Below, one piece after another: positions 1 through 45,533 of a stretch of DNA of 45,533 bases. The position numbers and the translations under genes are program-made. The notes under the pieces were generated by a model. It made no database searches. It had not been told where the DNA came from and worked only from the letters and a program-made list of their open reading frames with translations. Position 1 is the first letter of the stretch. The number at the start of each line of letters is the position of its first letter. The DNA is from Candidatus Doudnabacteria bacterium (GTDB lineage: Bacteria > Patescibacteriota > Doudnabacteria > UBA920): NCBI GenBank assembly GCA_023245895.1, contig JAHFJJ010000009.1:1-45533 (forward strand). Reading direction: 5' to 3'.

Positions 1-632
1 CCTCTCCCAGCTTAATCCCTACCCCCACCCCGTCACCAAGCCCCCAACAAACCTCACCCCAAACTTCCGGCTCCACAATCAGCCTTATCAACAACAAAGG
101 CACCTTCTACCTCATACACAACGGCCAAAGACAGGGTATAACCAACCCAGGCATGCTGACTTCCTATGGTTTTAGCTTCTCTGACGCCAAAGCCGCCACA
201 CAAAATGACCTGAATGTCCCCGAAGGCCCGCTCTTAACCCCAAGCGACGGCTCTTTGGTCAAATCCAAGCAAGACCAGACAGTTTACCTCATATCAGGCC
301 AAAAGAGGTATGGTTTTACCTCTGCCAATGTCTTTACTTCCTTAGGCTTTAAGTTTAATTCAGTCCTGGTAGTCACTGACCCTGAAATGCAATCCCTGCC
401 TAAAGCCTCTAACCTGGATAAGCCCCAGGCTGCCCACCTGCCAGGTTTAGACATTAACAGAAACGGCACTGTCTACTGGGTTGGCCCAGATAACCAGCTC
501 CACCCTTACCCTTCCACGGCTGTTTACAATAGCTGGCATGTACAAAATGACTTTTCCAGGATAGTCCCTGCCAATTCATCTGATAACTCCCTGCCTGTGG
601 GGGGGATGGTGGGGGAGAGGGTGAGGGGGTAG
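1..632 (+). CDS. Surface protein C-terminus with repeated aromatic-rich units (5' partial)
   Basis: The frame is open from the window edge, so the start lies outside. A Pro/Ser/Thr/Gln-rich linker (about residues 1-22) is followed by three related units of about 50 residues. The first two read like G-S-x-V, T-V-Y-L-I, R-Y-G-F-T-S, F-x-S-L-G-F; the last has T-V-Y-W-V. Such repeats occur in secreted cell-surface proteins of Patescibacteria (family knowledge, no name assigned). The last residues (GGMVGERVRG) are encoded by a G-rich run resembling the CCCTCTCC-type repeats elsewhere in this window, so the natural C-terminus may have been rewritten by a repeat. A terminator follows at 660-688. Function is probably adhesion or cell-wall anchoring, which is inference. 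Confidence 0.7.
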   Translation, partial: SPSLIPTPTPSPSPQQTSPQTSGSTISLINNKGTFYLIHNGQRQGITNPGMLTSYGFSFSDAKAATQNDLNVPEGPLLTPSDGSLVKSKQDQTVYLISGQKRYGFTSANVFTSLGFKFNSVLVVTDPEMQSLPKASNLDKPQAAHLPGLDINRNGTVYWVGPDNQLHPYPSTAVYNSWHVQNDFSRIVPANSSDNSLPVGGMVGERVRG

Positions 633-657
633 GAATAAATGGAAGTATAGTAGAAAT

Positions 658-690
658 TAAAACCCCGGCCGGTGGCTGGGGTTTTAAAAT
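658..690 (+). terminator. Rho-independent terminator after the surface-repeat gene
   Basis: AAAACCCC and GGGGTTTT form a stem around a GC-rich loop. It is symmetrical enough to work in both directions. Confidence 0.75.
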
Positions 691-785
691 ATAAAATAAT
701 CCTGGTGGTTTGGCCCTAAATTTATTTCCTAAAAAACCTGCGGCCGCTCTACAAAAAAGCAAAGGGCAAGCTAAACAAAATACTC

Positions 786-832
786 AATAGATAAAAAAGC
801 CCTGCGTTTCGGTTGCCGGTCGAAACACAGGG
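786..832 (-). terminator. Terminator of the 888-1670 gene
   Basis: On the minus strand CCCTG-GTTTCG pairs with CGAAAC-CAGGG and is followed by CTTTTTTAT. Confidence 0.75.
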
Positions 833-887
833 CGGCGCGGTATTACAGAAAAGACAACAAGGCAGATAGTCGCTACACATATACCTC

Positions 888-1670
888 CTACTTAAGTTTT
901 AGCAACCTGATGAAGCGGTGCTGGTCGCCAAATCCGCTGCCTCCATAACGGAACTCGGGATCGCTGACTACCCAATGCCAGCGCAGGACCCACTCATAAA
1001 GGCCGTTTTTCCATTCCATGGCCGGCACGTAAACTTCGGGCTCCGAACCGCCGTTAAAAACCAAGCGGGTACGGGGCATAATGAATACGTGTACTCCGCG
1101 GGACTCGACAGGGAATATTTGCCTGCCCTGGCTTTGCGCCTCCAAGAGCCTGTGGGCCAAACCAAGACTGCCAATTGCCCCAAGTTCGTCGGCGCGTTCA
1201 AGCATTACCCCTCCGGTAATAAGTTTCGGTCTGTCTGTCTCCTTCAGAAAGCCGCCACTGTAATCCAGGCTAGCCCAATCCAAAAGCCCTTCCGGGAAGT
1301 CCTGGGCTACTCCGTCTTCAATAAGTAGCGACAAACTCTCCGGTATCAGGCCCGTATCTTCAGCTTTAAGAGGCGTAACAACGCCCGAGAGTTCCGAGCC
1401 TGTTTTTGTCATTTTGGCATGATGTTCCGCCTCTTCTATAAAGTTGACCACGGCAGAGGCAAGGCCATCTACATAAGCATCTTCTGAGCTAATAACAAAA
1501 ACGTCTCCCTCCAGAGATATGGACTTAGGGCGCGGAGCCGGATTCTCCAAAGCAAACAGCAAACGCTCCGGGGAAAATATCGGTTCCTTTCTAAATCCAA
1601 ACTTACTTGTGTTCAAAATATGCCCCAGCTTGCCAACAATGCGTTGGTCAACACTTTGGTTGTCAGACAT
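888..1670 (-). CDS. Hypothetical protein, 260 aa, with a structured leader
   Basis: I do not recognise this family. The start is the ATG at 1670, because GGAGG lies 5 bases upstream; an in-frame codon farther upstream has no ribosome site. The protein begins MSDNQSVDQR, has no signal peptide or membrane helix, and is mixed acidic/hydrophobic with Trp-rich stretches near the C-terminus (W-x-L-R-W-H-W-V-V). The gene stands alone. Its 5' side holds a terminator-like hairpin (1711-1741) and, before that, three nested stems (1771-1867), so expression may be attenuated. Its own terminator is at 786-832. The strong AGGAGG-type site, isolated position and flanking terminators match the other ORFans of this window. 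Confidence 0.7.
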   Translation of the reverse strand: MSDNQSVDQRIVGKLGHILNTSKFGFRKEPIFSPERLLFALENPAPRPKSISLEGDVFVISSEDAYVDGLASAVVNFIEEAEHHAKMTKTGSELSGVVTPLKAEDTGLIPESLSLLIEDGVAQDFPEGLLDWASLDYSGGFLKETDRPKLITGGVMLERADELGAIGSLGLAHRLLEAQSQGRQIFPVESRGVHVFIMPRTRLVFNGGSEPEVYVPAMEWKNGLYEWVLRWHWVVSDPEFRYGGSGFGDQHRFIRLLKLK

Positions 1671-1710
1671 TTCTTCCTCCGTTAAATTTAAAAAATTTTT
1701 GCCCAATTGC

Positions 1711-1741
1711 AAAAATCCCCGGCCTTTTCAGGACGGGGATT
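1711..1741 (-). terminator. Terminator-like hairpin inside the leader of the 888-1670 gene
   Basis: On the minus strand ATCCCCG-CC pairs with GG-CGGGGAT and is followed by TTTTTGC. It lies about 40 bases before the start codon, so it would act as an attenuator or end a small upstream RNA. Confidence 0.6.
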
Positions 1742-1770
1742 AAAAGTTGAAAATAAAATAAAGGTCTTAC

Positions 1771-1867
1771 GCTGGTTTATTCAACTCAAAATCTCCGGCC
1801 AGAAAGCCCGGGGATTTCGCAACAGACTAATACTGGTTGAGTTGAAAATTTCATAACCAATACCAGC
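1771..1867 (-). ncRNA. Candidate structured leader or small RNA
   Basis: Three nested stems can be drawn: GCTGGT (1771-1776) with ACCAGC (1862-1867), TTCAACTCAA (1780-1789) with TTGAGTTGAA (1837-1846), and AAATCTCCGG (1789-1798) with CCGGGGATTT (1808-1817, one wobble). The second and third share base 1789. The minus strand is favoured because the terminator hairpin at 1711-1741 and then the gene's ribosome site follow in that direction. A minus-strand TATCAT at 1878-1883 would start transcription near 1871, just before the outer stem. No known riboswitch family is recognised. Confidence 0.4.
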
Positions 1868-1918
1868 TTAACTGTAAATGATAAAGCCGTCAAGCAAAAA
1901 TAGATTAAAAAAATCCAC

Positions 1919-1962
1919 AAAAACCTGCTAAAAGCTCACAATACCGAGTAGGTTTTTAATTT
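1919..1962. terminator. Hairpin with AT arms, possible bidirectional terminator
   Basis: AAAAACCTGCT pairs with AGTAGGTTTTT (one wobble), followed by AATTTT. The rest of the gap 1671-2121 holds the structured leader, one 54-bp palindrome and the promoter at 2063-2091. Confidence 0.45.
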
Positions 1963-1976
1963 TGCTAATGTTTCCT

Positions 1977-2030
1977 GTAGTTGCTCGATTCATCGATCCG
2001 CCTAGGCGGACTGATAAATCAGGCAACTAC
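1977..2030. repeat. 54-bp palindromic repeat, copy 1
   Basis: Near-perfect palindrome with ends GTAGTTGC...GCAACTAC and core TCCGCCTAGGCGGA. It is the exact reverse complement of the copies at 9692-9745 and 26015-26068. Confidence 0.95.
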
Positions 2031-2062
2031 ACTCAGAGTTGTGAACTTTTACAAAAAATCCT

Positions 2063-2091
2063 TTGACAAAACTTATAAAGTATGTTATTAT
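2063..2091 (+). promoter_or_regulatory. Sigma-70 promoter of the 86-aa ORFan
   Basis: TTGACA, 17-base spacer, TATTAT with an extended TG. A small hairpin (TGGGTT-TGC-AACCCA) lies near the expected transcript start and AGGAGG is at 2112-2117. Confidence 0.8.
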
Positions 2092-2121
2092 ACTGGGTTT
2101 GCAACCCATATAGGAGGAAAC

Positions 2122-2382
2122 ATGCTTCTTGATTGCTTCCTGTTCGGTAGACCTGTCCAAGTGATCGGCTTTATGATGGTGTCCGGGTCGCCATTAAGGG
2201 CGGACGTCATTTTTACCCCCCTGCGGAAGCTCTCCACGCCCTGTGGGACAATCCAACTTCCGGCGGGAAAACCCGTCCGGTTCACCACAGTCGAACTCGA
2301 GGGAGGGAAAATCATTCCCATCTCTAAGGGCGATATGCGCCCTGAAAAGAACAGGGGCCTTTCGTTTCCAACTACCGGGTAA
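2122..2382 (+). CDS. Hypothetical small protein, 86 aa
   Basis: Unrecognised. The start at 2122 is set by AGGAGG four bases upstream; the same frame is open farther 5' but only through the 54-bp palindrome. The protein begins MLLDCFLFGR, has a hydrophobic N-terminal third without a clear signal peptide, and a basic, Pro/Gly-containing C-terminus. It has its own consensus promoter (2063-2091) and terminator (2399-2424), so it is a self-contained single-gene unit. It could be a real small protein of unknown role. Confidence 0.6.
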   Translation: MLLDCFLFGRPVQVIGFMMVSGSPLRADVIFTPLRKLSTPCGTIQLPAGKPVRFTTVELEGGKIIPISKGDMRPEKNRGLSFPTTG

Positions 2383-2398
2383 AACCCCTTCCCCGAAT

Positions 2399-2424
2399 AG
2401 GCGCTGCTTGCGGCGCCTTTTTTT
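2399..2424 (+). terminator. Terminator of the 86-aa ORFan
   Basis: AGGCGC pairs with GCGCCT, followed by seven T residues. Confidence 0.8.
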
Positions 2425-2463
2425 ATTAGCTTTATTATTGTTCTATGAATAGGGAATAGGCCA

Positions 2464-2502
2464 AAATAAAACCGGCGGAAAAGACTTCTGTCTTTCCGCC
2501 GG
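2464..2502 (-). terminator. Terminator of hisI
   Basis: CCGGCGGAAA and TTTCCGCCGG arms. On the minus strand the stem is followed by TTTTATTTTGG. Confidence 0.75.
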
Positions 2503-2529
2503 CACCGTTTGTGACTTAAAAATGCTGCT

Positions 2530-2919
2530 TCAGATGCAGACTTCCGCTTCCATTACCTCCAGCGCTTCTTTTTCCGAAGGGAATTGCGCTTTGTCGACAC
2601 TGGACACACTGCGGTAAAAGCAGGTTTCCTGGTTCGTGTGGCAGGCGGGGCCGGCAGGCATTACAAAATAAATCAACGCATCGCCGTCGCAGTCAATGAG
2701 CGGCAATCCGACCATTGGCATCAGGTTTCCCGACTCCTCACCCTTTACCCAAATCTTGCCTCGCGACCGGCTCCAAAAAGTGGCTAGGCCGGTTTTGAGA
2801 GTAAGCAGATAAGCCTCTTCATTGGCGTAAGCCAGCATAGGGACTCTTAGATTCTTGGCATCCTGCACAATAACCGGAACCAACCCGTTAGCATCAAACT
2901 TTGGACGTAAAACTTTCAT
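2530..2919 (-). CDS. hisI: Phosphoribosyl-AMP cyclohydrolase (HisI)
   Basis: HisI opens the adenine ring of phosphoribosyl-AMP, the third step of histidine synthesis. The 129-residue protein has the family motifs in order: VQDAKN near 17, a TFWSRSRGKIWVKGEESGN block, the DCDGDA metal site, and PAGPACHTNQETCFYR with two zinc-ligand Cys. The length fits a stand-alone HisI without the HisE domain. The start at 2919 is set by CAAGGAGG upstream; an earlier in-frame codon lacks one. It lies downstream of hisG on the same strand but a symmetrical hairpin (3013-3040) separates them. No hisE or later his genes are in the window, so whether histidine is made is open. Confidence 0.92.
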   Translation of the reverse strand: MKVLRPKFDANGLVPVIVQDAKNLRVPMLAYANEEAYLLTLKTGLATFWSRSRGKIWVKGEESGNLMPMVGLPLIDCDGDALIYFVMPAGPACHTNQETCFYRSVSSVDKAQFPSEKEALEVMEAEVCI

Positions 2920-3012
2920 GTATCCGTTCCTCCTTGTGTGTCTGAAAATACCCAAAATTGCAATACTATACTCTAACCAAAAACATCGCGTGGGTCAATG
3001 ACTTCAACGAAT

Positions 3013-3040
3013 GCTGCGGGGAAAAATTTTTCCCCGCAGC
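3013..3040. terminator. Perfect 28-bp palindrome between hisG and hisI
   Basis: GCTGCGGGGAAAAA is followed by its exact reverse complement. It can end transcription from hisG or limit read-through into hisI. Confidence 0.65.
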
Positions 3041-3058
3041 AAGTTGGAGCCGTTGATT

Positions 3059-3865
3059 CTAATGGAACGAATAGGTGCCATCAGTACCGTAGTGTTCGGG
3101 GCACCCCGGATGGCAGTGATGAATATGGTCCCATCTACTTATTTCAAACCGGTTCTCTTTAGCCGGAAGCAATCCTTTTTCCATAAAGACCCTCACCATG
3201 GACCCGATTGCCCGCGCTTTCCATTCCGGCATATCCCGAAATTCGGGAGAAGGGGACAGCAGGACCGGATGCGTATCCAGAAGCTTTCCAATGACCTTAA
3301 GTTTGTTAGACTCAAGGCTATCGCCGGTTTCTGTAAGGCAAACGCCAAAACGGAAATCCCTTGGCACATGCGTTTCCGTGCTTCCGGTTGAAGGATAAAT
3401 TACTTTATCCGGCCTAAGCTTGGCGCCCCTGAGCCAGTTACAGGTCAGCCCCGGGTATTCGGAAATTACGGCTGCCCCGGACGGTATGTCCGCCGCGGAG
3501 TTAGCAGGATCTTTCCGCCCGGCAAAAATTACTATCCGGGTTGCGCTTTTCTCAACCTTGGGGCCGGTAAAATCCCCCAACTTCACGCACCACCTATCCC
3601 TGTTCTCGTCCCGCGCTCTTGCCCCGTTGTGATTGTACTCTTCATACAAATCCAACCCGCAAATCGCCAGGTCGTACTTGCCTTCGGCCACCAGCCAGGT
3701 CATATGCTGGGGCCGCATGAATATAACTTCGCCAATAAGTGGATGGTCCACCAGGTAATGGAACTGTCGGCCGGCTTTGGCAACCAAGATGCCAACCAAA
3801 GCCAGCATTGCCAAAACCTGTTTCTCAAGATGGCCGTTAGGCACGGCAATAGACAGTTTTTGCAT
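3059..3865 (-). CDS. hisG: ATP phosphoribosyltransferase-like protein (HisG)
   Basis: HisG joins PRPP to ATP, the first step of histidine synthesis. The 268-residue protein starts LSIAVPNGHLEKQVLAML, has FMRPQHMTWLVAEGKYDLAICGLDL around 50-72 (the V-R-P-x-D ... D-L-x-I-x-G-x-D block of the family), and LTETGDSLESNKL, which matches the PRPP loop T-G-x-T-L-x-x-N. Size is between the short form (about 210, needs HisZ) and the long form (about 290), and no HisZ is nearby. The C-terminus is rich in His and Cys (HIHHCHPGCPEHYG), which is unusual and suggests a metal site. The start codon overlaps the stop of the LOG-like gene by one base (TAATG), with GGAGG just before, so the two are translationally coupled. 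Confidence 0.8.
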   Translation of the reverse strand: MQKLSIAVPNGHLEKQVLAMLALVGILVAKAGRQFHYLVDHPLIGEVIFMRPQHMTWLVAEGKYDLAICGLDLYEEYNHNGARARDENRDRWCVKLGDFTGPKVEKSATRIVIFAGRKDPANSAADIPSGAAVISEYPGLTCNWLRGAKLRPDKVIYPSTGSTETHVPRDFRFGVCLTETGDSLESNKLKVIGKLLDTHPVLLSPSPEFRDMPEWKARAIGSMVRVFMEKGLLPAKENRFEISRWDHIHHCHPGCPEHYGTDGTYSFH

Positions 3866-4404
3866 TAATGTCCTCCTTGTTCCTGGATGGCCCGAATGGC
3901 GGCCTCAACCGCTTCTTTGGGGGTTTTTGCCGGGCGTACAAGCTGGCGCTTTCGGCGGTCAAAAAACTTGCCGGCCATTTCGTCACTCCAGCCGCCGGTG
4001 CCAACAAGCGCGACGATAGGGATGTCAGCCTGGTATGCCACCAACATTTCCGTGAGCGTGCCGCTGCCGCCGGAAATGCAAATTATCGCGTCACAAGAAA
4101 GCACCAAAACCGATTCCCTCGGCCCGCCGCGCTCGGCTCCACAAGTAATAACAACATCGGCTTCATCAAAAACCTTAAGCCCTTTGCCGTAAGTAACGCC
4201 AACTGTCAAACCGCCAGCACTGCGCGCTCCTCGCCCTGCAGCGGTTGAGAGCGAATCGCCATCCTTTTCCGCCCCAAACACCACCGTGCAAGCGCAAAGC
4301 GCGGCTATGGTGCCAACTTCTTCAGCCAGGCGCTGGACTTCTTGGGTATAACCCAAGTCCGCCGCGCTGCCCATTACCCCAATCTGCATCTTTCTTACAA
4401 ACAT
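3865..4404 (-). CDS. LOG/TIGR00725-like Rossmann protein
   Basis: The 179-residue protein begins MFVRKMQIGVMGS and has SGGSGTLTEM near residue 120, the G-G-x-G-T-x-x-E signature of the LOG family. Characterised LOG enzymes hydrolyse the N-glycosidic bond of nucleoside 5'-monophosphates, releasing ribose 5-phosphate; the substrate here is unknown. The start at 4404 follows GAGGAGG; longer upstream frames have no ribosome site. It lies 16 bases after the 58-residue Cys protein and overlaps hisG by one base, so the three form a tight transcription unit. Coupling to a phosphoribosyltransferase suggests a shared phosphoribosyl-nucleotide substrate, which is inference. Confidence 0.75.
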   Translation of the reverse strand: MFVRKMQIGVMGSAADLGYTQEVQRLAEEVGTIAALCACTVVFGAEKDGDSLSTAAGRGARSAGGLTVGVTYGKGLKVFDEADVVITCGAERGGPRESVLVLSCDAIICISGGSGTLTEMLVAYQADIPIVALVGTGGWSDEMAGKFFDRRKRQLVRPAKTPKEAVEAAIRAIQEQGGH

Positions 4405-4420
4405 TTCTTCCTCCTCTTTT

Positions 4421-4597
4421 TTAGTAATCCGACGCTCTTTGTCCGCACCATTTGCAAGCGGGGTCATCCTCATCGCGAGGCGAAAGCCTGGTTCCAAACC
4501 GCTCGTTAATGGCTGCCGTATAATCGTGTTCTCCGTTATTCGACAACGGACACTGGGCATATCCTTTTTCTGCCAAATCTCCTCCGTCATGGCACAT
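4421..4597 (-). CDS. Small Cys-containing protein, 58 aa, possible zinc ribbon
   Basis: Unrecognised. It begins MCHDGGDLAEKGYAQC and ends with CKWCGQRASDY, giving Cys at about 2, 16, 49 and 52. The final C-x-x-C suggests zinc binding. AGGAGG lies just upstream of the ATG at 4597. It is the first gene of the unit that continues into the LOG-like gene and hisG. The yerC terminator (4622-4652) is immediately upstream, and I see no clear separate promoter, so expression may depend on read-through from yerC. Confidence 0.6.
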   Translation of the reverse strand: MCHDGGDLAEKGYAQCPLSNNGEHDYTAAINERFGTRLSPRDEDDPACKWCGQRASDY

Positions 4598-4621
4598 ACT
4601 GTTCCTCCTTTTCCCTTCCCA

Positions 4622-4652
4622 CAAACAAAAAACCCTTCCTTTTGGGAAGGGG
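4622..4652 (-). terminator. Terminator or attenuator after yerC
   Basis: On the minus strand CCCTTCC pairs with GGAAGGG, followed by TTTTTTG. It stands between yerC and the LOG-hisG unit. Confidence 0.75.
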
Positions 4653-4676
4653 ATAAATTGATAATTTAAAACACCA

Positions 4677-5003
4677 TCAACGCAACCCTTTCCCAACAGG
4701 AAGAGGGGTATGATGGCTGGCGTTTAAACGCGAGATAATAAGTTTATACCCGCCCTTGCCGCGGTTAAGCCATTTGGATATGCGGGCAATGGTGGTGCTG
4801 GATAAACCGGTTTTGCCGCGGATGGTGGTATAGGGAATTTTGTTGGATAACATTTTGGCGGCTTTCCAGCGGTTGCCAAGTTCATCTATTTCCTCAGGCG
4901 TAAGCAAGTCGCGCAAAAAACGCTTGGCTTCATTGCTGTTTTTTAAAGCCAAGACCGCTTTTACCAGACTGTCCGTTTTTTTATTATCCCAAGTTATTGG
5001 CAT
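4677..5003 (-). CDS. TrpR-family regulator, YerC/YecD type
   Basis: A 108-residue helix-turn-helix protein. Residues about 10-85 carry the YerC pattern: LKNSNEAKRFLRDLLTPEEI, then LGNRWKAAKML, then the recognition segment G-L-S-S-T-T-I-A-R-I-S-K-W-L-N and GKGGY. YerC-type TrpR relatives have been proposed as histidine-responsive repressors (HisR) in Gram-positive bacteria, which would fit the hisG and hisI genes downstream; the link here is inference. The last 15 residues (with TPLPVGKGLR) are encoded by a CCCTTTCCC repeat and go beyond the normal domain. A consensus promoter (5134-5162) and an inverted repeat beside its -10 box lie upstream, suggesting autoregulation. Confidence 0.85.
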   Translation of the reverse strand: MPITWDNKKTDSLVKAVLALKNSNEAKRFLRDLLTPEEIDELGNRWKAAKMLSNKIPYTTIRGKTGLSSTTIARISKWLNRGKGGYKLIISRLNASHHTPLPVGKGLR

Positions 5004-5016
5004 AAATTTTACTGTG

Positions 5017-5090
5017 CCATTCCGAGCGAGTGCATCCGAGAGAGGAATCCCTTAAACTCTGCCATATCCACAATTAAGGAATCCCCTGAT
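5017..5090. repeat. GAGTGCATCCGAG-type inverted repeat in the yerC leader
   Basis: CATTCCGAGCGAGTGCATCCGAG ... GGAATCCCTTAA and a partial inverted arm. Related copies lie at 18487-18569, 20455-20570, 21723-21825, 27444-27475 and 40957-41032. Confidence 0.6.
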
Positions 5091-5096
5091 CAAACC

Positions 5097-5133
5097 GCTT
5101 TAGTTAAATAAAGCACTTTACCAAACTAAAGCG
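5097..5133. promoter_or_regulatory. Inverted repeat beside the yerC -10 box, candidate operator
   Basis: CGCTTTAGTT (5097-5106) and AACTAAAGCG (5124-5133) are perfect 10-base arms. One arm touches the -10 box, so a dimeric repressor bound here would block initiation. YerC itself is the obvious candidate. Confidence 0.5.
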
Positions 5134-5162
5134 ATTATACACGAACGATAAAAAGTTGTCAA
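5134..5162 (-). promoter_or_regulatory. Consensus sigma-70 promoter of yerC
   Basis: On the minus strand TTGACA, 17 bases, TATAAT: a perfect match to consensus. Confidence 0.9.
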
Positions 5163-5170
5163 GGCGGCAG

Positions 5171-5205
5171 ACAAAAAAGAACGGCGACCTTTCACAGATC
5201 GCCGT
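5171..5205 (-). terminator. Terminator of the 5227-6165 gene
   Basis: ACGGCGA and TCGCCGT arms, followed on the minus strand by TCTTTTTTGTC. Confidence 0.85.
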
Positions 5206-5226
5206 ATGTAAGACAAAACCCAGTTG

Positions 5227-6165
5227 TTAGAAAGTAGGGAAGGCCCCCTTGCTCCTGCTTCTTAGCTCCGCGAGGTGAATTTGGCTGCCCAGCGGAACGT
5301 AGCCTGCCCTGCCGTTCCTAACCCAGTCCCTAGACGGATCTAATGGCCTTTGAGGTTTTTTGACCACCACACTTTGCAAGGCCTGCCGCACGGGGCGAGG
5401 ACTACTTTGAAGCAAGCGCGCGGGCATGAACCGGTAAATCTGGTCGTCTACGGTAATTACGCCAACCCCGTTGGAGTGCCAATACTGGACATTGTTGTCC
5501 ATGTTTTGGTTCGCCAATTCAGCGCGCATATCCTGGAACAAAATATTAGAGGGGAACCCGCGCACTGCGGTCCGTAAAAATGCGGCAAAGGTTTGCGCAA
5601 TGTCCTTGGGTATACTAGCGGACGCATTGCCTTCTTCGCGCAGCATACTTACCTGTTCACCAAAAGCCGCTTCAAATGCAGCCAGCACCCCGGATGTCCT
5701 GCACAGGTCAACGAATTCCTGGGTCTCCTTATCTACCCCTTTCAAAGGCCGGTTAACGGGCAAAGGAGCACCGTCATCCATTACCGCCGGTATGGCGGAA
5801 ACAATAACCGGCTCAAGCAGTATAGCCAGCTGAGCCCCACACTTCTCATAAGGACAAATAAAAGGCTTGCTTTGCAAAAACGCATACTTCTCTCCGGTGG
5901 CCCTGCCGCTGGCTGTGGCCCATGTTGTATGTTCTTGAAGCCTGGCTGCTACGACCGACTTGCGCAGCTCGTGTTGTAAGCCTAGCTCTGTAATTTCTGC
6001 AAGAGCCGCTTCCTGCAAGCGAGACAATTTCGGCGCTTCTGCGGTTGCTTCCGCTTGCTCCGTAACGGCCTCGGAAGAGATTGTGAAGCTTCGCGGTTTT
6101 ACCACAATAGGCTTGCCGCAAGAAGGACACATAACTCTTCTGCCACTAATCTGGTATTCTTTCAT
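5227..6165 (-). CDS. Hypothetical protein with two Cys-pair motifs, 312 aa
   Basis: Unrecognised. C-P-S-C-G-K-P near residue 13 and C-P-Y-E-K-C-G-A near 108 look like split zinc-ribbon halves. Between them is an Ala/Glu-rich helical stretch, and the C-terminal half has no motif I know. The ATG at 6165 is preceded by TAGGAGG, which decides it over a TTG one codon upstream. The gene is monocistronic with its own terminator (5171-5205), and it diverges from gpmI across about 100 bases. No signal peptide or membrane helix is visible. Confidence 0.7.
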   Translation of the reverse strand: MKEYQISGRRVMCPSCGKPIVVKPRSFTISSEAVTEQAEATAEAPKLSRLQEAALAEITELGLQHELRKSVVAARLQEHTTWATASGRATGEKYAFLQSKPFICPYEKCGAQLAILLEPVIVSAIPAVMDDGAPLPVNRPLKGVDKETQEFVDLCRTSGVLAAFEAAFGEQVSMLREEGNASASIPKDIAQTFAAFLRTAVRGFPSNILFQDMRAELANQNMDNNVQYWHSNGVGVITVDDQIYRFMPARLLQSSPRPVRQALQSVVVKKPQRPLDPSRDWVRNGRAGYVPLGSQIHLAELRSRSKGAFPTF

Positions 6166-6268
6166 CAAAATCCTCCTATTTCAGAATAGTGAAATTTTAC
6201 ACCTCTGCGCGCCCTAAGTCAACGGTAGCGACTTCTTAAAAGTCGGATTTTTTGTTAAAATAAATACT

Positions 6269-7831
6269 ATGACATCTAAAAAAAATCCGGTCGCTCTAAT
6301 AATCCTTGACGGCTGGGGACACCGCGAGGGCAAAGAGCATAATGCCATTGCCGAGGCTAACACGCCTTTTTTTGATATGCTTTGGCATACATATCCTCAT
6401 ACTCTACTAAATGCAAGCGAAGAGCATGTGGGACTCCCGGCCGGTACTATTGGCAACAGCGAAATTGGCCATATGACAATGGGCGCGGGAAGGGTAATAG
6501 ATACAGACCTGGTACGGATTTCTAACGCATTCAAAAATCAGGAACTGCATAGTAACCCAGCCTTTGCCGGACTTTTTGAACATGTTAAAAAATACAATTC
6601 CACTTTGCATATTTTAGGCATGGTCAGCCCCATTGGCGTGCATAGCCACCAGGAACATTTGCACGGGTTTTTACAAGCCGCCAAAAAAGCGGGGCTGGAA
6701 AAAGTTGCCATCCACGCTTTTACGGACGGGCGGGACGCGCCGCCGCAAAGTGCGGCCAAATATTTAAAAGAACTGGAGAATGTTATAAAAGATTTAGGGA
6801 TTGGATATATTGCCACGGCCTCGGGCCGCTACTACGCCATGGACCGCGACAAAAACTGGAACCGGACCGACAAAGTAGTCGCGGCCTTGTTTGAAAGTTT
6901 TGGAAATAAATATTACTCCCAGAATCCTTCGGAAGTTTTAGAAGAGCTGTATAAGCTGGGAACGCTGGATGAATACTTAGAGCCGGTAATTTTTTTTGAC
7001 GATAACGGCAAAAGCTATCCCATTCAAAACAACGACGGCGTGTTCTTTTTTAACTTCCGCACGGACAGGCCCAGGCAGCTCTCCCAAAGGATAACCGAAC
7101 GCGCCAAAGGCCAAAACCTCTACTTTGTGACTATGACAGAGTACCATCCGGCCTTAGAGAGCCAAGTGGCTTTTCCGCCGGCCAAAACCGAAACCACGCT
7201 GGGCGCGGAAATTGCCCAAGCCGGGCTAAAGCAGGCCCACATTGCGGAAACCGAAAAATACGCGCACGTAACTTATTTTTTTAACGGCGGCAGGCAGGAA
7301 CCGTACGAAAACGAAGATGACATTTTGGTGGAAAGCCGCAAAGACGTGGTAACGCACGACTTTGCGCCGGAAATGCGGGCGAAAGAAATTACGGACAAGG
7401 CCTTAGACAGCTTAAATGAAGGCACGGATTTTATAGTAATTAACTTTGCCAACGCGGACATTGTAGGACATACCGCCAACAAACCTGCTATTATTAAAGC
7501 AGTGGAAACCGTTGACCGGGAATTGAAGCGAGTAGTCGAAAAAATTTTAGAGCTGAACGGCTTTGCAATTATTACCGCCGACCATGGCAACGCCGAAGTG
7601 AATGTAGACGAACACACCGGTGCAAACCACACCGCCCACACCCTAAACCAAGTGCCGTTTATAGTTGTTTCCAATATCTCAATATCTATAATATCTCCGC
7701 CAGAGGCGGATCCGCCTCTGGCGGACAATATCCAACCCGGCCGCCTCTCTGACATTGCTCCCACTATATTAAAACTGATGGATTTGCCCCAACCCAAAGC
7801 CATGACAGGGGAGAGCCTCATAAAATCCTAA
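6269..7831 (+). CDS. gpmI: 2,3-bisphosphoglycerate-independent phosphoglycerate mutase
   Basis: GpmI interconverts 3- and 2-phosphoglycerate in glycolysis using two metal ions. The 520-residue protein has LDGWGH at about 13-18, the catalytic serine in GNSEIGH (Ser64), the substrate segment TDGRDAPPQSA, and the C-terminal metal motifs NFANADIVGHT and TADHGNAE. Typical length is about 510. Residues about 472-491 are an extra segment before GRLSDIAPT; it is encoded by an AATATC-rich tract and a perfect 30-bp palindrome (7696-7725), in frame. TAAAAT ends 7 bases before the ATG and no Shine-Dalgarno is present, so the mRNA is probably leaderless. Confidence 0.96.
   Translation: MTSKKNPVALIILDGWGHREGKEHNAIAEANTPFFDMLWHTYPHTLLNASEEHVGLPAGTIGNSEIGHMTMGAGRVIDTDLVRISNAFKNQELHSNPAFAGLFEHVKKYNSTLHILGMVSPIGVHSHQEHLHGFLQAAKKAGLEKVAIHAFTDGRDAPPQSAAKYLKELENVIKDLGIGYIATASGRYYAMDRDKNWNRTDKVVAALFESFGNKYYSQNPSEVLEELYKLGTLDEYLEPVIFFDDNGKSYPIQNNDGVFFFNFRTDRPRQLSQRITERAKGQNLYFVTMTEYHPALESQVAFPPAKTETTLGAEIAQAGLKQAHIAETEKYAHVTYFFNGGRQEPYENEDDILVESRKDVVTHDFAPEMRAKEITDKALDSLNEGTDFIVINFANADIVGHTANKPAIIKAVETVDRELKRVVEKILELNGFAIITADHGNAEVNVDEHTGANHTAHTLNQVPFIVVSNISISIISPPEADPPLADNIQPGRLSDIAPTILKLMDLPQPKAMTGESLIKS
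7696..7725. repeat. 30-bp perfect palindrome inside gpmI
   Basis: TCCGCC-AG-AGGCGGA followed by its reverse complement. Relatives are at 16793-16822 (intergenic, perfect) and 34601-34630 (inside pyrG). Confidence 0.95.
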
Positions 7832-7844
7832 AAAGATATTTATT

Positions 7845-7908
7845 GATATTAGATATTGGATATTAGAAACTCTGTCCCCCAATATCTTAATATCCAATAT
7901 CTAATATC
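7845..7908. repeat. Inverted repeat of GATATT words between gpmI and the ABC exporter
   Basis: Perfect 21-bp arms at 7845-7865 and 7888-7908. Similar AATATCC/GGATATT tracts lie at 37245-37275, 44386-44455 and 45003-45092. Confidence 0.85.
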
Positions 7909-7914
7909 CAAAAT

Positions 7915-9669
7915 ATGCAATCCCTAAGTGTACAAACACTAAAAATTTACTGGCGCCACGCGGCTAAATACAAGCGGTGGTTTTTTGGCATTATCTTTTT
8001 CCTGACTGTGTCCAGCGCGGCCGAAACCGTAGATCCTTTTTTATACAGGCACTTCATAAACCTGCTGGCAACCGGCAACAGGGGCCAATACGAAACCCTG
8101 CTAATAGTGCTGGGGCTAATTGCCTTAAACCGCTGCGTGCGCAGTTATACTTTCCGGATTAAAGATTATTTGAACGATTTTTTTGAGCCGCGGGTTATGA
8201 GCGATTTGCAAAAAACCTGTTTTGACTACCTCCACCAGAATTCTTATAACTTTTTTTCCGGCAATTTTGTGGGCAGTTTGGTTAACAAAATCAGGAAATA
8301 CGAACGTTCCTTTGAAACCATTACCGACCGGTTTATTGAGGACTTTTTCAGGACTTTTTTGTCTATTGCTTTCGCGGCCACGGTATTAACCTTGCGCTAC
8401 TGGCTGCTGGGAGTGGCGGTAATTGTCTGGTGCGCTTTGTACCTTTCCGCCATCTATTTTTTTTCCGTAAAGAAAATAATGAAGCATAACCTTAAAAAGT
8501 CGGAACTGGACACCAAAATCACCGGGCAAATGGCCGACACTATAACCAATAACCAAAACATTAAGCTGTTCTCGGCTCTTGGGCGCGAGCAAAAAAGTTT
8601 TTATAAAATCAGCGACGACCTGTTTAAAATCCGCCGCTATTCCTGGGACTTAATGACGCACCTGGAAGTCCTGCAGGGCAGTTTAATGATGTTGTTGAGC
8701 ATTTTTATGATGTACCTGGGCCTGCGCTTCTGGCGGGTAGGCATTCTTAGCGTTGGGGATTTTGTGCTAATTCAGCTTTACTTAATTAACATTTTCGACA
8801 GGCTCTGGGGCATGGGCAAACATGTCCGCGCCTTTTACGAGGCCCTGGCCGACGCCAACGAAATGACGGAAATCCTTATTACGCCGCACGAAGTTCTGGA
8901 CTCGCCCGGCGCTGTAAAATTGCGCGCGGCGGCGGGTAAAATTGAATTTAAAAATATAGGCTTTGCCTACCACGCCGGTACTGATATATTCAAAAAATTT
9001 AACCTGGCAATAAATGCCGGCGAACGCGTGGCGCTTATTGGGCCTTCGGGCGGGGGCAAAACTACAATTATAAAACTGCTTTTGCGTTTCCATGACGTAA
9101 ACAGCGGGGAAATTTTAATTGACGGCCAAAATATTGCCGCGGCAACCCAGGACTCTTTGCGCGATAGCCTGGCCATGGTGCCGCAGGACCCAATTTTGTT
9201 CCATCGTTCGTTAATGGAAAATATCCGCTACTCCAAACCTAACGCCAGCGACGCGGAAGTAATAAAGGCCGCCAGGGCCGCGCACGCCCACGAATTTATT
9301 TCCGCCTCGAGGCATGGGTATGAAACCTTTGTGGGGGAAAGGGGCATTAAGCTCTCCGGCGGCCAGCGCCAGCGCGTGGCCATTGCGCGCGCCATTCTTA
9401 AAAACGCGCCTATCTTAATTTTGGACGAGGCGACTTCCAGCCTGGACAGTGAAAGCGAAAGCTATATTCAGGACGCGCTAAAAAACTTAATGCAAAATAA
9501 AACTGTGATTGTCATAGCCCACCGCCTGTCAACCATTATGCAAATGGATAGGATTATAGTTTTGGAAGACGGCAAGGTTACGGAAGAAGGCAAGCATGAG
9601 GAACTGGTCAAAGCCAAAAAGGGCACTTACCAGCGCTTGTGGCAAATCCAGGCCGGTGGTTTTGCTTGA
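7915..9669 (+). CDS. ABC exporter, fused membrane and ATPase domains (MsbA/MDR type)
   Basis: The 584-residue half-transporter has about six membrane helices in residues 20-310, then an ATPase domain with Walker A GPSGGGKTT (about 380), Q-loop VPQDPILF, signature LSGGQRQRVAIARAI, Walker B ILILDEATSSLD and the switch His in IAHRLST. It should dimerise and export a lipid, peptide or drug; the substrate cannot be told from sequence. The start at 7915 lies directly after the GATATT inverted repeat and lacks a Shine-Dalgarno. A 54-bp palindrome begins 23 bases after the stop and may serve as a terminator or mRNA end. Confidence 0.93.
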   Translation: MQSLSVQTLKIYWRHAAKYKRWFFGIIFFLTVSSAAETVDPFLYRHFINLLATGNRGQYETLLIVLGLIALNRCVRSYTFRIKDYLNDFFEPRVMSDLQKTCFDYLHQNSYNFFSGNFVGSLVNKIRKYERSFETITDRFIEDFFRTFLSIAFAATVLTLRYWLLGVAVIVWCALYLSAIYFFSVKKIMKHNLKKSELDTKITGQMADTITNNQNIKLFSALGREQKSFYKISDDLFKIRRYSWDLMTHLEVLQGSLMMLLSIFMMYLGLRFWRVGILSVGDFVLIQLYLINIFDRLWGMGKHVRAFYEALADANEMTEILITPHEVLDSPGAVKLRAAAGKIEFKNIGFAYHAGTDIFKKFNLAINAGERVALIGPSGGGKTTIIKLLLRFHDVNSGEILIDGQNIAAATQDSLRDSLAMVPQDPILFHRSLMENIRYSKPNASDAEVIKAARAAHAHEFISASRHGYETFVGERGIKLSGGQRQRVAIARAILKNAPILILDEATSSLDSESESYIQDALKNLMQNKTVIVIAHRLSTIMQMDRIIVLEDGKVTEEGKHEELVKAKKGTYQRLWQIQAGGFA

Positions 9670-9691
9670 AACCGTAAGTCTTGAGCTGAGT

Positions 9692-9745
9692 GTAGTTGCC
9701 TGATTTATCAGTCCGCCTAGGCGGATCGATGAATCGAGCAACTAC
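9692..9745. repeat. 54-bp palindromic repeat, copy 2
   Basis: Identical to copy 3 and the exact reverse complement of copy 1. Confidence 0.95.
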
Positions 9746-9830
9746 CCAAAGTTGTGAATTGTTATGGTTATCAATCCAAAAATTATCCAATTAACAAAAA
9801 TTTATGCTATAATAAATTGAAATTGCGGAT

Positions 9831-10322
9831 ATGCGAAAACAAAAATTACAAAAGGGATTTACATTAATTGAATTACTGGTTGTTATTGCCATAATTGGCC
9901 TACTGGCCGGGGTGGTGACTTTGGCTTTACAAAACGCGCGCATTAGGGGCAGGGATGCCAAACGGGCAGGGGATATCAGGCAAATTATTACATCATTGGA
10001 GCAGTATCGCATAGCCCACGGCATTTACCCCACAGGTGCGGGTTCTGTAACAAGCGCCGGGACTTCCGGTGTTGCTTTAGACGACCCTGCCTCCATGGAT
10101 ACTTCTGCCGAGCCTTTTACCCCAAACTACCTGCCAATTATACCTGTCGCGCCTTTGCCGGAGGACGGCATCTGCTCAGGAAATCCAGGGCCTGGGGGTA
10201 ACAATTACTGGTACGAAGTTGCCAACAACGGTACTGCCTATACCATGACTTTCTGTCTGGGCAAGGACGTCGGAGACTGGGGACCGGGCATCCACTACGC
10301 CACCCCGGATGTGGTTAAGTAA
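9831..10322 (+). CDS. Type IV pilin-like protein (prepilin, GspG/PilA type)
   Basis: The N-terminus is a class III prepilin signal: a short basic leader ends K-G, followed by [18 protein letters not shown], with cleavage expected after the Gly and Glu at position 5. The rest (163 residues in total) is a small globular head with two Cys that could form a disulfide, in the style of GspG pseudopilins. It would form a pilus used for attachment or DNA uptake; no assembly genes are in the window. TATAAT at 9808-9813 gives a leader of about 11 bases without a Shine-Dalgarno. A terminator follows at 10333-10365. Confidence 0.9.
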
Positions 10323-10332
10323 AAAACCTTTT

Positions 10333-10365
10333 AATACTCGGCCTTTTGGGTGGAGTATTTTTTTT
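10333..10365 (+). terminator. Terminator of the pilin gene
   Basis: AATACTC and GAGTATT arms followed by a run of T. Confidence 0.85.
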
Positions 10366-10376
10366 ATCCAATAACT

Positions 10377-10405
10377 TTGACAAATAGTGAACGATTGTTT
10401 ACTAT
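10377..10405 (+). promoter_or_regulatory. rarA promoter, leaderless
   Basis: TTGACA, 17 bases, TACTAT, then six bases to the ATG. Transcription should begin at or next to the start codon. Confidence 0.85.
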
Positions 10406-10411
10406 TTAATT

Positions 10412-11683
10412 ATGGAGCCACTAGCGAATAAAATCAGGCCCAAATCCTTGCAGGACTTTGTAGGCCAACAGCATTTGGTAGGGGAGGGAAAGCCGCTTAG
10501 GCAGGCACTTGAGCAAAAACATTTGTTCAGTTTTGTGCTGTGGGGCCCGCCGGGAGTAGGGAAGACTACTTTGGCGCGGATTTACGCCAACGCTATGGGC
10601 GCGGAGTATTTTGAACTGTCCGCGGTTTCGGCGGGCAAGGATGATATAAGAAAGATTGTGGCTGATGACCCTCACCCCGGCCCTCTCCCAAAGGGAGAGG
10701 GGGCTCCTAAACCCAAAATTTTATTTCTTGATGAAATTCACCGCTTCAACAAAGCCCAGCAGGATTATCTTTTGCCTTTTGTGGAAACCGGCAAATTGAC
10801 ATTGATTGGCGCCACAACCGAAAACCCATCGTTCGAAGTCATCCCGGCTTTGCTTTCCCGCTGCCGGGTTTTTGTGTTGAATGAGTTGAATACTGGGGAA
10901 ATGAAAACCATCATTAGCCAGGCATTAAACAACCTCTCCCTTAATCCCTCCCCTTCCGCCTTCGTTGAAGCTTCGGCGGACAGGCAGAAGGGGAGGGAAA
11001 CCGCGGAGCCTCCCTCTCCTCTTAAGGAGAGGGCCGGGGGAGAGGTTGCAGATGATGAAGTAACCGATTGGCTCATCCAAATGGCCAATGGCGATGCTAG
11101 GCAAGCCATCACGATGTTGGAGAATACTTTAAGCCTGTACGACTCAATTACCATCCAGACTTTAAAAGACACTCTGCAATCCAAAACTTTACGCTACGAC
11201 AAAAAAGGGGAGGAGCATTACAACACCATCTCCGCTTTCATAAAAAGTATGCGCGCTTCCCAACCCAACGCCGCACTCTATTATTTAGCGCGCATGGTAG
11301 AAGCAGGGGAGGACCCAAAGTTTATCGCGCGTAGGATGGTAGTCTTCGCGTCCGAAGACATCGGTTTGGCCCAACCTACAGCTTTAGTTGTAGCCAACGC
11401 GGTTTTTGCGGCCTGCGAAACAATTGGCTATCCCGAATGCGCAATTAACCTTGCCCACGGCGTGGCATATTTGTCGCAATGCAAAAAAGACAGGTCGGCT
11501 TATAACGCGCTTCGGGCGGCGCAGGCGGACGTCACCGAACACGGCAACCTGCCTGTGCCTCTAAAAATTAGGAACGCGCCGACTAAACTAATGAAAGACC
11601 TGGACTACCACAAAGGCTACAAGCTTTATGATGACGACGATTATTTGCCTGAGGAATTAAAAGGAAAAAAGTACCTGGTTTGA
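10412..11683 (+). CDS. rarA: Replication-associated recombination protein A (RarA/MgsA AAA+ ATPase)
   Basis: RarA is a DNA-dependent ATPase acting at stalled replication forks with SSB. The protein has MEPLANKIRPKSLQDFVGQ, Walker A GPPGVGKTT (about 49-57), Walker B LFLDEIHRFNKAQQD, sensor 1 TTENPSFE, and the RarA-specific C-terminal half with YLARMVEAGEDP and FASEDIGLA. Two in-frame repeat segments interrupt it: about residues 84-101 (with DPHPGPLPKGEG) just before the Walker B strand, and about 174-212, 39 residues coded by a nested palindrome (10931-11047). Conserved flanks continue normally after each. The -35 box of the next promoter overlaps its TGA stop. Confidence 0.95.
   Translation: MEPLANKIRPKSLQDFVGQQHLVGEGKPLRQALEQKHLFSFVLWGPPGVGKTTLARIYANAMGAEYFELSAVSAGKDDIRKIVADDPHPGPLPKGEGAPKPKILFLDEIHRFNKAQQDYLLPFVETGKLTLIGATTENPSFEVIPALLSRCRVFVLNELNTGEMKTIISQALNNLSLNPSPSAFVEASADRQKGRETAEPPSPLKERAGGEVADDEVTDWLIQMANGDARQAITMLENTLSLYDSITIQTLKDTLQSKTLRYDKKGEEHYNTISAFIKSMRASQPNAALYYLARMVEAGEDPKFIARRMVVFASEDIGLAQPTALVVANAVFAACETIGYPECAINLAHGVAYLSQCKKDRSAYNALRAAQADVTEHGNLPVPLKIRNAPTKLMKDLDYHKGYKLYDDDDYLPEELKGKKYLV
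10681..10701. repeat. CCCTCTCCC hairpin inside rarA
   Basis: CCCTCTCCC-AAA-GGGAGAGGG, translated in frame as part of HPGPLPKGEG. Related hairpins occur in gltX, in the HU leader, near 33557, 36085 and 43190. Confidence 0.9.
10931..11047. repeat. 117-bp nested palindromic element inside rarA
   Basis: Outer arms AACCTCTCCC / GGGAGAGGTT (10931-10940, 11038-11047) enclose CCCTCCCCTTC / GAAGGGGAGGG (10946-10956, 10987-10997), a TCCGCC...GGCGGA pair, and CCCTCTCCT / AGGAGAGGG (11012-11033). The length is exactly 39 codons with no stop. Confidence 0.9.
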
Positions 11684-11714
11684 CAATTAATACGCTGTCA
11701 TATACAATTAATAC
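11680..11714 (+). promoter_or_regulatory. Promoter and operator-like direct repeats of the toxin-antitoxin pair
   Basis: TTGACA (11680-11685), 17 bases, TACAAT (11703-11708). ACAATTAATAC occurs twice, at 11683-11693 and 11704-11714, exactly 21 bases apart (two helical turns), overlapping both promoter boxes. Confidence 0.75.
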
Positions 11715-11735
11715 AGAATATTAATTCATAAATTT

Positions 11736-11975
11736 ATGGCAACAATCCAAAGAGAAAAAACTGCGGTTTTGAGCGTATCCTTGCCAAAAAGACTAAGGCG
11801 GGATGTTATTAGTTTTGCCAAAAAAAACGATATCACCGTCAGCCAGTTTGTCAAACAAACATTAAAAGGCGCTATTTTTATGTCCGAGTGGAATGAAATC
11901 AGAAAAGCCTTCCGCCCAATGGCAAAAAAACTCAGGATTAAGAGCGATGAGGACGTGGAGAGAATTTTTGGCTAA
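11736..11975 (+). CDS. Ribbon-helix-helix antitoxin-like protein
   Basis: The 79-residue protein has a strand AVLSVSLPKRL followed by two helices (RRDVISFAKKND, TVSQFVKQTLKG), the ribbon-helix-helix pattern of MetJ/Arc-type repressors. The C-terminal helix (SEWNEIRKAFRPMAKKLRI) would wrap the toxin. It precedes the PIN-domain gene by 11 bases. It should neutralise the toxin and repress its own promoter, where a direct repeat spaced by two helical turns is seen. No Shine-Dalgarno; leader about 20 bases. Confidence 0.8.
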   Translation: MATIQREKTAVLSVSLPKRLRRDVISFAKKNDITVSQFVKQTLKGAIFMSEWNEIRKAFRPMAKKLRIKSDEDVERIFG

Positions 11976-11986
11976 TTATTTTACTT

Positions 11987-12400
11987 GTGAAAATAGTCTT
12001 TGATACAAATATTTATTTAGCCTCTACTCTATTTGACGGCCTATGCCTCAATTTGGTAGAAGCCTGTCTGGGTCCAAAATCCGAACAGGAAGTTTTTATT
12101 TCAAAAGATATTTGGAAAGAATTTGCGGACAAGGTTATTGAAAAGAGGCTTGGGGACAAAGCTTATTTGCCAATATTGCAAAAGAGCCTGGAAAAGCGGG
12201 CAATTTGGGTCGAACCGGTTGAAAAAATCAATATAATTAAGGACGACCCGGCCGATAACAAAATCCTGGAGTCTGCCGTTGCGGCCCATGCGGACCTGAT
12301 TATTACAATGGACAAAAAACATTTGCTCAAGCTTAAGCAATTTCGTGGAATAGGCATTGTCCATCCAATAAACTTTTCCTATATGCTACCTAAAGATTAA
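11987..12400 (+). CDS. PIN-domain ribonuclease toxin (VapC-like)
   Basis: The 137-residue protein begins with GTG and reads MKIVFDTNIYLAS, the first acidic motif of PIN nucleases. Glu in LVEACLG, the middle acidic pair in KDDPADNKILESAVAAHADLIITMD and the later Asp complete the usual metal site. PIN toxins cleave RNA, often tRNA or rRNA. It is the second gene of a type II toxin-antitoxin operon with the RHH gene. The subfamily resembles the longer 'putative toxin-antitoxin component, PIN family' proteins rather than classical short VapC. Confidence 0.85.
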   Translation: MKIVFDTNIYLASTLFDGLCLNLVEACLGPKSEQEVFISKDIWKEFADKVIEKRLGDKAYLPILQKSLEKRAIWVEPVEKINIIKDDPADNKILESAVAAHADLIITMDKKHLLKLKQFRGIGIVHPINFSYMLPKD

Positions 12401-12409
12401 ATCAATAAT

Positions 12410-12547
12410 ATGAAAAGGAAGTTGATCGCAAAAACTCAAGGGCTGGAAAAAATGTTGCTTCAAGGGCTGGCTTCGGGCAAATCTCAAGTTATGACTCGAA
12501 AAAAATTGACTAAACTGCGCAAAGAAGCTAAAAAACTTTTAAAGTAA
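12410..12547 (+). CDS. Small basic protein, 45 aa, possible antitoxin remnant
   Basis: An ORF of 45 codons starts 9 bases after the PIN gene: MKRKLIAKTQGLEKMLLQGL, then a stretch with SGKSQVMTRKKLTKLRKEAKK. The 'LxxGLxSGxSQ' followed by a basic helix recalls the C-terminal tail of ParD-type antitoxins, so it may be a decayed or tail-only antitoxin. No Shine-Dalgarno is seen. It ends just before a perfect 36-base palindrome that terminates the operon. It may equally be a free-standing small protein. Confidence 0.45.
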   Translation: MKRKLIAKTQGLEKMLLQGLASGKSQVMTRKKLTKLRKEAKKLLK

Positions 12548-12555
12548 ATACTTAT

Positions 12556-12597
12556 CATCATGGTACTATTCGCGCGAATAGTACCATGATGTTTTAT
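12556..12597 (+). terminator. Perfect 36-base palindrome plus T tract
   Basis: CATCATGGTACTATTCGC followed by its exact reverse complement (12556-12591), then TTTTATTT. It ends the toxin-antitoxin operon. Confidence 0.85.
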
Positions 12598-12607
12598 TTG
12601 AGCTTTA

Positions 12608-12657
12608 TTGACAAAACCCCCAAACTCCCTCATAATCGGGGGAGTTTCTAGGTTTTT
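12608..12657 (+). promoter_or_regulatory. Promoter overlapping a terminator-like hairpin
   Basis: TTGACA (12608-12613), 17 bases, CATAAT (12631-12636). The same bases fold as AAACTCCC / GGGAGTTT flanked by AAAACC and GGTTTTTTG, so read-through RNA would terminate while new transcripts begin inside the right arm. Confidence 0.65.
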
Positions 12658-12687
12658 TGACCGACATTCCACAGGAGGATAAAAAAG

Positions 12688-13437
12688 ATGAAAGCAACAC
12701 GAATCGTGTTTATGTTTGTTGTGATGGTTCTTTGTCTGCTCTACGCCGCCCCGGCCTTTGCGCAGGAATACACACAGGCACTGATTACGGACATGGTAAA
12801 ATTCCTGGAAGCCCCCCGGGTTCTCCGAGGATTCTGTCCGGCATATCAACGCCGGGTAATAGCGGAAAAAGTTGAGTATCAAATCTACAAGGGGGACGCA
12901 AGCCAAAAATATGGCGTAACCCGGGAAAAGGCGACAGACCTGCGGACCAAAGCTAAAGGCGAGCAGATTGGCCAGTCGATTAAATTCCTGCGAGAGATGA
13001 AAAGCGACAGCTTCAAAAACCCGCTGGCATCCTTACACTGCGAAATTTCAATCTTCGATGAAAAACCCTATGGGGTTGATCATGATGCCTTTGATATGGC
13101 CATGGATATTATTATTTCGGCCAATTCACGGCAGGACGATGCGGCCTGGACAGACCCCCTAACCAATGCGCATTTTGGCCGACTAATTGAAACAGAGATA
13201 AGAAGCTTCCTTTGGTCATACGCGCCGCTTGTTTCTCCCTACTTTAGGGCAGTAATGCTGGGAGAGCCTGACAACCACCTGGGCAAAGACGACGCCCGGA
13301 ATCGCCTAAGGTACTTTCTTACATTGCTGGAAGTTGCCCCTACAGGACTCGGGCTAAGCGAATACGAAGCCGGCAGTATCTTGGACGGGAAGATTCCGGA
13401 AACTCCCGCACCCCAAAACAAACTCACCTCGCGCTGA
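12688..13437 (+). CDS. Secreted hypothetical protein, 249 aa
   Basis: A clear Sec signal peptide (basic MKATR, hydrophobic VFMFVVMVLCLLYAA, cleavage at A-F-A before QEY) directs export. The mature part is mostly helical with several charged motifs and two Cys; I do not recognise it. AGGAGG precedes the ATG. It is a single-gene unit with a promoter at 12608 and a terminator at 13449-13490. Codon use looks more balanced, with more CTG and CGN, than in the AT-biased neighbours, a feature shared with other AGGAGG-type ORFans here (by eye, not computed). Confidence 0.7.
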   Translation: MKATRIVFMFVVMVLCLLYAAPAFAQEYTQALITDMVKFLEAPRVLRGFCPAYQRRVIAEKVEYQIYKGDASQKYGVTREKATDLRTKAKGEQIGQSIKFLREMKSDSFKNPLASLHCEISIFDEKPYGVDHDAFDMAMDIIISANSRQDDAAWTDPLTNAHFGRLIETEIRSFLWSYAPLVSPYFRAVMLGEPDNHLGKDDARNRLRYFLTLLEVAPTGLGLSEYEAGSILDGKIPETPAPQNKLTSR

Positions 13438-13448
13438 CTACAACCACG

Positions 13449-13490
13449 AGCGCCCCCTCGCATGATGCTTGGGGGCCGCTTTTCTTTTTT
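13449..13490 (+). terminator. Terminator of the secreted-protein gene
   Basis: AGCG-CCCC and GGGGG-CGCT arms, then TTTCTTTTTT. Confidence 0.85.
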
Positions 13491-13506
13491 ATGTTATAAT
13501 CCTAAT

Positions 13507-14421
13507 ATGAATTTTTTCTCCATTATCTTAACCATTTTAGGCCTCGGCCTTTTTGAAACCGTTTCTTCTGTAGATAACGCGGTCATTAACGCCGAAGTCT
13601 TGGGAACCATGAGCCCCAAGGGCCGCCGTTGGTTTTTAATTTGGGGCATGATTTTTGCCGTCTTTGCAATACGCGGAATACTGCCATGGTTAATAGTTTG
13701 GCTGTCCACCCCTGGACTTGGTCCGGTAGATGCAATTACCGCTTCTTTTTCTTCCAACCCGAGCGCGCTGGCGGCCGTGGAAAAAACCGCGCCGCTTTTG
13801 CTTATGGCCGGCGGCACATTTTTAATTTTTCTTTTTGTCCACTGGCTGTTTTTGGAGCCAAAAAATTACGGCCTTTCGGGCGAAAAATTTTTCTTCCGCC
13901 ACGGCGTGTGGTTTTACGCCATCATCTCCATAATTCTAAGCCTAATTGTCTGGCTGGCGCTAAAAATTAACCCTTATATGGCATTTGCCGCGGTAATCGG
14001 CTCCACCACTTTTTTTATTACCCACGGCTTTAAGGAAAACGCGGCGGCCAGGGAAAAAGAACTGGTGCAAACAGGCATGTCCGACTTAAGTAAAATCTTT
14101 TACCTGGAAATTATAGACGCGACTTTTTCAATTGATGGTGTGCTTGGGGCTTTTGCCTTTACCCTTTCCGTGCCGCTGATACTTGTTGGCAACAGCCTGG
14201 GCGCGTTTGTGGTCAGGGAAATGACCGTGAGAAATATTGACAGCATAAAAAAATACGCCTATTTAAAAAACGGCGCAATGTACTCTCTGTTATTTTTAGG
14301 GCTCATAATGCTGCTCCACGCCTTTGGCTTCCACATACCGGAATGGCTTTCTCCCGTTACCACTTTTGCCGTTATTGGCTGCTTCTTTTTAAAATCAAAA
14401 AGGGCTTTGGGGAAAATATAG
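13507..14421 (+). CDS. DUF475/TerC-like integral membrane protein
   Basis: The 304-residue protein has about eight hydrophobic helices. Near the start, E-T-V-S-S-V-D-N-A-V-I-N-A, and later, E-I-I-D-A-T-F-S-I-D-G-V-L-G-A-F, are the two acidic membrane motifs shared by TerC and DUF475 families, likely binding a metal ion. A role in metal (Mn or Ca) handling is a family guess. The start at 13507 is preferred over an in-frame codon at 13462, which lies inside the previous terminator. TGTTATAAT ends six bases before the ATG, so the message is probably leaderless with an extended -10 promoter. A terminator lies at 14435-14466. Confidence 0.85.
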   Translation: MNFFSIILTILGLGLFETVSSVDNAVINAEVLGTMSPKGRRWFLIWGMIFAVFAIRGILPWLIVWLSTPGLGPVDAITASFSSNPSALAAVEKTAPLLLMAGGTFLIFLFVHWLFLEPKNYGLSGEKFFFRHGVWFYAIISIILSLIVWLALKINPYMAFAAVIGSTTFFITHGFKENAAAREKELVQTGMSDLSKIFYLEIIDATFSIDGVLGAFAFTLSVPLILVGNSLGAFVVREMTVRNIDSIKKYAYLKNGAMYSLLFLGLIMLLHAFGFHIPEWLSPVTTFAVIGCFFLKSKRALGKI

Positions 14422-14434
14422 TATAGAAAGATGT

Positions 14435-14466
14435 GAGGCCGGTTCCAGGGGGGAACTGGCCTCTTT
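14435..14466. terminator. Terminator between convergent genes
   Basis: GAGGCCGGTTCC pairs with GGAACTGGCCTC (one wobble), followed by TTTAAT. Confidence 0.75.
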
Positions 14467-14487
14467 AATCTGATTCTTGAGCAACGA

Positions 14488-15279
14488 TTACTGTTGGGTC
14501 AAGTGAAACGTCGCCTCTTGTTTGTTGGTGTACTCAACCCAGCCAATCTTTTGGGAATCGGCGTCGTAAACCGCAGACCAACGGGGCCCCGTGCCTTCTA
14601 AGCCGGCGTATTCACAGCTAACCAAAAGCTGGTGGCCCTCCCATAGGGGATCGGAAACCGCAACTTTCCGGCCAACCATGGCTCTGTGCACCGGCGCGGA
14701 AAAAAGTTTGTTTCCTTGTTTGGAAAGTTCAGGGTTAATAGCTTGCCGCACGAATTCCGATACCCAACGAACAGACTTTTTCTGAGCGTCAGCGACTGCC
14801 ACGTTGTATTTCGGCAGAGGTTCGCGATATCCTGGGTAGTACTTAGGCAAAAAATACATAGCCACAAAAAGGCTGTCCGGCGACCAGGCAATCTTAACTA
14901 TCTCCGCGCCTCTATCTATCTGAGTAACGCCGAATTGCATAACTATGGCCGCTGAAGCAGTTTTTCCCACTTCCACGATTGCCGTGTTTTGGCCGCCGCC
15001 ATACGGCGCGTAGCTATACAGTATCTTTTTTTTATCGGGCGAGACGGCCGAATGGTCCACATTAAATGTGGTGGAAAATTTCTGATATACAACCTGGATT
15101 TGCCGGCCGTCGGATGAAAGCGAGGCGAAAATATTTTTCTCCGCCAGTTCAGCATCAGCCAGTTCCTTTTGATGCTCCTCCTCAAGCCTCTTTTCGTGAA
15201 CAAGGGGCGGAACTACAACCCCGGCCAGAACCAAGGCGCCTACGATGCAAAGTGCGAGAAACAAGTTTCTTCTCTTCAT
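14488..15279 (-). CDS. Membrane-anchored hypothetical protein with beta-propeller-like segments
   Basis: The ATG at 15279 has GGAGG seven bases upstream and opens a 263-residue protein: MKRRNLF, one hydrophobic helix (LALCIVGALVLAGVVVP), a short charged coil, then a mostly beta extracellular part. Segments such as SPDKKKILYSY and SPDSLFVAMYF resemble the S-P-D-g-k-x-l-a motif of TolB/WD40-like propellers, though only a few blades would fit. The function is unknown. It stands alone, convergent with the TerC-like gene. Confidence 0.65.
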   Translation of the reverse strand: MKRRNLFLALCIVGALVLAGVVVPPLVHEKRLEEEHQKELADAELAEKNIFASLSSDGRQIQVVYQKFSTTFNVDHSAVSPDKKKILYSYAPYGGGQNTAIVEVGKTASAAIVMQFGVTQIDRGAEIVKIAWSPDSLFVAMYFLPKYYPGYREPLPKYNVAVADAQKKSVRWVSEFVRQAINPELSKQGNKLFSAPVHRAMVGRKVAVSDPLWEGHQLLVSCEYAGLEGTGPRWSAVYDADSQKIGWVEYTNKQEATFHLTQQ

Positions 15280-15502
15280 TGATTCCTCCTCGAATCTCAA
15301 GCCTGCGCTTATTATCCCACACCGAACTTTTAAGCGCAAAACTAAGTTTCCAGCATGTGGATATTTTATTATTTAAAAATCCTTAATAAATAAGCAAATT
15401 TTTGCGGAGGATAAAATATCCTTTAAATAAGCCATTTAATTCATAATTCCTAATTCCTTATCCATAATTCTAGGTTCTTGTCTTGACTCTTGCCAAAAAT
15501 AC

Positions 15503-15531
15503 TTGATTTTATTGGTTTTTTTGTATACTAT
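15503..15531 (+). promoter_or_regulatory. Promoter of the HU gene
   Basis: TTGATT, 17 bases, TACTAT. The gap 15280-15645 otherwise holds short TTAATTCATAATTCC repeats (15430-15470) and the leader hairpin. Confidence 0.6.
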
Positions 15532-15559
15532 TTAAAAGTCTAATAAATTAAATAAAGCA

Positions 15560-15624
15560 CCCTCTCCCTAACCCTCCCATCCAACTTCGCCAAGGCTACG
15601 TCGGACAAGGAGAGGGAGGGAAAA
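15560..15624. repeat. CCCTCTCC-type palindrome in the HU mRNA leader
   Basis: CCCTCTCCCTAACCCTCCC pairs partly with GGAGAGGGAGGG around a degenerate TTCGCC...CGTCGGACAAG middle. It ends just before the ribosome site. Confidence 0.7.
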
Positions 15625-15645
15625 AGGAGCAGGAGACAAAAAACA

Positions 15646-15918
15646 ATGACAAAGTCAGAGACATTGCAAGCCCTAGCTGATAAGCTGGGAAAGACCCGTA
15701 AAGAAGCGGGTGAAATATTGGATGCCATTATTGCCATGGCAGTAGCGGAAACCAAGAAAAGCGGCGAATTCACCTTCCCGGGTCTTGGTAAGTTGCAAAA
15801 GAAGCACAGAGCGGCCAGAATGGGCAGGAACCCGGCAACCGGGGCCTCCATTTCAATTCCGGCCAAAACCGTGTTGAAATTCCGCGTAGCTAAGCAGGCT
15901 AAGGATGCCATTTTGTAA
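15646..15918 (+). CDS. HU-family DNA-binding protein
   Basis: HU bends and compacts DNA as a dimer. The 90-residue protein has the N-terminal helices (MTKSETLQALADKLGKTRKEA), the FTFPGLGKLQKKHRAAR strand block and the arm signature with GRNPATGASISIPAKTVLKFR, matching the family G-R-N-P-x-T-G-x-x-I-x-I. AGGAG precedes the ATG, and a CCCTCTCC-type hairpin occupies the leader. Expression is likely strong and may be affected by that hairpin. A symmetrical terminator follows. Confidence 0.93.
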   Translation: MTKSETLQALADKLGKTRKEAGEILDAIIAMAVAETKKSGEFTFPGLGKLQKKHRAARMGRNPATGASISIPAKTVLKFRVAKQAKDAIL

Positions 15919-15927
15919 TCTTGACTA

Positions 15928-15964
15928 ATTTAAAGCCGTCCTTAACAGGGCGGCTTTTAAATTT
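15928..15964 (+). terminator. Terminator of the HU gene
   Basis: TTTAAAGCCG-CC and GG-CGGCTTTTAAA arms with a T-rich 3' side. Confidence 0.8.
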
Positions 15965-15974
15965 GCTGATTTTG

Positions 15975-15983
15975 TGGTATAAT
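15975..15983 (+). promoter_or_regulatory. Extended -10 promoter before the yjbQ leader
   Basis: TGGTATAAT. Transcription would start near 15990, giving a structured leader of about 190 bases. Confidence 0.55.
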
Positions 15984-16010
15984 TAGGGCATAAAGCACGA
16001 CAACCCACCC

Positions 16011-16170
16011 GACTTACAGATTTGAGCCGAGTACGACACCCTTCGCAGCTTGGGCAAAGCCCAAGCTAAAGGCGAACCAGGAAAAACGTGAGGATTTTGT
16101 GAGACGTAGTCAGACTACGATGAACAAAACCGCAGCGTTTTGACAAAGTAATCGGCCAAATATGTAAGTC
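16011..16170 (+). ncRNA. Cloverleaf-like structured element in the yjbQ leader
   Basis: A closing stem pairs GACTTACA-ATTTG-GCCGA (16011-16030) with TCGGC-CAAAT-TGTAAGTC (16152-16170). Inside are a CTTGGGC-AAA-GCCCAAG hairpin, and an AAAACG...GATTTTGT / ACAAAAC...GCGTTTT arm capped by CGTAG-TCAGA-CTACG. It ends nine bases before the yjbQ ATG. It may be a riboswitch-like leader or a structured mobile repeat. I cannot assign a family. Confidence 0.55.
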
Positions 16171-16179
16171 CCATATAAA

Positions 16180-16620
16180 ATGACTAACTTTTTTAAAAAA
16201 ATCCAACTAGAAACAAAAAAACAGTTTGAGATGTTGGACATTACCGCCCAAGTCCAGAGCTATATTACTGAATGTGGAGTAAAGAGCGGTATTGCGGTAA
16301 TTTTTTGTCCGCACACCACCGCGGGAGTTCGGCTTAACCACAACGAACCCCTGTTAATCCAGGACATAATGAAAATGCTTTACAACCTAGCCCCTTTGGA
16401 TACCAATTATGCCCACGACTTATTTGAAGTCAGGCAAAATGTTGAGCCCAATGAACGCAGCAACGGCCACGCGCACGTAAAATCCTTCCTGTTGGGGTCT
16501 TCAGAAACTTTACCCATAGAAAAGTCCGCTTTGGCAATAGGAGCAAGACAAAGCTTATTTTTTGTTGAACTCGACGGCGGGCGGAGCAGGGAAGTATGCA
16601 TTAAAATTTTAGGCGAATAA
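16180..16620 (+). CDS. YjbQ/UPF0047 family protein
   Basis: The 146-residue protein has the full UPF0047 signature: FCPHTTAGVRLN (metal-ligand His), the H-D segment YAHDLFEVRQNVEPNERSN, then GHAHVKSFLLGSSETLPI and QSLFFVELDGGRSREV. The family forms a trimer with a metal site; weak thiamine-phosphate synthase activity has been reported for E. coli YjbQ, and the true role is unsettled. The gene sits nine bases after the structured element at 16011-16170 and has no Shine-Dalgarno, so the leader fold may control ribosome access. Confidence 0.92.
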   Translation: MTNFFKKIQLETKKQFEMLDITAQVQSYITECGVKSGIAVIFCPHTTAGVRLNHNEPLLIQDIMKMLYNLAPLDTNYAHDLFEVRQNVEPNERSNGHAHVKSFLLGSSETLPIEKSALAIGARQSLFFVELDGGRSREVCIKILGE

Positions 16621-16717
16621 TCCACAGATACACAGATTAAAACAGATACCGCAGATAACTGCATCAAATTTTGATGTTTGAATCTGTGCAATCTGTGGTT
16701 ATCTGTGTATCAGTGGA
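16621..16717. repeat. Inverted repeat of CACAGAT words
   Basis: TCCACAGATACACAGAT and ATCTGTGTATCAGTGGA arms with one mismatch. It fills the gap after yjbQ. Confidence 0.8.
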
Positions 16718-16792
16718 TTTCTTAAGCGGTCGATCTTAAGAAATAAAATAATTAGAAATTAATATAAAAATCTAACAAATTAAAAATTAACG

Positions 16793-16822
16793 TCCGCCAA
16801 AGGCGGATCCGCCTTTGGCGGA
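16793..16822. repeat. 30-bp perfect palindrome, intergenic copy
   Basis: TCCGCC-AA-AGGCGGA plus its reverse complement. Same family as the copies inside gpmI and pyrG. Confidence 0.95.
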
Positions 16823-16841
16823 AAAGGAATATAAAAAATAA

Positions 16842-17519
16842 ATGGATTACCCTACATATCAAGCAGTTGCAATTGATTCATTAGCCGACCTTTACGACAA
16901 AACCAGAATGGTTTTACCCAATCTTTTGGCTGCGATTATTGTTTTAATCATTGGCTGGGTCCTAGCGACTTTCCTAAGTAAAGTTGTAACAAAACTTTTG
17001 GAAATGGTCCAAATTGACCACCTGGCTAACCAGTTAGGCTTAAAAAATCTTTCGGAAAAAGTGGACCGTAAACTCAGCTTGGCGGCCTTAGGCGGCTGGC
17101 TGGTAAAATGGTTCTTTTTCCTTGGCAGCTTCATTGCAGCCGCGGATATTTTACATTTGGATGGAGTTTCCACTTTCCTCTACCAGGACGTTTTAGGCTA
17201 TGCCGGCCGAGTGGTAATTGCCATGGCCATATTGCTATTAGGTATTTTGGCGGCCAACTTTTTCTCCAACTTGGTCAGCGCCACGGTTAAAGCTTCCGGG
17301 CTGCACCGGGGTGAAGTTTTAGGCAATGTAACCAAATGGGCCATTATCATTTTTACCGTACTGACAGTCTTAACCAAGCTCGGAGTAGGCAACTACCTGC
17401 AGGACTTGTACAGGGCTATTATTGCCATGCTGGCCATTGCCGGCGGTTTGGCTTTCGGCCTTGGCGGCAAAGACCATGCCAGGAAAGTTTTGGACAACAT
17501 TGAACAGAACTTAAAGTAG
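16842..17519 (+). CDS. CmpX/small-conductance channel-like membrane protein
   Basis: The 225-residue protein has four hydrophobic helices (about 25-48, 85-105, 118-140, 165-185) and two copies of the 'conserved TM helix' pattern: NLLAAIIVLIIGWVLATFLSK and later a G-x-x-x-I-A-M-A-I-L-L-L-G-I-L-A-A-N repeat. It ends in G-G-L-A-F-G-L-G-G-K-D-H-A, the glycine-rich pore motif of MscS/CmpX relatives. It probably forms a channel. The C-terminal cytoplasmic cage of full MscS is absent. No Shine-Dalgarno; a TCCGCC palindrome lies 20 bases upstream. Confidence 0.85.
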   Translation: MDYPTYQAVAIDSLADLYDKTRMVLPNLLAAIIVLIIGWVLATFLSKVVTKLLEMVQIDHLANQLGLKNLSEKVDRKLSLAALGGWLVKWFFFLGSFIAAADILHLDGVSTFLYQDVLGYAGRVVIAMAILLLGILAANFFSNLVSATVKASGLHRGEVLGNVTKWAIIIFTVLTVLTKLGVGNYLQDLYRAIIAMLAIAGGLAFGLGGKDHARKVLDNIEQNLK

Positions 17520-17534
17520 CAAACAGACAGTAGG

Positions 17535-17597
17535 CAAAAAACCCCTTATCTTCTATAATAATTAATGTCCGTAGGGCATTAAGGGTTTTTTGTTTTT
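17535..17597 (+). terminator. Compound terminator between the CmpX-like gene and mltG
   Basis: AAAAACCC...GGGTTTTTT outer arms with an inner TTAATG-CC / GG-CATTAA stem. A TATAAT at 17556-17561 inside the loop could serve mltG. Confidence 0.75.
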
Positions 17598-17602
17598 CAA
17601 AT

Positions 17603-18484
17603 ATGATTAAAAAAATTTCAATTGTCATAATTTTAAGCCTATTTTTAACTGGTATTTTAGGCGTTTATATTACACTAAATAACCGGCAAAAACGCCGGCT
17701 GGCCCTTATAGAAGCCCAAAAGAATGCCAAAGCGCCGGAAATAAGCATTAGGCTAATTGAAGGCTGGAGCAATAAGGAAGTTGCCGATTACTTGGAAAAG
17801 CAGGGGATTGTGCCTGCTAAGGACTTCCTGGCCGCCGCCAAAAATTTTGACGTCTCGGAATATAATTTTTTACCCGAGCAGGCTAAGGGCGACTTGCAGG
17901 GTTTTTTGTATCCCGACACTTACCGCCTTTTTGAATCCATTAAAGACAGGGGCGTAAACAGCCCCAAAGAAGCCGCCGAACAAATAATCATCAAACTTTT
18001 AAACAATTTCCGATCCAAATTGCCGGATACTGCCGAAGCTCTAGCTAAAAAACAAGGATTGGATTTATATCAAGCAATTGTTCTGGCCTCTATAATAGAA
18101 AAAGAAACCGGGCGCACCACGATTACAGCCACACAAAAGGAAGGGCTTGATGAGGAGCGAAAAACTATTGCGGGGATTTTTTATAACCGGCTAAATATTA
18201 AAATGGCTTTGGAAAGCGACGCGACTGTGAATTACGTTACCGGCAAAAACGACCCGGCCGTCAGCCAAAAAGACTTGGAGACAGACTCTCCTTACAACAC
18301 ATACAAATACCGCGGTCTGCCGCCTTCGCCCATCTGCAACCCTTCGCTATCATCCATAATGGCCGTTTTAAACCCAACCGACAGCGGCTTCTTGTATTTT
18401 CTTCACGACCAAACCACCGGCAAAGCCTACTATGCCAAAACTTATGAGGAACATTTGAGGAATAAACAGAGGTATCTTAAATAA
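17603..18484 (+). CDS. mltG: Endolytic murein transglycosylase (MltG/YceG)
   Basis: MltG cuts nascent peptidoglycan and sets glycan length. The 293-residue protein has an N-terminal anchor (about 5-24), a LysM-like segment (IRLIEGWSNKEVADYL), FLYPDTYRL, the catalytic Glu in VLASIIEKETG, FYNRLNIKMALESDATVNY and the C-terminal YNTYKYRGLPPSPICNPS. All hallmark blocks are present, although the protein is shorter than the 340 residues of E. coli. It indicates an own peptidoglycan wall, consistent with the M23 and FtsEX genes here. Confidence 0.95.
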   Translation: MIKKISIVIILSLFLTGILGVYITLNNRQKRRLALIEAQKNAKAPEISIRLIEGWSNKEVADYLEKQGIVPAKDFLAAAKNFDVSEYNFLPEQAKGDLQGFLYPDTYRLFESIKDRGVNSPKEAAEQIIIKLLNNFRSKLPDTAEALAKKQGLDLYQAIVLASIIEKETGRTTITATQKEGLDEERKTIAGIFYNRLNIKMALESDATVNYVTGKNDPAVSQKDLETDSPYNTYKYRGLPPSPICNPSLSSIMAVLNPTDSGFLYFLHDQTTGKAYYAKTYEEHLRNKQRYLK

Positions 18485-18486
18485 AC

Positions 18487-18569
18487 CCTGTCATCGCGAG
18501 TGCAGCCGAAGCGATCTTATTATTTAATTAAGAGATTGCTTCGCCTTATGCACTCCTCGCAATGACAGG
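18487..18569. repeat. TGTCATCGCGAG-type inverted repeat
   Basis: CCTGTCATCGCGAGTGCAGC pairs with GCACTCCTCGCAATGACAGG. A close relative lies at 40957-41032. It lies between convergent mltG and fmt and may end both transcripts. Confidence 0.85.
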
Positions 18570-18576
18570 AATAATT

Positions 18577-19518
18577 CTATCCCAACCTGCTGCCTACAAA
18601 CTCCCTGTATCCATTCAAAAACTCACTTATAGAAACTTCATTTTTACCGGCCAACTGTAGCCGGTTTATTTTTAATGCGGCATTTTCACCGCAGGCTACA
18701 ATCCCGCCTTCCAGAACTGTGCCCGTTCTGTAGTTTTCCGCAGTTCCGGATTGGTTCCGCAGTTCCGGATTGGGCACACACTCAGTTATCTTCAAAACCT
18801 GTCCGTTCCAAGTTGTCCAAATCCCCGGCCAAATGTAAAAGGCGCGGAACTGGTTGTAAATTTCCGCAGCTGATTTTTCCCAAAAAATCCTGCCATCTTC
18901 TTTGGTAATAATTTTAGTATGGCTTACAGCCGCTTCGTCCTGGGGAAGGGGAGCAAGTTTTCCGGCGGAGTATTCTTCCAAAATTTGGTTTACTATTTGC
19001 GCCGATACCCTGGCTAATTTATCTGACAGCGTAAAATAATTATCATCCGGCTCAATATCGACTATTTTTTGGGAAAGCATAGGCCCGCCGTCCACCACTT
19101 CATTTAAAATAAATAAGCTTGTGCCTGTCTGCCGGTCTCCGTTTAGCAAAGCCGCCTGAATAGGGGAAGCGCCGCGGTACTTGGGCAAGGCCGAAAAGTG
19201 TATGTTCACGGCTTTTAATTTCGGCAGGCTGATAATTTCCATTGGCAAAATTTTTCCATAAGCTACCACCACAAAAATATCCGCTTCCAATTTCTTTAAC
19301 TCCTCTGCAAATTCAGGGTTGTTCTTTACGTTTTGCGGCTTTAAAATTTTTAAATTTAAATCCTTAGCCAAAGCCGAAACAGGGCTTTCTGTAAGCTCCT
19401 GTTTCCTGCCAATATTAACATCCGGCGTTGTAACCACAGCCATGACTTGATGGCTGTTATTTAAAACTTCCAAAATCGGGAGCGCTACATTTGCTGTTCC
19501 AAAGAATACTATTTTCAT
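18577..19518 (-). CDS. fmt: Methionyl-tRNA formyltransferase
   Basis: Fmt formylates initiator Met-tRNA. The 313-residue protein begins MKIVFFGTANVALPIL, has the formyl-THF site VAYGKILP, then VNIHFSALPKYRGASPIQ (catalytic Asn/His, H-x-S-x-L-P) and VVDGGPMLSQ, and a C-terminal OB-type domain. Around residues 250-262 a 19-bp DNA word is repeated in tandem (PELRNQSGTAENYRTG), a small local expansion. TAAAAT ends six bases before the ATG on the minus strand, so the mRNA is probably leaderless. It is divergent from the 94-residue ORFan. The def gene lies 1.7 kb away on the same strand. Confidence 0.95.
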   Translation of the reverse strand: MKIVFFGTANVALPILEVLNNSHQVMAVVTTPDVNIGRKQELTESPVSALAKDLNLKILKPQNVKNNPEFAEELKKLEADIFVVVAYGKILPMEIISLPKLKAVNIHFSALPKYRGASPIQAALLNGDRQTGTSLFILNEVVDGGPMLSQKIVDIEPDDNYFTLSDKLARVSAQIVNQILEEYSAGKLAPLPQDEAAVSHTKIITKEDGRIFWEKSAAEIYNQFRAFYIWPGIWTTWNGQVLKITECVPNPELRNQSGTAENYRTGTVLEGGIVACGENAALKINRLQLAGKNEVSISEFLNGYREFVGSRLG

Positions 19519-19545
19519 GTTAATATTTTAATAAGGAGGATGGCT

Positions 19546-19830
19546 ATGAAACTTCTGAAAACGCTTGGCCGGATTGCTTTGGTCTTGCTGATATTAACTA
19601 CAATTGTCCTGGGGTTTCGGGAATCCACCAAATCCCAGGCAGCGTACCAACAAAGGGCCCTGACAGAAGGCATCGAGAAAGGCAACACCTTTAAAAAAGA
19701 CCACAAAGAAGAAGTCCTGGAGGTTTGGAAATTGGACTCAAAGCAATGCGCCGCAGCGTACAAAAGAAATGCCCTCGGCTCGGGCGTGCTTGTATTCCCT
19801 TGCAGGGAACTTCAACCAATTCTCAAATAG
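19546..19830 (+). CDS. Small membrane-anchored hypothetical protein, 94 aa
   Basis: Unrecognised. AGGAGG at 19534-19539 selects the ATG at 19546; the ATG at 19540 is too close to the ribosome site. The protein has one N-terminal hydrophobic helix (IALVLLILTTIVLGF), then a charged helical part and two Cys near the C-terminus (KQCAAAYKRN, VFPCREL). It looks exported and anchored by the uncleaved helix. A terminator at 19846-19879 makes it a single-gene unit. Confidence 0.6.
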   Translation: MKLLKTLGRIALVLLILTTIVLGFRESTKSQAAYQQRALTEGIEKGNTFKKDHKEEVLEVWKLDSKQCAAAYKRNALGSGVLVFPCRELQPILK

Positions 19831-19845
19831 GAGTTGCCAGAATGC

Positions 19846-19879
19846 GGAGGGGTATTCCACGCCCCTCCCACTCATTTTT
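19846..19879 (+). terminator. Terminator of the 94-aa ORFan
   Basis: GGAGGGG and CCCCTCC arms, then CACTCATTTTT. Confidence 0.75.
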
Positions 19880-19880
19880 A

Positions 19881-20444
19881 TCAAGCCTTCATAATTACTT
19901 TTCTCAAAACCTCCGCCTCCACCCTGCAGTCCACCAGCGCGTCGTGCAGCTGGTTTTTGCTTATCTTAATCTTAAACCGCTTAATTAAATACTCCAACCC
20001 AAAACCCGCAAAATCCTTTTTAGACTTCAGGCCGTTTTTCATCGCAAGGTAAGAATAAAACAAAGCCCATAAATCAAAATAGTGGTAATCAAACTGCCAC
20101 TTGGTTTTGGTTTTCCTGTAAGCGTCCAGCAAAAACCTTTTGTCGTTAAAGCCGACGTAAAAAGCCTGGATGACATTATGGCCAAAAGTTTTATCAAATA
20201 ACCGCATGACTTCCTTTAGGGACGGCGCGTCCTTAACCATATCCAGGCTGATTTTATTTACGGCCATAGACTCGCGGTCTCGGTGTTCCCATTTTGTAGA
20301 CCTGACAAAACTAGAAAAAACCTTTTTCTCTTTTAAGGTTTTTTTATCCAGTAAAACCGCGGCAATCTGCAAAATTTCGTGCTTTTGCAAATCAAAGCCG
20401 CTAAATTCTAGGTCTATTAAAAGTATATCGCGTTTGAAGTTCAT
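19881..20444 (-). CDS. DEDD-family 3'-5' exonuclease (DnaQ/RNase T-like)
   Basis: The 187-residue protein shows all exonuclease motifs: Exo I as LLIDLEFSG (Asp and Glu), Exo II around VGFNDKRFLLDAY, and Exo III as LHDALVDCRVEAEVLRK (His and Asp). It should trim RNA or DNA 3' ends. I chose the start at 20444, with TAAGGAT upstream; an ATG at 20459 overlaps the inverted repeat. It is followed on the same strand order by a paralogue (20576-21112) that has lost these residues. Confidence 0.85.
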   Translation of the reverse strand: MNFKRDILLIDLEFSGFDLQKHEILQIAAVLLDKKTLKEKKVFSSFVRSTKWEHRDRESMAVNKISLDMVKDAPSLKEVMRLFDKTFGHNVIQAFYVGFNDKRFLLDAYRKTKTKWQFDYHYFDLWALFYSYLAMKNGLKSKKDFAGFGLEYLIKRFKIKISKNQLHDALVDCRVEAEVLRKVIMKA

Positions 20445-20454
20445 ACTTATCCTT

Positions 20455-20570
20455 ACCATCCCGAGTGCATCCGAGGGATCCCTTAATTAAATACCTAAAT
20501 ATTTCCCTCAAACTTGCACAAATTTAAGGGATTCCTCGCCCTCAGATGCATTCGGGCTCGGAATGGCGGA
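20455..20570. repeat. CCGAGTGCATCCGAG-type inverted repeat
   Basis: CCATCCCGAGTGCATCCGAGG is matched by the arm CCCTCAGATGCATTCGGGC...GGAATGG around an AT-rich loop with TAAGGGAT. It fills the gap between the two exonuclease paralogues. Confidence 0.75.
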
Positions 20571-20575
20571 GAAGA

Positions 20576-21112
20576 CTACACCTCCTTGATTATACGCCTA
20601 AATATTTCCGCCTCAAGCCTTACCTTTTCCATAGCGTCAAACGGATGCTTTTGTTTTAATTTAAAATAATCCAGAAAAGTGTTGAAAGTCGGCATTTTTT
20701 TAAGGCCATAATTTAAGGTATAAATATAGCCCAAAGTCCAGACCTGCACAACGTGGGAATCGTAGTCAAAAGGCACAACGGCTTTTTTAAAGGCATTTTT
20801 TAAAAACCACACGTTGCTTAAGCTGTGGGTTGCGAGCAGCAGGTTAATTCCGAATTTTTTGTGGAAATTCTTAACTGCGTCGTAAACCTTAGGGCTTTTG
20901 CGCAGGCTTTCGTAGTCGGTATTTAAAAGCTTGGCATGCTCGTTTATTATGGCATCCAAATAGCTGACTCTTATGTAAGAATTAAAATTATTCTTTTCCA
21001 GCAGGTTGTCTTTGTCCAGCAAGATTGCCGAAAGCTGGATAACGGAATCTTTTTCCGGGTCCTGCCCTGTGGTTTGGATTTCAAAAAATAAAAGGTCTTT
21101 TATGAATTTCAT
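20576..21112 (-). CDS. Degenerate DEDD exonuclease paralogue (probably inactive)
   Basis: The start at 21112 (MKFIKDLLFFEIQTTG) is preferred because upstream codons run through a repeat. The 178-residue protein aligns along its length with the neighbour at 19881. The Exo I D-x-E is replaced by E-x-Q (FEIQTTG for F-D-I-E-T-T-G), and the Exo III H-D-A-L-V-D is F-D-A-M-E-K, so His and the last Asp are gone. The fold-defining residues remain, so it is probably a binding or scaffold protein, perhaps pairing with the active copy. Complex formation is inference. Confidence 0.75.
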   Translation of the reverse strand: MKFIKDLLFFEIQTTGQDPEKDSVIQLSAILLDKDNLLEKNNFNSYIRVSYLDAIINEHAKLLNTDYESLRKSPKVYDAVKNFHKKFGINLLLATHSLSNVWFLKNAFKKAVVPFDYDSHVVQVWTLGYIYTLNYGLKKMPTFNTFLDYFKLKQKHPFDAMEKVRLEAEIFRRIIKEV

Positions 21113-21118
21113 AGGCAG

Positions 21119-21207
21119 GGTTCGCAAATATACAAATTGTGACAAATATACAAATCTCCGGAACTTCAGTATTTGTATATTTGTTTTGATTTGTATATTT
21201 GGGATTA
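21119..21207. repeat. Inverted repeat of ACAAATATACAAAT words
   Basis: TTCGCAAATATACAAATTGTG is matched by ATTTGTATATTTGTTTTG and further GTATATTTGGG. It lies upstream of the inactive paralogue, and def ends at its edge. Confidence 0.75.
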
Positions 21208-21711
21208 CTACAATAATTTCTCTTTCTTCCAATCCTTAACAATCTGTTCCCCCTGAGTGTATTTTTTAATCAGGTCAATAATAAGCTTCCCGTTTGTGTG
21301 GTCAGTTTCATGTTGGACAACTCTAGAAACCCAGCCTTCGTCGGTAAATTTAATAACTTCGCCTTCCGAGTTTTGTGCCTGTATAGTAACTTTTTTCGGC
21401 CGTCTTACCATACCAAAAATTCCGGGCAGGGAAAGACAGCCTTCTTCTATATCAACTTTTTTAAAACCTTTGCTTAAAATTTTAGGGTTATAAAGCGCCA
21501 CCAGCGGCACGCCGTTTTTTTCCAGGTTAACAATAATTAACTTTACCGATTTTCCCACCTGGGGCGCGGCCAGGCCAATGCCGTCAGCCTTCCTGACTGT
21601 TTCTATCATGTCTTTAGTCAGCTTTTTTATTTCTTTTGACAACGGAAAAACAACCGGCTCGGTCGGCTCCCGTAAAACTTTATTGGGATATGTAAGAATT
21701 GGCAGTATCAT
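21208..21711 (-). CDS. def: Peptide deformylase
   Basis: Def removes the N-formyl group from new proteins and pairs with Fmt. The three motifs are present: GIGLAAPQVG (about 45-54), EGCLSLPG (metal Cys) and QHETDHTNG (metal His pair and Glu; the usual Leu of H-E-x-D-H-L is Thr). The 167-residue protein starts at 21711 (MILPILTYPNK, the normal family start); an ATG four codons earlier is possible. The upstream gap is a CCGAGTGCAGCCGAG-type repeat, so a promoter is hard to place. Confidence 0.94.
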   Translation of the reverse strand: MILPILTYPNKVLREPTEPVVFPLSKEIKKLTKDMIETVRKADGIGLAAPQVGKSVKLIIVNLEKNGVPLVALYNPKILSKGFKKVDIEEGCLSLPGIFGMVRRPKKVTIQAQNSEGEVIKFTDEGWVSRVVQHETDHTNGKLIIDLIKKYTQGEQIVKDWKKEKLL

Positions 21712-21722
21712 AATTAGAGTCA

Positions 21723-21825
21723 TTTACCATTCCGAGTGCAGCCGAGGAATCCCTTAAATTTGATAATTATCAGGCATAAGGGGGTCCCTCGCCGTTAGTT
21801 CTTATGATGTCCCGGCTCGGGATGG
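21723..21825. repeat. CCGAGTGCAGCCGAGG-type inverted repeat
   Basis: ACCATTCCGAGTGCAGCCGAGG is matched by CCCTCGCC...CCCGGCTCGGGATGGT. It supplies the last codons and stop of the gene at 21802-22107. Confidence 0.8.
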
Positions 21826-22107
21826 TTTAGCTTTTCGTTCCTGATTGTTTTTCTTAATCAAATAAGCAAACAGCCTGCCCGGCGTCTTAACTTCCTTGCC
21901 TTCCAAAACCTGACCCGCCAAACTTCGCAAATAGTCGTGATTATACAAAACCGCCATCTTTAAATAAAAGGTAAAATGCTTCCTGTCATTCAACTTAACC
22001 GAAAGCTCGTCGGCCAGCAAATGGTTAGGGGAGTGGAGATGCTTGTCTACCACCGGCTTTTTAGCCAGCTTAGATGAAAATTTCGCTATTTTTCCCAAAG
22101 ATTCCAT
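21802..22107 (-). CDS. Hypothetical basic protein, 101 aa
   Basis: Unrecognised. It begins MESLGKIAKFSSKLAKK, is rich in Lys, His and Leu, and looks helical and nucleic-acid-like in composition. The final residues (KPSRAGTS) and the stop are encoded by the adjacent inverted repeat. TATAAT ends six bases before the ATG, so it is probably leaderless; this core-gene style argues that it is a real conserved gene. Confidence 0.65.
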   Translation of the reverse strand: MESLGKIAKFSSKLAKKPVVDKHLHSPNHLLADELSVKLNDRKHFTFYLKMAVLYNHDYLRSLAGQVLEGKEVKTPGRLFAYLIKKNNQERKAKPSRAGTS

Positions 22108-22137
22108 ATAAAGATTATACAGGATTTTATTGATATT

Positions 22138-22176
22138 GAAAAAGGCCGCCGAGGATTGCTTGTACTTGGCGGCCTT
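22138..22176 (-). terminator. Terminator of the 22185-22574 gene
   Basis: AAGGCCGCC and GGCGGCCTT arms, then TTTTTC on the minus strand. The next gene's promoter starts only about 20 bases away. Confidence 0.85.
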
Positions 22177-22184
22177 CCGGAGTC

Positions 22185-22574
22185 TTACTTCGGGTACACC
22201 GCGAATGTGGCTCCGGACTTTAGAGGCTCAATCACGCCATCTTTAGAAGCACGGAAAATCCCTCCGGCGTTAAATCGGTAAAAAGTTGTGAATTTGTCGG
22301 GACCTTTTACTTTTACCTCTCCGTAAGTCCAAGACCCCTCTCCTTGGTCTCCTTGGAGTATGACTTCCAAACGCCACTCCCTGGCCGAGGTCTGTTTGAC
22401 CACAAAAATCACATCTCGTCTTTGAGACCCTTGAGGGTAATTCGTGACATCTGTGACTTCCATTGTCAGGTCGTACCACCGATGGTCAAAATCGGTTGTG
22501 TTGAAAAGATCCTCGAGGACTTTTACCAACACCAGGTACGCAAAAAACTTCGATGCGGTGATTCTTTCTTCCAT
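22185..22574 (-). CDS. Hypothetical protein, 129 aa
   Basis: Unrecognised. It is a compact, beta-rich protein without signal peptide or Cys motif: MEERITASKFFAYLVLVKVL, then strands with WYDLTMEVTDVTN, VIFVVKQTSAREWRLEVILQG. GGGAGG lies upstream of the ATG. It is a single-gene unit closed by the terminator at 22138-22176, in the same style as the other AGGAGG ORFans. Confidence 0.6.
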   Translation of the reverse strand: MEERITASKFFAYLVLVKVLEDLFNTTDFDHRWYDLTMEVTDVTNYPQGSQRRDVIFVVKQTSAREWRLEVILQGDQGEGSWTYGEVKVKGPDKFTTFYRFNAGGIFRASKDGVIEPLKSGATFAVYPK

Positions 22575-22715
22575 CTTTTCCTCCCGTATAGGTTGGCACG
22601 GAACCGGTTTAGATCTAACTACCGATTACGTGTGTGGCATAAAACCACAGAATTAACAACAAAATTGTGGTTAAATCTCTAGCCTCAAGCAGGCCTTAAA
22701 AATAGCAATATTTAA

Positions 22716-22744
22716 TTGTAAAGTCAACCTTAAAAAGGTATAAT
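22716..22744 (+). promoter_or_regulatory. Promoter of the WecG-NUDIX gene, leaderless
   Basis: TTGTAA, 17 bases, TATAAT, then six bases to the ATG. Confidence 0.8.
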
Positions 22745-22750
22745 TCGCTT

Positions 22751-24073
22751 ATGGATAAAGCAGATGTCGGAGGGCTAAAAGTAGATGCTATAACAAAGCA
22801 AGAATTACTTACTTCGATACTGCGCCGTATCGCAGTAAACCAAAAAACCTGGGTAACCACGGTTTATTCGGAATTTTTGTACGCGGGGCTTAGGGACCCA
22901 AAAATTATGGGGATGCTGAATAAAGCCGACATTGCCGTGGCTGACGGCATCGGCATTTTTTGGGCGCGCAAATATTTATCCCTACCGCTGAAACAAAAAA
23001 ATTATTGGCTGATGATTTTACAGGCTCTGTGGCAGATTAAATACAGCCTGGCCGCCATAATTTTCCGGCCGCGATGGATTAAATCAGCTTTACCCGAAAA
23101 GATAGTCGGCGCGGATTTAGTTTGGGATTTGGCAAAACTGGCGGCGGAAAATAATCTTTCAATCTATCTTTTGGGGGGCTTTGGCGATACCCCAAAAATA
23201 GCAGCCGAAAAAATCCATCTTGGTATAACTCACGGCCGTGAGTTATACCAAGATTTAAAAATTGCCGGCTGGTCAAACAAAAATCCCGGGGATCCTTCAA
23301 TCGTAGACGATATTAATCGGACGCAAGCTGACATCCTACTTGTCGCCTACGGCCCCATAAAACAAGAAAAATGGATTTCTCATACTCTTGACAAGCTAGA
23401 CATCAAGCTTGCCATAGGGGTCGGCGGGAGCTTTGATTACATTGCCGGCAAAAAGCCCGCGCCGCCAAAATTTATCCGCTACGCCGGCCTGGAATGGCTC
23501 TGGCGCTTTATGACCCAGCCTTACCGTTTTAAGAGAATTATTAAGGCGACTTTTGGTTTGGCCGCGGAAACCTTTTTATACAAACTTTGCCAGTACTTGC
23601 CCTATAGGAAAAACGTTGTTGTTGCCATAACAAAAGACCAAAAAATTTTTATTGCCCAAAGGAATCCAAATGATAAAAAAACTTACGCCCGAAAAGCGGA
23701 AAAAGATAAATATTTAAATTACTGGCAATTGCCCCAAGGGGGAATTGATGCAGGTGAAGATTTGACTAAAGCCGCCGCAAGGGAAGCCATGGAAGAAGCC
23801 GGAATCAAAAATTTAAAATTTGTAAAAATTTCTTCCCGTACAAATACTTACGACTTTACTCCTTCTTGGCAAAGGTTGTTTGACAAAGCCTATAGGTATA
23901 GAGGACAAACACAAAATATAGTCTATTTTGAATTTGTTGGTGATGAAAAAGAAATTAATCTTGATAAAGAAGAGCTGATAAATTTCAAATGGGTTTACAT
24001 CGGGGAACTTTTAACCGCCATCCATCCCGAACGCCTGCCTTTGGCAAAAATTGTCATGGAAGATTTGGCTTGA
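22751..24073 (+). CDS. WecG/TagA/CpsF glycosyltransferase fused to a NUDIX hydrolase
   Basis: Residues about 1-255 are a WecG/TagA-type glycosyltransferase: VADGIGIFWARK (catalytic-region Asp), YLLGGFGDTP, LLVAYGPIKQEKWI and GVGGSFDYIAGKKPAPPKFI. The usual T-x-N-x-E reads T-V-Y-S-E. Residues about 285-440 are a NUDIX domain with YWQLPQGGIDAGED and the Nudix box GGIDAGE...REAMEEAGI, closest to RppH/Ap4A hydrolase types. The two are one unbroken frame of 440 residues. A perfect 38-bp palindrome (23217-23254) adds about 12 residues (HLGITHGRELYQ) near residue 160. WecG/TagA enzymes add a sugar to a lipid-linked carrier in wall polymer synthesis. Confidence 0.9.
   Translation: MDKADVGGLKVDAITKQELLTSILRRIAVNQKTWVTTVYSEFLYAGLRDPKIMGMLNKADIAVADGIGIFWARKYLSLPLKQKNYWLMILQALWQIKYSLAAIIFRPRWIKSALPEKIVGADLVWDLAKLAAENNLSIYLLGGFGDTPKIAAEKIHLGITHGRELYQDLKIAGWSNKNPGDPSIVDDINRTQADILLVAYGPIKQEKWISHTLDKLDIKLAIGVGGSFDYIAGKKPAPPKFIRYAGLEWLWRFMTQPYRFKRIIKATFGLAAETFLYKLCQYLPYRKNVVVAITKDQKIFIAQRNPNDKKTYARKAEKDKYLNYWQLPQGGIDAGEDLTKAAAREAMEEAGIKNLKFVKISSRTNTYDFTPSWQRLFDKAYRYRGQTQNIVYFEFVGDEKEINLDKEELINFKWVYIGELLTAIHPERLPLAKIVMEDLA
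23217..23254. repeat. 38-bp perfect palindrome inside the WecG-NUDIX gene
   Basis: ATCTTGGTATAACTCACGG followed by its exact reverse complement, read in frame. No other copy is seen in the window. Confidence 0.95.
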
Positions 24074-24119
24074 TTTTTGGCCATAAAAAGAGTACGCTTC
24101 CTCTACAAAAGGAGGTGTC

Positions 24120-24368
24120 ATGTCGCCCAAAACCGTCACAGACCCGGCTAATGTCCAAAGAACTTTGAAGGCTACAGTGGTCAGCACGCACGCCATTCCG
24201 GGATTTGAGCAAAGCGGCATGCTTATAGCGCGTTTAGATAACGCCGCGACCGCCGTGTTCATGGAACAGGAAGGCCTTGGGCCCGGCACGGAGGTTCAGG
24301 TATCTATCGTCAGTTGGCCAAGTGCCAACCAGACCGCTCATTCATGCCTATTCTGTAAACGGCTATAA
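24120..24368 (+). CDS. Hypothetical protein, 82 aa
   Basis: Unrecognised. AAAAGGAGG precedes the ATG. The protein (MSPKTVTDPANVQRTLKATV...) seems a small beta barrel-like fold with V-x-T-x-x-I-P-G-F-E and a P-G-T-E-V-Q-V-S-I-V turn; it ends SCLFCKRL with a C-x-x-C. It is a single-gene unit with a strong terminator. Confidence 0.6.
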   Translation: MSPKTVTDPANVQRTLKATVVSTHAIPGFEQSGMLIARLDNAATAVFMEQEGLGPGTEVQVSIVSWPSANQTAHSCLFCKRL

Positions 24369-24370
24369 AT

Positions 24371-24415
24371 CCGACCGGTGATTTTAGACGCAAATCACCG
24401 GTCGGCTTATTTTTT
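24371..24415 (+). terminator. Terminator of the 82-aa ORFan
   Basis: CCGACCGGTGATTT and its perfect 14-base complement, then CTTATTTTTT. Confidence 0.9.
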
Positions 24416-24419
24416 AGTG

Positions 24420-24448
24420 TTGATAAAAGTTGGTAAAAAAGCTATAAT
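24420..24448 (+). promoter_or_regulatory. gltX promoter
   Basis: TTGATA, 17 bases, TATAAT. The leader is about 18 bases and has no clear Shine-Dalgarno. Confidence 0.8.
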
Positions 24449-24472
24449 TTAAAGGATTTATTATCTTTAATT

Positions 24473-26026
24473 ATGAATCTTAAATCTAAAACAGTCAGAA
24501 CCCGCTTCGCACCCAGCCCGACTGGGTTTGTCCATATTGGTTCGCTTCGCACCGCGCTGTTTTCTTTTTTGTACGCCAGGCACAACGGCGGACGGCATAT
24601 TTTAAGGGTGGAAGACACTGACCAAAACCGCCAGGTGGAAGGCGCCGTGGAAAATCTTTTAAAGGTAATGCAAACGGTTGGCGTTGAATTTGACGAAGGT
24701 TTTTATTTTAACGCTGATGGAAAACTTAGCGAGAGGGGAGAGCATGGGCCGTATTTACAATCCAAACGATTAGATAAATATAGAGAAGCCATAAATACGC
24801 TTTTGGAAAGTAAAAACGCTTACTATTGTTTTTGCAGCAGCGAGCGGCTGGAAGAATTGCGCAAGGAACAAATGGCGCTAAAAAAAGCGGCCATGTACGA
24901 CAGGCATTGCAGGAATTTAACGTCTGGTGAAGTAGCCGCCAAACAGGAAGAATTCAAAGCTGCCAGAAAAAATCCGGTGGTGCGTTTTTCCATTCCCGTG
25001 GAAGGCGAAACTGTAATTAACGACCTAATTTACGGGCAAATTACCTATGACAACAAATTGCTGGACGACCAGGTAATTTTAAAATCCGACGGTTTTCCAA
25101 CCTATCACTTGGCTGTGGTGGTTGACGACCATTACATGGAAATTAGCCATGTAATCCGGGGTGAGGAATGGATTCCATCCACGCCCAAACACTTGCTTAT
25201 TTACAAAGCCCTGGGTTGGGAGCCGACCCAATTTGCCCATTTACCGCTTATTCTAAACCCCGACAAATCCAAGCTTAGCAAACGCCAGGGCGACGTGTCC
25301 GTGGAAGATTTTTTGAAACATGGCTACCTAAAAGAAGCCTTAATTAATTTTGTGGCGTTTTTGGGATGGAATCCTAAAACCGACCAGGAAATTTTTTCTT
25401 TGGACGAGTTAATAAAACAGTTTGATTTAAGCAAAGTAAATAAATCTGGTGCCGTGTTTGACGACAATAAACTGGACTGGTTCAATTCACAATACATTAA
25501 AAAAATGCCGTCGGAAGAACTGGCAAACGTTCTAAAACCTTTTTGGCAGGAAGCGGGTCTTTTGGCTCCCTCCCCCTCTGGGGGAGGGTCGGGGAGAGGG
25601 TTTTCCGATGATTATTTATCAGCCATCGCAAAACTTGAACAAGACCGTTTAAAAAAACTTTCGGAAATAGGGGAGTCCACCAAATACTGTTTTGTGGCTC
25701 CGGAATACGAGGGGAATCTCTTAATTTGGAAAAAAAGCGACGCGGCAAAAACTAAAGAAGCATTATTGAGCCTGCACGACTTATTTGTCCAATTAGCCGA
25801 TGGCGATTTGACCCAGGACAAACTAGAAACTTCAATTAAAAAATTCATAGTCGACAACAACTATGACAACGGCTCCGTGCTTTGGCCGCTTAGGGTGGCT
25901 TTAACCGGCCAGGAAAAAAGCCCGGGACCGTTTGAAGTGGCATCGCTTATAGCGCTGGGCTTGGGCAAACAGGAAATTTTAAATAGGATAGATACAGCGA
26001 TTGAGCACTTAAATGTAGTTGCCTGA
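24473..26026 (+). CDS. gltX: Glutamyl-tRNA synthetase
   Basis: GltX charges tRNA-Glu, and in organisms without GlnRS also tRNA-Gln. The 517-residue protein has RFAPSPTGFVHIGSLRTALF (HIGH-type motif), VEDTDQNR, and KLSKRQGD (KMSKS-type motif). About residues 364-378 (PSPSGGGSGRGF) are an in-frame insertion coded by a CCCTCCCCC-TCT-GGGGGAGGG hairpin in the anticodon-binding part. The last codons and the TGA stop lie inside the third 54-bp palindrome, so the natural 3' end has been replaced. TGA as stop supports the standard code. Confidence 0.96.
   Translation: MNLKSKTVRTRFAPSPTGFVHIGSLRTALFSFLYARHNGGRHILRVEDTDQNRQVEGAVENLLKVMQTVGVEFDEGFYFNADGKLSERGEHGPYLQSKRLDKYREAINTLLESKNAYYCFCSSERLEELRKEQMALKKAAMYDRHCRNLTSGEVAAKQEEFKAARKNPVVRFSIPVEGETVINDLIYGQITYDNKLLDDQVILKSDGFPTYHLAVVVDDHYMEISHVIRGEEWIPSTPKHLLIYKALGWEPTQFAHLPLILNPDKSKLSKRQGDVSVEDFLKHGYLKEALINFVAFLGWNPKTDQEIFSLDELIKQFDLSKVNKSGAVFDDNKLDWFNSQYIKKMPSEELANVLKPFWQEAGLLAPSPSGGGSGRGFSDDYLSAIAKLEQDRLKKLSEIGESTKYCFVAPEYEGNLLIWKKSDAAKTKEALLSLHDLFVQLADGDLTQDKLETSIKKFIVDNNYDNGSVLWPLRVALTGQEKSPGPFEVASLIALGLGKQEILNRIDTAIEHLNVVA
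25567..25587. repeat. CCCTCCCCC hairpin inside gltX
   Basis: Nine-base perfect arms with loop TCT, read in frame as PSPSGGG. Confidence 0.9.
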
Positions 26027-26068
26027 TTTATCAGTCCGCCTAGGCGGATCGATGAATCGAGCAACTAC
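26015..26068. repeat. 54-bp palindromic repeat, copy 3
   Basis: Identical to copy 2; overlaps the 3' end and stop codon of gltX. Confidence 0.95.
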
Positions 26069-26123
26069 ACGCCAACCATACGTTTTTTGCCAAGGCTTGC
26101 CTTTTCCTGTTATAATATAATAA

Positions 26124-27419
26124 ATGCTAAGGCGATATGAGACAAAAATAAAGCTAAAAATTACTCTTGGGCTAGTTTTCGCCTTAATCTTGGCTTGCAA
26201 TTTTAAGTTAGCGTACGCGGACGCGATTGACGACCAACTTTCGGCCAGCCAAAAAAAACTGGAACAGCTAAACCAGCAAATAAAAAGCTACCAGCAGCAA
26301 ATTGCCACAACCCAGGCCAAAGCCGGCAGCCTGAAAAATGAAATTTTTATCTACAATAACCAAATTGCTTCAACGGAACTGCAAATCCAGGCAAAAGAAA
26401 CCCAGATTGAAGACGTAAAACTGCAAATTACCCAGACACAAAACTTAATTGCGCAAAAAAACCAGGAAATAGCCGACAATAAAAAAATACTTGGCCAGTT
26501 GGTGGTTGAGCTAAAAGAATATGATGACCAATACGCCTTAAAGACCACGGTTGGAAGCAATAACCTTTCGGATTTTTTAGACCAAATCCAATACAACCAA
26601 AACCTCCAGGACCGGGTCTACCAGCTGGTAAAAAAAATTAAGGACTTAAAAGCCCAGTTGCAAAAACAGGAACATGATTTAGAGGTAAAAGTCCGGCAGT
26701 TGGAAGAATTTAAAAAACAACTAAAGATTACACGGGACTCTTTAACAACGGTTAAAAATCAAAAACAGCAGCTCTTGGCTCAAACGCAGGGCTTAGAAAA
26801 AAACTATCAAAAACTTTTGGCCTCCAGCAAACAGGACGCGGACAACCTGCAAAAAGAAATCCAGGATTTAGACGCCAAGGTCCGCGCGCGTTTGGGCAAT
26901 AAAACCATAACCGGCGCCAAAGGCGTCCTGGCCTGGCCCATGGATGGCATTTTAACCCAAGGCTACGGCAATACCGGGTTTACATCTCTAGGCTATAATT
27001 TCCATAACGGCATAGACGTGGCCGGCCCTGCGGGACAGCCCATTTACGCGGCGGCGGACGGCAACGTCCTTTATACCGACCACAGCAACGCGACTTTTGG
27101 CAACTGGGTGGCAGTTAAACATAATATAACCACCAAAAACGGCGCCAGCCAAATAATAACCCTCTACGCCCATATGCGGGCATTTAACGTCACCATTGGC
27201 CAACACCTTGCCGAAGGCGACCTAATTGGCTACGAAGGCAACACGGGAAACACCACGGCAAAAATTTACGGGCCGGAAAGGGGATACCACCTGCACTTTG
27301 GGGTTTACGACGCGGAAGGTTTTGGGGTTAACCAGGGTTCTTACACAAAAATTTACGGGCCGTATTTAGTGCCTTATGGCTATACCTACAACCCATTGGA
27401 TTTTCTAAGCGCTAATTAA
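26124..27419 (+). CDS. EnvC-like coiled-coil protein with M23 (LytM) endopeptidase domain
   Basis: The 431-residue protein has a signal segment (about 10-32, ending A-Y-A), a long Gln/Lys-rich coiled coil (about 35-255), then an M23 domain with HNGIDVAGPAG (H-x3-D zinc motif), LYAHM and HLHFG. All zinc ligands are present, so it is probably an active cell-wall endopeptidase rather than an inactive activator. In other bacteria FtsEX acts on EnvC-type proteins; ftsE and ftsX lie about 11 kb downstream, so this is a candidate partner (inference). TATAAT ends seven bases before the ATG: leaderless. A TTCCGT hairpin (27418-27442) follows. Confidence 0.92.
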   Translation: MLRRYETKIKLKITLGLVFALILACNFKLAYADAIDDQLSASQKKLEQLNQQIKSYQQQIATTQAKAGSLKNEIFIYNNQIASTELQIQAKETQIEDVKLQITQTQNLIAQKNQEIADNKKILGQLVVELKEYDDQYALKTTVGSNNLSDFLDQIQYNQNLQDRVYQLVKKIKDLKAQLQKQEHDLEVKVRQLEEFKKQLKITRDSLTTVKNQKQQLLAQTQGLEKNYQKLLASSKQDADNLQKEIQDLDAKVRARLGNKTITGAKGVLAWPMDGILTQGYGNTGFTSLGYNFHNGIDVAGPAGQPIYAAADGNVLYTDHSNATFGNWVAVKHNITTKNGASQIITLYAHMRAFNVTIGQHLAEGDLIGYEGNTGNTTAKIYGPERGYHLHFGVYDAEGFGVNQGSYTKIYGPYLVPYGYTYNPLDFLSAN

Positions 27420-27442
27420 AATTCCGTTTGACGGAATTTTAT
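27418..27442 (+). terminator. Terminator of the M23 gene
   Basis: AAAATTCCGT and ACGGAATTTT arms. A truncated GAGTGCATGCGAAGGATCCCTTAA repeat follows at 27444-27475. Confidence 0.75.
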
Positions 27443-27501
27443 CCTGAGTGCATGCGAAGGATCCCTTAAAAAATATATAAAAGTTAATTTAAAAACCGAA
27501 T

Positions 27502-28452
27502 ATGCCAAAAGCAAAAAAATATTTTTTAATCTTCCTCCTGGCTGAACTTTTATTGTCTTACACGCCGGCCCAAGCTTTTAACTACGCTACTGACGCGCAT
27601 GTATCCGACCAAATTAAAACTTACTTGTGCGCGCCAACTCCGGTACCCCAAGAACAGACGGCTGTAGGCACATTAACAATAGATAAAGACCAGGCCGCTT
27701 TTAACAACGCAAACAGCGGCGATTTATTCCTTTGCATTAACAGGCTCTACAAACTTGCCATAGTCATTGCCTGTGTTGTAGGCGTATTCTTCATAGTAAT
27801 TGCCGGCTACGTTTATATGGGCTCGGAAGGCAACGCCGAATCCGTGGAAAAAGCCAAAAGCATCTTAATTAGCACCTTAACCAGCATTGTTATCTTGCTC
27901 GCCGGCTTTGTCCTGCTTAAAGCCATTAACCCCGACCTTATAAAATTCCAGACCATACAACCGCCCAGCGTAAAAACTGGGGATTTACCCACGGTTGCTG
28001 AACCAGAGGGCGAGACTACCAACCCCGCCCACAGGGCGTTGATAGGTAAAAAAGTTCCTGGGGTTCCCAATTGTACTGGTTGCGTAGATTACTCGGGTTC
28101 TACCTATGGACTAACCGGCAACGGGACCCAAGATAGGGGTAAAAATACCTTTTTGGAAAAAAGTGTTGTGGAAAGACTGGCTAGAGCCAGAGCCAGCTAT
28201 GGCAAATTAGTTATTAATGAAGCCTACCCTCCAACTGTTGACCACGCCGCAAGGGACGATTGCCACTTTACGGGCACCTGCGCGGACATAGGTACTTCAG
28301 TCGAAAGGACCGAGCAGGAAGTAGAAAAACTTTGCAAAGCAGTTAAAGACGCCGGCCTGCAAATTTGGAACGAATATAAATTTACAACTCCTAGCTGCGG
28401 CACGTCCCATGTAACCGGAATGACCACAGGCGGCCATTTGCATGTATACTAA
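27502..28452 (+). CDS. VirB2/TrbC-like pilin fused to a zinc-peptidase-like domain
   Basis: The 316-residue protein has a signal peptide (to A-Q-A), then two hydrophobic helices (about 91-115 and 130-150) separated by a short polar loop, the TrbC/VirB2 pilin arrangement found in many Patescibacteria. The second half contains HAARDDCHFTGTCADIG and ends with SHVTGMTTGGHLHVY; H-x-x-G-x-x-x-D and H-L-H resemble the zinc ligands of M15/MEROPS MD-type peptidases. It may anchor a wall-cutting domain to a secretion or DNA-uptake apparatus. The reading as a peptidase is inference from three motifs. Confidence 0.7.
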   Translation: MPKAKKYFLIFLLAELLLSYTPAQAFNYATDAHVSDQIKTYLCAPTPVPQEQTAVGTLTIDKDQAAFNNANSGDLFLCINRLYKLAIVIACVVGVFFIVIAGYVYMGSEGNAESVEKAKSILISTLTSIVILLAGFVLLKAINPDLIKFQTIQPPSVKTGDLPTVAEPEGETTNPAHRALIGKKVPGVPNCTGCVDYSGSTYGLTGNGTQDRGKNTFLEKSVVERLARARASYGKLVINEAYPPTVDHAARDDCHFTGTCADIGTSVERTEQEVEKLCKAVKDAGLQIWNEYKFTTPSCGTSHVTGMTTGGHLHVY

Positions 28453-28467
28453 ATAATCTTATATGGT

Positions 28468-29223
28468 ATGGATAATGAGGAAATTTTACTTCAAAAATAT
28501 CCAAATCTCAAAAAACAAAACCGAGTAGGGGAAAACTTCAAAAATAAAACTTTACAACTTTGGAGTCATGAAAACCTGTCCGATGGATTAAAAAAATACT
28601 TTGATGACAATGGCAGATATCCAACCGCTGAGGAAATTGACGCTTATGAGTACCTTCCTTCTTCAAGGCAAATTCAGAGGGCCTTTGGCGGGCTAAAAAG
28701 TTTAAGGACAAAGCTAGGGCTACCCATATCAGATTTTGGATCAGGAGAAAACAGGTCAAAGATTGCTAAGGAGATCGGAAAAAGAGGTATTAAAGGTGAA
28801 AAAGAAATTGAGAATGTCCTCATTAATTTTTTTGGGGAACATTTTGTCCATGTTGAAAAGCCATTAAACAGATACTTCCCTAAGGGGGCTGAATTTAAAG
28901 ATAAATTAAGAGGGGACTTTTTTGTATACCACAAAGACGGGGAGTTTGTAGTGGACGTATTTTTTGCCAAAAATAGAAACCAAATCAACGGTAATTTGAA
29001 TGCAAAGAGAGAAAAATATCAAGGAATTACAATAAAAACATATTTTATAGTAATGCACGAAATTGAAGAATATAGCCGAGACTTAATAACACAAATTATT
29101 ACAAACAGATCAAACAAACTAGACCAAAATATTATCGTTTTAAACAAATCTGACTTCCTTAAGGAAATGCAACAATACAACAGGCTTCATCATACCACTC
29201 TTAAACCTTATATAGTCGTTTAA
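28468..29223 (+). CDS. HEAR-domain protein with PD-(D/E)xK-like nuclease segment
   Basis: Residues about 30-85 fit the homing-endonuclease-associated repeat: L-x-x-Y-F-x-x-N-G-R-Y-P-T-x-x-E-I, LPSSRQIQRAFGGLKSLR, K-L-G-L. Residues about 110-205 contain GEKEIENVLINFF and RGDFFVYHKDGEFVVDVFFAKN, in the order E ... D-x(n)-D-x-x-x-x-K, similar to a PD-(D/E)xK core. The gene is visibly AT-richer than its neighbours (by eye) and starts without a Shine-Dalgarno right after the pilin-peptidase gene. It is likely a mobile or formerly mobile nuclease acquired by transfer; its target is unknown. Confidence 0.65.
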   Translation: MDNEEILLQKYPNLKKQNRVGENFKNKTLQLWSHENLSDGLKKYFDDNGRYPTAEEIDAYEYLPSSRQIQRAFGGLKSLRTKLGLPISDFGSGENRSKIAKEIGKRGIKGEKEIENVLINFFGEHFVHVEKPLNRYFPKGAEFKDKLRGDFFVYHKDGEFVVDVFFAKNRNQINGNLNAKREKYQGITIKTYFIVMHEIEEYSRDLITQIITNRSNKLDQNIIVLNKSDFLKEMQQYNRLHHTTLKPYIVV

Positions 29224-29285
29224 AATATAAAGTATAGAGCATTTAGTAAGTTAACAAAAGAAAGACATAACACGATAGTTAGTCT

Positions 29286-29330
29286 CAAAACGGGCCTACT
29301 CTTTTTATAGGTCCGTTTTGATTTGTTCTT
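29286..29330 (+). terminator. Terminator of the HEAR nuclease gene
   Basis: CAAAACGG-CCTA and TAGG-CCGTTTTG arms with a T-rich 3' side. Confidence 0.8.
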
Positions 29331-29395
29331 TAATTCATTGTACCTAGAGCATAATAAAGCGCAAAAAAGTAGCAAATAAAAACTTTTATATTGTA

Positions 29396-29429
29396 AGCAC
29401 GACGCATAAGATACATTATGCGTCGTGCT
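29396..29429. repeat. Perfect 14-bp hairpin between convergent genes
   Basis: AGCACGACGCATAA and its complement with loop GATACA. It may protect or end the nifS-type mRNA on the minus strand. Confidence 0.7.
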
Positions 29430-29497
29430 GAATACATAGTTTTCCACAGTTCCCTATATAAATAAGCCTTGGTATTAAATAAAGCTTAATTTATTGT

Positions 29498-30730
29498 TTA
29501 TTCTTTTAATTTACTTACTTTTCGAAGTTCTTTGACTAAGCCGGGTAAAATTTTAATGACAAAATCTATTTCGGATTTTTTTGTACCTTTACCTAAAGTG
29601 AACCTTATACTGCTCTTGGCCTCTGCTTGGGTCCTACCCAGGGCAAGTAACACATGAGAAGCTTCTGTTATGCCTGTACTGCATGCGCTGGATGTAGATG
29701 CTGATATGCCGTAGGAGTCTAGGTACAGCATCAAGGCCTCCCCTTCCAGCCCTTTTATTGTTAGGTTAATATTATTAGGTAATCTTTTACCTAACTCAGT
29801 TCCGTTAATAATTATATTTTTAATCCCCCTTTTAACCCCTTTTATTAAACGGCCGCTTAAATTAAAAAGTTTTTGGGATTCATCTTCTTTGTCCTGTTGG
29901 GCTAATTCAAAAGCTTTGGCTAGTCCTACTATAGCCGCGACATTTTCCGTTCCGCTCCTCATCCCGTGTTCCTGGCCGCCGCCGTAAATTAAGGGCTTTA
30001 AATTAACTCCGCTCCGTACATACAAAAACCCGCTCTGTTTGGGCCCGTATATTTTACTGCCGTTAACGGACATTAAATCCACATGCAAACGATTCACGTC
30101 TAAATCTAAAAACCCGGCGGCCTGGCAGGCATCGGTGTGGAAGATTATTGGCTGTTGATCCTTTTTTAAGCGCCGCTGGTTCTCCCCTTTTAGCCACTTG
30201 CCTATTTCTTCCACAGGTTCAATCGTGCCAATTTCATTATTAGCCAGCATTACGGAAATAAAAACGGTTTCCGGACGGACGGCTTTTTTTAATTTTTCCA
30301 GACTTATAAAGCCTTGCTCATCAACCTCCGCAAAAGTTACCTTATTCCCCTCCCCTGCCAGAGCTTTAAAACAATTAATTACACAATGGTGCTCGATAGA
30401 GGATGTGATAAAATGAGACGTTCCGTGTTTATTTGTTTTTGTATTCGTGTCCATCCGTGCTACCCCGAAAATTGCCAAATTTACGCTCTCCGTCCCGCCG
30501 GCGGTAAAAATTATTTCGGATGGCCGGGCATTAATCAATCTTGCAATCACTACCCTGGCATCATTAATCGCCTGCTTAGCCTCTCTGCCCTTTTGGTAAA
30601 GTGAAGACGGGTTGCCAAACTTTTCAGCCAAAAAAGGCTCCATGGCTTTTTTAACCTGTGGGTCCAAAGGCGTAGCCGCGGCGTGGTCAAGATATATTAA
30701 TTTTTTAGGTTTTTTGACTTTTGGAAACAT
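29498..30730 (-). CDS. Cysteine desulfurase (NifS/IscS family)
   Basis: This PLP enzyme takes sulfur from cysteine for Fe-S clusters or tRNA thiolation. The 410-residue protein has YLDHAAATPLD, the GGTES cofactor loop, SSIEHHCV, HTDACQAAG, the PLP lysine in VNGSKIYGPK, and the active-site Cys in STSSACSTG. Length and motifs are typical of NifS-like group I enzymes. No iscU or mnmA is adjacent. On the minus strand TGTTATAAT ends six bases before the ATG, so the mRNA is probably leaderless. The candidate structured RNA lies upstream, apparently transcribed in the other direction. Confidence 0.94.
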   Translation of the reverse strand: MFPKVKKPKKLIYLDHAAATPLDPQVKKAMEPFLAEKFGNPSSLYQKGREAKQAINDARVVIARLINARPSEIIFTAGGTESVNLAIFGVARMDTNTKTNKHGTSHFITSSIEHHCVINCFKALAGEGNKVTFAEVDEQGFISLEKLKKAVRPETVFISVMLANNEIGTIEPVEEIGKWLKGENQRRLKKDQQPIIFHTDACQAAGFLDLDVNRLHVDLMSVNGSKIYGPKQSGFLYVRSGVNLKPLIYGGGQEHGMRSGTENVAAIVGLAKAFELAQQDKEDESQKLFNLSGRLIKGVKRGIKNIIINGTELGKRLPNNINLTIKGLEGEALMLYLDSYGISASTSSACSTGITEASHVLLALGRTQAEAKSSIRFTLGKGTKKSEIDFVIKILPGLVKELRKVSKLKE

Positions 30731-30736
30731 GAGTTT

Positions 30737-30745
30737 ATTATAACA
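30737..30745 (-). promoter_or_regulatory. Extended -10 promoter of the cysteine desulfurase gene
   Basis: TGTTATAAT on the minus strand, six bases from the ATG. Confidence 0.7.
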
Positions 30746-30764
30746 AAACCGGGCGTATATTAAA

Positions 30765-31021
30765 GCCGCCCGGCGTAATGAGAAGAAAGGGCTCTTGAAG
30801 ACCGCGTAAAGCGTTTAGGTTACGGAGGTGAGGCGCCTCCATCCTTATCTTCTACCTCTTTCTAAGGAGTTAGGTTATACCCGCCTAAACTTTAAATATA
30901 TAAACATCCGGGCGGCGGCATATACCCTAAAGTGCTTCCTCCTTCTCATTCTTCCGCAAGCAGTCCCCGTCCCTATACTGCTGACTGTTCGCAGGACCCA
31001 CGCCCCGGCGCGGGAATTTTT
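30765..31021 (+). ncRNA. Candidate structured RNA with possible pseudoknot
   Basis: A GC-rich non-coding stretch of about 255 bases in an otherwise AT-rich gap. GCCGCCCGG (30765-30773) pairs with CCGGGCGGC (30908-30916), and AATGAGAAG (30777-30785) pairs with CTTCTCATT (30942-30950); together they form a pseudoknot or two alternative folds. GTTTAGG/CCTAAAC (30813, 30884), GGAGG/CCTCC (30824, 30836) and AGCAGT/ACTGCT (30959, 30977) add hairpins. The plus strand is favoured by TATATT at 30756-30761 and a CCCG-GCG-CGGG hairpin with AATTTTT at the end. I cannot assign a family; 6S, SRP, RNase P and tmRNA marks are absent. Confidence 0.5.
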
Positions 31022-31103
31022 GGGAAGAAAATTTACGACAATTTTCATCCCGAACCTTGGACGTATATTGTAAACAAAAAAATACTAGTCGTCAACCCTG
31101 AAT

Positions 31104-31520
31104 TTAACGGCTTGATTTCACAAACCCGGCCGCAATTGCTTCGCTGGGGGTATTAAAACATTGTTCAGCTTTGGTGCGGTCGTAGAACGCCCCGCCTTTT
31201 ACGTGGAAAATTTTCTTGCCTGCGCTGGAAATATTGCCTTTAACCGGACAATTCCCGTTTAAAGCACTAGTTGCGGCCGGCGCGGCTGGCTTTACTGTGC
31301 CAACCTCAATAGCGGCCCCCGCTACAGCCGGGGCTGGTTTTTCTGCCTGTTTTGTGGTATAATTGGTTAAAGGCTTGTACGCATCCCGCGCTATCCCCCG
31401 CTCGTACCTTCCGGCGCCAAAGCCAACCAAAAAAATCAATAAAAACCCTGCCGCTATTACAACCTTGTTTTTATTTTCTTTTTCGGCACACCAATTTTTT
31501 ATTTCTTCGTAAGTTATCAT
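31104..31520 (-). CDS. Membrane-anchored protein with Ada-like metal-binding fold at the C-terminus
   Basis: The 138-residue protein has a short cytoplasmic start (MITYEEIKNWCAEKENKNK), one membrane helix (about 20-38), a Pro/Ala-rich linker, and a C-terminal domain CPVKGNISSAGKKIFHVKGG...YDRTKAEQCFNTPSEAIAAGF. That domain (K-G-N-x-S-x-x-G-x-x-I-Y-H-x-P-G-G, Y-D-R-T) is common behind thermonucleases and surface proteins and resembles the Ada metal-binding fold. The role is unknown. TGTTATAAT ends eight bases before the ATG, giving at most a 1-2 base leader. Confidence 0.75.
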   Translation of the reverse strand: MITYEEIKNWCAEKENKNKVVIAAGFLLIFLVGFGAGRYERGIARDAYKPLTNYTTKQAEKPAPAVAGAAIEVGTVKPAAPAATSALNGNCPVKGNISSAGKKIFHVKGGAFYDRTKAEQCFNTPSEAIAAGFVKSSR

Positions 31521-31555
31521 TTGGAGACATTATAACACAAAATAGCAATGGCAAA

Positions 31556-31640
31556 AACGACGGAAATGAACAAAAATGACAAAAATATACTGCATCCCTA
31601 TTTTTGTCATTTTTGTTCATTTTTTTAATTTTTGTCATTT
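31556..31640. repeat. Inverted repeat of AAAAATGAC words
   Basis: AATGAACAAAAATGACAAAAAT and ATTTTTGTCATTTTTGTTCATT arms in the divergent gap before the methyltransferase gene. Confidence 0.8.
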
Positions 31641-31645
31641 AAATT

Positions 31646-32989
31646 ATGAAATACGCTTTTGTTTTAGGGAGGGTGTATACTTTATCGGTAGCCGAGCTGG
31701 TCGCGGTCCTGGAAAAACCGGACGCTTCTTTAAATCTGTCGGGCGAACCGGTTAAAATCCTGGAAGCGTCCGAGGAAGTTTTAGTAATAGAAACCGAAAA
31801 ACCCCTGTATGTTGACCGCCTGCAAAAAAAACTTGGCGGAGTCATAAAAATTTTGGAAATAGTGGATATTATAAAAAAACGGGAATCTGATTCCATCAAC
31901 TTCGCGCTTAAGCATTACTTTAAGCCCAGCGTTTTAAAAAAACAATTCTTTAAGGAATACAAAGGCAAGATGCAATTTGGCGTTAGCATCTATATTTTAG
32001 ATATGCAGTTGCTGGAAAGACCGGCGCCAAACCCTAACGCCAAGACCCCGCAATTTTTTACTTCAATTTTTACCGAACCCAAACGCGTGGGCATGATGAT
32101 AAAAAATGGGCTGACCGAAAGCGGCCTTAGCGTCAGGCTGGTGTTGCCCGAGTTTAATTCCCTGTCACTGGCCTCGGTGGTCGTTACAAAAAATCTTTTG
32201 CTTAGCAAAGGCGCGGAAATTTGCATTCTGGCATCAGCACAAAATATTTTTACTGCCAAAACTTTAACCGTGCAGGATTTTGAAGATTACGGCCGCCGCG
32301 ACTACCAGCGCCCGGCGCGGGACGAAAAACAGGGCATGATTCCGCCGAAAGTCGCCCAAGTCATGCTTAACCTGGCTAACTGTCCCGGCGGTGAAACCAT
32401 TTTAGACCCCTTTTGCGGCATTGGCACTATTGTGCAGGAAGGCCTGCTTTTAGGCTTTAGGATGATAGGCAGCGACATTAACAAAATTGCCATAAAAGGC
32501 AGTGAACAAAATTTGGAATGGTTTAGGAACCGTTATAAAGTTGCGCCGGGAAAATATGGGGTTGAAATTTCAGACGCCACCAAAGTTTCCGGACTCATTG
32601 CTAAGTCCGGCAATAAAATAAACGCCATAGTTACCGAAGGCACGTTGGGCCCAATTTACGGCCAATACCCCAAGCCGGAAGAAATCCAGGCCAATTTTAA
32701 AGACTTGGAAAAGTTATATAAAAAAAGCTTTACTGAATTTTCCAAATTCCTGCCAAGCAAGGCAAGGATTGTTATGTGCGTACCCGCTTACAGAAAAAAC
32801 CGCGACGCTTATGAAATGTTCCCCAGTCTTGACTTTGCCCAGGACTTAGGATATAATTTAGTGGATATTATTTCTCCGGGTGTAGCCAAGAAAATGAAAT
32901 TCCTTAAGCTCACCGAGCGCAAAACCTCAATTTACGACCGTAAAGACCAGGTTGTGGCAAGAGAGATTGCTATCTTTGAAAAAGTTTAA
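31646..32989 (+). CDS. Trm11-like THUMP/Rossmann tRNA guanosine methyltransferase
   Basis: The 447-residue protein resembles archaeal/eukaryotic Trm11 (tRNA m2G10). The N-terminal half fits a ferredoxin-like plus THUMP arrangement; then RRDYQRPARDEKQGMIPPKVAQVMLNLA precedes the SAM fold, with ILDPFCGIGTIVQEGLLLG (motif I), IGSDINKIAIKGSEQNL (motif II/III) and, instead of the catalytic D/N-P-P-Y/F, TEGTLGPIYG. Archaeal TrmG10 enzymes have T-E-P-Y-L-G-P at this spot. The target is probably tRNA, by homology. The archaeal-type enzyme in a bacterium suggests ancient transfer. It stands alone between repeats. Confidence 0.8.
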   Translation: MKYAFVLGRVYTLSVAELVAVLEKPDASLNLSGEPVKILEASEEVLVIETEKPLYVDRLQKKLGGVIKILEIVDIIKKRESDSINFALKHYFKPSVLKKQFFKEYKGKMQFGVSIYILDMQLLERPAPNPNAKTPQFFTSIFTEPKRVGMMIKNGLTESGLSVRLVLPEFNSLSLASVVVTKNLLLSKGAEICILASAQNIFTAKTLTVQDFEDYGRRDYQRPARDEKQGMIPPKVAQVMLNLANCPGGETILDPFCGIGTIVQEGLLLGFRMIGSDINKIAIKGSEQNLEWFRNRYKVAPGKYGVEISDATKVSGLIAKSGNKINAIVTEGTLGPIYGQYPKPEEIQANFKDLEKLYKKSFTEFSKFLPSKARIVMCVPAYRKNRDAYEMFPSLDFAQDLGYNLVDIISPGVAKKMKFLKLTERKTSIYDRKDQVVAREIAIFEKV

Positions 32990-33000
32990 AAATCTTAAAT

Positions 33001-33115
33001 AAGATCCAAGACTCAAGATTGCAAGAACCAAAAAAGAACCAAGGTTTAAATATTTAAATTTTAAAACTTGGAATTTCGTTGGTTCTTGGATCTTGATTCT
33101 TAAAATTAATTTATT
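33001..33115. repeat. Inverted repeat of AAGAACCAA words
   Basis: GATCCAAGACTCAAGATTG... is mirrored by ...TTGGATCTTGATTCTT, with inner AAGAACCAAGGTTTAAA and its partial complement. It lies between the methyltransferase gene and rpmA. Confidence 0.75.
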
Positions 33116-33126
33116 AATTTTCTTTT

Positions 33127-33411
33127 ATGGCCCATAAAAAAGCAGGCGGCAGTACAGCACTTGGCCGCGATTCAGTAAGTAAACGCTTAGGCGTAAAAAT
33201 ATTCGGCAACCAAGCCGTTAAAAAAGGCGACGTAATTGTCCGCCAAAACGGCACCAAATACCACCCGGGCAAGAACGTAAGCAAGGGCGGCGATTCCACT
33301 TTGTATTCTTTGGCTACAGGCGTAGTTAAATTCCAGAACAAGCAAGTGCGAAAATTTCACGGCAACCTCAGAAAAACACGTATCGTTAATGTAATACCGA
33401 CCGTCAAATAA
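33127..33411 (+). CDS. rpmA: 50S ribosomal protein L27
   Basis: L27 reaches the peptidyl-transferase centre. The 94-residue protein starts [16 protein letters not shown], with the usual [30 protein letters not shown] core. The N-terminus begins directly at the mature M-A-H-K-K-A-G-G, so no Firmicutes-type prepeptide is cleaved. It ends [19 protein letters not shown], and a second version of this tail lies 60 bases downstream. L21 (rplU) is not adjacent, which is unusual. A terminator follows at 33557-33588. Confidence 0.95.
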
Positions 33412-33429
33412 CATTCGTAGAGCACGCAG

Positions 33430-33470
33430 CCCCGTACCGGAGTCCCGCAACGGGACGACTGGTACCGGGG
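33430..33470. repeat. Palindrome between the two rpmA 3' ends
   Basis: CCCCGTACC ... GTCCCG-CAA-CGGGAC ... GGTACCGGGG. It separates rpmA from its duplicated tail. Confidence 0.85.
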
Positions 33471-33539
33471 ATGGTAAAGAAATTCCACGGCAATTTGCGC
33501 AGAACCAAGATTGTAAACGTAGTCCCATCCTCCAAGTAA
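33471..33539 (+). pseudogene. Duplicated C-terminal fragment of rpmA
   Basis: 22 codons read MVKKFHGNLRRTKIVNVVPSSK and a stop. This matches the L27 tail [19 protein letters not shown], with many synonymous DNA differences but only conservative amino-acid changes. It is in another frame (offset by one base) than rpmA, and the intervening palindrome is open in the fragment's frame. It may be the displaced original tail, or a remnant of a second rpmA allele. Confidence 0.8.
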
Positions 33540-33556
33540 ATCTGAACTTAAAGTTA

Positions 33557-33588
33557 AACCCTCTCCCATAACCAGGAGAGGGTTTTTT
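33557..33588 (+). terminator. Terminator of rpmA
   Basis: AACCCTCTCC and GGAGAGGGTT arms followed by TTTTTT; it belongs to the CCCTCTCC repeat type. Confidence 0.85.
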
Positions 33589-33593
33589 AGTTA

Positions 33594-33622
33594 TTGATAA
33601 GCCATTAAAAATCGGCTAAACT
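33594..33622 (+). promoter_or_regulatory. Promoter of the 33640 membrane protein
   Basis: TTGATA, 17 bases, TAAACT. Confidence 0.65.
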
Positions 33623-33639
33623 GTCTGTGGAGGTGCACG

Positions 33640-34038
33640 ATGCGAAAGTTCTTCCACATTATCACGGAATACAGTCCGGGCATTTTGCTTATACCGCTTT
33701 TTGTCTGGGCTTTGGTTGACCTGCCTGTTTTTCAAAGCAGTGAAATCGGCATTCGTCAATCTGGCGGCAAAGCAGCCTTCTGGCTGGCTGCCATAACAAT
33801 CACCGGCTACACGCTGTACGCCGTGGTTGAGTTCTGTAAAAAGCATTACGAGCAAACTCGGAAACTTGTTTCTTACGTGGCCGCGCCGGTATTTGTCTAT
33901 TTGCTACTTTTGCCGGCAATGTCGCTGCCATACAAATCGTTCTCTATTGCCAAAACATCCTTTTGGACAATGCTGGCATTTCTTATGGTTCTGGCCACCC
34001 TGGACAGATTTAGTGAAAGGAGGATAACCAAAACCTGA
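33640..34038 (+). CDS. Hypothetical integral membrane protein, 132 aa
   Basis: Unrecognised. GGAGG lies upstream of the ATG. Four hydrophobic segments are visible (about 10-27, 46-65, 80-97, 104-121) with charged loops (KKHYEQTRK, DRFSERR). It is a self-contained unit: promoter at 33594, bidirectional terminator at 34049-34099. Confidence 0.65.
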   Translation: MRKFFHIITEYSPGILLIPLFVWALVDLPVFQSSEIGIRQSGGKAAFWLAAITITGYTLYAVVEFCKKHYEQTRKLVSYVAAPVFVYLLLLPAMSLPYKSFSIAKTSFWTMLAFLMVLATLDRFSERRITKT

Positions 34039-34048
34039 AAAACAACAA

Positions 34049-34099
34049 CGCCCCCGACCATTGCCAATACTTGGCAGGACTCGGGGGCGCAGTTATTTT
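34049..34099. terminator. Bidirectional terminator between convergent genes
   Basis: CGCCCCCGA and TCGGGGGCG arms, T-rich on both sides; an inner TTGCCAATACTTGGCA hairpin adds stability. Confidence 0.8.
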
Positions 34100-34352
34100 A
34101 TCCGTATTTAAGTTTATAAAATAAGATTGCTGCTGCCAAAAATCCAGTAACTATATTTGCAACATATATGGGAGGCTCCTTTAAAAGCAGCCCATATATA
34201 ATCCATAAAATAACTCCCGTTAGTAAGACTAAATATGTGTTTATAGATAAATCTTTTGTATGCCTGGTTTTTAAAATCTTAATGAGCTGGGGCACTTGGG
34301 AAATTGTCGTAAGCGTCGCACCCACCATGCCTATAATAGATACATAATCCAT
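34098..34352 (-). CDS. SemiSWEET-type transporter
   Basis: The 84-residue protein has three membrane helices and the PQ-loop: GMVGATLTTISQVPQLIKILKTR, then TYLVLLTGVILWIIYGLL and a third helix. It would dimerise to pass small sugars down a gradient. Its ATG overlaps the pyrG stop by one base (TAATG), so it is translated by coupling to CTP synthase. SemiSWEETs are among the smallest transporters, and a scavenging lifestyle would fit. The substrate is not predictable. Confidence 0.9.
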   Translation of the reverse strand: MDYVSIIGMVGATLTTISQVPQLIKILKTRHTKDLSINTYLVLLTGVILWIIYGLLLKEPPIYVANIVTGFLAAAILFYKLKYG

Positions 34353-36073
34353 TACTTTTTGCCTTTCAGCTTTACCACCGCTTTAATAAACCCGACAAAC
34401 AGAGGATGCGGAGAAAGCGGGCGGGAGAGGAATTCGGGATGGAACTGGCTGCCTACAAAAAATGGATGGTCTTTAAGTTCAATAATTTCCACTAATTTTC
34501 CATCGGGCGTGGTTCCGGAAATTACCAAACCTGCTTCCACCAGTCTTTCCCTGAACTCATTGTTAAATTCAAAACGGTGGCGGTGGCGTTCGTTAATTTT
34601 TCCGCCGGAGGCGGATCCGCCTTTGGCGGAGGCTTTAATCCAACCACTATCCGCATAGACTTTTGCTGTGATCGTGCCAGGCATTAGCTTACACTCCCAA
34701 CCGCCCAGGCGCATGGTGGCGCCGTATTCGCGATTAAGCAGTTTCTTTTCCTGATCAGGCATAATGTGGATTACCGGATGTGGGGTGTCGTCATCGACTT
34801 CCGTAGTATTGGCCTTTTTTAAACCTGCCACATGGCGGGCAAACTCAATGGTAGCCATTTGCATGCCATAGCATAACCCCAAATACGGGATTTTATTTTC
34901 GCGCGCGTATTTTATAGTCTCTATCATTCCTTCTGTGCCGCGACTGCCAAATCCGCCCGGAACGACAATGCCTTCAAATTCTCCCAAAACTTTCTTGGCG
35001 CCGTGCTTTTCAACATCCATACTGGACACCCAATGCAGGTTAGCCTTTACGTTATTGGCCCAACTGCCATGCTTAATAGCTTCCACTACCGATATGTAAA
35101 CATCCGCCAGTTTGTACGCGCCTGTTTCGTAATACTTTCCAACGACAGCGATGTTAACCTCTTTTTTAGAGGAATTGATTTTGGTTATCCTATCTATCAA
35201 TTTTTTCCATTCCCCAAGCTTGCTGGTCCTTGGCTTCATACCGAATTTTTCTAAGATCTTGTCCGTAAGTTTTTGCTGGTCAAAATTCAAAGGCACGCGG
35301 TAAATGGTGTCAACATTGGGAGCGGCGATGATGTTTGTTGCCGGCACATTGCAAGTCCAGGCCAAAGTTTCTTTCCTTCTGTCATCAACAGGCTTTTCAG
35401 CGCGAGCGATGAGAAAATCAGGCTGAATGCCGCTGCCAATCAATAGCCTGACCGATGTTTGCGCCGGCTTGGATTTCATTTCACCTATTGATGGCGGAGT
35501 CGGCAAGTAAGCCACGTGAATGTGAACCACATCCCGCCCATCCCTATACTTCATAATCCTGTTAGCTTCCATAAACAAAATATTCTGGTATTCCCCTACC
35601 GTGCCGCCAATTTCCGCAATTACAAAATCCGCTTTGCGTTCGCGCGCGGCCATTTCCAGGCGGCGGATAATTTCCTCCGGCACATGCAAAGCCACTTCCA
35701 CATCTTCGCCGTCATATTCAAAATTCCGTTCTTTTTGGATTATTTTCTGGTAAAGCTGGCCGTTGGTAATGTAATTTGATGCTGACAAATCCGCATTCAT
35801 AAACCTTTCATAATTGCCTAAGTCCTGGTCTGTCTCCATTCCGTCCTTGGTCACAAACACTTCGCCATGCTCTTGGGGACGTATGGTTCCGGCATCCACA
35901 TTCAGGTAAGCATCCATTTTAACAGGCGCCACTATAAAACCGCGGCTTTCCAAAAGCGCGGCGAGCGACGCGGTTGTAACGCCTTTTCCGACGCTGGATA
36001 TAACTCCGCCGGAAACAAAAATAAATTTAGTGTCTAACTTCTTGGCTTTGCGTGGTTTGATGTGATAGGACAT
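34352..36073 (-). CDS. pyrG: CTP synthase
   Basis: PyrG makes CTP from UTP, ATP and glutamine. The 573-residue protein has FIFVSGGVISSVGKGVTTAS (P-loop), KMDAYLNVDAGT, IEIGGTVGE-type segment EIGGTVGEYQ, and the amidotransferase half with GGFGSRG, the nucleophile in LGLCYGMQ, and QFHPEF (His, Glu). E. coli PyrG has 545 residues; part of the excess is an in-frame insertion at about 477-494 (with AKGGSASGGK) coded by a 30-bp palindrome just before ERHRHRFEFNN. The start has a short extra N-terminus before KFIFVSGG. Confidence 0.96.
   Translation of the reverse strand: MSYHIKPRKAKKLDTKFIFVSGGVISSVGKGVTTASLAALLESRGFIVAPVKMDAYLNVDAGTIRPQEHGEVFVTKDGMETDQDLGNYERFMNADLSASNYITNGQLYQKIIQKERNFEYDGEDVEVALHVPEEIIRRLEMAARERKADFVIAEIGGTVGEYQNILFMEANRIMKYRDGRDVVHIHVAYLPTPPSIGEMKSKPAQTSVRLLIGSGIQPDFLIARAEKPVDDRRKETLAWTCNVPATNIIAAPNVDTIYRVPLNFDQQKLTDKILEKFGMKPRTSKLGEWKKLIDRITKINSSKKEVNIAVVGKYYETGAYKLADVYISVVEAIKHGSWANNVKANLHWVSSMDVEKHGAKKVLGEFEGIVVPGGFGSRGTEGMIETIKYARENKIPYLGLCYGMQMATIEFARHVAGLKKANTTEVDDDTPHPVIHIMPDQEKKLLNREYGATMRLGGWECKLMPGTITAKVYADSGWIKASAKGGSASGGKINERHRHRFEFNNEFRERLVEAGLVISGTTPDGKLVEIIELKDHPFFVGSQFHPEFLSRPLSPHPLFVGFIKAVVKLKGKK
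34601..34630. repeat. 30-bp palindrome inside pyrG
   Basis: TCCGCC-GG-AGGCGGATCCGCCT-TT-GGCGGA; the two 2-base variable positions do not match each other, otherwise it is symmetrical. Confidence 0.95.
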
Positions 36074-36079
36074 AGATTT

Positions 36080-36120
36080 TTTGTCCCCTCTCCCTCTGGG
36101 AGAGGGCTAGGGTGAGGGTT
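36080..36120. repeat. CCCTCTCC hairpin repeat before pyrG
   Basis: CCCTCTCCCTCTGGGAGAGGG plus TAGGGTGAGGGTTG, in the gap between the 36126 gene and pyrG. Confidence 0.75.
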
Positions 36121-36125
36121 GTGAA

Positions 36126-36755
36126 TTATTTTGTAAATTTAAAAGTGGTTATAATTTGTAAAAAAAGCTCGTGAGTTAAATTTCCCTGGCCATTATATTG
36201 CTCAGCAAGGTAAATTTTTCCCGGCGCAACGATATACATTGAGTCCCCGCCTCCGCCTCCTTGTTTAGGATTTTCGTCTACTTGATAAAGACCTTTCCAG
36301 TTCGAACCTTGAAAGTTCTTAAAATTGCTGTTTAAATTTATTTTAGCGTAATCTAAATTTTTTTTGAAAGATCCTTGGTCAGGAATCTTATGAAATGCAA
36401 CATATTCAACCCCATTGCCTTCGCCATAACTTCTGTACAACGACAAGACTACCTCGCTATCTACATTGGCCTCTGGTACAAAGCTGGCGGGATAGCTTAC
36501 TTCAAACCCATATTCATCATTCTTATAAGTTTTCCATCCCTTAACCTCCGATGTCGTGCTACTCGGGACCTCTAAAATTTTCTGCGATTTATGCACCGGC
36601 AAGCCGCCTTCGGTTTCGTAATAAATTTCCTGGCGGTATTGCTTCTGCCATACCGAGAAAAATGCCAAGAGAATGCCGCACAGCAAAAATACAACAATCA
36701 AAACCAACAACAATTTTTTAAGTTTTGGGTTACTTTCCCAAATAGTCGGGTTCAT
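36126..36755 (-). CDS. Membrane-anchored hypothetical protein, 209 aa
   Basis: The N-terminal third has one strong helix (LLLVLIVVFLLCGILLAFF), and the outer part contains W-K-T-Y-K-N-D-E-Y-G-F-E-V-S-Y-P, a motif seen in many lipoprotein-like or PsbP-like domains of Patescibacteria. The C-terminal half is beta-rich and has a Gly run (GGGGGD). No catalytic motif is recognised. Its ATG follows the rplI stop directly (TAAATG), so it is co-transcribed with rplI and likely translated by reinitiation. Confidence 0.7.
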   Translation of the reverse strand: MNPTIWESNPKLKKLLLVLIVVFLLCGILLAFFSVWQKQYRQEIYYETEGGLPVHKSQKILEVPSSTTSEVKGWKTYKNDEYGFEVSYPASFVPEANVDSEVVLSLYRSYGEGNGVEYVAFHKIPDQGSFKKNLDYAKINLNSNFKNFQGSNWKGLYQVDENPKQGGGGGDSMYIVAPGKIYLAEQYNGQGNLTHELFLQIITTFKFTK

Positions 36756-37202
36756 TTATGCCGCCTCCACGTGAATGTTAATAATCGGGATAATGCCTGA
36801 AGCCAGTTTTAACTTAACCTTATGCTCGCCCAGTTCTTTTATAGGTTTTTCTAAACTTACCTGATTCTTTTCCAAAGACAGCCCCATCTTATTATTCATC
36901 GCGCTGATTATGTCCTTTTCATGCACTCCGGAAAAAATCTGCCCTTTGTCCCCCACCTTAACTTTTACCGTAAAAGTCCGCTTTTCCAAATCTACTTTTA
37001 GATTTTGTAACTTCTCAACTTCCTTTAATTTTTTAACTTCAGCTTCTTTACTTTCTTTAGCAGCTTTAGCCTGTATTTGCGAAGTAGCAATTTGGGCGAA
37101 GCCTTTGGCGATTAAAAAATTCTTGGCGTAGCCGTCGTTAACCTCTCTAATTTCACCCCTCCTGCCCTGACCGGCCACATCTTTTAGTAAAATAATTTTC
37201 AT
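36756..37202 (-). CDS. rplI: 50S ribosomal protein L9
   Basis: The 148-residue protein has the N-terminal signature [36 protein letters not shown], a long connecting helix ([20 protein letters not shown]) and the C-terminal domain ending [11 protein letters not shown]. Several Patescibacteria lineages lack L9, so its presence narrows the lineage. The start at 37202 is preferred over a codon three residues upstream because it gives the normal family N-terminus. A TTGACA promoter is upstream. Confidence 0.95.
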
Positions 37203-37288
37203 AAAAAACAAAAAACTCCCCGAAATTTCAGAGAGTCCGTCTAATTTCTAATATCTGATTTCCAATATCTATTATTGGGCTCTTTGTT

Positions 37289-37316
37289 AGTATATATTAT
37301 TAGGTTAGTTTGTCAA
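37289..37316 (-). promoter_or_regulatory. Promoter of the rplI unit
   Basis: On the minus strand TTGACA, 16 bases, TATACT. It begins at the edge of an ACGACCCGC hairpin (37318-37337) that may terminate ftsX. Confidence 0.65.
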
Positions 37317-37376
37317 ACGACCCGCTTGCGGGTCGTTCTGAGCGTAGTGAAAAACCTCTTTCTTGGCTTATTTAAG

Positions 37377-38294
37377 CTATATTTTAAGATACTTCCTAAT
37401 AGCCATCGTAGTTGAAGTAATAGACAAAACCAGCGCAAGGACAAAAAGCATTAAAATTAATATCCAAAAATTAAATATGTTATTGCTATAAAAGCTTATT
37501 TGCGGGTTTACGTAACCAACCACCCGCGGGATTACTTTTACGAATATCGGCAACAAAAACAGCAGGGTAATAATAGTGGAAAAAATGCTGTACAAGATAC
37601 TCTCGGTTAAAAACGGCCCGCGGATGTACCAGTTGGTGGCGCCCACCAGCCGCATAATTTCCACTTCTTCCTTGCGGTTATAAATTGTAAGCGTAATGGT
37701 GTTGTAAATTACCAAAATGGCAATAATGGCAAAGACAATAACCAAGCCCAGGCCAAAGGTTATAATGAACCTTAAAATTTTGCCCAAGCGCTCAATGACC
37801 AATCGGTTGTCCTCAAAATTTACTTTATCTATGAATTGCTTATACTGGTCCTTTTCCAAATTTTGGGCAATGGCCGGATAGTCGCCCAACTGGTTAGCCT
37901 TAATATGCAAAGTCGCGGGCAAAGGGTTTTCTGTCAGCTCGTTTAAGGACTGGGTAATAAGCGGGTCGTTTTGGTGCTTGTCCTTAAAGTCGTTGAAGGC
38001 TTCGGTCGCGGAAACATAAGTTACTTCTTTGACCCTGCTGTCGCTTTCAACGCTTTTTTGTATACTGGCAATTTGCTTTTCCGCCAGGCCAATTTTAAAG
38101 TAGACGCTTATGTCCACCGTGTTCTGGATGGTATGGATGGAATAATTGGTCAGCATAAACATTAAAAAAAGCGTGGAGAAAATTACCAGCGTTATAGTCA
38201 TTACCATAGTCGCGGCCATAGACAACCACAGGTTGCGCCAAAAATTGACGAACCCGGTTTTTATTATGCGTAAGAATGAGATTGAATCAAGCAT
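37377..38294 (-). CDS. ftsX: Cell division protein FtsX
   Basis: FtsX is the membrane part of the FtsEX complex that switches on wall hydrolases during division. The 305-residue protein has an N-terminal helix (about 25-50), an outside domain (about 55-175), and three C-terminal helices with the FtsX signature TLTIYNRKEEVEIMRLVGATNWYIRGPFLTES (only its core quoted: EVEIMRLVGATNWYI). The ATG at 38294 is the likely start; an earlier codon lies in the inverted repeat between ftsE and ftsX. Confidence 0.94.
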   Translation of the reverse strand: MLDSISFLRIIKTGFVNFWRNLWLSMAATMVMTITLVIFSTLFLMFMLTNYSIHTIQNTVDISVYFKIGLAEKQIASIQKSVESDSRVKEVTYVSATEAFNDFKDKHQNDPLITQSLNELTENPLPATLHIKANQLGDYPAIAQNLEKDQYKQFIDKVNFEDNRLVIERLGKILRFIITFGLGLVIVFAIIAILVIYNTITLTIYNRKEEVEIMRLVGATNWYIRGPFLTESILYSIFSTIITLLFLLPIFVKVIPRVVGYVNPQISFYSNNIFNFWILILMLFVLALVLSITSTTMAIRKYLKI

Positions 38295-38297
38295 GGC

Positions 38298-38376
38298 TAA
38301 ACGATTAACTATTAACAATTTACGATTAACTCTTACATGCCCCCGTTAATTGTTAATCGTAAATTGTTAATTGTGA
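38298..38376. repeat. Inverted repeat of TTAACAATT words between ftsE and ftsX
   Basis: ATTAACAATTTACGATTAAC and GTTAATTGTTAATCGTAAATTG arms around CTTACATGCCCCC. Confidence 0.8.
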
Positions 38377-38377
38377 T

Positions 38378-39058
38378 TTATAACTTGTACTTGCCTTTTT
38401 CCTGCTCCATGGTAATTTTACCTTCTTTTATAGTAATGACGCGCTTTTTAATTTTGTTTACCAAATCGGCGGCATGCGTGGCCAAAATTACGGTTGTTCC
38501 CAGTTGGTTTATTTTTAAAAGCAAATCCAAAACTTCGCCCGCGTTAACTTCATCCAAATTGCCGGTAGGCTCGTCGGCCAAAAGCAGGACAGGGCGATGC
38601 GATAAAGAACGCGCGATGGCAACCCTCTGTTTTTCTCCGCCGGACATTTCATGCGGGAAACTGTCTCTTTTATGAAGTAGCCCCACCAGCTCCAAAACTT
38701 TAGGCACTTCTTCCTGGATTTTCTCCAAAGAATGCCCGCAAACCTCCATGGCAAAAGCAATATTTTCAAACGCCGTGCGTTTGGGTAGGAGTTTAATGTC
38801 CTGGAAAACCATGCCGATTTTCCGCCTTAAATAAGGCAGGTCCGATTTCTTTACCTGTGAAATATCTATGTCATCAATTAAAATAGAGCCGCCGTCTATT
38901 TGCTCTTCGCCAATAATCAGCTTAAGCAAGGTGGATTTTCCGGCGCCGGAAAGCCCGACCAAAGAAATAAATTCGCCGTGGTTAATTTGCAAATTAATGC
39001 CGTTTAAAGCCGTGTCGGCATTGTTATATTTTTTTATGACGTTTTGGAATTTTATCAT
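38378..39058 (-). CDS. ftsE: Cell division ATP-binding protein FtsE
   Basis: The 226-residue ABC ATPase has Walker A GLSGAGKST, Q-loop VFQDIKLLP, signature MSGGEKQRVAIARSL, Walker B LLLADEPTGNLD and the switch His in ILATHA. FtsE drives FtsX. The gene is followed by ftsX after an inverted repeat of about 80 bases, so they are probably one operon. The M23 protein at 26124 could be the enzyme they control (inference). Confidence 0.95.
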   Translation of the reverse strand: MIKFQNVIKKYNNADTALNGINLQINHGEFISLVGLSGAGKSTLLKLIIGEEQIDGGSILIDDIDISQVKKSDLPYLRRKIGMVFQDIKLLPKRTAFENIAFAMEVCGHSLEKIQEEVPKVLELVGLLHKRDSFPHEMSGGEKQRVAIARSLSHRPVLLLADEPTGNLDEVNAGEVLDLLLKINQLGTTVILATHAADLVNKIKKRVITIKEGKITMEQEKGKYKL

Positions 39059-39126
39059 TTGGTCTTTATTTGGAACTTAGCATGTTTATACAGTATATCA
39101 AAATTCCAATCCGATTGCTATTTTAA

Positions 39127-39199
39127 AAAAGAATTATGAAGTATGAATCAGGAATTAAGGAGGAAGCCCTAATTCATAATTCCTGATTCCTAATTCGCC
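39127..39199. repeat. Inverted repeat of TTCATAATTCCT words
   Basis: AATTATGAAGTATGAATCAGGAATTA is matched by TAATTCATAATTCCTGATTCCTAATTC. It overlaps the 3' end of prfB. Confidence 0.8.
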
Positions 39200-40332
39200 T
39201 GCGTTTCAAGGAACTTTTCAACAAACTCGTCCAGTTCCCCGTTTAATATCGAGTCCGGGTCCGAAGTTTCCATGTCGGTACGGTGGTCTTTGACCATTTT
39301 GTAAGGATGAAGCACGTATGAACGGATTTGGTTGCCCCATTCCGCGGACTTGAATTCGCCGCGGATTTCCTGTTTGGTGGCCTGGAGCTTTTGCTCTTCA
39401 AGCGTTTTTAGTTTCGCTATTAAAATCTTCATCGCTATTTCCCGGTTTTGATGCTGTGACCTTTCGTTTTGGATGCTGACTTTTAAACCCGTAGGAATAT
39501 GCGTAATGCGGATTGCGGAGTAAGTTGTATTAACCGACTGTCCGCCGTGGCCGCTGGCGGTATTGGCTTCAATTTTTAAATCTTTGGGGTCAAGTTTTAA
39601 TTCCTCCTGCTCCTCAAGCAAAGGCAAAAGTTCTAAAAGGGCAAATGATGTTTCGCGCGTATGGGCAGGATTAAATGGCGAGAGTCTTACTAGCCGATGC
39701 ACGCCGGCCTCGCTTTTTAAAAGTCCGTAAGCATAAGGCCCGTGGACTTCCACCACTGCCGTTTTAACGCCGCCCTGCTCGCCTTTGCTTAATTCCAAAA
39801 CTTCCGTGGCAAATCCCTTAATATCACAATATCTTAATATCATTCTTAATATCATGCTTGCCCAATCCTGCGCGTCTACCCCCCCGGCGCCTGAGTGGAT
39901 GGAAAAGATGGCGTTATGATCGTCGTATTTTTTTGAAAGCAGTGCAACAAAACGGTTTTTTTTGTATTGCTTTTCTAAATCAGCAACTTGTTTTTCTAGG
40001 AAGTCAATATCTGTTTTGCTGTAGTGCAAGCCCTCGGCCTGCTGTCCGCGCTGATAAGGCAGGCCAGGGGCCTGCACTACATTTGCGTTAACTAAATTTA
40101 ATGTTTCCAAAATCTGCTTTTCCAACCCTTCCCAAAAATCATAAAATTTCTTTAACTGGTTATACTCCTGCGAAACCTTTTGCGCGTGCTGGTTGTCCGC
40201 CCAAAAATCCCCGGCCTGCATTTGTTCTTCCATTTCCAAAATCCTCTGCTCCTTTTGGGGCAAATTTAAATGTTCTTTTAGATTTTTAACTTCATCTAAA
40301 AGATTTTGCAGACGCTTAATCAAATCGTTCAT
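39190..40332 (-). CDS. prfB: Peptide chain release factor 2
   Basis: RF2 ends translation at UGA and UAA. The 380-residue protein has the SPF stop-codon motif in RLVRLSPFNPAHTRETSFA and the GGQ loop as ASGHGGQSVNTTYSA. It reads as one frame, with no sign of the classical +1 programmed frameshift near codon 25. Residues 85-104 are an extra 20-codon segment coded exactly by a 60-bp palindromic element (40021-40080) in the N-terminal helical domain. RF2 shows that UGA is a stop here, unlike in Gracilibacteria and Absconditabacteria. Confidence 0.95.
   Translation of the reverse strand: MNDLIKRLQNLLDEVKNLKEHLNLPQKEQRILEMEEQMQAGDFWADNQHAQKVSQEYNQLKKFYDFWEGLEKQILETLNLVNANVVQAPGLPYQRGQQAEGLHYSKTDIDFLEKQVADLEKQYKKNRFVALLSKKYDDHNAIFSIHSGAGGVDAQDWASMILRMILRYCDIKGFATEVLELSKGEQGGVKTAVVEVHGPYAYGLLKSEAGVHRLVRLSPFNPAHTRETSFALLELLPLLEEQEELKLDPKDLKIEANTASGHGGQSVNTTYSAIRITHIPTGLKVSIQNERSQHQNREIAMKILIAKLKTLEEQKLQATKQEIRGEFKSAEWGNQIRSYVLHPYKMVKDHRTDMETSDPDSILNGELDEFVEKFLETQAN
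40021..40080. repeat. 60-bp palindromic element inside prfB
   Basis: Ends GTAGTGCAAGCCC / GGGCCTGCACTAC (one mismatch), inner GGCCTGC / GCAGGCC. Exactly 20 codons, no stop. Confidence 0.9.
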
Positions 40333-40371
40333 GTTGATATTATCGCAAATTTAAAGGCTTTGGTCTAGAAA

Positions 40372-40405
40372 ATAAAATCGGGCGCATCCGTATACGGTTG
40401 CGCCC
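40372..40405 (-). terminator. Terminator of the 40412-40870 gene
   Basis: GGGCGCA-CCGTATACGG-TGCGCCC, followed on the minus strand by GATTTTATTTT. Confidence 0.85.
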
Positions 40406-40411
40406 TAAATG

Positions 40412-40870
40412 CTACTTGCGTTTGCCAAAAAACCCTCCGAAAAAATTACTAATGGCAGAGCCGGCAACTACTGAGGAAACCTCTGCCGCCCTATGCGTTA
40501 CCCAGCCGCGAATATCCTCCTTCGTTGGCATTACCTGGACTTTGTGGCGCTCACATAGCTCACAAGTCCTAAGGAACAACAGTCTGCCAATGTATTCCTT
40601 TGTCAGGGTTCGGCTGTCTTTTTCTGTGTTAATGTGTTCATGGGACTCATCCGAAACCCTAACCGTGAGGGACTCCCCCTTTTCCCTAAAACTGGGTATT
40701 GGGGGCAAAAACAGGCTGGCTTCAAAACCTATTTCTGTCATAGCCTCAAAAAAATGGCCCAAGATGGTAGCGGTCGGACGGCCAATTTTTGAAGCTAAAG
40801 CATACAGCGTCGCCGTTTCTTCCTCGCTTATAGCAAAGTGAACGGTGTTTTTCTTTTTGTGCTTGTCCAT
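40412..40870 (-). CDS. Hypothetical protein with ribbon-helix-helix-like N-terminus, 152 aa
   Basis: Residues about 7-47 (NTVHFAISEEETATLYALAS, then TATILGHFFEAMTEIG) fit a strand plus two helices, like ribbon-helix-helix DNA-binding proteins. A C-x-x-C lies in RTCELCERH, and the C-terminus is Gly/Phe-rich (NFFGGFFGKRK). It may be a small regulator. GGCGGGGGT precedes the ATG, and TGGTATAAT on the minus strand at 40915-40923 is a likely extended -10 promoter. Terminator at 40372-40405; single-gene unit. Confidence 0.6.
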   Translation of the reverse strand: MDKHKKKNTVHFAISEEETATLYALASKIGRPTATILGHFFEAMTEIGFEASLFLPPIPSFREKGESLTVRVSDESHEHINTEKDSRTLTKEYIGRLLFLRTCELCERHKVQVMPTKEDIRGWVTHRAAEVSSVVAGSAISNFFGGFFGKRK

Positions 40871-40956
40871 ACCCCCGCCTTTCGTGGCGCGAAGACCGAG
40901 AGGAACTTTGTGAAATTATACCAAAAAAGCCCGCCGGTGTACAGGGGCTTTTACTC

Positions 40957-41032
40957 TGTCATTGCGAGGAGTGCAGCCGACGAAGCAATCTATTGCCGTG
41001 ATGAGATTGCTTCGGATGCACTCGCAATGACA
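40957..41032. repeat. TGTCATTGCGAGGAGTGC-type inverted repeat
   Basis: TGTCATTGCGAG...AAGCAATCT is matched by AGATTGCTTC...CTCGCAATGACA. It ends at the folA stop; its relative is at 18487-18569. Confidence 0.85.
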
Positions 41033-41033
41033 A

Positions 41034-41510
41034 TTATTTCTTTTTATACTTTGCAAAAGTGAATTTTTCATGCTTTTCTTCTTCAACTTTTTCCCATTGG
41101 TTCCAATCTATAGGCGGAAAAAAAGCGTCCCCCAGGTAGTTGTCATGGATGTGCGTCATTAACACAACATCCGCCAGTGGCAAGGCTTGTTTGTAAATTT
41201 CCGCCCCGCCTATTATATAAATGTCTTCGGCTGATAGTTTTTGGAAGGCTGATGGTAAATCGGAAAAAACCAAAACTCCTTCGGGAACTTTGAAATCTTT
41301 TTGACGCGTGATTACGACATTCTTTCTTCCGGGCAAAGGTTTGTTCAAACGCGCGATTATGGATTCGTAAGTCTTGCGTCCCATTAAAACCGTTTTGCCC
41401 AAGGTCAGCTCCTTAAAATGCTTTAAGTCTTCCGGCAAATGCCAGGGCAGGTCGTTATTTTTTCCAATAACGTTATTTTCTGATACCGCTACAGGTCCTA
41501 AAATTATCAT
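41034..41510 (-). CDS. folA: Dihydrofolate reductase
   Basis: FolA restores tetrahydrofolate, which ThyA consumes. The 158-residue protein has VAVSENNVIGKNNDLPWHLPEDLKHFK (Asp/Trp active-site region), VLMGRKTYES, NVVITRQ, and IYIIGGAEIY. The gene lies downstream of thyA on the same strand, separated by an inverted repeat of GATTCG words. Together they form the folate-dependent thymidylate cycle. Confidence 0.95.
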   Translation of the reverse strand: MIILGPVAVSENNVIGKNNDLPWHLPEDLKHFKELTLGKTVLMGRKTYESIIARLNKPLPGRKNVVITRQKDFKVPEGVLVFSDLPSAFQKLSAEDIYIIGGAEIYKQALPLADVVLMTHIHDNYLGDAFFPPIDWNQWEKVEEEKHEKFTFAKYKKK

Positions 41511-41514
41511 AAAT

Positions 41515-41599
41515 ATATCGAATCAACGAATTAGACGAATCTGCGAATGTCTACGAATTTACGAATTCGCAGATTCGCAGTCATTCGCAGATTCGATAT
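41515..41599. repeat. Inverted repeat of GAATCTGCGAAT words
   Basis: ATATCGAATC...ACGAATCTGCGAAT mirrored by ATTCGCAGATTCG...GATTCGATAT between thyA and folA. Confidence 0.8.
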
Positions 41600-41600
41600 A

Positions 41601-42413
41601 TTAAATCGCAATTGGCGCCTTAATTCCCGGCTCCGGGTCATAGCCTTCCAAAGTAAAATCTTCAAATTTAAAACCAAAAATATCTTTAACTTCCGGGTTG
41701 ATTTTCATTTTGGGCAAAGCTTTTGGCGCACGCGACAGCTGAAGCCTGACCTGCTCAAAATGGTTGTTGTAAATATGGACATCGCCAAAAGTGTGGACAA
41801 AGTCGCCAAGCTCCCGTCCCGTAACCTGCGCTATCATCATTGTCAGCAGGGAGTAAGAGGCAATGTTGAACGGCACGCCTAAAAACACGTCGGCACTTCG
41901 TTGGTATAACTGGCAAGATAGCTTATTATTGGCAACATAAAACTGGAACATGGTGTGGCAGGGCGGCGGCGCGGTTTTTTTGCCGGCGATGAGGGATTGC
42001 AAATCCGCCACGTTCCAACCGCTTACTATCATTCGCCGATTATCGGGGTTGTTTTTTATTTGGTCCACAACGTAAGAAATTTGGTCGTAAGTTTCCCCGT
42101 TATAACCCTTCCACGCGCGCCACTGCTTTCCGTATACCGGGCCCAAATCCCCTTTTTCATCCGCCCATTCATCCCAAATCCTAACACCATTGTCGTTCAA
42201 ATATTTTATATTGGTATCGCCCTGTAAAAACCAGAGTAATTCATAAATGATGGACTTTAAATGGACTTTTTTGGTCGTCAAAAGCGGAAAACCCTCGGCC
42301 AAATTAAAACGCATTTGGTAGCCAAAAATAGATTTTGTCCCCGTGCCCGTACGGTCGTGCTTTTGCACGCCTTGGTCCATAATTTTTTGCAAAAGATCCA
42401 AATATACTTTCAT
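41601..42413 (-). CDS. thyA: Thymidylate synthase (ThyA type)
   Basis: ThyA methylates dUMP to dTMP with methylene-THF. The 270-residue protein has [31 protein letters not shown], the nucleophile in [29 protein letters not shown] and HIYNNH. AAAGGAGA lies before the ATG, and the gene follows tmk by 11 bases, so they are co-transcribed. It uses the classical enzyme, not ThyX. Confidence 0.96.
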
Positions 42414-42424
42414 ACATCTCCTTT

Positions 42425-43174
42425 CTAATTAGATGGTGATTTAAGCCCTTTTAAAGCCATTCTCCTTACCAGTTCCCAAACTTTATTGTGGACATCAGCC
42501 GGAGATAAAAGTTTGCCATGGGATGTGCATTCTACCAATTTAGTGTTGGGGAAAAGTTTGGCTATTTCCAAATAAACTTTCTCGGCGTTTTTTAAATGCT
42601 TAATGTCGGCTTCATGCAAGTCCCGCTTTTTGCCGTTGGCGTATTTGCGCTCGTCCGCGGATTTTTTGTCCACCAGCTTTTGGGCCATTTGCGCCGGCAT
42701 GTGCAAAATTATGTTCAGGTCGGGTTTGGGGATGCCAAAAATTACATACTCCAGGTTATTGAGCCACTTAAAAAATTTGAGTCTTTGGAAATCATCGGCA
42801 ATCTTACCGCCCTGGTGCCCGGCATTGGCCGTCACATAACGGTTGGATATAACCACCTTACCTTCCTTAAGCCATTGGCGGATTTTAAAACTGGCATCAA
42901 ACCTGTCTATGGCGTAAAAAATGGATGCCGCTTCCGGGCCAACCTGGCCGTATTTGCCGTTTAAATATTCTTCTATTAGCCCGGCGGATTTGGTGCCATA
43001 CTGCGGAAAGTCCGTCATTTCCACTTTATAGCCGGCCAACGCAAGTTCTTCCACCAAAAGCTTGGTCTGGGTCGCCTTGCCGCTGCCGTCCGTGCCGTCA
43101 ATTACAATAAACCGGCCTTTGCGGTCTTTTGCGGCGGAAGCGGACTTTTTAGACTTTCCAAAAGATAGTTTCAT
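42425..43174 (-). CDS. tmk: Thymidylate kinase-like protein
   Basis: It phosphorylates dTMP to dTDP. The 249-residue protein has a basic N-terminal extension, then [19 protein letters not shown] (P-loop), [13 protein letters not shown] (D-R motif), [16 protein letters not shown], and a lid region with [16 protein letters not shown]. It is 35-40 residues longer than E. coli Tmk, with extra lid and N-terminal parts. It directly precedes thyA. Confidence 0.92.
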
Positions 43175-43189
43175 AAATAGGTTTACTCG

Positions 43190-43310
43190 CGGAGCTTCCC
43201 TCCCCTTATAAGGGGAGGGTTAGGGAGAGGTTGTTTTTCTCGCCTATTACTGCAACCTCTCTGCCCTACGGGCATCTCTCCTTAAAAGGAGAGAACTCCG
43301 CAGTTTTGCT
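43190..43310. repeat. CCCTCTCC/GGAGAGG composite inverted repeat
   Basis: CGCGGAGCTTCCCTCCCCTTATAAGG... is mirrored by ...CCTTAAAAGGAGAGAACTCCGC, with inner GAGAGGTTG / CAACCTCTC. It fills the gap upstream of tmk. Confidence 0.8.
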
Positions 43311-43317
43311 ATTGCCT

Positions 43318-43866
43318 CTAAACAATGCCTGTATGTTTTGTAATTATTTCATCTAACTTCCTATACATATCCTCAAGGCTACCGGTATTTTCAATTTTAT
43401 AATCCGCCTTTTTGCCCAAATCGGGAATGCCTATTTCCGTAGGCGCCTTTTCCTGCTCCGTAAACTGCCGCAAATCCATTTGGGCGTCGTCAACTTTTTC
43501 ATGCCTAATATTATAGCGCTCAAACCTGGTTTCCAGCGGCGCCGTAATATAAATAGTTTTGGCGCCTTCCCAAGATTTAACAATTTCCATTTCATCCATA
43601 CGGATGCCGTTGACCACAATTATCTTGGCCCAGGACTTGCTGACGCGTTTTTCCAAAGCGTTGACCAGCACATGTTCGCCAAAAATTTTGCGCAGGCCCA
43701 GCCCCAAATCTATTTCGTTTTGCCTGGATATGGGCAGGGACAAATCTTCTAAAATCGCGTCCAAAATGTGGGTAAACCTAAAATGCGCGGCGCCGTATTT
43801 CTCCGCCAGGTAATTCGCCGCGGTATCCTTGCCCGCCAATTTTTCTCCGACCAGCCCAATTATCAT
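43318..43866 (-). CDS. P-loop nucleotide kinase-like protein (dNMP/dephospho-CoA kinase-like)
   Basis: The start at 43866 (MIIGLVGEKLAGKDTAANYL) follows from the P-loop G-E-K-L-A-G-K-D-T; a longer frame would run through an inverted repeat. The 182-residue protein has a middle block IIVVNGIRMDEME and a lid-like RFERYNIRHEKVDD. G-x-x-x-x-G-K-D-T is typical of deoxynucleoside monophosphate kinase and dephospho-CoA kinase relatives. Position between dut and tmk favours a nucleotide substrate (inference). Confidence 0.75.
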   Translation of the reverse strand: MIIGLVGEKLAGKDTAANYLAEKYGAAHFRFTHILDAILEDLSLPISRQNEIDLGLGLRKIFGEHVLVNALEKRVSKSWAKIIVVNGIRMDEMEIVKSWEGAKTIYITAPLETRFERYNIRHEKVDDAQMDLRQFTEQEKAPTEIGIPDLGKKADYKIENTGSLEDMYRKLDEIITKHTGIV

Positions 43867-43942
43867 ACAAGTGCTAAGTGCTAAGTTGTTAGTGCTAAGT
43901 AAGGCGCAAAGCCAAAGCTTAGAACTTAGCACTAATAACTAA
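43867..43942. repeat. Inverted repeat of AGTGCTAAGT words
   Basis: AAGTGCTAAGTTGTTAGTGCTAAGT mirrored by AACTTAGCACTAATAACT between dut and the kinase. Confidence 0.8.
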
Positions 43943-44383
43943 TTACTGTGTATATCCGCCCGTACTTCCCATGCCCCCCCTATCATCATCCCGCAACTTA
44001 TCCACTTCCTCCCAAGCCGCCTGCTCTACCGGCAAAAACAGCCCCTGGGCCAGTCTTTCGCCCTTTTTAACTTCAACCTCTTCCTTGGTAAAATTATGCA
44101 CTAAAATGTGAATTTCGTCATTGGGTCCTGCATAATCCGGATCCACCACCCCTATGCCGTTAGCCATAGCCAAACCTTTTTTTAAAGGCAGACTGCTGCG
44201 GGCCGCAATAAGCAAAAAATGCCCTTTTGGCGCCTCTATAACCAAGCCCGTAGGTATTTTAACCACTTCGCCCGGAGGCACCACCACATCCGCTGCTGAT
44301 GCAATGTCAAAGCCTGCGGATTCGGAAGTATGGTACTCGGGTAAATTTATATCAGGTGATATTTTTTTAATGCGGACTTTCAT
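43943..44383 (-). CDS. dut: dUTP diphosphatase
   Basis: Dut makes dUMP for ThyA and keeps uracil out of DNA. The 146-residue protein has the trimeric family motifs: SAGFDIAS, ARSSLPLKKGL, GVVDPDYAGPNDEI, KKGERLAQ, and the C-terminal GGMGSTGGY. The start at 44383 gives the normal MKVRIKKIS; a longer frame enters the GATATT repeat. It lies in the thymidylate cluster. Confidence 0.94.
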   Translation of the reverse strand: MKVRIKKISPDINLPEYHTSESAGFDIASAADVVVPPGEVVKIPTGLVIEAPKGHFLLIAARSSLPLKKGLAMANGIGVVDPDYAGPNDEIHILVHNFTKEEVEVKKGERLAQGLFLPVEQAAWEEVDKLRDDDRGGMGSTGGYTQ

Positions 44384-44385
44384 TG

Positions 44386-44455
44386 TTTGATATTGGATAT
44401 TTGATATTGGATATTTTACGGAGCTAATTTCTAATATCCAATATCTCAATATCTT
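44386..44455. repeat. Inverted repeat of GATATTGGATATT words
   Basis: GATATTGGATATTTGATATTGGATATT mirrored by AATATCCAATATCTCAATATC. Same family as 7845-7908 and 45003-45092. Confidence 0.85.
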
Positions 44456-44456
44456 A

Positions 44457-45002
44457 CTACGATAAAACTTTAATTACTTCATCAATATTCAAAAATAACT
44501 CATCCAATGTTCCTTCGTTAACTACCGTCCAATCCGCCCTGGCAATTGGCCCGGCCTGGTGTAAATTTTCTATTTGCGAATAATCGCGCGATTCCAGTTC
44601 TGACGGCGTCAAAGGCCGGACCGGTCTTTTCTCCATACGGCTGATTCTGGTTTGGGGCGACGCGTAAATTGCCAATACCTTAAAACTTTCGCCAAATTCT
44701 TTTTTAAGTTCCAAATACTCTTCCCAAGAATACATGCTTTCCAAAATCACCGATGATATTGCAAAAATGGATTTAATTTTGGGCATATTTGCCAAAGCTA
44801 ACGCGGCCATGCCGTCCTTCTGCCTAAACTCCTCGCGTACCGCCCGTTCCCCGGCTTCTCCGAGATTTCCGCGCCGGGCGGCTTCGTCCACCACCGCCTG
44901 GCCAAAATAAATTTTCGGCCAGCCGGTTTTTTTTATTAAATACTCCGTGGCTTCGGTTTTGCCCGCGCCGGGCAAACCTACTATGGCTAAAATAGTTCTC
45001 AT
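44457..45002 (-). CDS. UPF0200-like P-loop kinase
   Basis: The 181-residue protein starts MRTILAIVGLPGAGKTEATEYL, with Walker A G-L-P-G-A-G-K-T. The segment YFGQAVVDEAARRGNL, then EEFRQKDGMAALALANMPKIK, closely follows archaeal UPF0200 proteins (dephospho-CoA kinase/adenylate kinase relatives), which have G-x-x-V-R-E-E-A-x-x-R-G and R-x-x-x-G-M-x-A-x-A. SRMEKRPVRP looks like the lid. Its substrate is unknown; location beside dut and dCMP deaminase suggests nucleotide metabolism. Confidence 0.75.
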   Translation of the reverse strand: MRTILAIVGLPGAGKTEATEYLIKKTGWPKIYFGQAVVDEAARRGNLGEAGERAVREEFRQKDGMAALALANMPKIKSIFAISSVILESMYSWEEYLELKKEFGESFKVLAIYASPQTRISRMEKRPVRPLTPSELESRDYSQIENLHQAGPIARADWTVVNEGTLDELFLNIDEVIKVLS

Positions 45003-45092
45003 AGGATATTGGATATTTGTAGATATTGGTTATTAATTGATACTAGGATTTTCATTAATATCTTAATATCCAATATCCTAATATCTAAATAT
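45003..45092. repeat. Inverted repeat of GGATATT words
   Basis: GGATATTGGATATTTGTAGATATTGG mirrored by AATATCTTAATATCCAATATCC between dCMP deaminase and the UPF0200 gene. Confidence 0.85.
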
Positions 45093-45094
45093 AT

Positions 45095-45533
45095 TTATTT
45101 GCCATTTCCTAAATTAATCTCTCCTTCATTTTTTCTTTCCGGAATATCTTCCCCAAAAATTTGTAAAAGCTCTTCTCTCCATTTAACATTTTCCTGGTAG
45201 ACTTCCACACTCACGCCCGCTTCCTTCAGCATGTCCACGGCCTGTGGGTTCCTGTAAATTTTCCCCACCACCACTCTTTTAATTCCGCAGGCAATTACAT
45301 ATTTGGCGCAGTGGATGCACGGGCTGTATTTGGTGTACATGGTTGAGCCGTGGGTAGATGTCCCGCCCTGCCTGGCGGCCTGCAATAGCGAGTTGTGTTC
45401 GCCGTGGATGGTGCGCACGCAGTGGCCTTCTTCCAATAAATGCCCGGCATCGTCGCAATGCGGCAAACCCGCCGGCGAGCCGTTATAACCGGTTGCTATG
45501 ATACGATTTTCCTTAACTAAAACCGACCCAGCG
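45095..45533 (-). CDS. dCMP deaminase (5' partial)
   Basis: The frame is open to the window edge, so the start is missing. The protein has GYNGSPAGLPHCDDAGH, the catalytic H-G-E in RTIHGEHNSLL, and the zinc Cys pair in SPCIHCAKYVI. It deaminates dCMP to dUMP, feeding ThyA. It is the most upstream gene of the minus-strand thymidylate block in view. The family also includes ComEB of Bacillus. Confidence 0.93.
   Translation of the reverse strand, partial: AGSVLVKENRIIATGYNGSPAGLPHCDDAGHLLEEGHCVRTIHGEHNSLLQAARQGGTSTHGSTMYTKYSPCIHCAKYVIACGIKRVVVGKIYRNPQAVDMLKEAGVSVEVYQENVKWREELLQIFGEDIPERKNEGEINLGNGK

What the first reader, a model, noticed from the sequence alone, without database searches (positions are those of the whole stretch)
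30765..31021. GC-rich non-coding region with a likely pseudoknot
Two 9-base perfect pairings cross each other (30765-30773/30908-30916 and 30777-30785/30942-30950), and several hairpins and a terminator-like end are present. Large pseudoknotted RNAs are few and usually important. No known RNA family mark is visible, so this could be an undescribed RNA.
Basis: partly seen in the sequence, partly recalled or inferred. Interest (0 to 1): 0.7.

Follow-up and report, generated by a model that had tools for sequence, protein, structure and literature searches.

The report
Undescribed small RNA hiding ribosome-binding motif

Summary
The two crossing 9-base pairings are real, but such crossings occur in about 6% of 340-base stretches of this window, and the second helix has no counterpart in ten related RNAs. 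The pseudoknot is not supported. The wider guess, an undescribed RNA, holds up, on the minus strand. The gap holds a sigma-70 promoter (TTGACG-17-TACAAT, 31095-31067), about 320 bases of stable structure and an intrinsic terminator (about 30774-30740). A separate TATAAT then sits just before the desulfurase start codon. Ten of 22 genomes of the family carry a similarly built RNA gene at this site, almost without DNA similarity between genera. Nine of ten distinct RNAs share AAGGAGGA (best shared 8-mer; shuffles reach 4 of 10), and in all nine it can pair with a downstream partner (combined p about 1e-15). Flanking pairs of that stem covary. AAGGAGG is the perfect complement of the family's 16S rRNA 3' end. 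There is no conserved reading frame and no Rfam match; RNase P RNA and tmRNA lie elsewhere. Best reading: an independent, rapidly evolving structured small RNA with a sequestered Shine-Dalgarno mimic, perhaps ribosome-interacting. The RNA gene is well supported; the mechanism is inference.

The parts
31067..31095 (-). sigma-70 type promoter TTGACG-17-TACAAT
   Evidence: 10 of 12 matches; 1.5% of shuffles as good
30745..31062 (-). predicted structured RNA (about 320 bases); transcription start inferred from the promoter, 3' end from the terminator
   Evidence: fold z -3.2; synteny and shared motif in relatives
30954..31051 (-). three 5' hairpins (31051-31022, 31014-30997, 30994-30954) of the predicted fold
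   Evidence: MFE and centroid structure, single sequence only
30938..30950 (-). 5' arm of the main stem, AATGAGAAGGAGG
30937..30944 (-). AAGGAGGA, conserved Shine-Dalgarno-like motif
   Evidence: 9 of 10 distinct RNAs; complementary to the 16S 3' end CCTCCTT of the family
30777..30789 (-). 3' arm of the main stem, CTTTCTTCTCATT
30858..30868 (-). TCCTTAGAAAG, 11 bases complementary to the family's 16S 3' end (CTTTCTAAGGA); seen only in this species
30908..30916 (-). GCCGCCCGG, interior partner of the proposed second helix; could instead act as an antiterminator
   Evidence: not conserved
30740..30774 (-). intrinsic terminator hairpin (arms 30774-30767 and 30755-30748) with the U-rich tail TTTTGTTAT
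   Evidence: fold, sequence
30737..30742 (-). TATAAT, likely -10 element of the separate promoter of the desulfurase gene
29498..30730 (-). cysteine desulfurase (NifS/IscS type) gene downstream
   Evidence: Pfam PF00266 E 6e-63
31104..31520 (-). small uncharacterised protein gene upstream, conserved in the family
   Evidence: no Pfam match

Best explanation
An independent small RNA gene, transcribed on the minus strand from about 31060 to 30745 by its own sigma-70 promoter and ended by its own intrinsic terminator. The RNA is built of short 5' hairpins and one stem-closed multibranch module (two such modules in several relatives). The stem holds a perfect Shine-Dalgarno sequence (AAGGAGGA) paired with its complement. 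Most likely mechanism (inferred): the RNA acts in trans on the ribosome or on translation. The SD mimic is kept hidden until the stem opens or is processed, then it can bind the anti-SD of 16S rRNA. Shown by computation: promoter, terminator, stem covariation, conserved motif, absence of a conserved ORF, synteny. Inferred: expression, trans action, contact with the 30S subunit.
For: Promoters on the desulfurase strand reach 12/12 (L018), 11/12 (L013) and 10/12 (window, L025), each matched by at most 1.5% of shuffles. U-tailed hairpins end most of these gaps. AAGGAGGA is in 9 of 10 distinct RNAs, against at most 4 of 10 for any 8-mer in shuffles. In all nine its arm has a downstream partner (seven at p 0.001, one 0.013, one 0.077; Fisher p about 2.5e-15). 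In the stem alignment 6 of 13 pairs change on both sides with pairing kept; 0 of 500 shuffles reach the covariation score. The purine arm is better conserved than its partner (CTCCTTC in 6 of 10), so the SD-sense strand seems to be what is selected. The 16S 3' end of the family is GGATCACCTCCTTTCTAAGGAAT. The window RNA also has an 11-base complement to that end, reached by 0 of 200 shuffles. The window's minus-strand fold holds 14 G-U pairs among 102 and is more stable than the plus-strand fold. A TATAAT close to the desulfurase start in several relatives argues for separate transcription.
Against: No expression data. Outside the 7-base SD core, complementarity to 16S is no better than shuffles in most relatives. 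The motif lies in a very stable stem, which would hinder ribosome binding. The closest relative compared (L012, 74% identical desulfurase) lacks motif and promoter. No cross-genus alignment of whole RNAs was possible. The stem alignment A2 used 7 of 12 modules chosen for clean register, so its counts are biased upward; one search is the unselected test. Promoters in L014, L016, L027 and L028 are no better than shuffles.
Confidence: 0.35

Rival explanations
1. The same RNA gene, but the conserved stem is a binding site for a protein or a structural core (a scaffold RNA), and the resemblance to a Shine-Dalgarno sequence is incidental.
For: The motif is always paired; complementarity to 16S does not extend beyond 7 bases in most relatives; second modules carry variants such as GGAAGGAGA, GGAAGGGGA and GGGAAGAAGA.
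Against: The one conserved 8-mer contains exactly the anti-SD complement, and the purine arm is more conserved than its partner.
Confidence: 0.3
2. A cis-acting attenuator or riboswitch leader of the cysteine desulfurase gene: the terminator is conditional and read-through feeds the downstream gene, perhaps sensing sulfur or Fe-S status.
For: Position directly upstream and co-directional; the main stem abuts or overlaps the terminator's 5' arm in several relatives; in the window, interior GCCGCCCGG could act as an antiterminator.
Against: A TATAAT lies after the terminator and just before the start codon in the window, L013, L025, L027, L028, L087 and L091; the antiterminator is not conserved; several relatives lack the RNA but keep the gene order; no conserved aptamer-like core.
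Confidence: 0.2
3. A small ORF or leader peptide translated from the AAGGAGGA.
For: A start codon lies 4-8 bases after the GGAGG core in L013, L018, L025, L027 and L016.
Against: The window RNA has no start codon in range; peptides are 14-84 residues or open-ended and share no sequence; L025 and L091 differ by a one-base indel inside the frame.
Confidence: 0.05
4. A plus-strand pseudoknotted RNA.
For: The crossing helices exist; the plus strand also folds better than shuffles.
Against: No good plus-strand promoter at the right end, minus-strand promoter and terminator in several loci; second helix not conserved.
Confidence: 0.03

Closest known systems
GOLLD, ROOL and OLE large ornate bacterial RNAs
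   Same: Structure-rich RNAs outside the housekeeping set, of unclear function (PMC12286853, abstract).
   Different: No Rfam match. From general knowledge those are larger and keep much sequence; this one keeps one 8-mer, is about 270-510 bases long and is limited, as far as seen, to one family.
6S RNA (RF00013)
   Same: A structured small RNA with its own promoter would be an expected regulator; no 6S above the cut-off was found in this family.
   Different: Multibranch, not a rod with a central bubble; no match.
Transcription attenuators and riboswitch leaders
   Same: Structured RNA plus terminator upstream of a metabolic gene.
   Different: Likely separate promoter after the terminator; no conserved aptamer or conserved antiterminator.
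RNA thermometers and RBS-sequestering hairpins
   Same: A Shine-Dalgarno sequence hidden in a stem (general knowledge).
   Different: No conserved reading frame behind the motif.

Membership tests
Any Rfam 15 family | covariance-model score above the gathering cut-off | tested here: not met
RNase P RNA (RF00010) | model match at this locus | tested here: not met
   the genome's copy is on contig C26
tmRNA (RF00023) | model match or tRNA-like domain at this locus | tested here: not met
   the genome's copy is on contig C38; ARAGORN finds none in the window
6S RNA (RF00013) | model match | tested here: not met
   no match in the own genome; none above the cut-off in 22 family genomes
Pseudoknotted RNA | crossing helices conserved in relatives | tested here: not met
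Independent small RNA gene | own promoter and own intrinsic terminator | tested here: met
   by sequence only
Independent small RNA gene | structure conserved by covariation | tested here: met
   main stem only; whole-RNA structure not testable with the few alignable sequences
Independent small RNA gene | transcript of the expected size | not testable with these tools
   no expression data held
Cis-acting attenuator | mutually exclusive terminator and antiterminator conserved in relatives | tested here: inconclusive
   stem and terminator overlap in some relatives, interior antiterminator not conserved

The most novel reading that the evidence does not exclude
A new family of trans-acting RNAs in a group of small-genome bacteria that carry a locked Shine-Dalgarno sequence and, when opened, occupy the anti-Shine-Dalgarno end of 16S rRNA, acting as a global brake or storage factor for translation.
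Probability: 0.15. Interest if true: 0.85.

Novelty: new variant of a known kind. Interest (0 to 1): 0.52.

Why it matters
Structured RNAs of such small-genome bacteria are poorly charted, and this one would be missed by sequence search since whole-RNA similarity is lost between genera. If the locked Shine-Dalgarno motif does contact the ribosome, it would be an RNA-based control of translation initiation in cells with few regulators. Even without that, it is a clear new RNA gene candidate with a concrete test.

Tried and rejected
BLASTN of the window RNA in 145 relatives found only itself; none in phages. A covariance model of the short stem cannot span the 77-182-base interior of most modules, so its genome search is uninformative: it missed most known copies and hit chance hairpins. 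Exact patterns for both arms found only the known loci plus one chance hit in the own genome and one known locus in the class. The first 16S tail pattern failed because the sequence before the tail differs; the Rfam SSU model gave it. Extended base pairing with 16S beyond the SD core was not supported in most relatives. Conserved leader peptide rejected. Structure-aware MAFFT modes were not installed. Literature searches found no description of such an RNA, though only open-licence papers are held.

Full report
Observation. The two 9-base pairings are in the sequence at the stated coordinates and cross each other. Crossing 9-base pairings are uncommon in shuffles of the same stretch (0.7%) but occur in 31 of 532 sliding windows of the same size across the whole window, so on their own they mean little. 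One helix (30777-30785 with 30942-30950) is part of a stem conserved in relatives. The other (30765-30773 with 30908-30916) joins an interior segment to the 5' arm of a terminator hairpin; no similar crossing pairing exists in the 10 other RNAs examined.

Strand and limits. The flanking genes, a cysteine desulfurase (29498-30730, Pfam PF00266) and a small uncharacterised protein (31104-31520), are both on the minus strand. On that strand the gap has a sigma-70 promoter TTGACG-17-TACAAT at 31095-31067, then about 320 bases of strong predicted structure (z -3.2), then a G+C hairpin with a U-rich tail at about 30774-30740, and then a TATAAT at 30742-30737 just ahead of the desulfurase start. The minus-strand fold contains 14 G-U pairs among 102 (plus strand: 5 among 100) and is 15 kcal/mol more stable than the plus-strand fold. 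Z-scores of folding alone do not decide the strand. The promoter and terminator do.

Relatives. The desulfurase and the upstream small gene are neighbours in most genomes of the family. In some genera the gap is 58-120 bases; in others it holds a protein gene (L017, a hydrolase-like ORF; L019 and L030, opposite-strand ORFs). In ten of 22 family genomes it holds what looks like the same kind of RNA gene: six genomes of the window's genus including the window (L011, L013, L014, L018, L027, L028), one of a second genus (L016), and three of a third (L025, L087, L091). A seventh genome of the genus, L012, has a structured gap without motif or promoter. DNA similarity between genera is not detectable, so the RNAs evolve fast.

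What is kept. Among ten distinct transcripts, AAGGAGGA is shared by nine (all but L012); in shuffled sets no 8-mer reaches more than four. The motif sits in the 5' arm of a stem that closes a multibranch module. Without choosing among sequences, the 13-base arm finds a downstream partner better than shuffles in the nine RNAs (seven at the floor of p 0.001, L028 at 0.013, L014 at 0.077; Fisher p about 2.5e-15). In an alignment of seven cleanly registered modules, the five outer pairs change on both sides while staying paired and the GAAGGAG core stays nearly constant; the covariation score is 0.54 against 0.19 in shuffles, reached by none of 500. That alignment was selected for clean register, so one search is the fairer test. 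L013, L018 and L027 carry a second, similar module (GGCGGAAGG-type) next to the terminator.

What the motif matches. The 16S rRNA 3' end of the family is GGATCACCTCCTTTCTAAGGAAT, so AAGGAGG is its perfect anti-Shine-Dalgarno partner. The purine arm is better conserved than the pyrimidine arm (AAGGAGGA in 9, CTCCTTC in 6 of 10), as expected if that arm is what is used. Extended complementarity to 16S is not general: only the window RNA has an 11-base match (TCCTTAGAAAG, 30868-30858, 0 of 200 shuffles), and the duplex energies of most relatives are no better than shuffles. No reading frame follows the motif consistently: the window RNA has no start codon in range, and the peptides elsewhere share nothing. 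A one-base indel between L025 and L091 breaks the frame in a close pair.

Known families. Rfam has no match at this locus or in ten relatives. RNase P RNA and tmRNA are on other contigs. 6S RNA is not found in the family above its cut-off; that is a negative from one model and does not make this RNA a 6S substitute, whose rod shape it lacks.

Mechanism. The evidence supports an independent, rapidly evolving RNA gene (my estimate 0.8). For its function I rate a trans-acting RNA with a hidden Shine-Dalgarno mimic that engages the ribosome highest, at about 0.35 including the RNA-gene claim; a protein-bound scaffold RNA at 0.3; and a desulfurase attenuator at 0.2. The attenuator reading is weakened by the TATAAT between terminator and gene in several relatives and by the lack of a conserved antiterminator, but the overlap of stem and terminator arms in some relatives keeps it alive.

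Limits. No expression data; only ten distinct sequences, most too divergent to align outside the stem; the promoters of L014, L016, L027 and L028 are not better than chance; transcript ends in the relatives were set by eye from promoter and terminator sequences; the covariance-model search could not span the module interior, so copies elsewhere in the genomes cannot be excluded; the organism could not be named with the tools at hand.

Noticed in passing
gap between the small gene and the desulfurase in L017, L019, L030: In other genera the same gap holds unrelated protein genes (a 289-codon hydrolase-like ORF, and opposite-strand ORFs of 182 and 136 codons), so the site seems to accept insertions.
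   Followed up: partly
L130 and L131 (16S rRNA of G002 and G013): The 16S matches span 1759 and 1635 bases instead of about 1465, which suggests intervening sequences in the rRNA gene.
   Followed up: no
window 31104-31520: Small protein conserved across the family, with a hydrophobic N-terminal segment and a conserved C-terminal part (HVKGGAFYDRTKAEQCFNTPSEAIAAGF), without a Pfam match.
   Followed up: partly
window 30858-30868, minus strand: An 11-base perfect complement to the 16S rRNA 3' end, inside the RNA and separate from the AAGGAGGA motif, seen only in this species.
   Followed up: partly
L018, L025, L087 RNAs, 5' domain: A second shared word, TGACATCA, lies in a hairpin loop of the 5' domain in three of ten RNAs; it may mark another functional site.
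   Followed up: no
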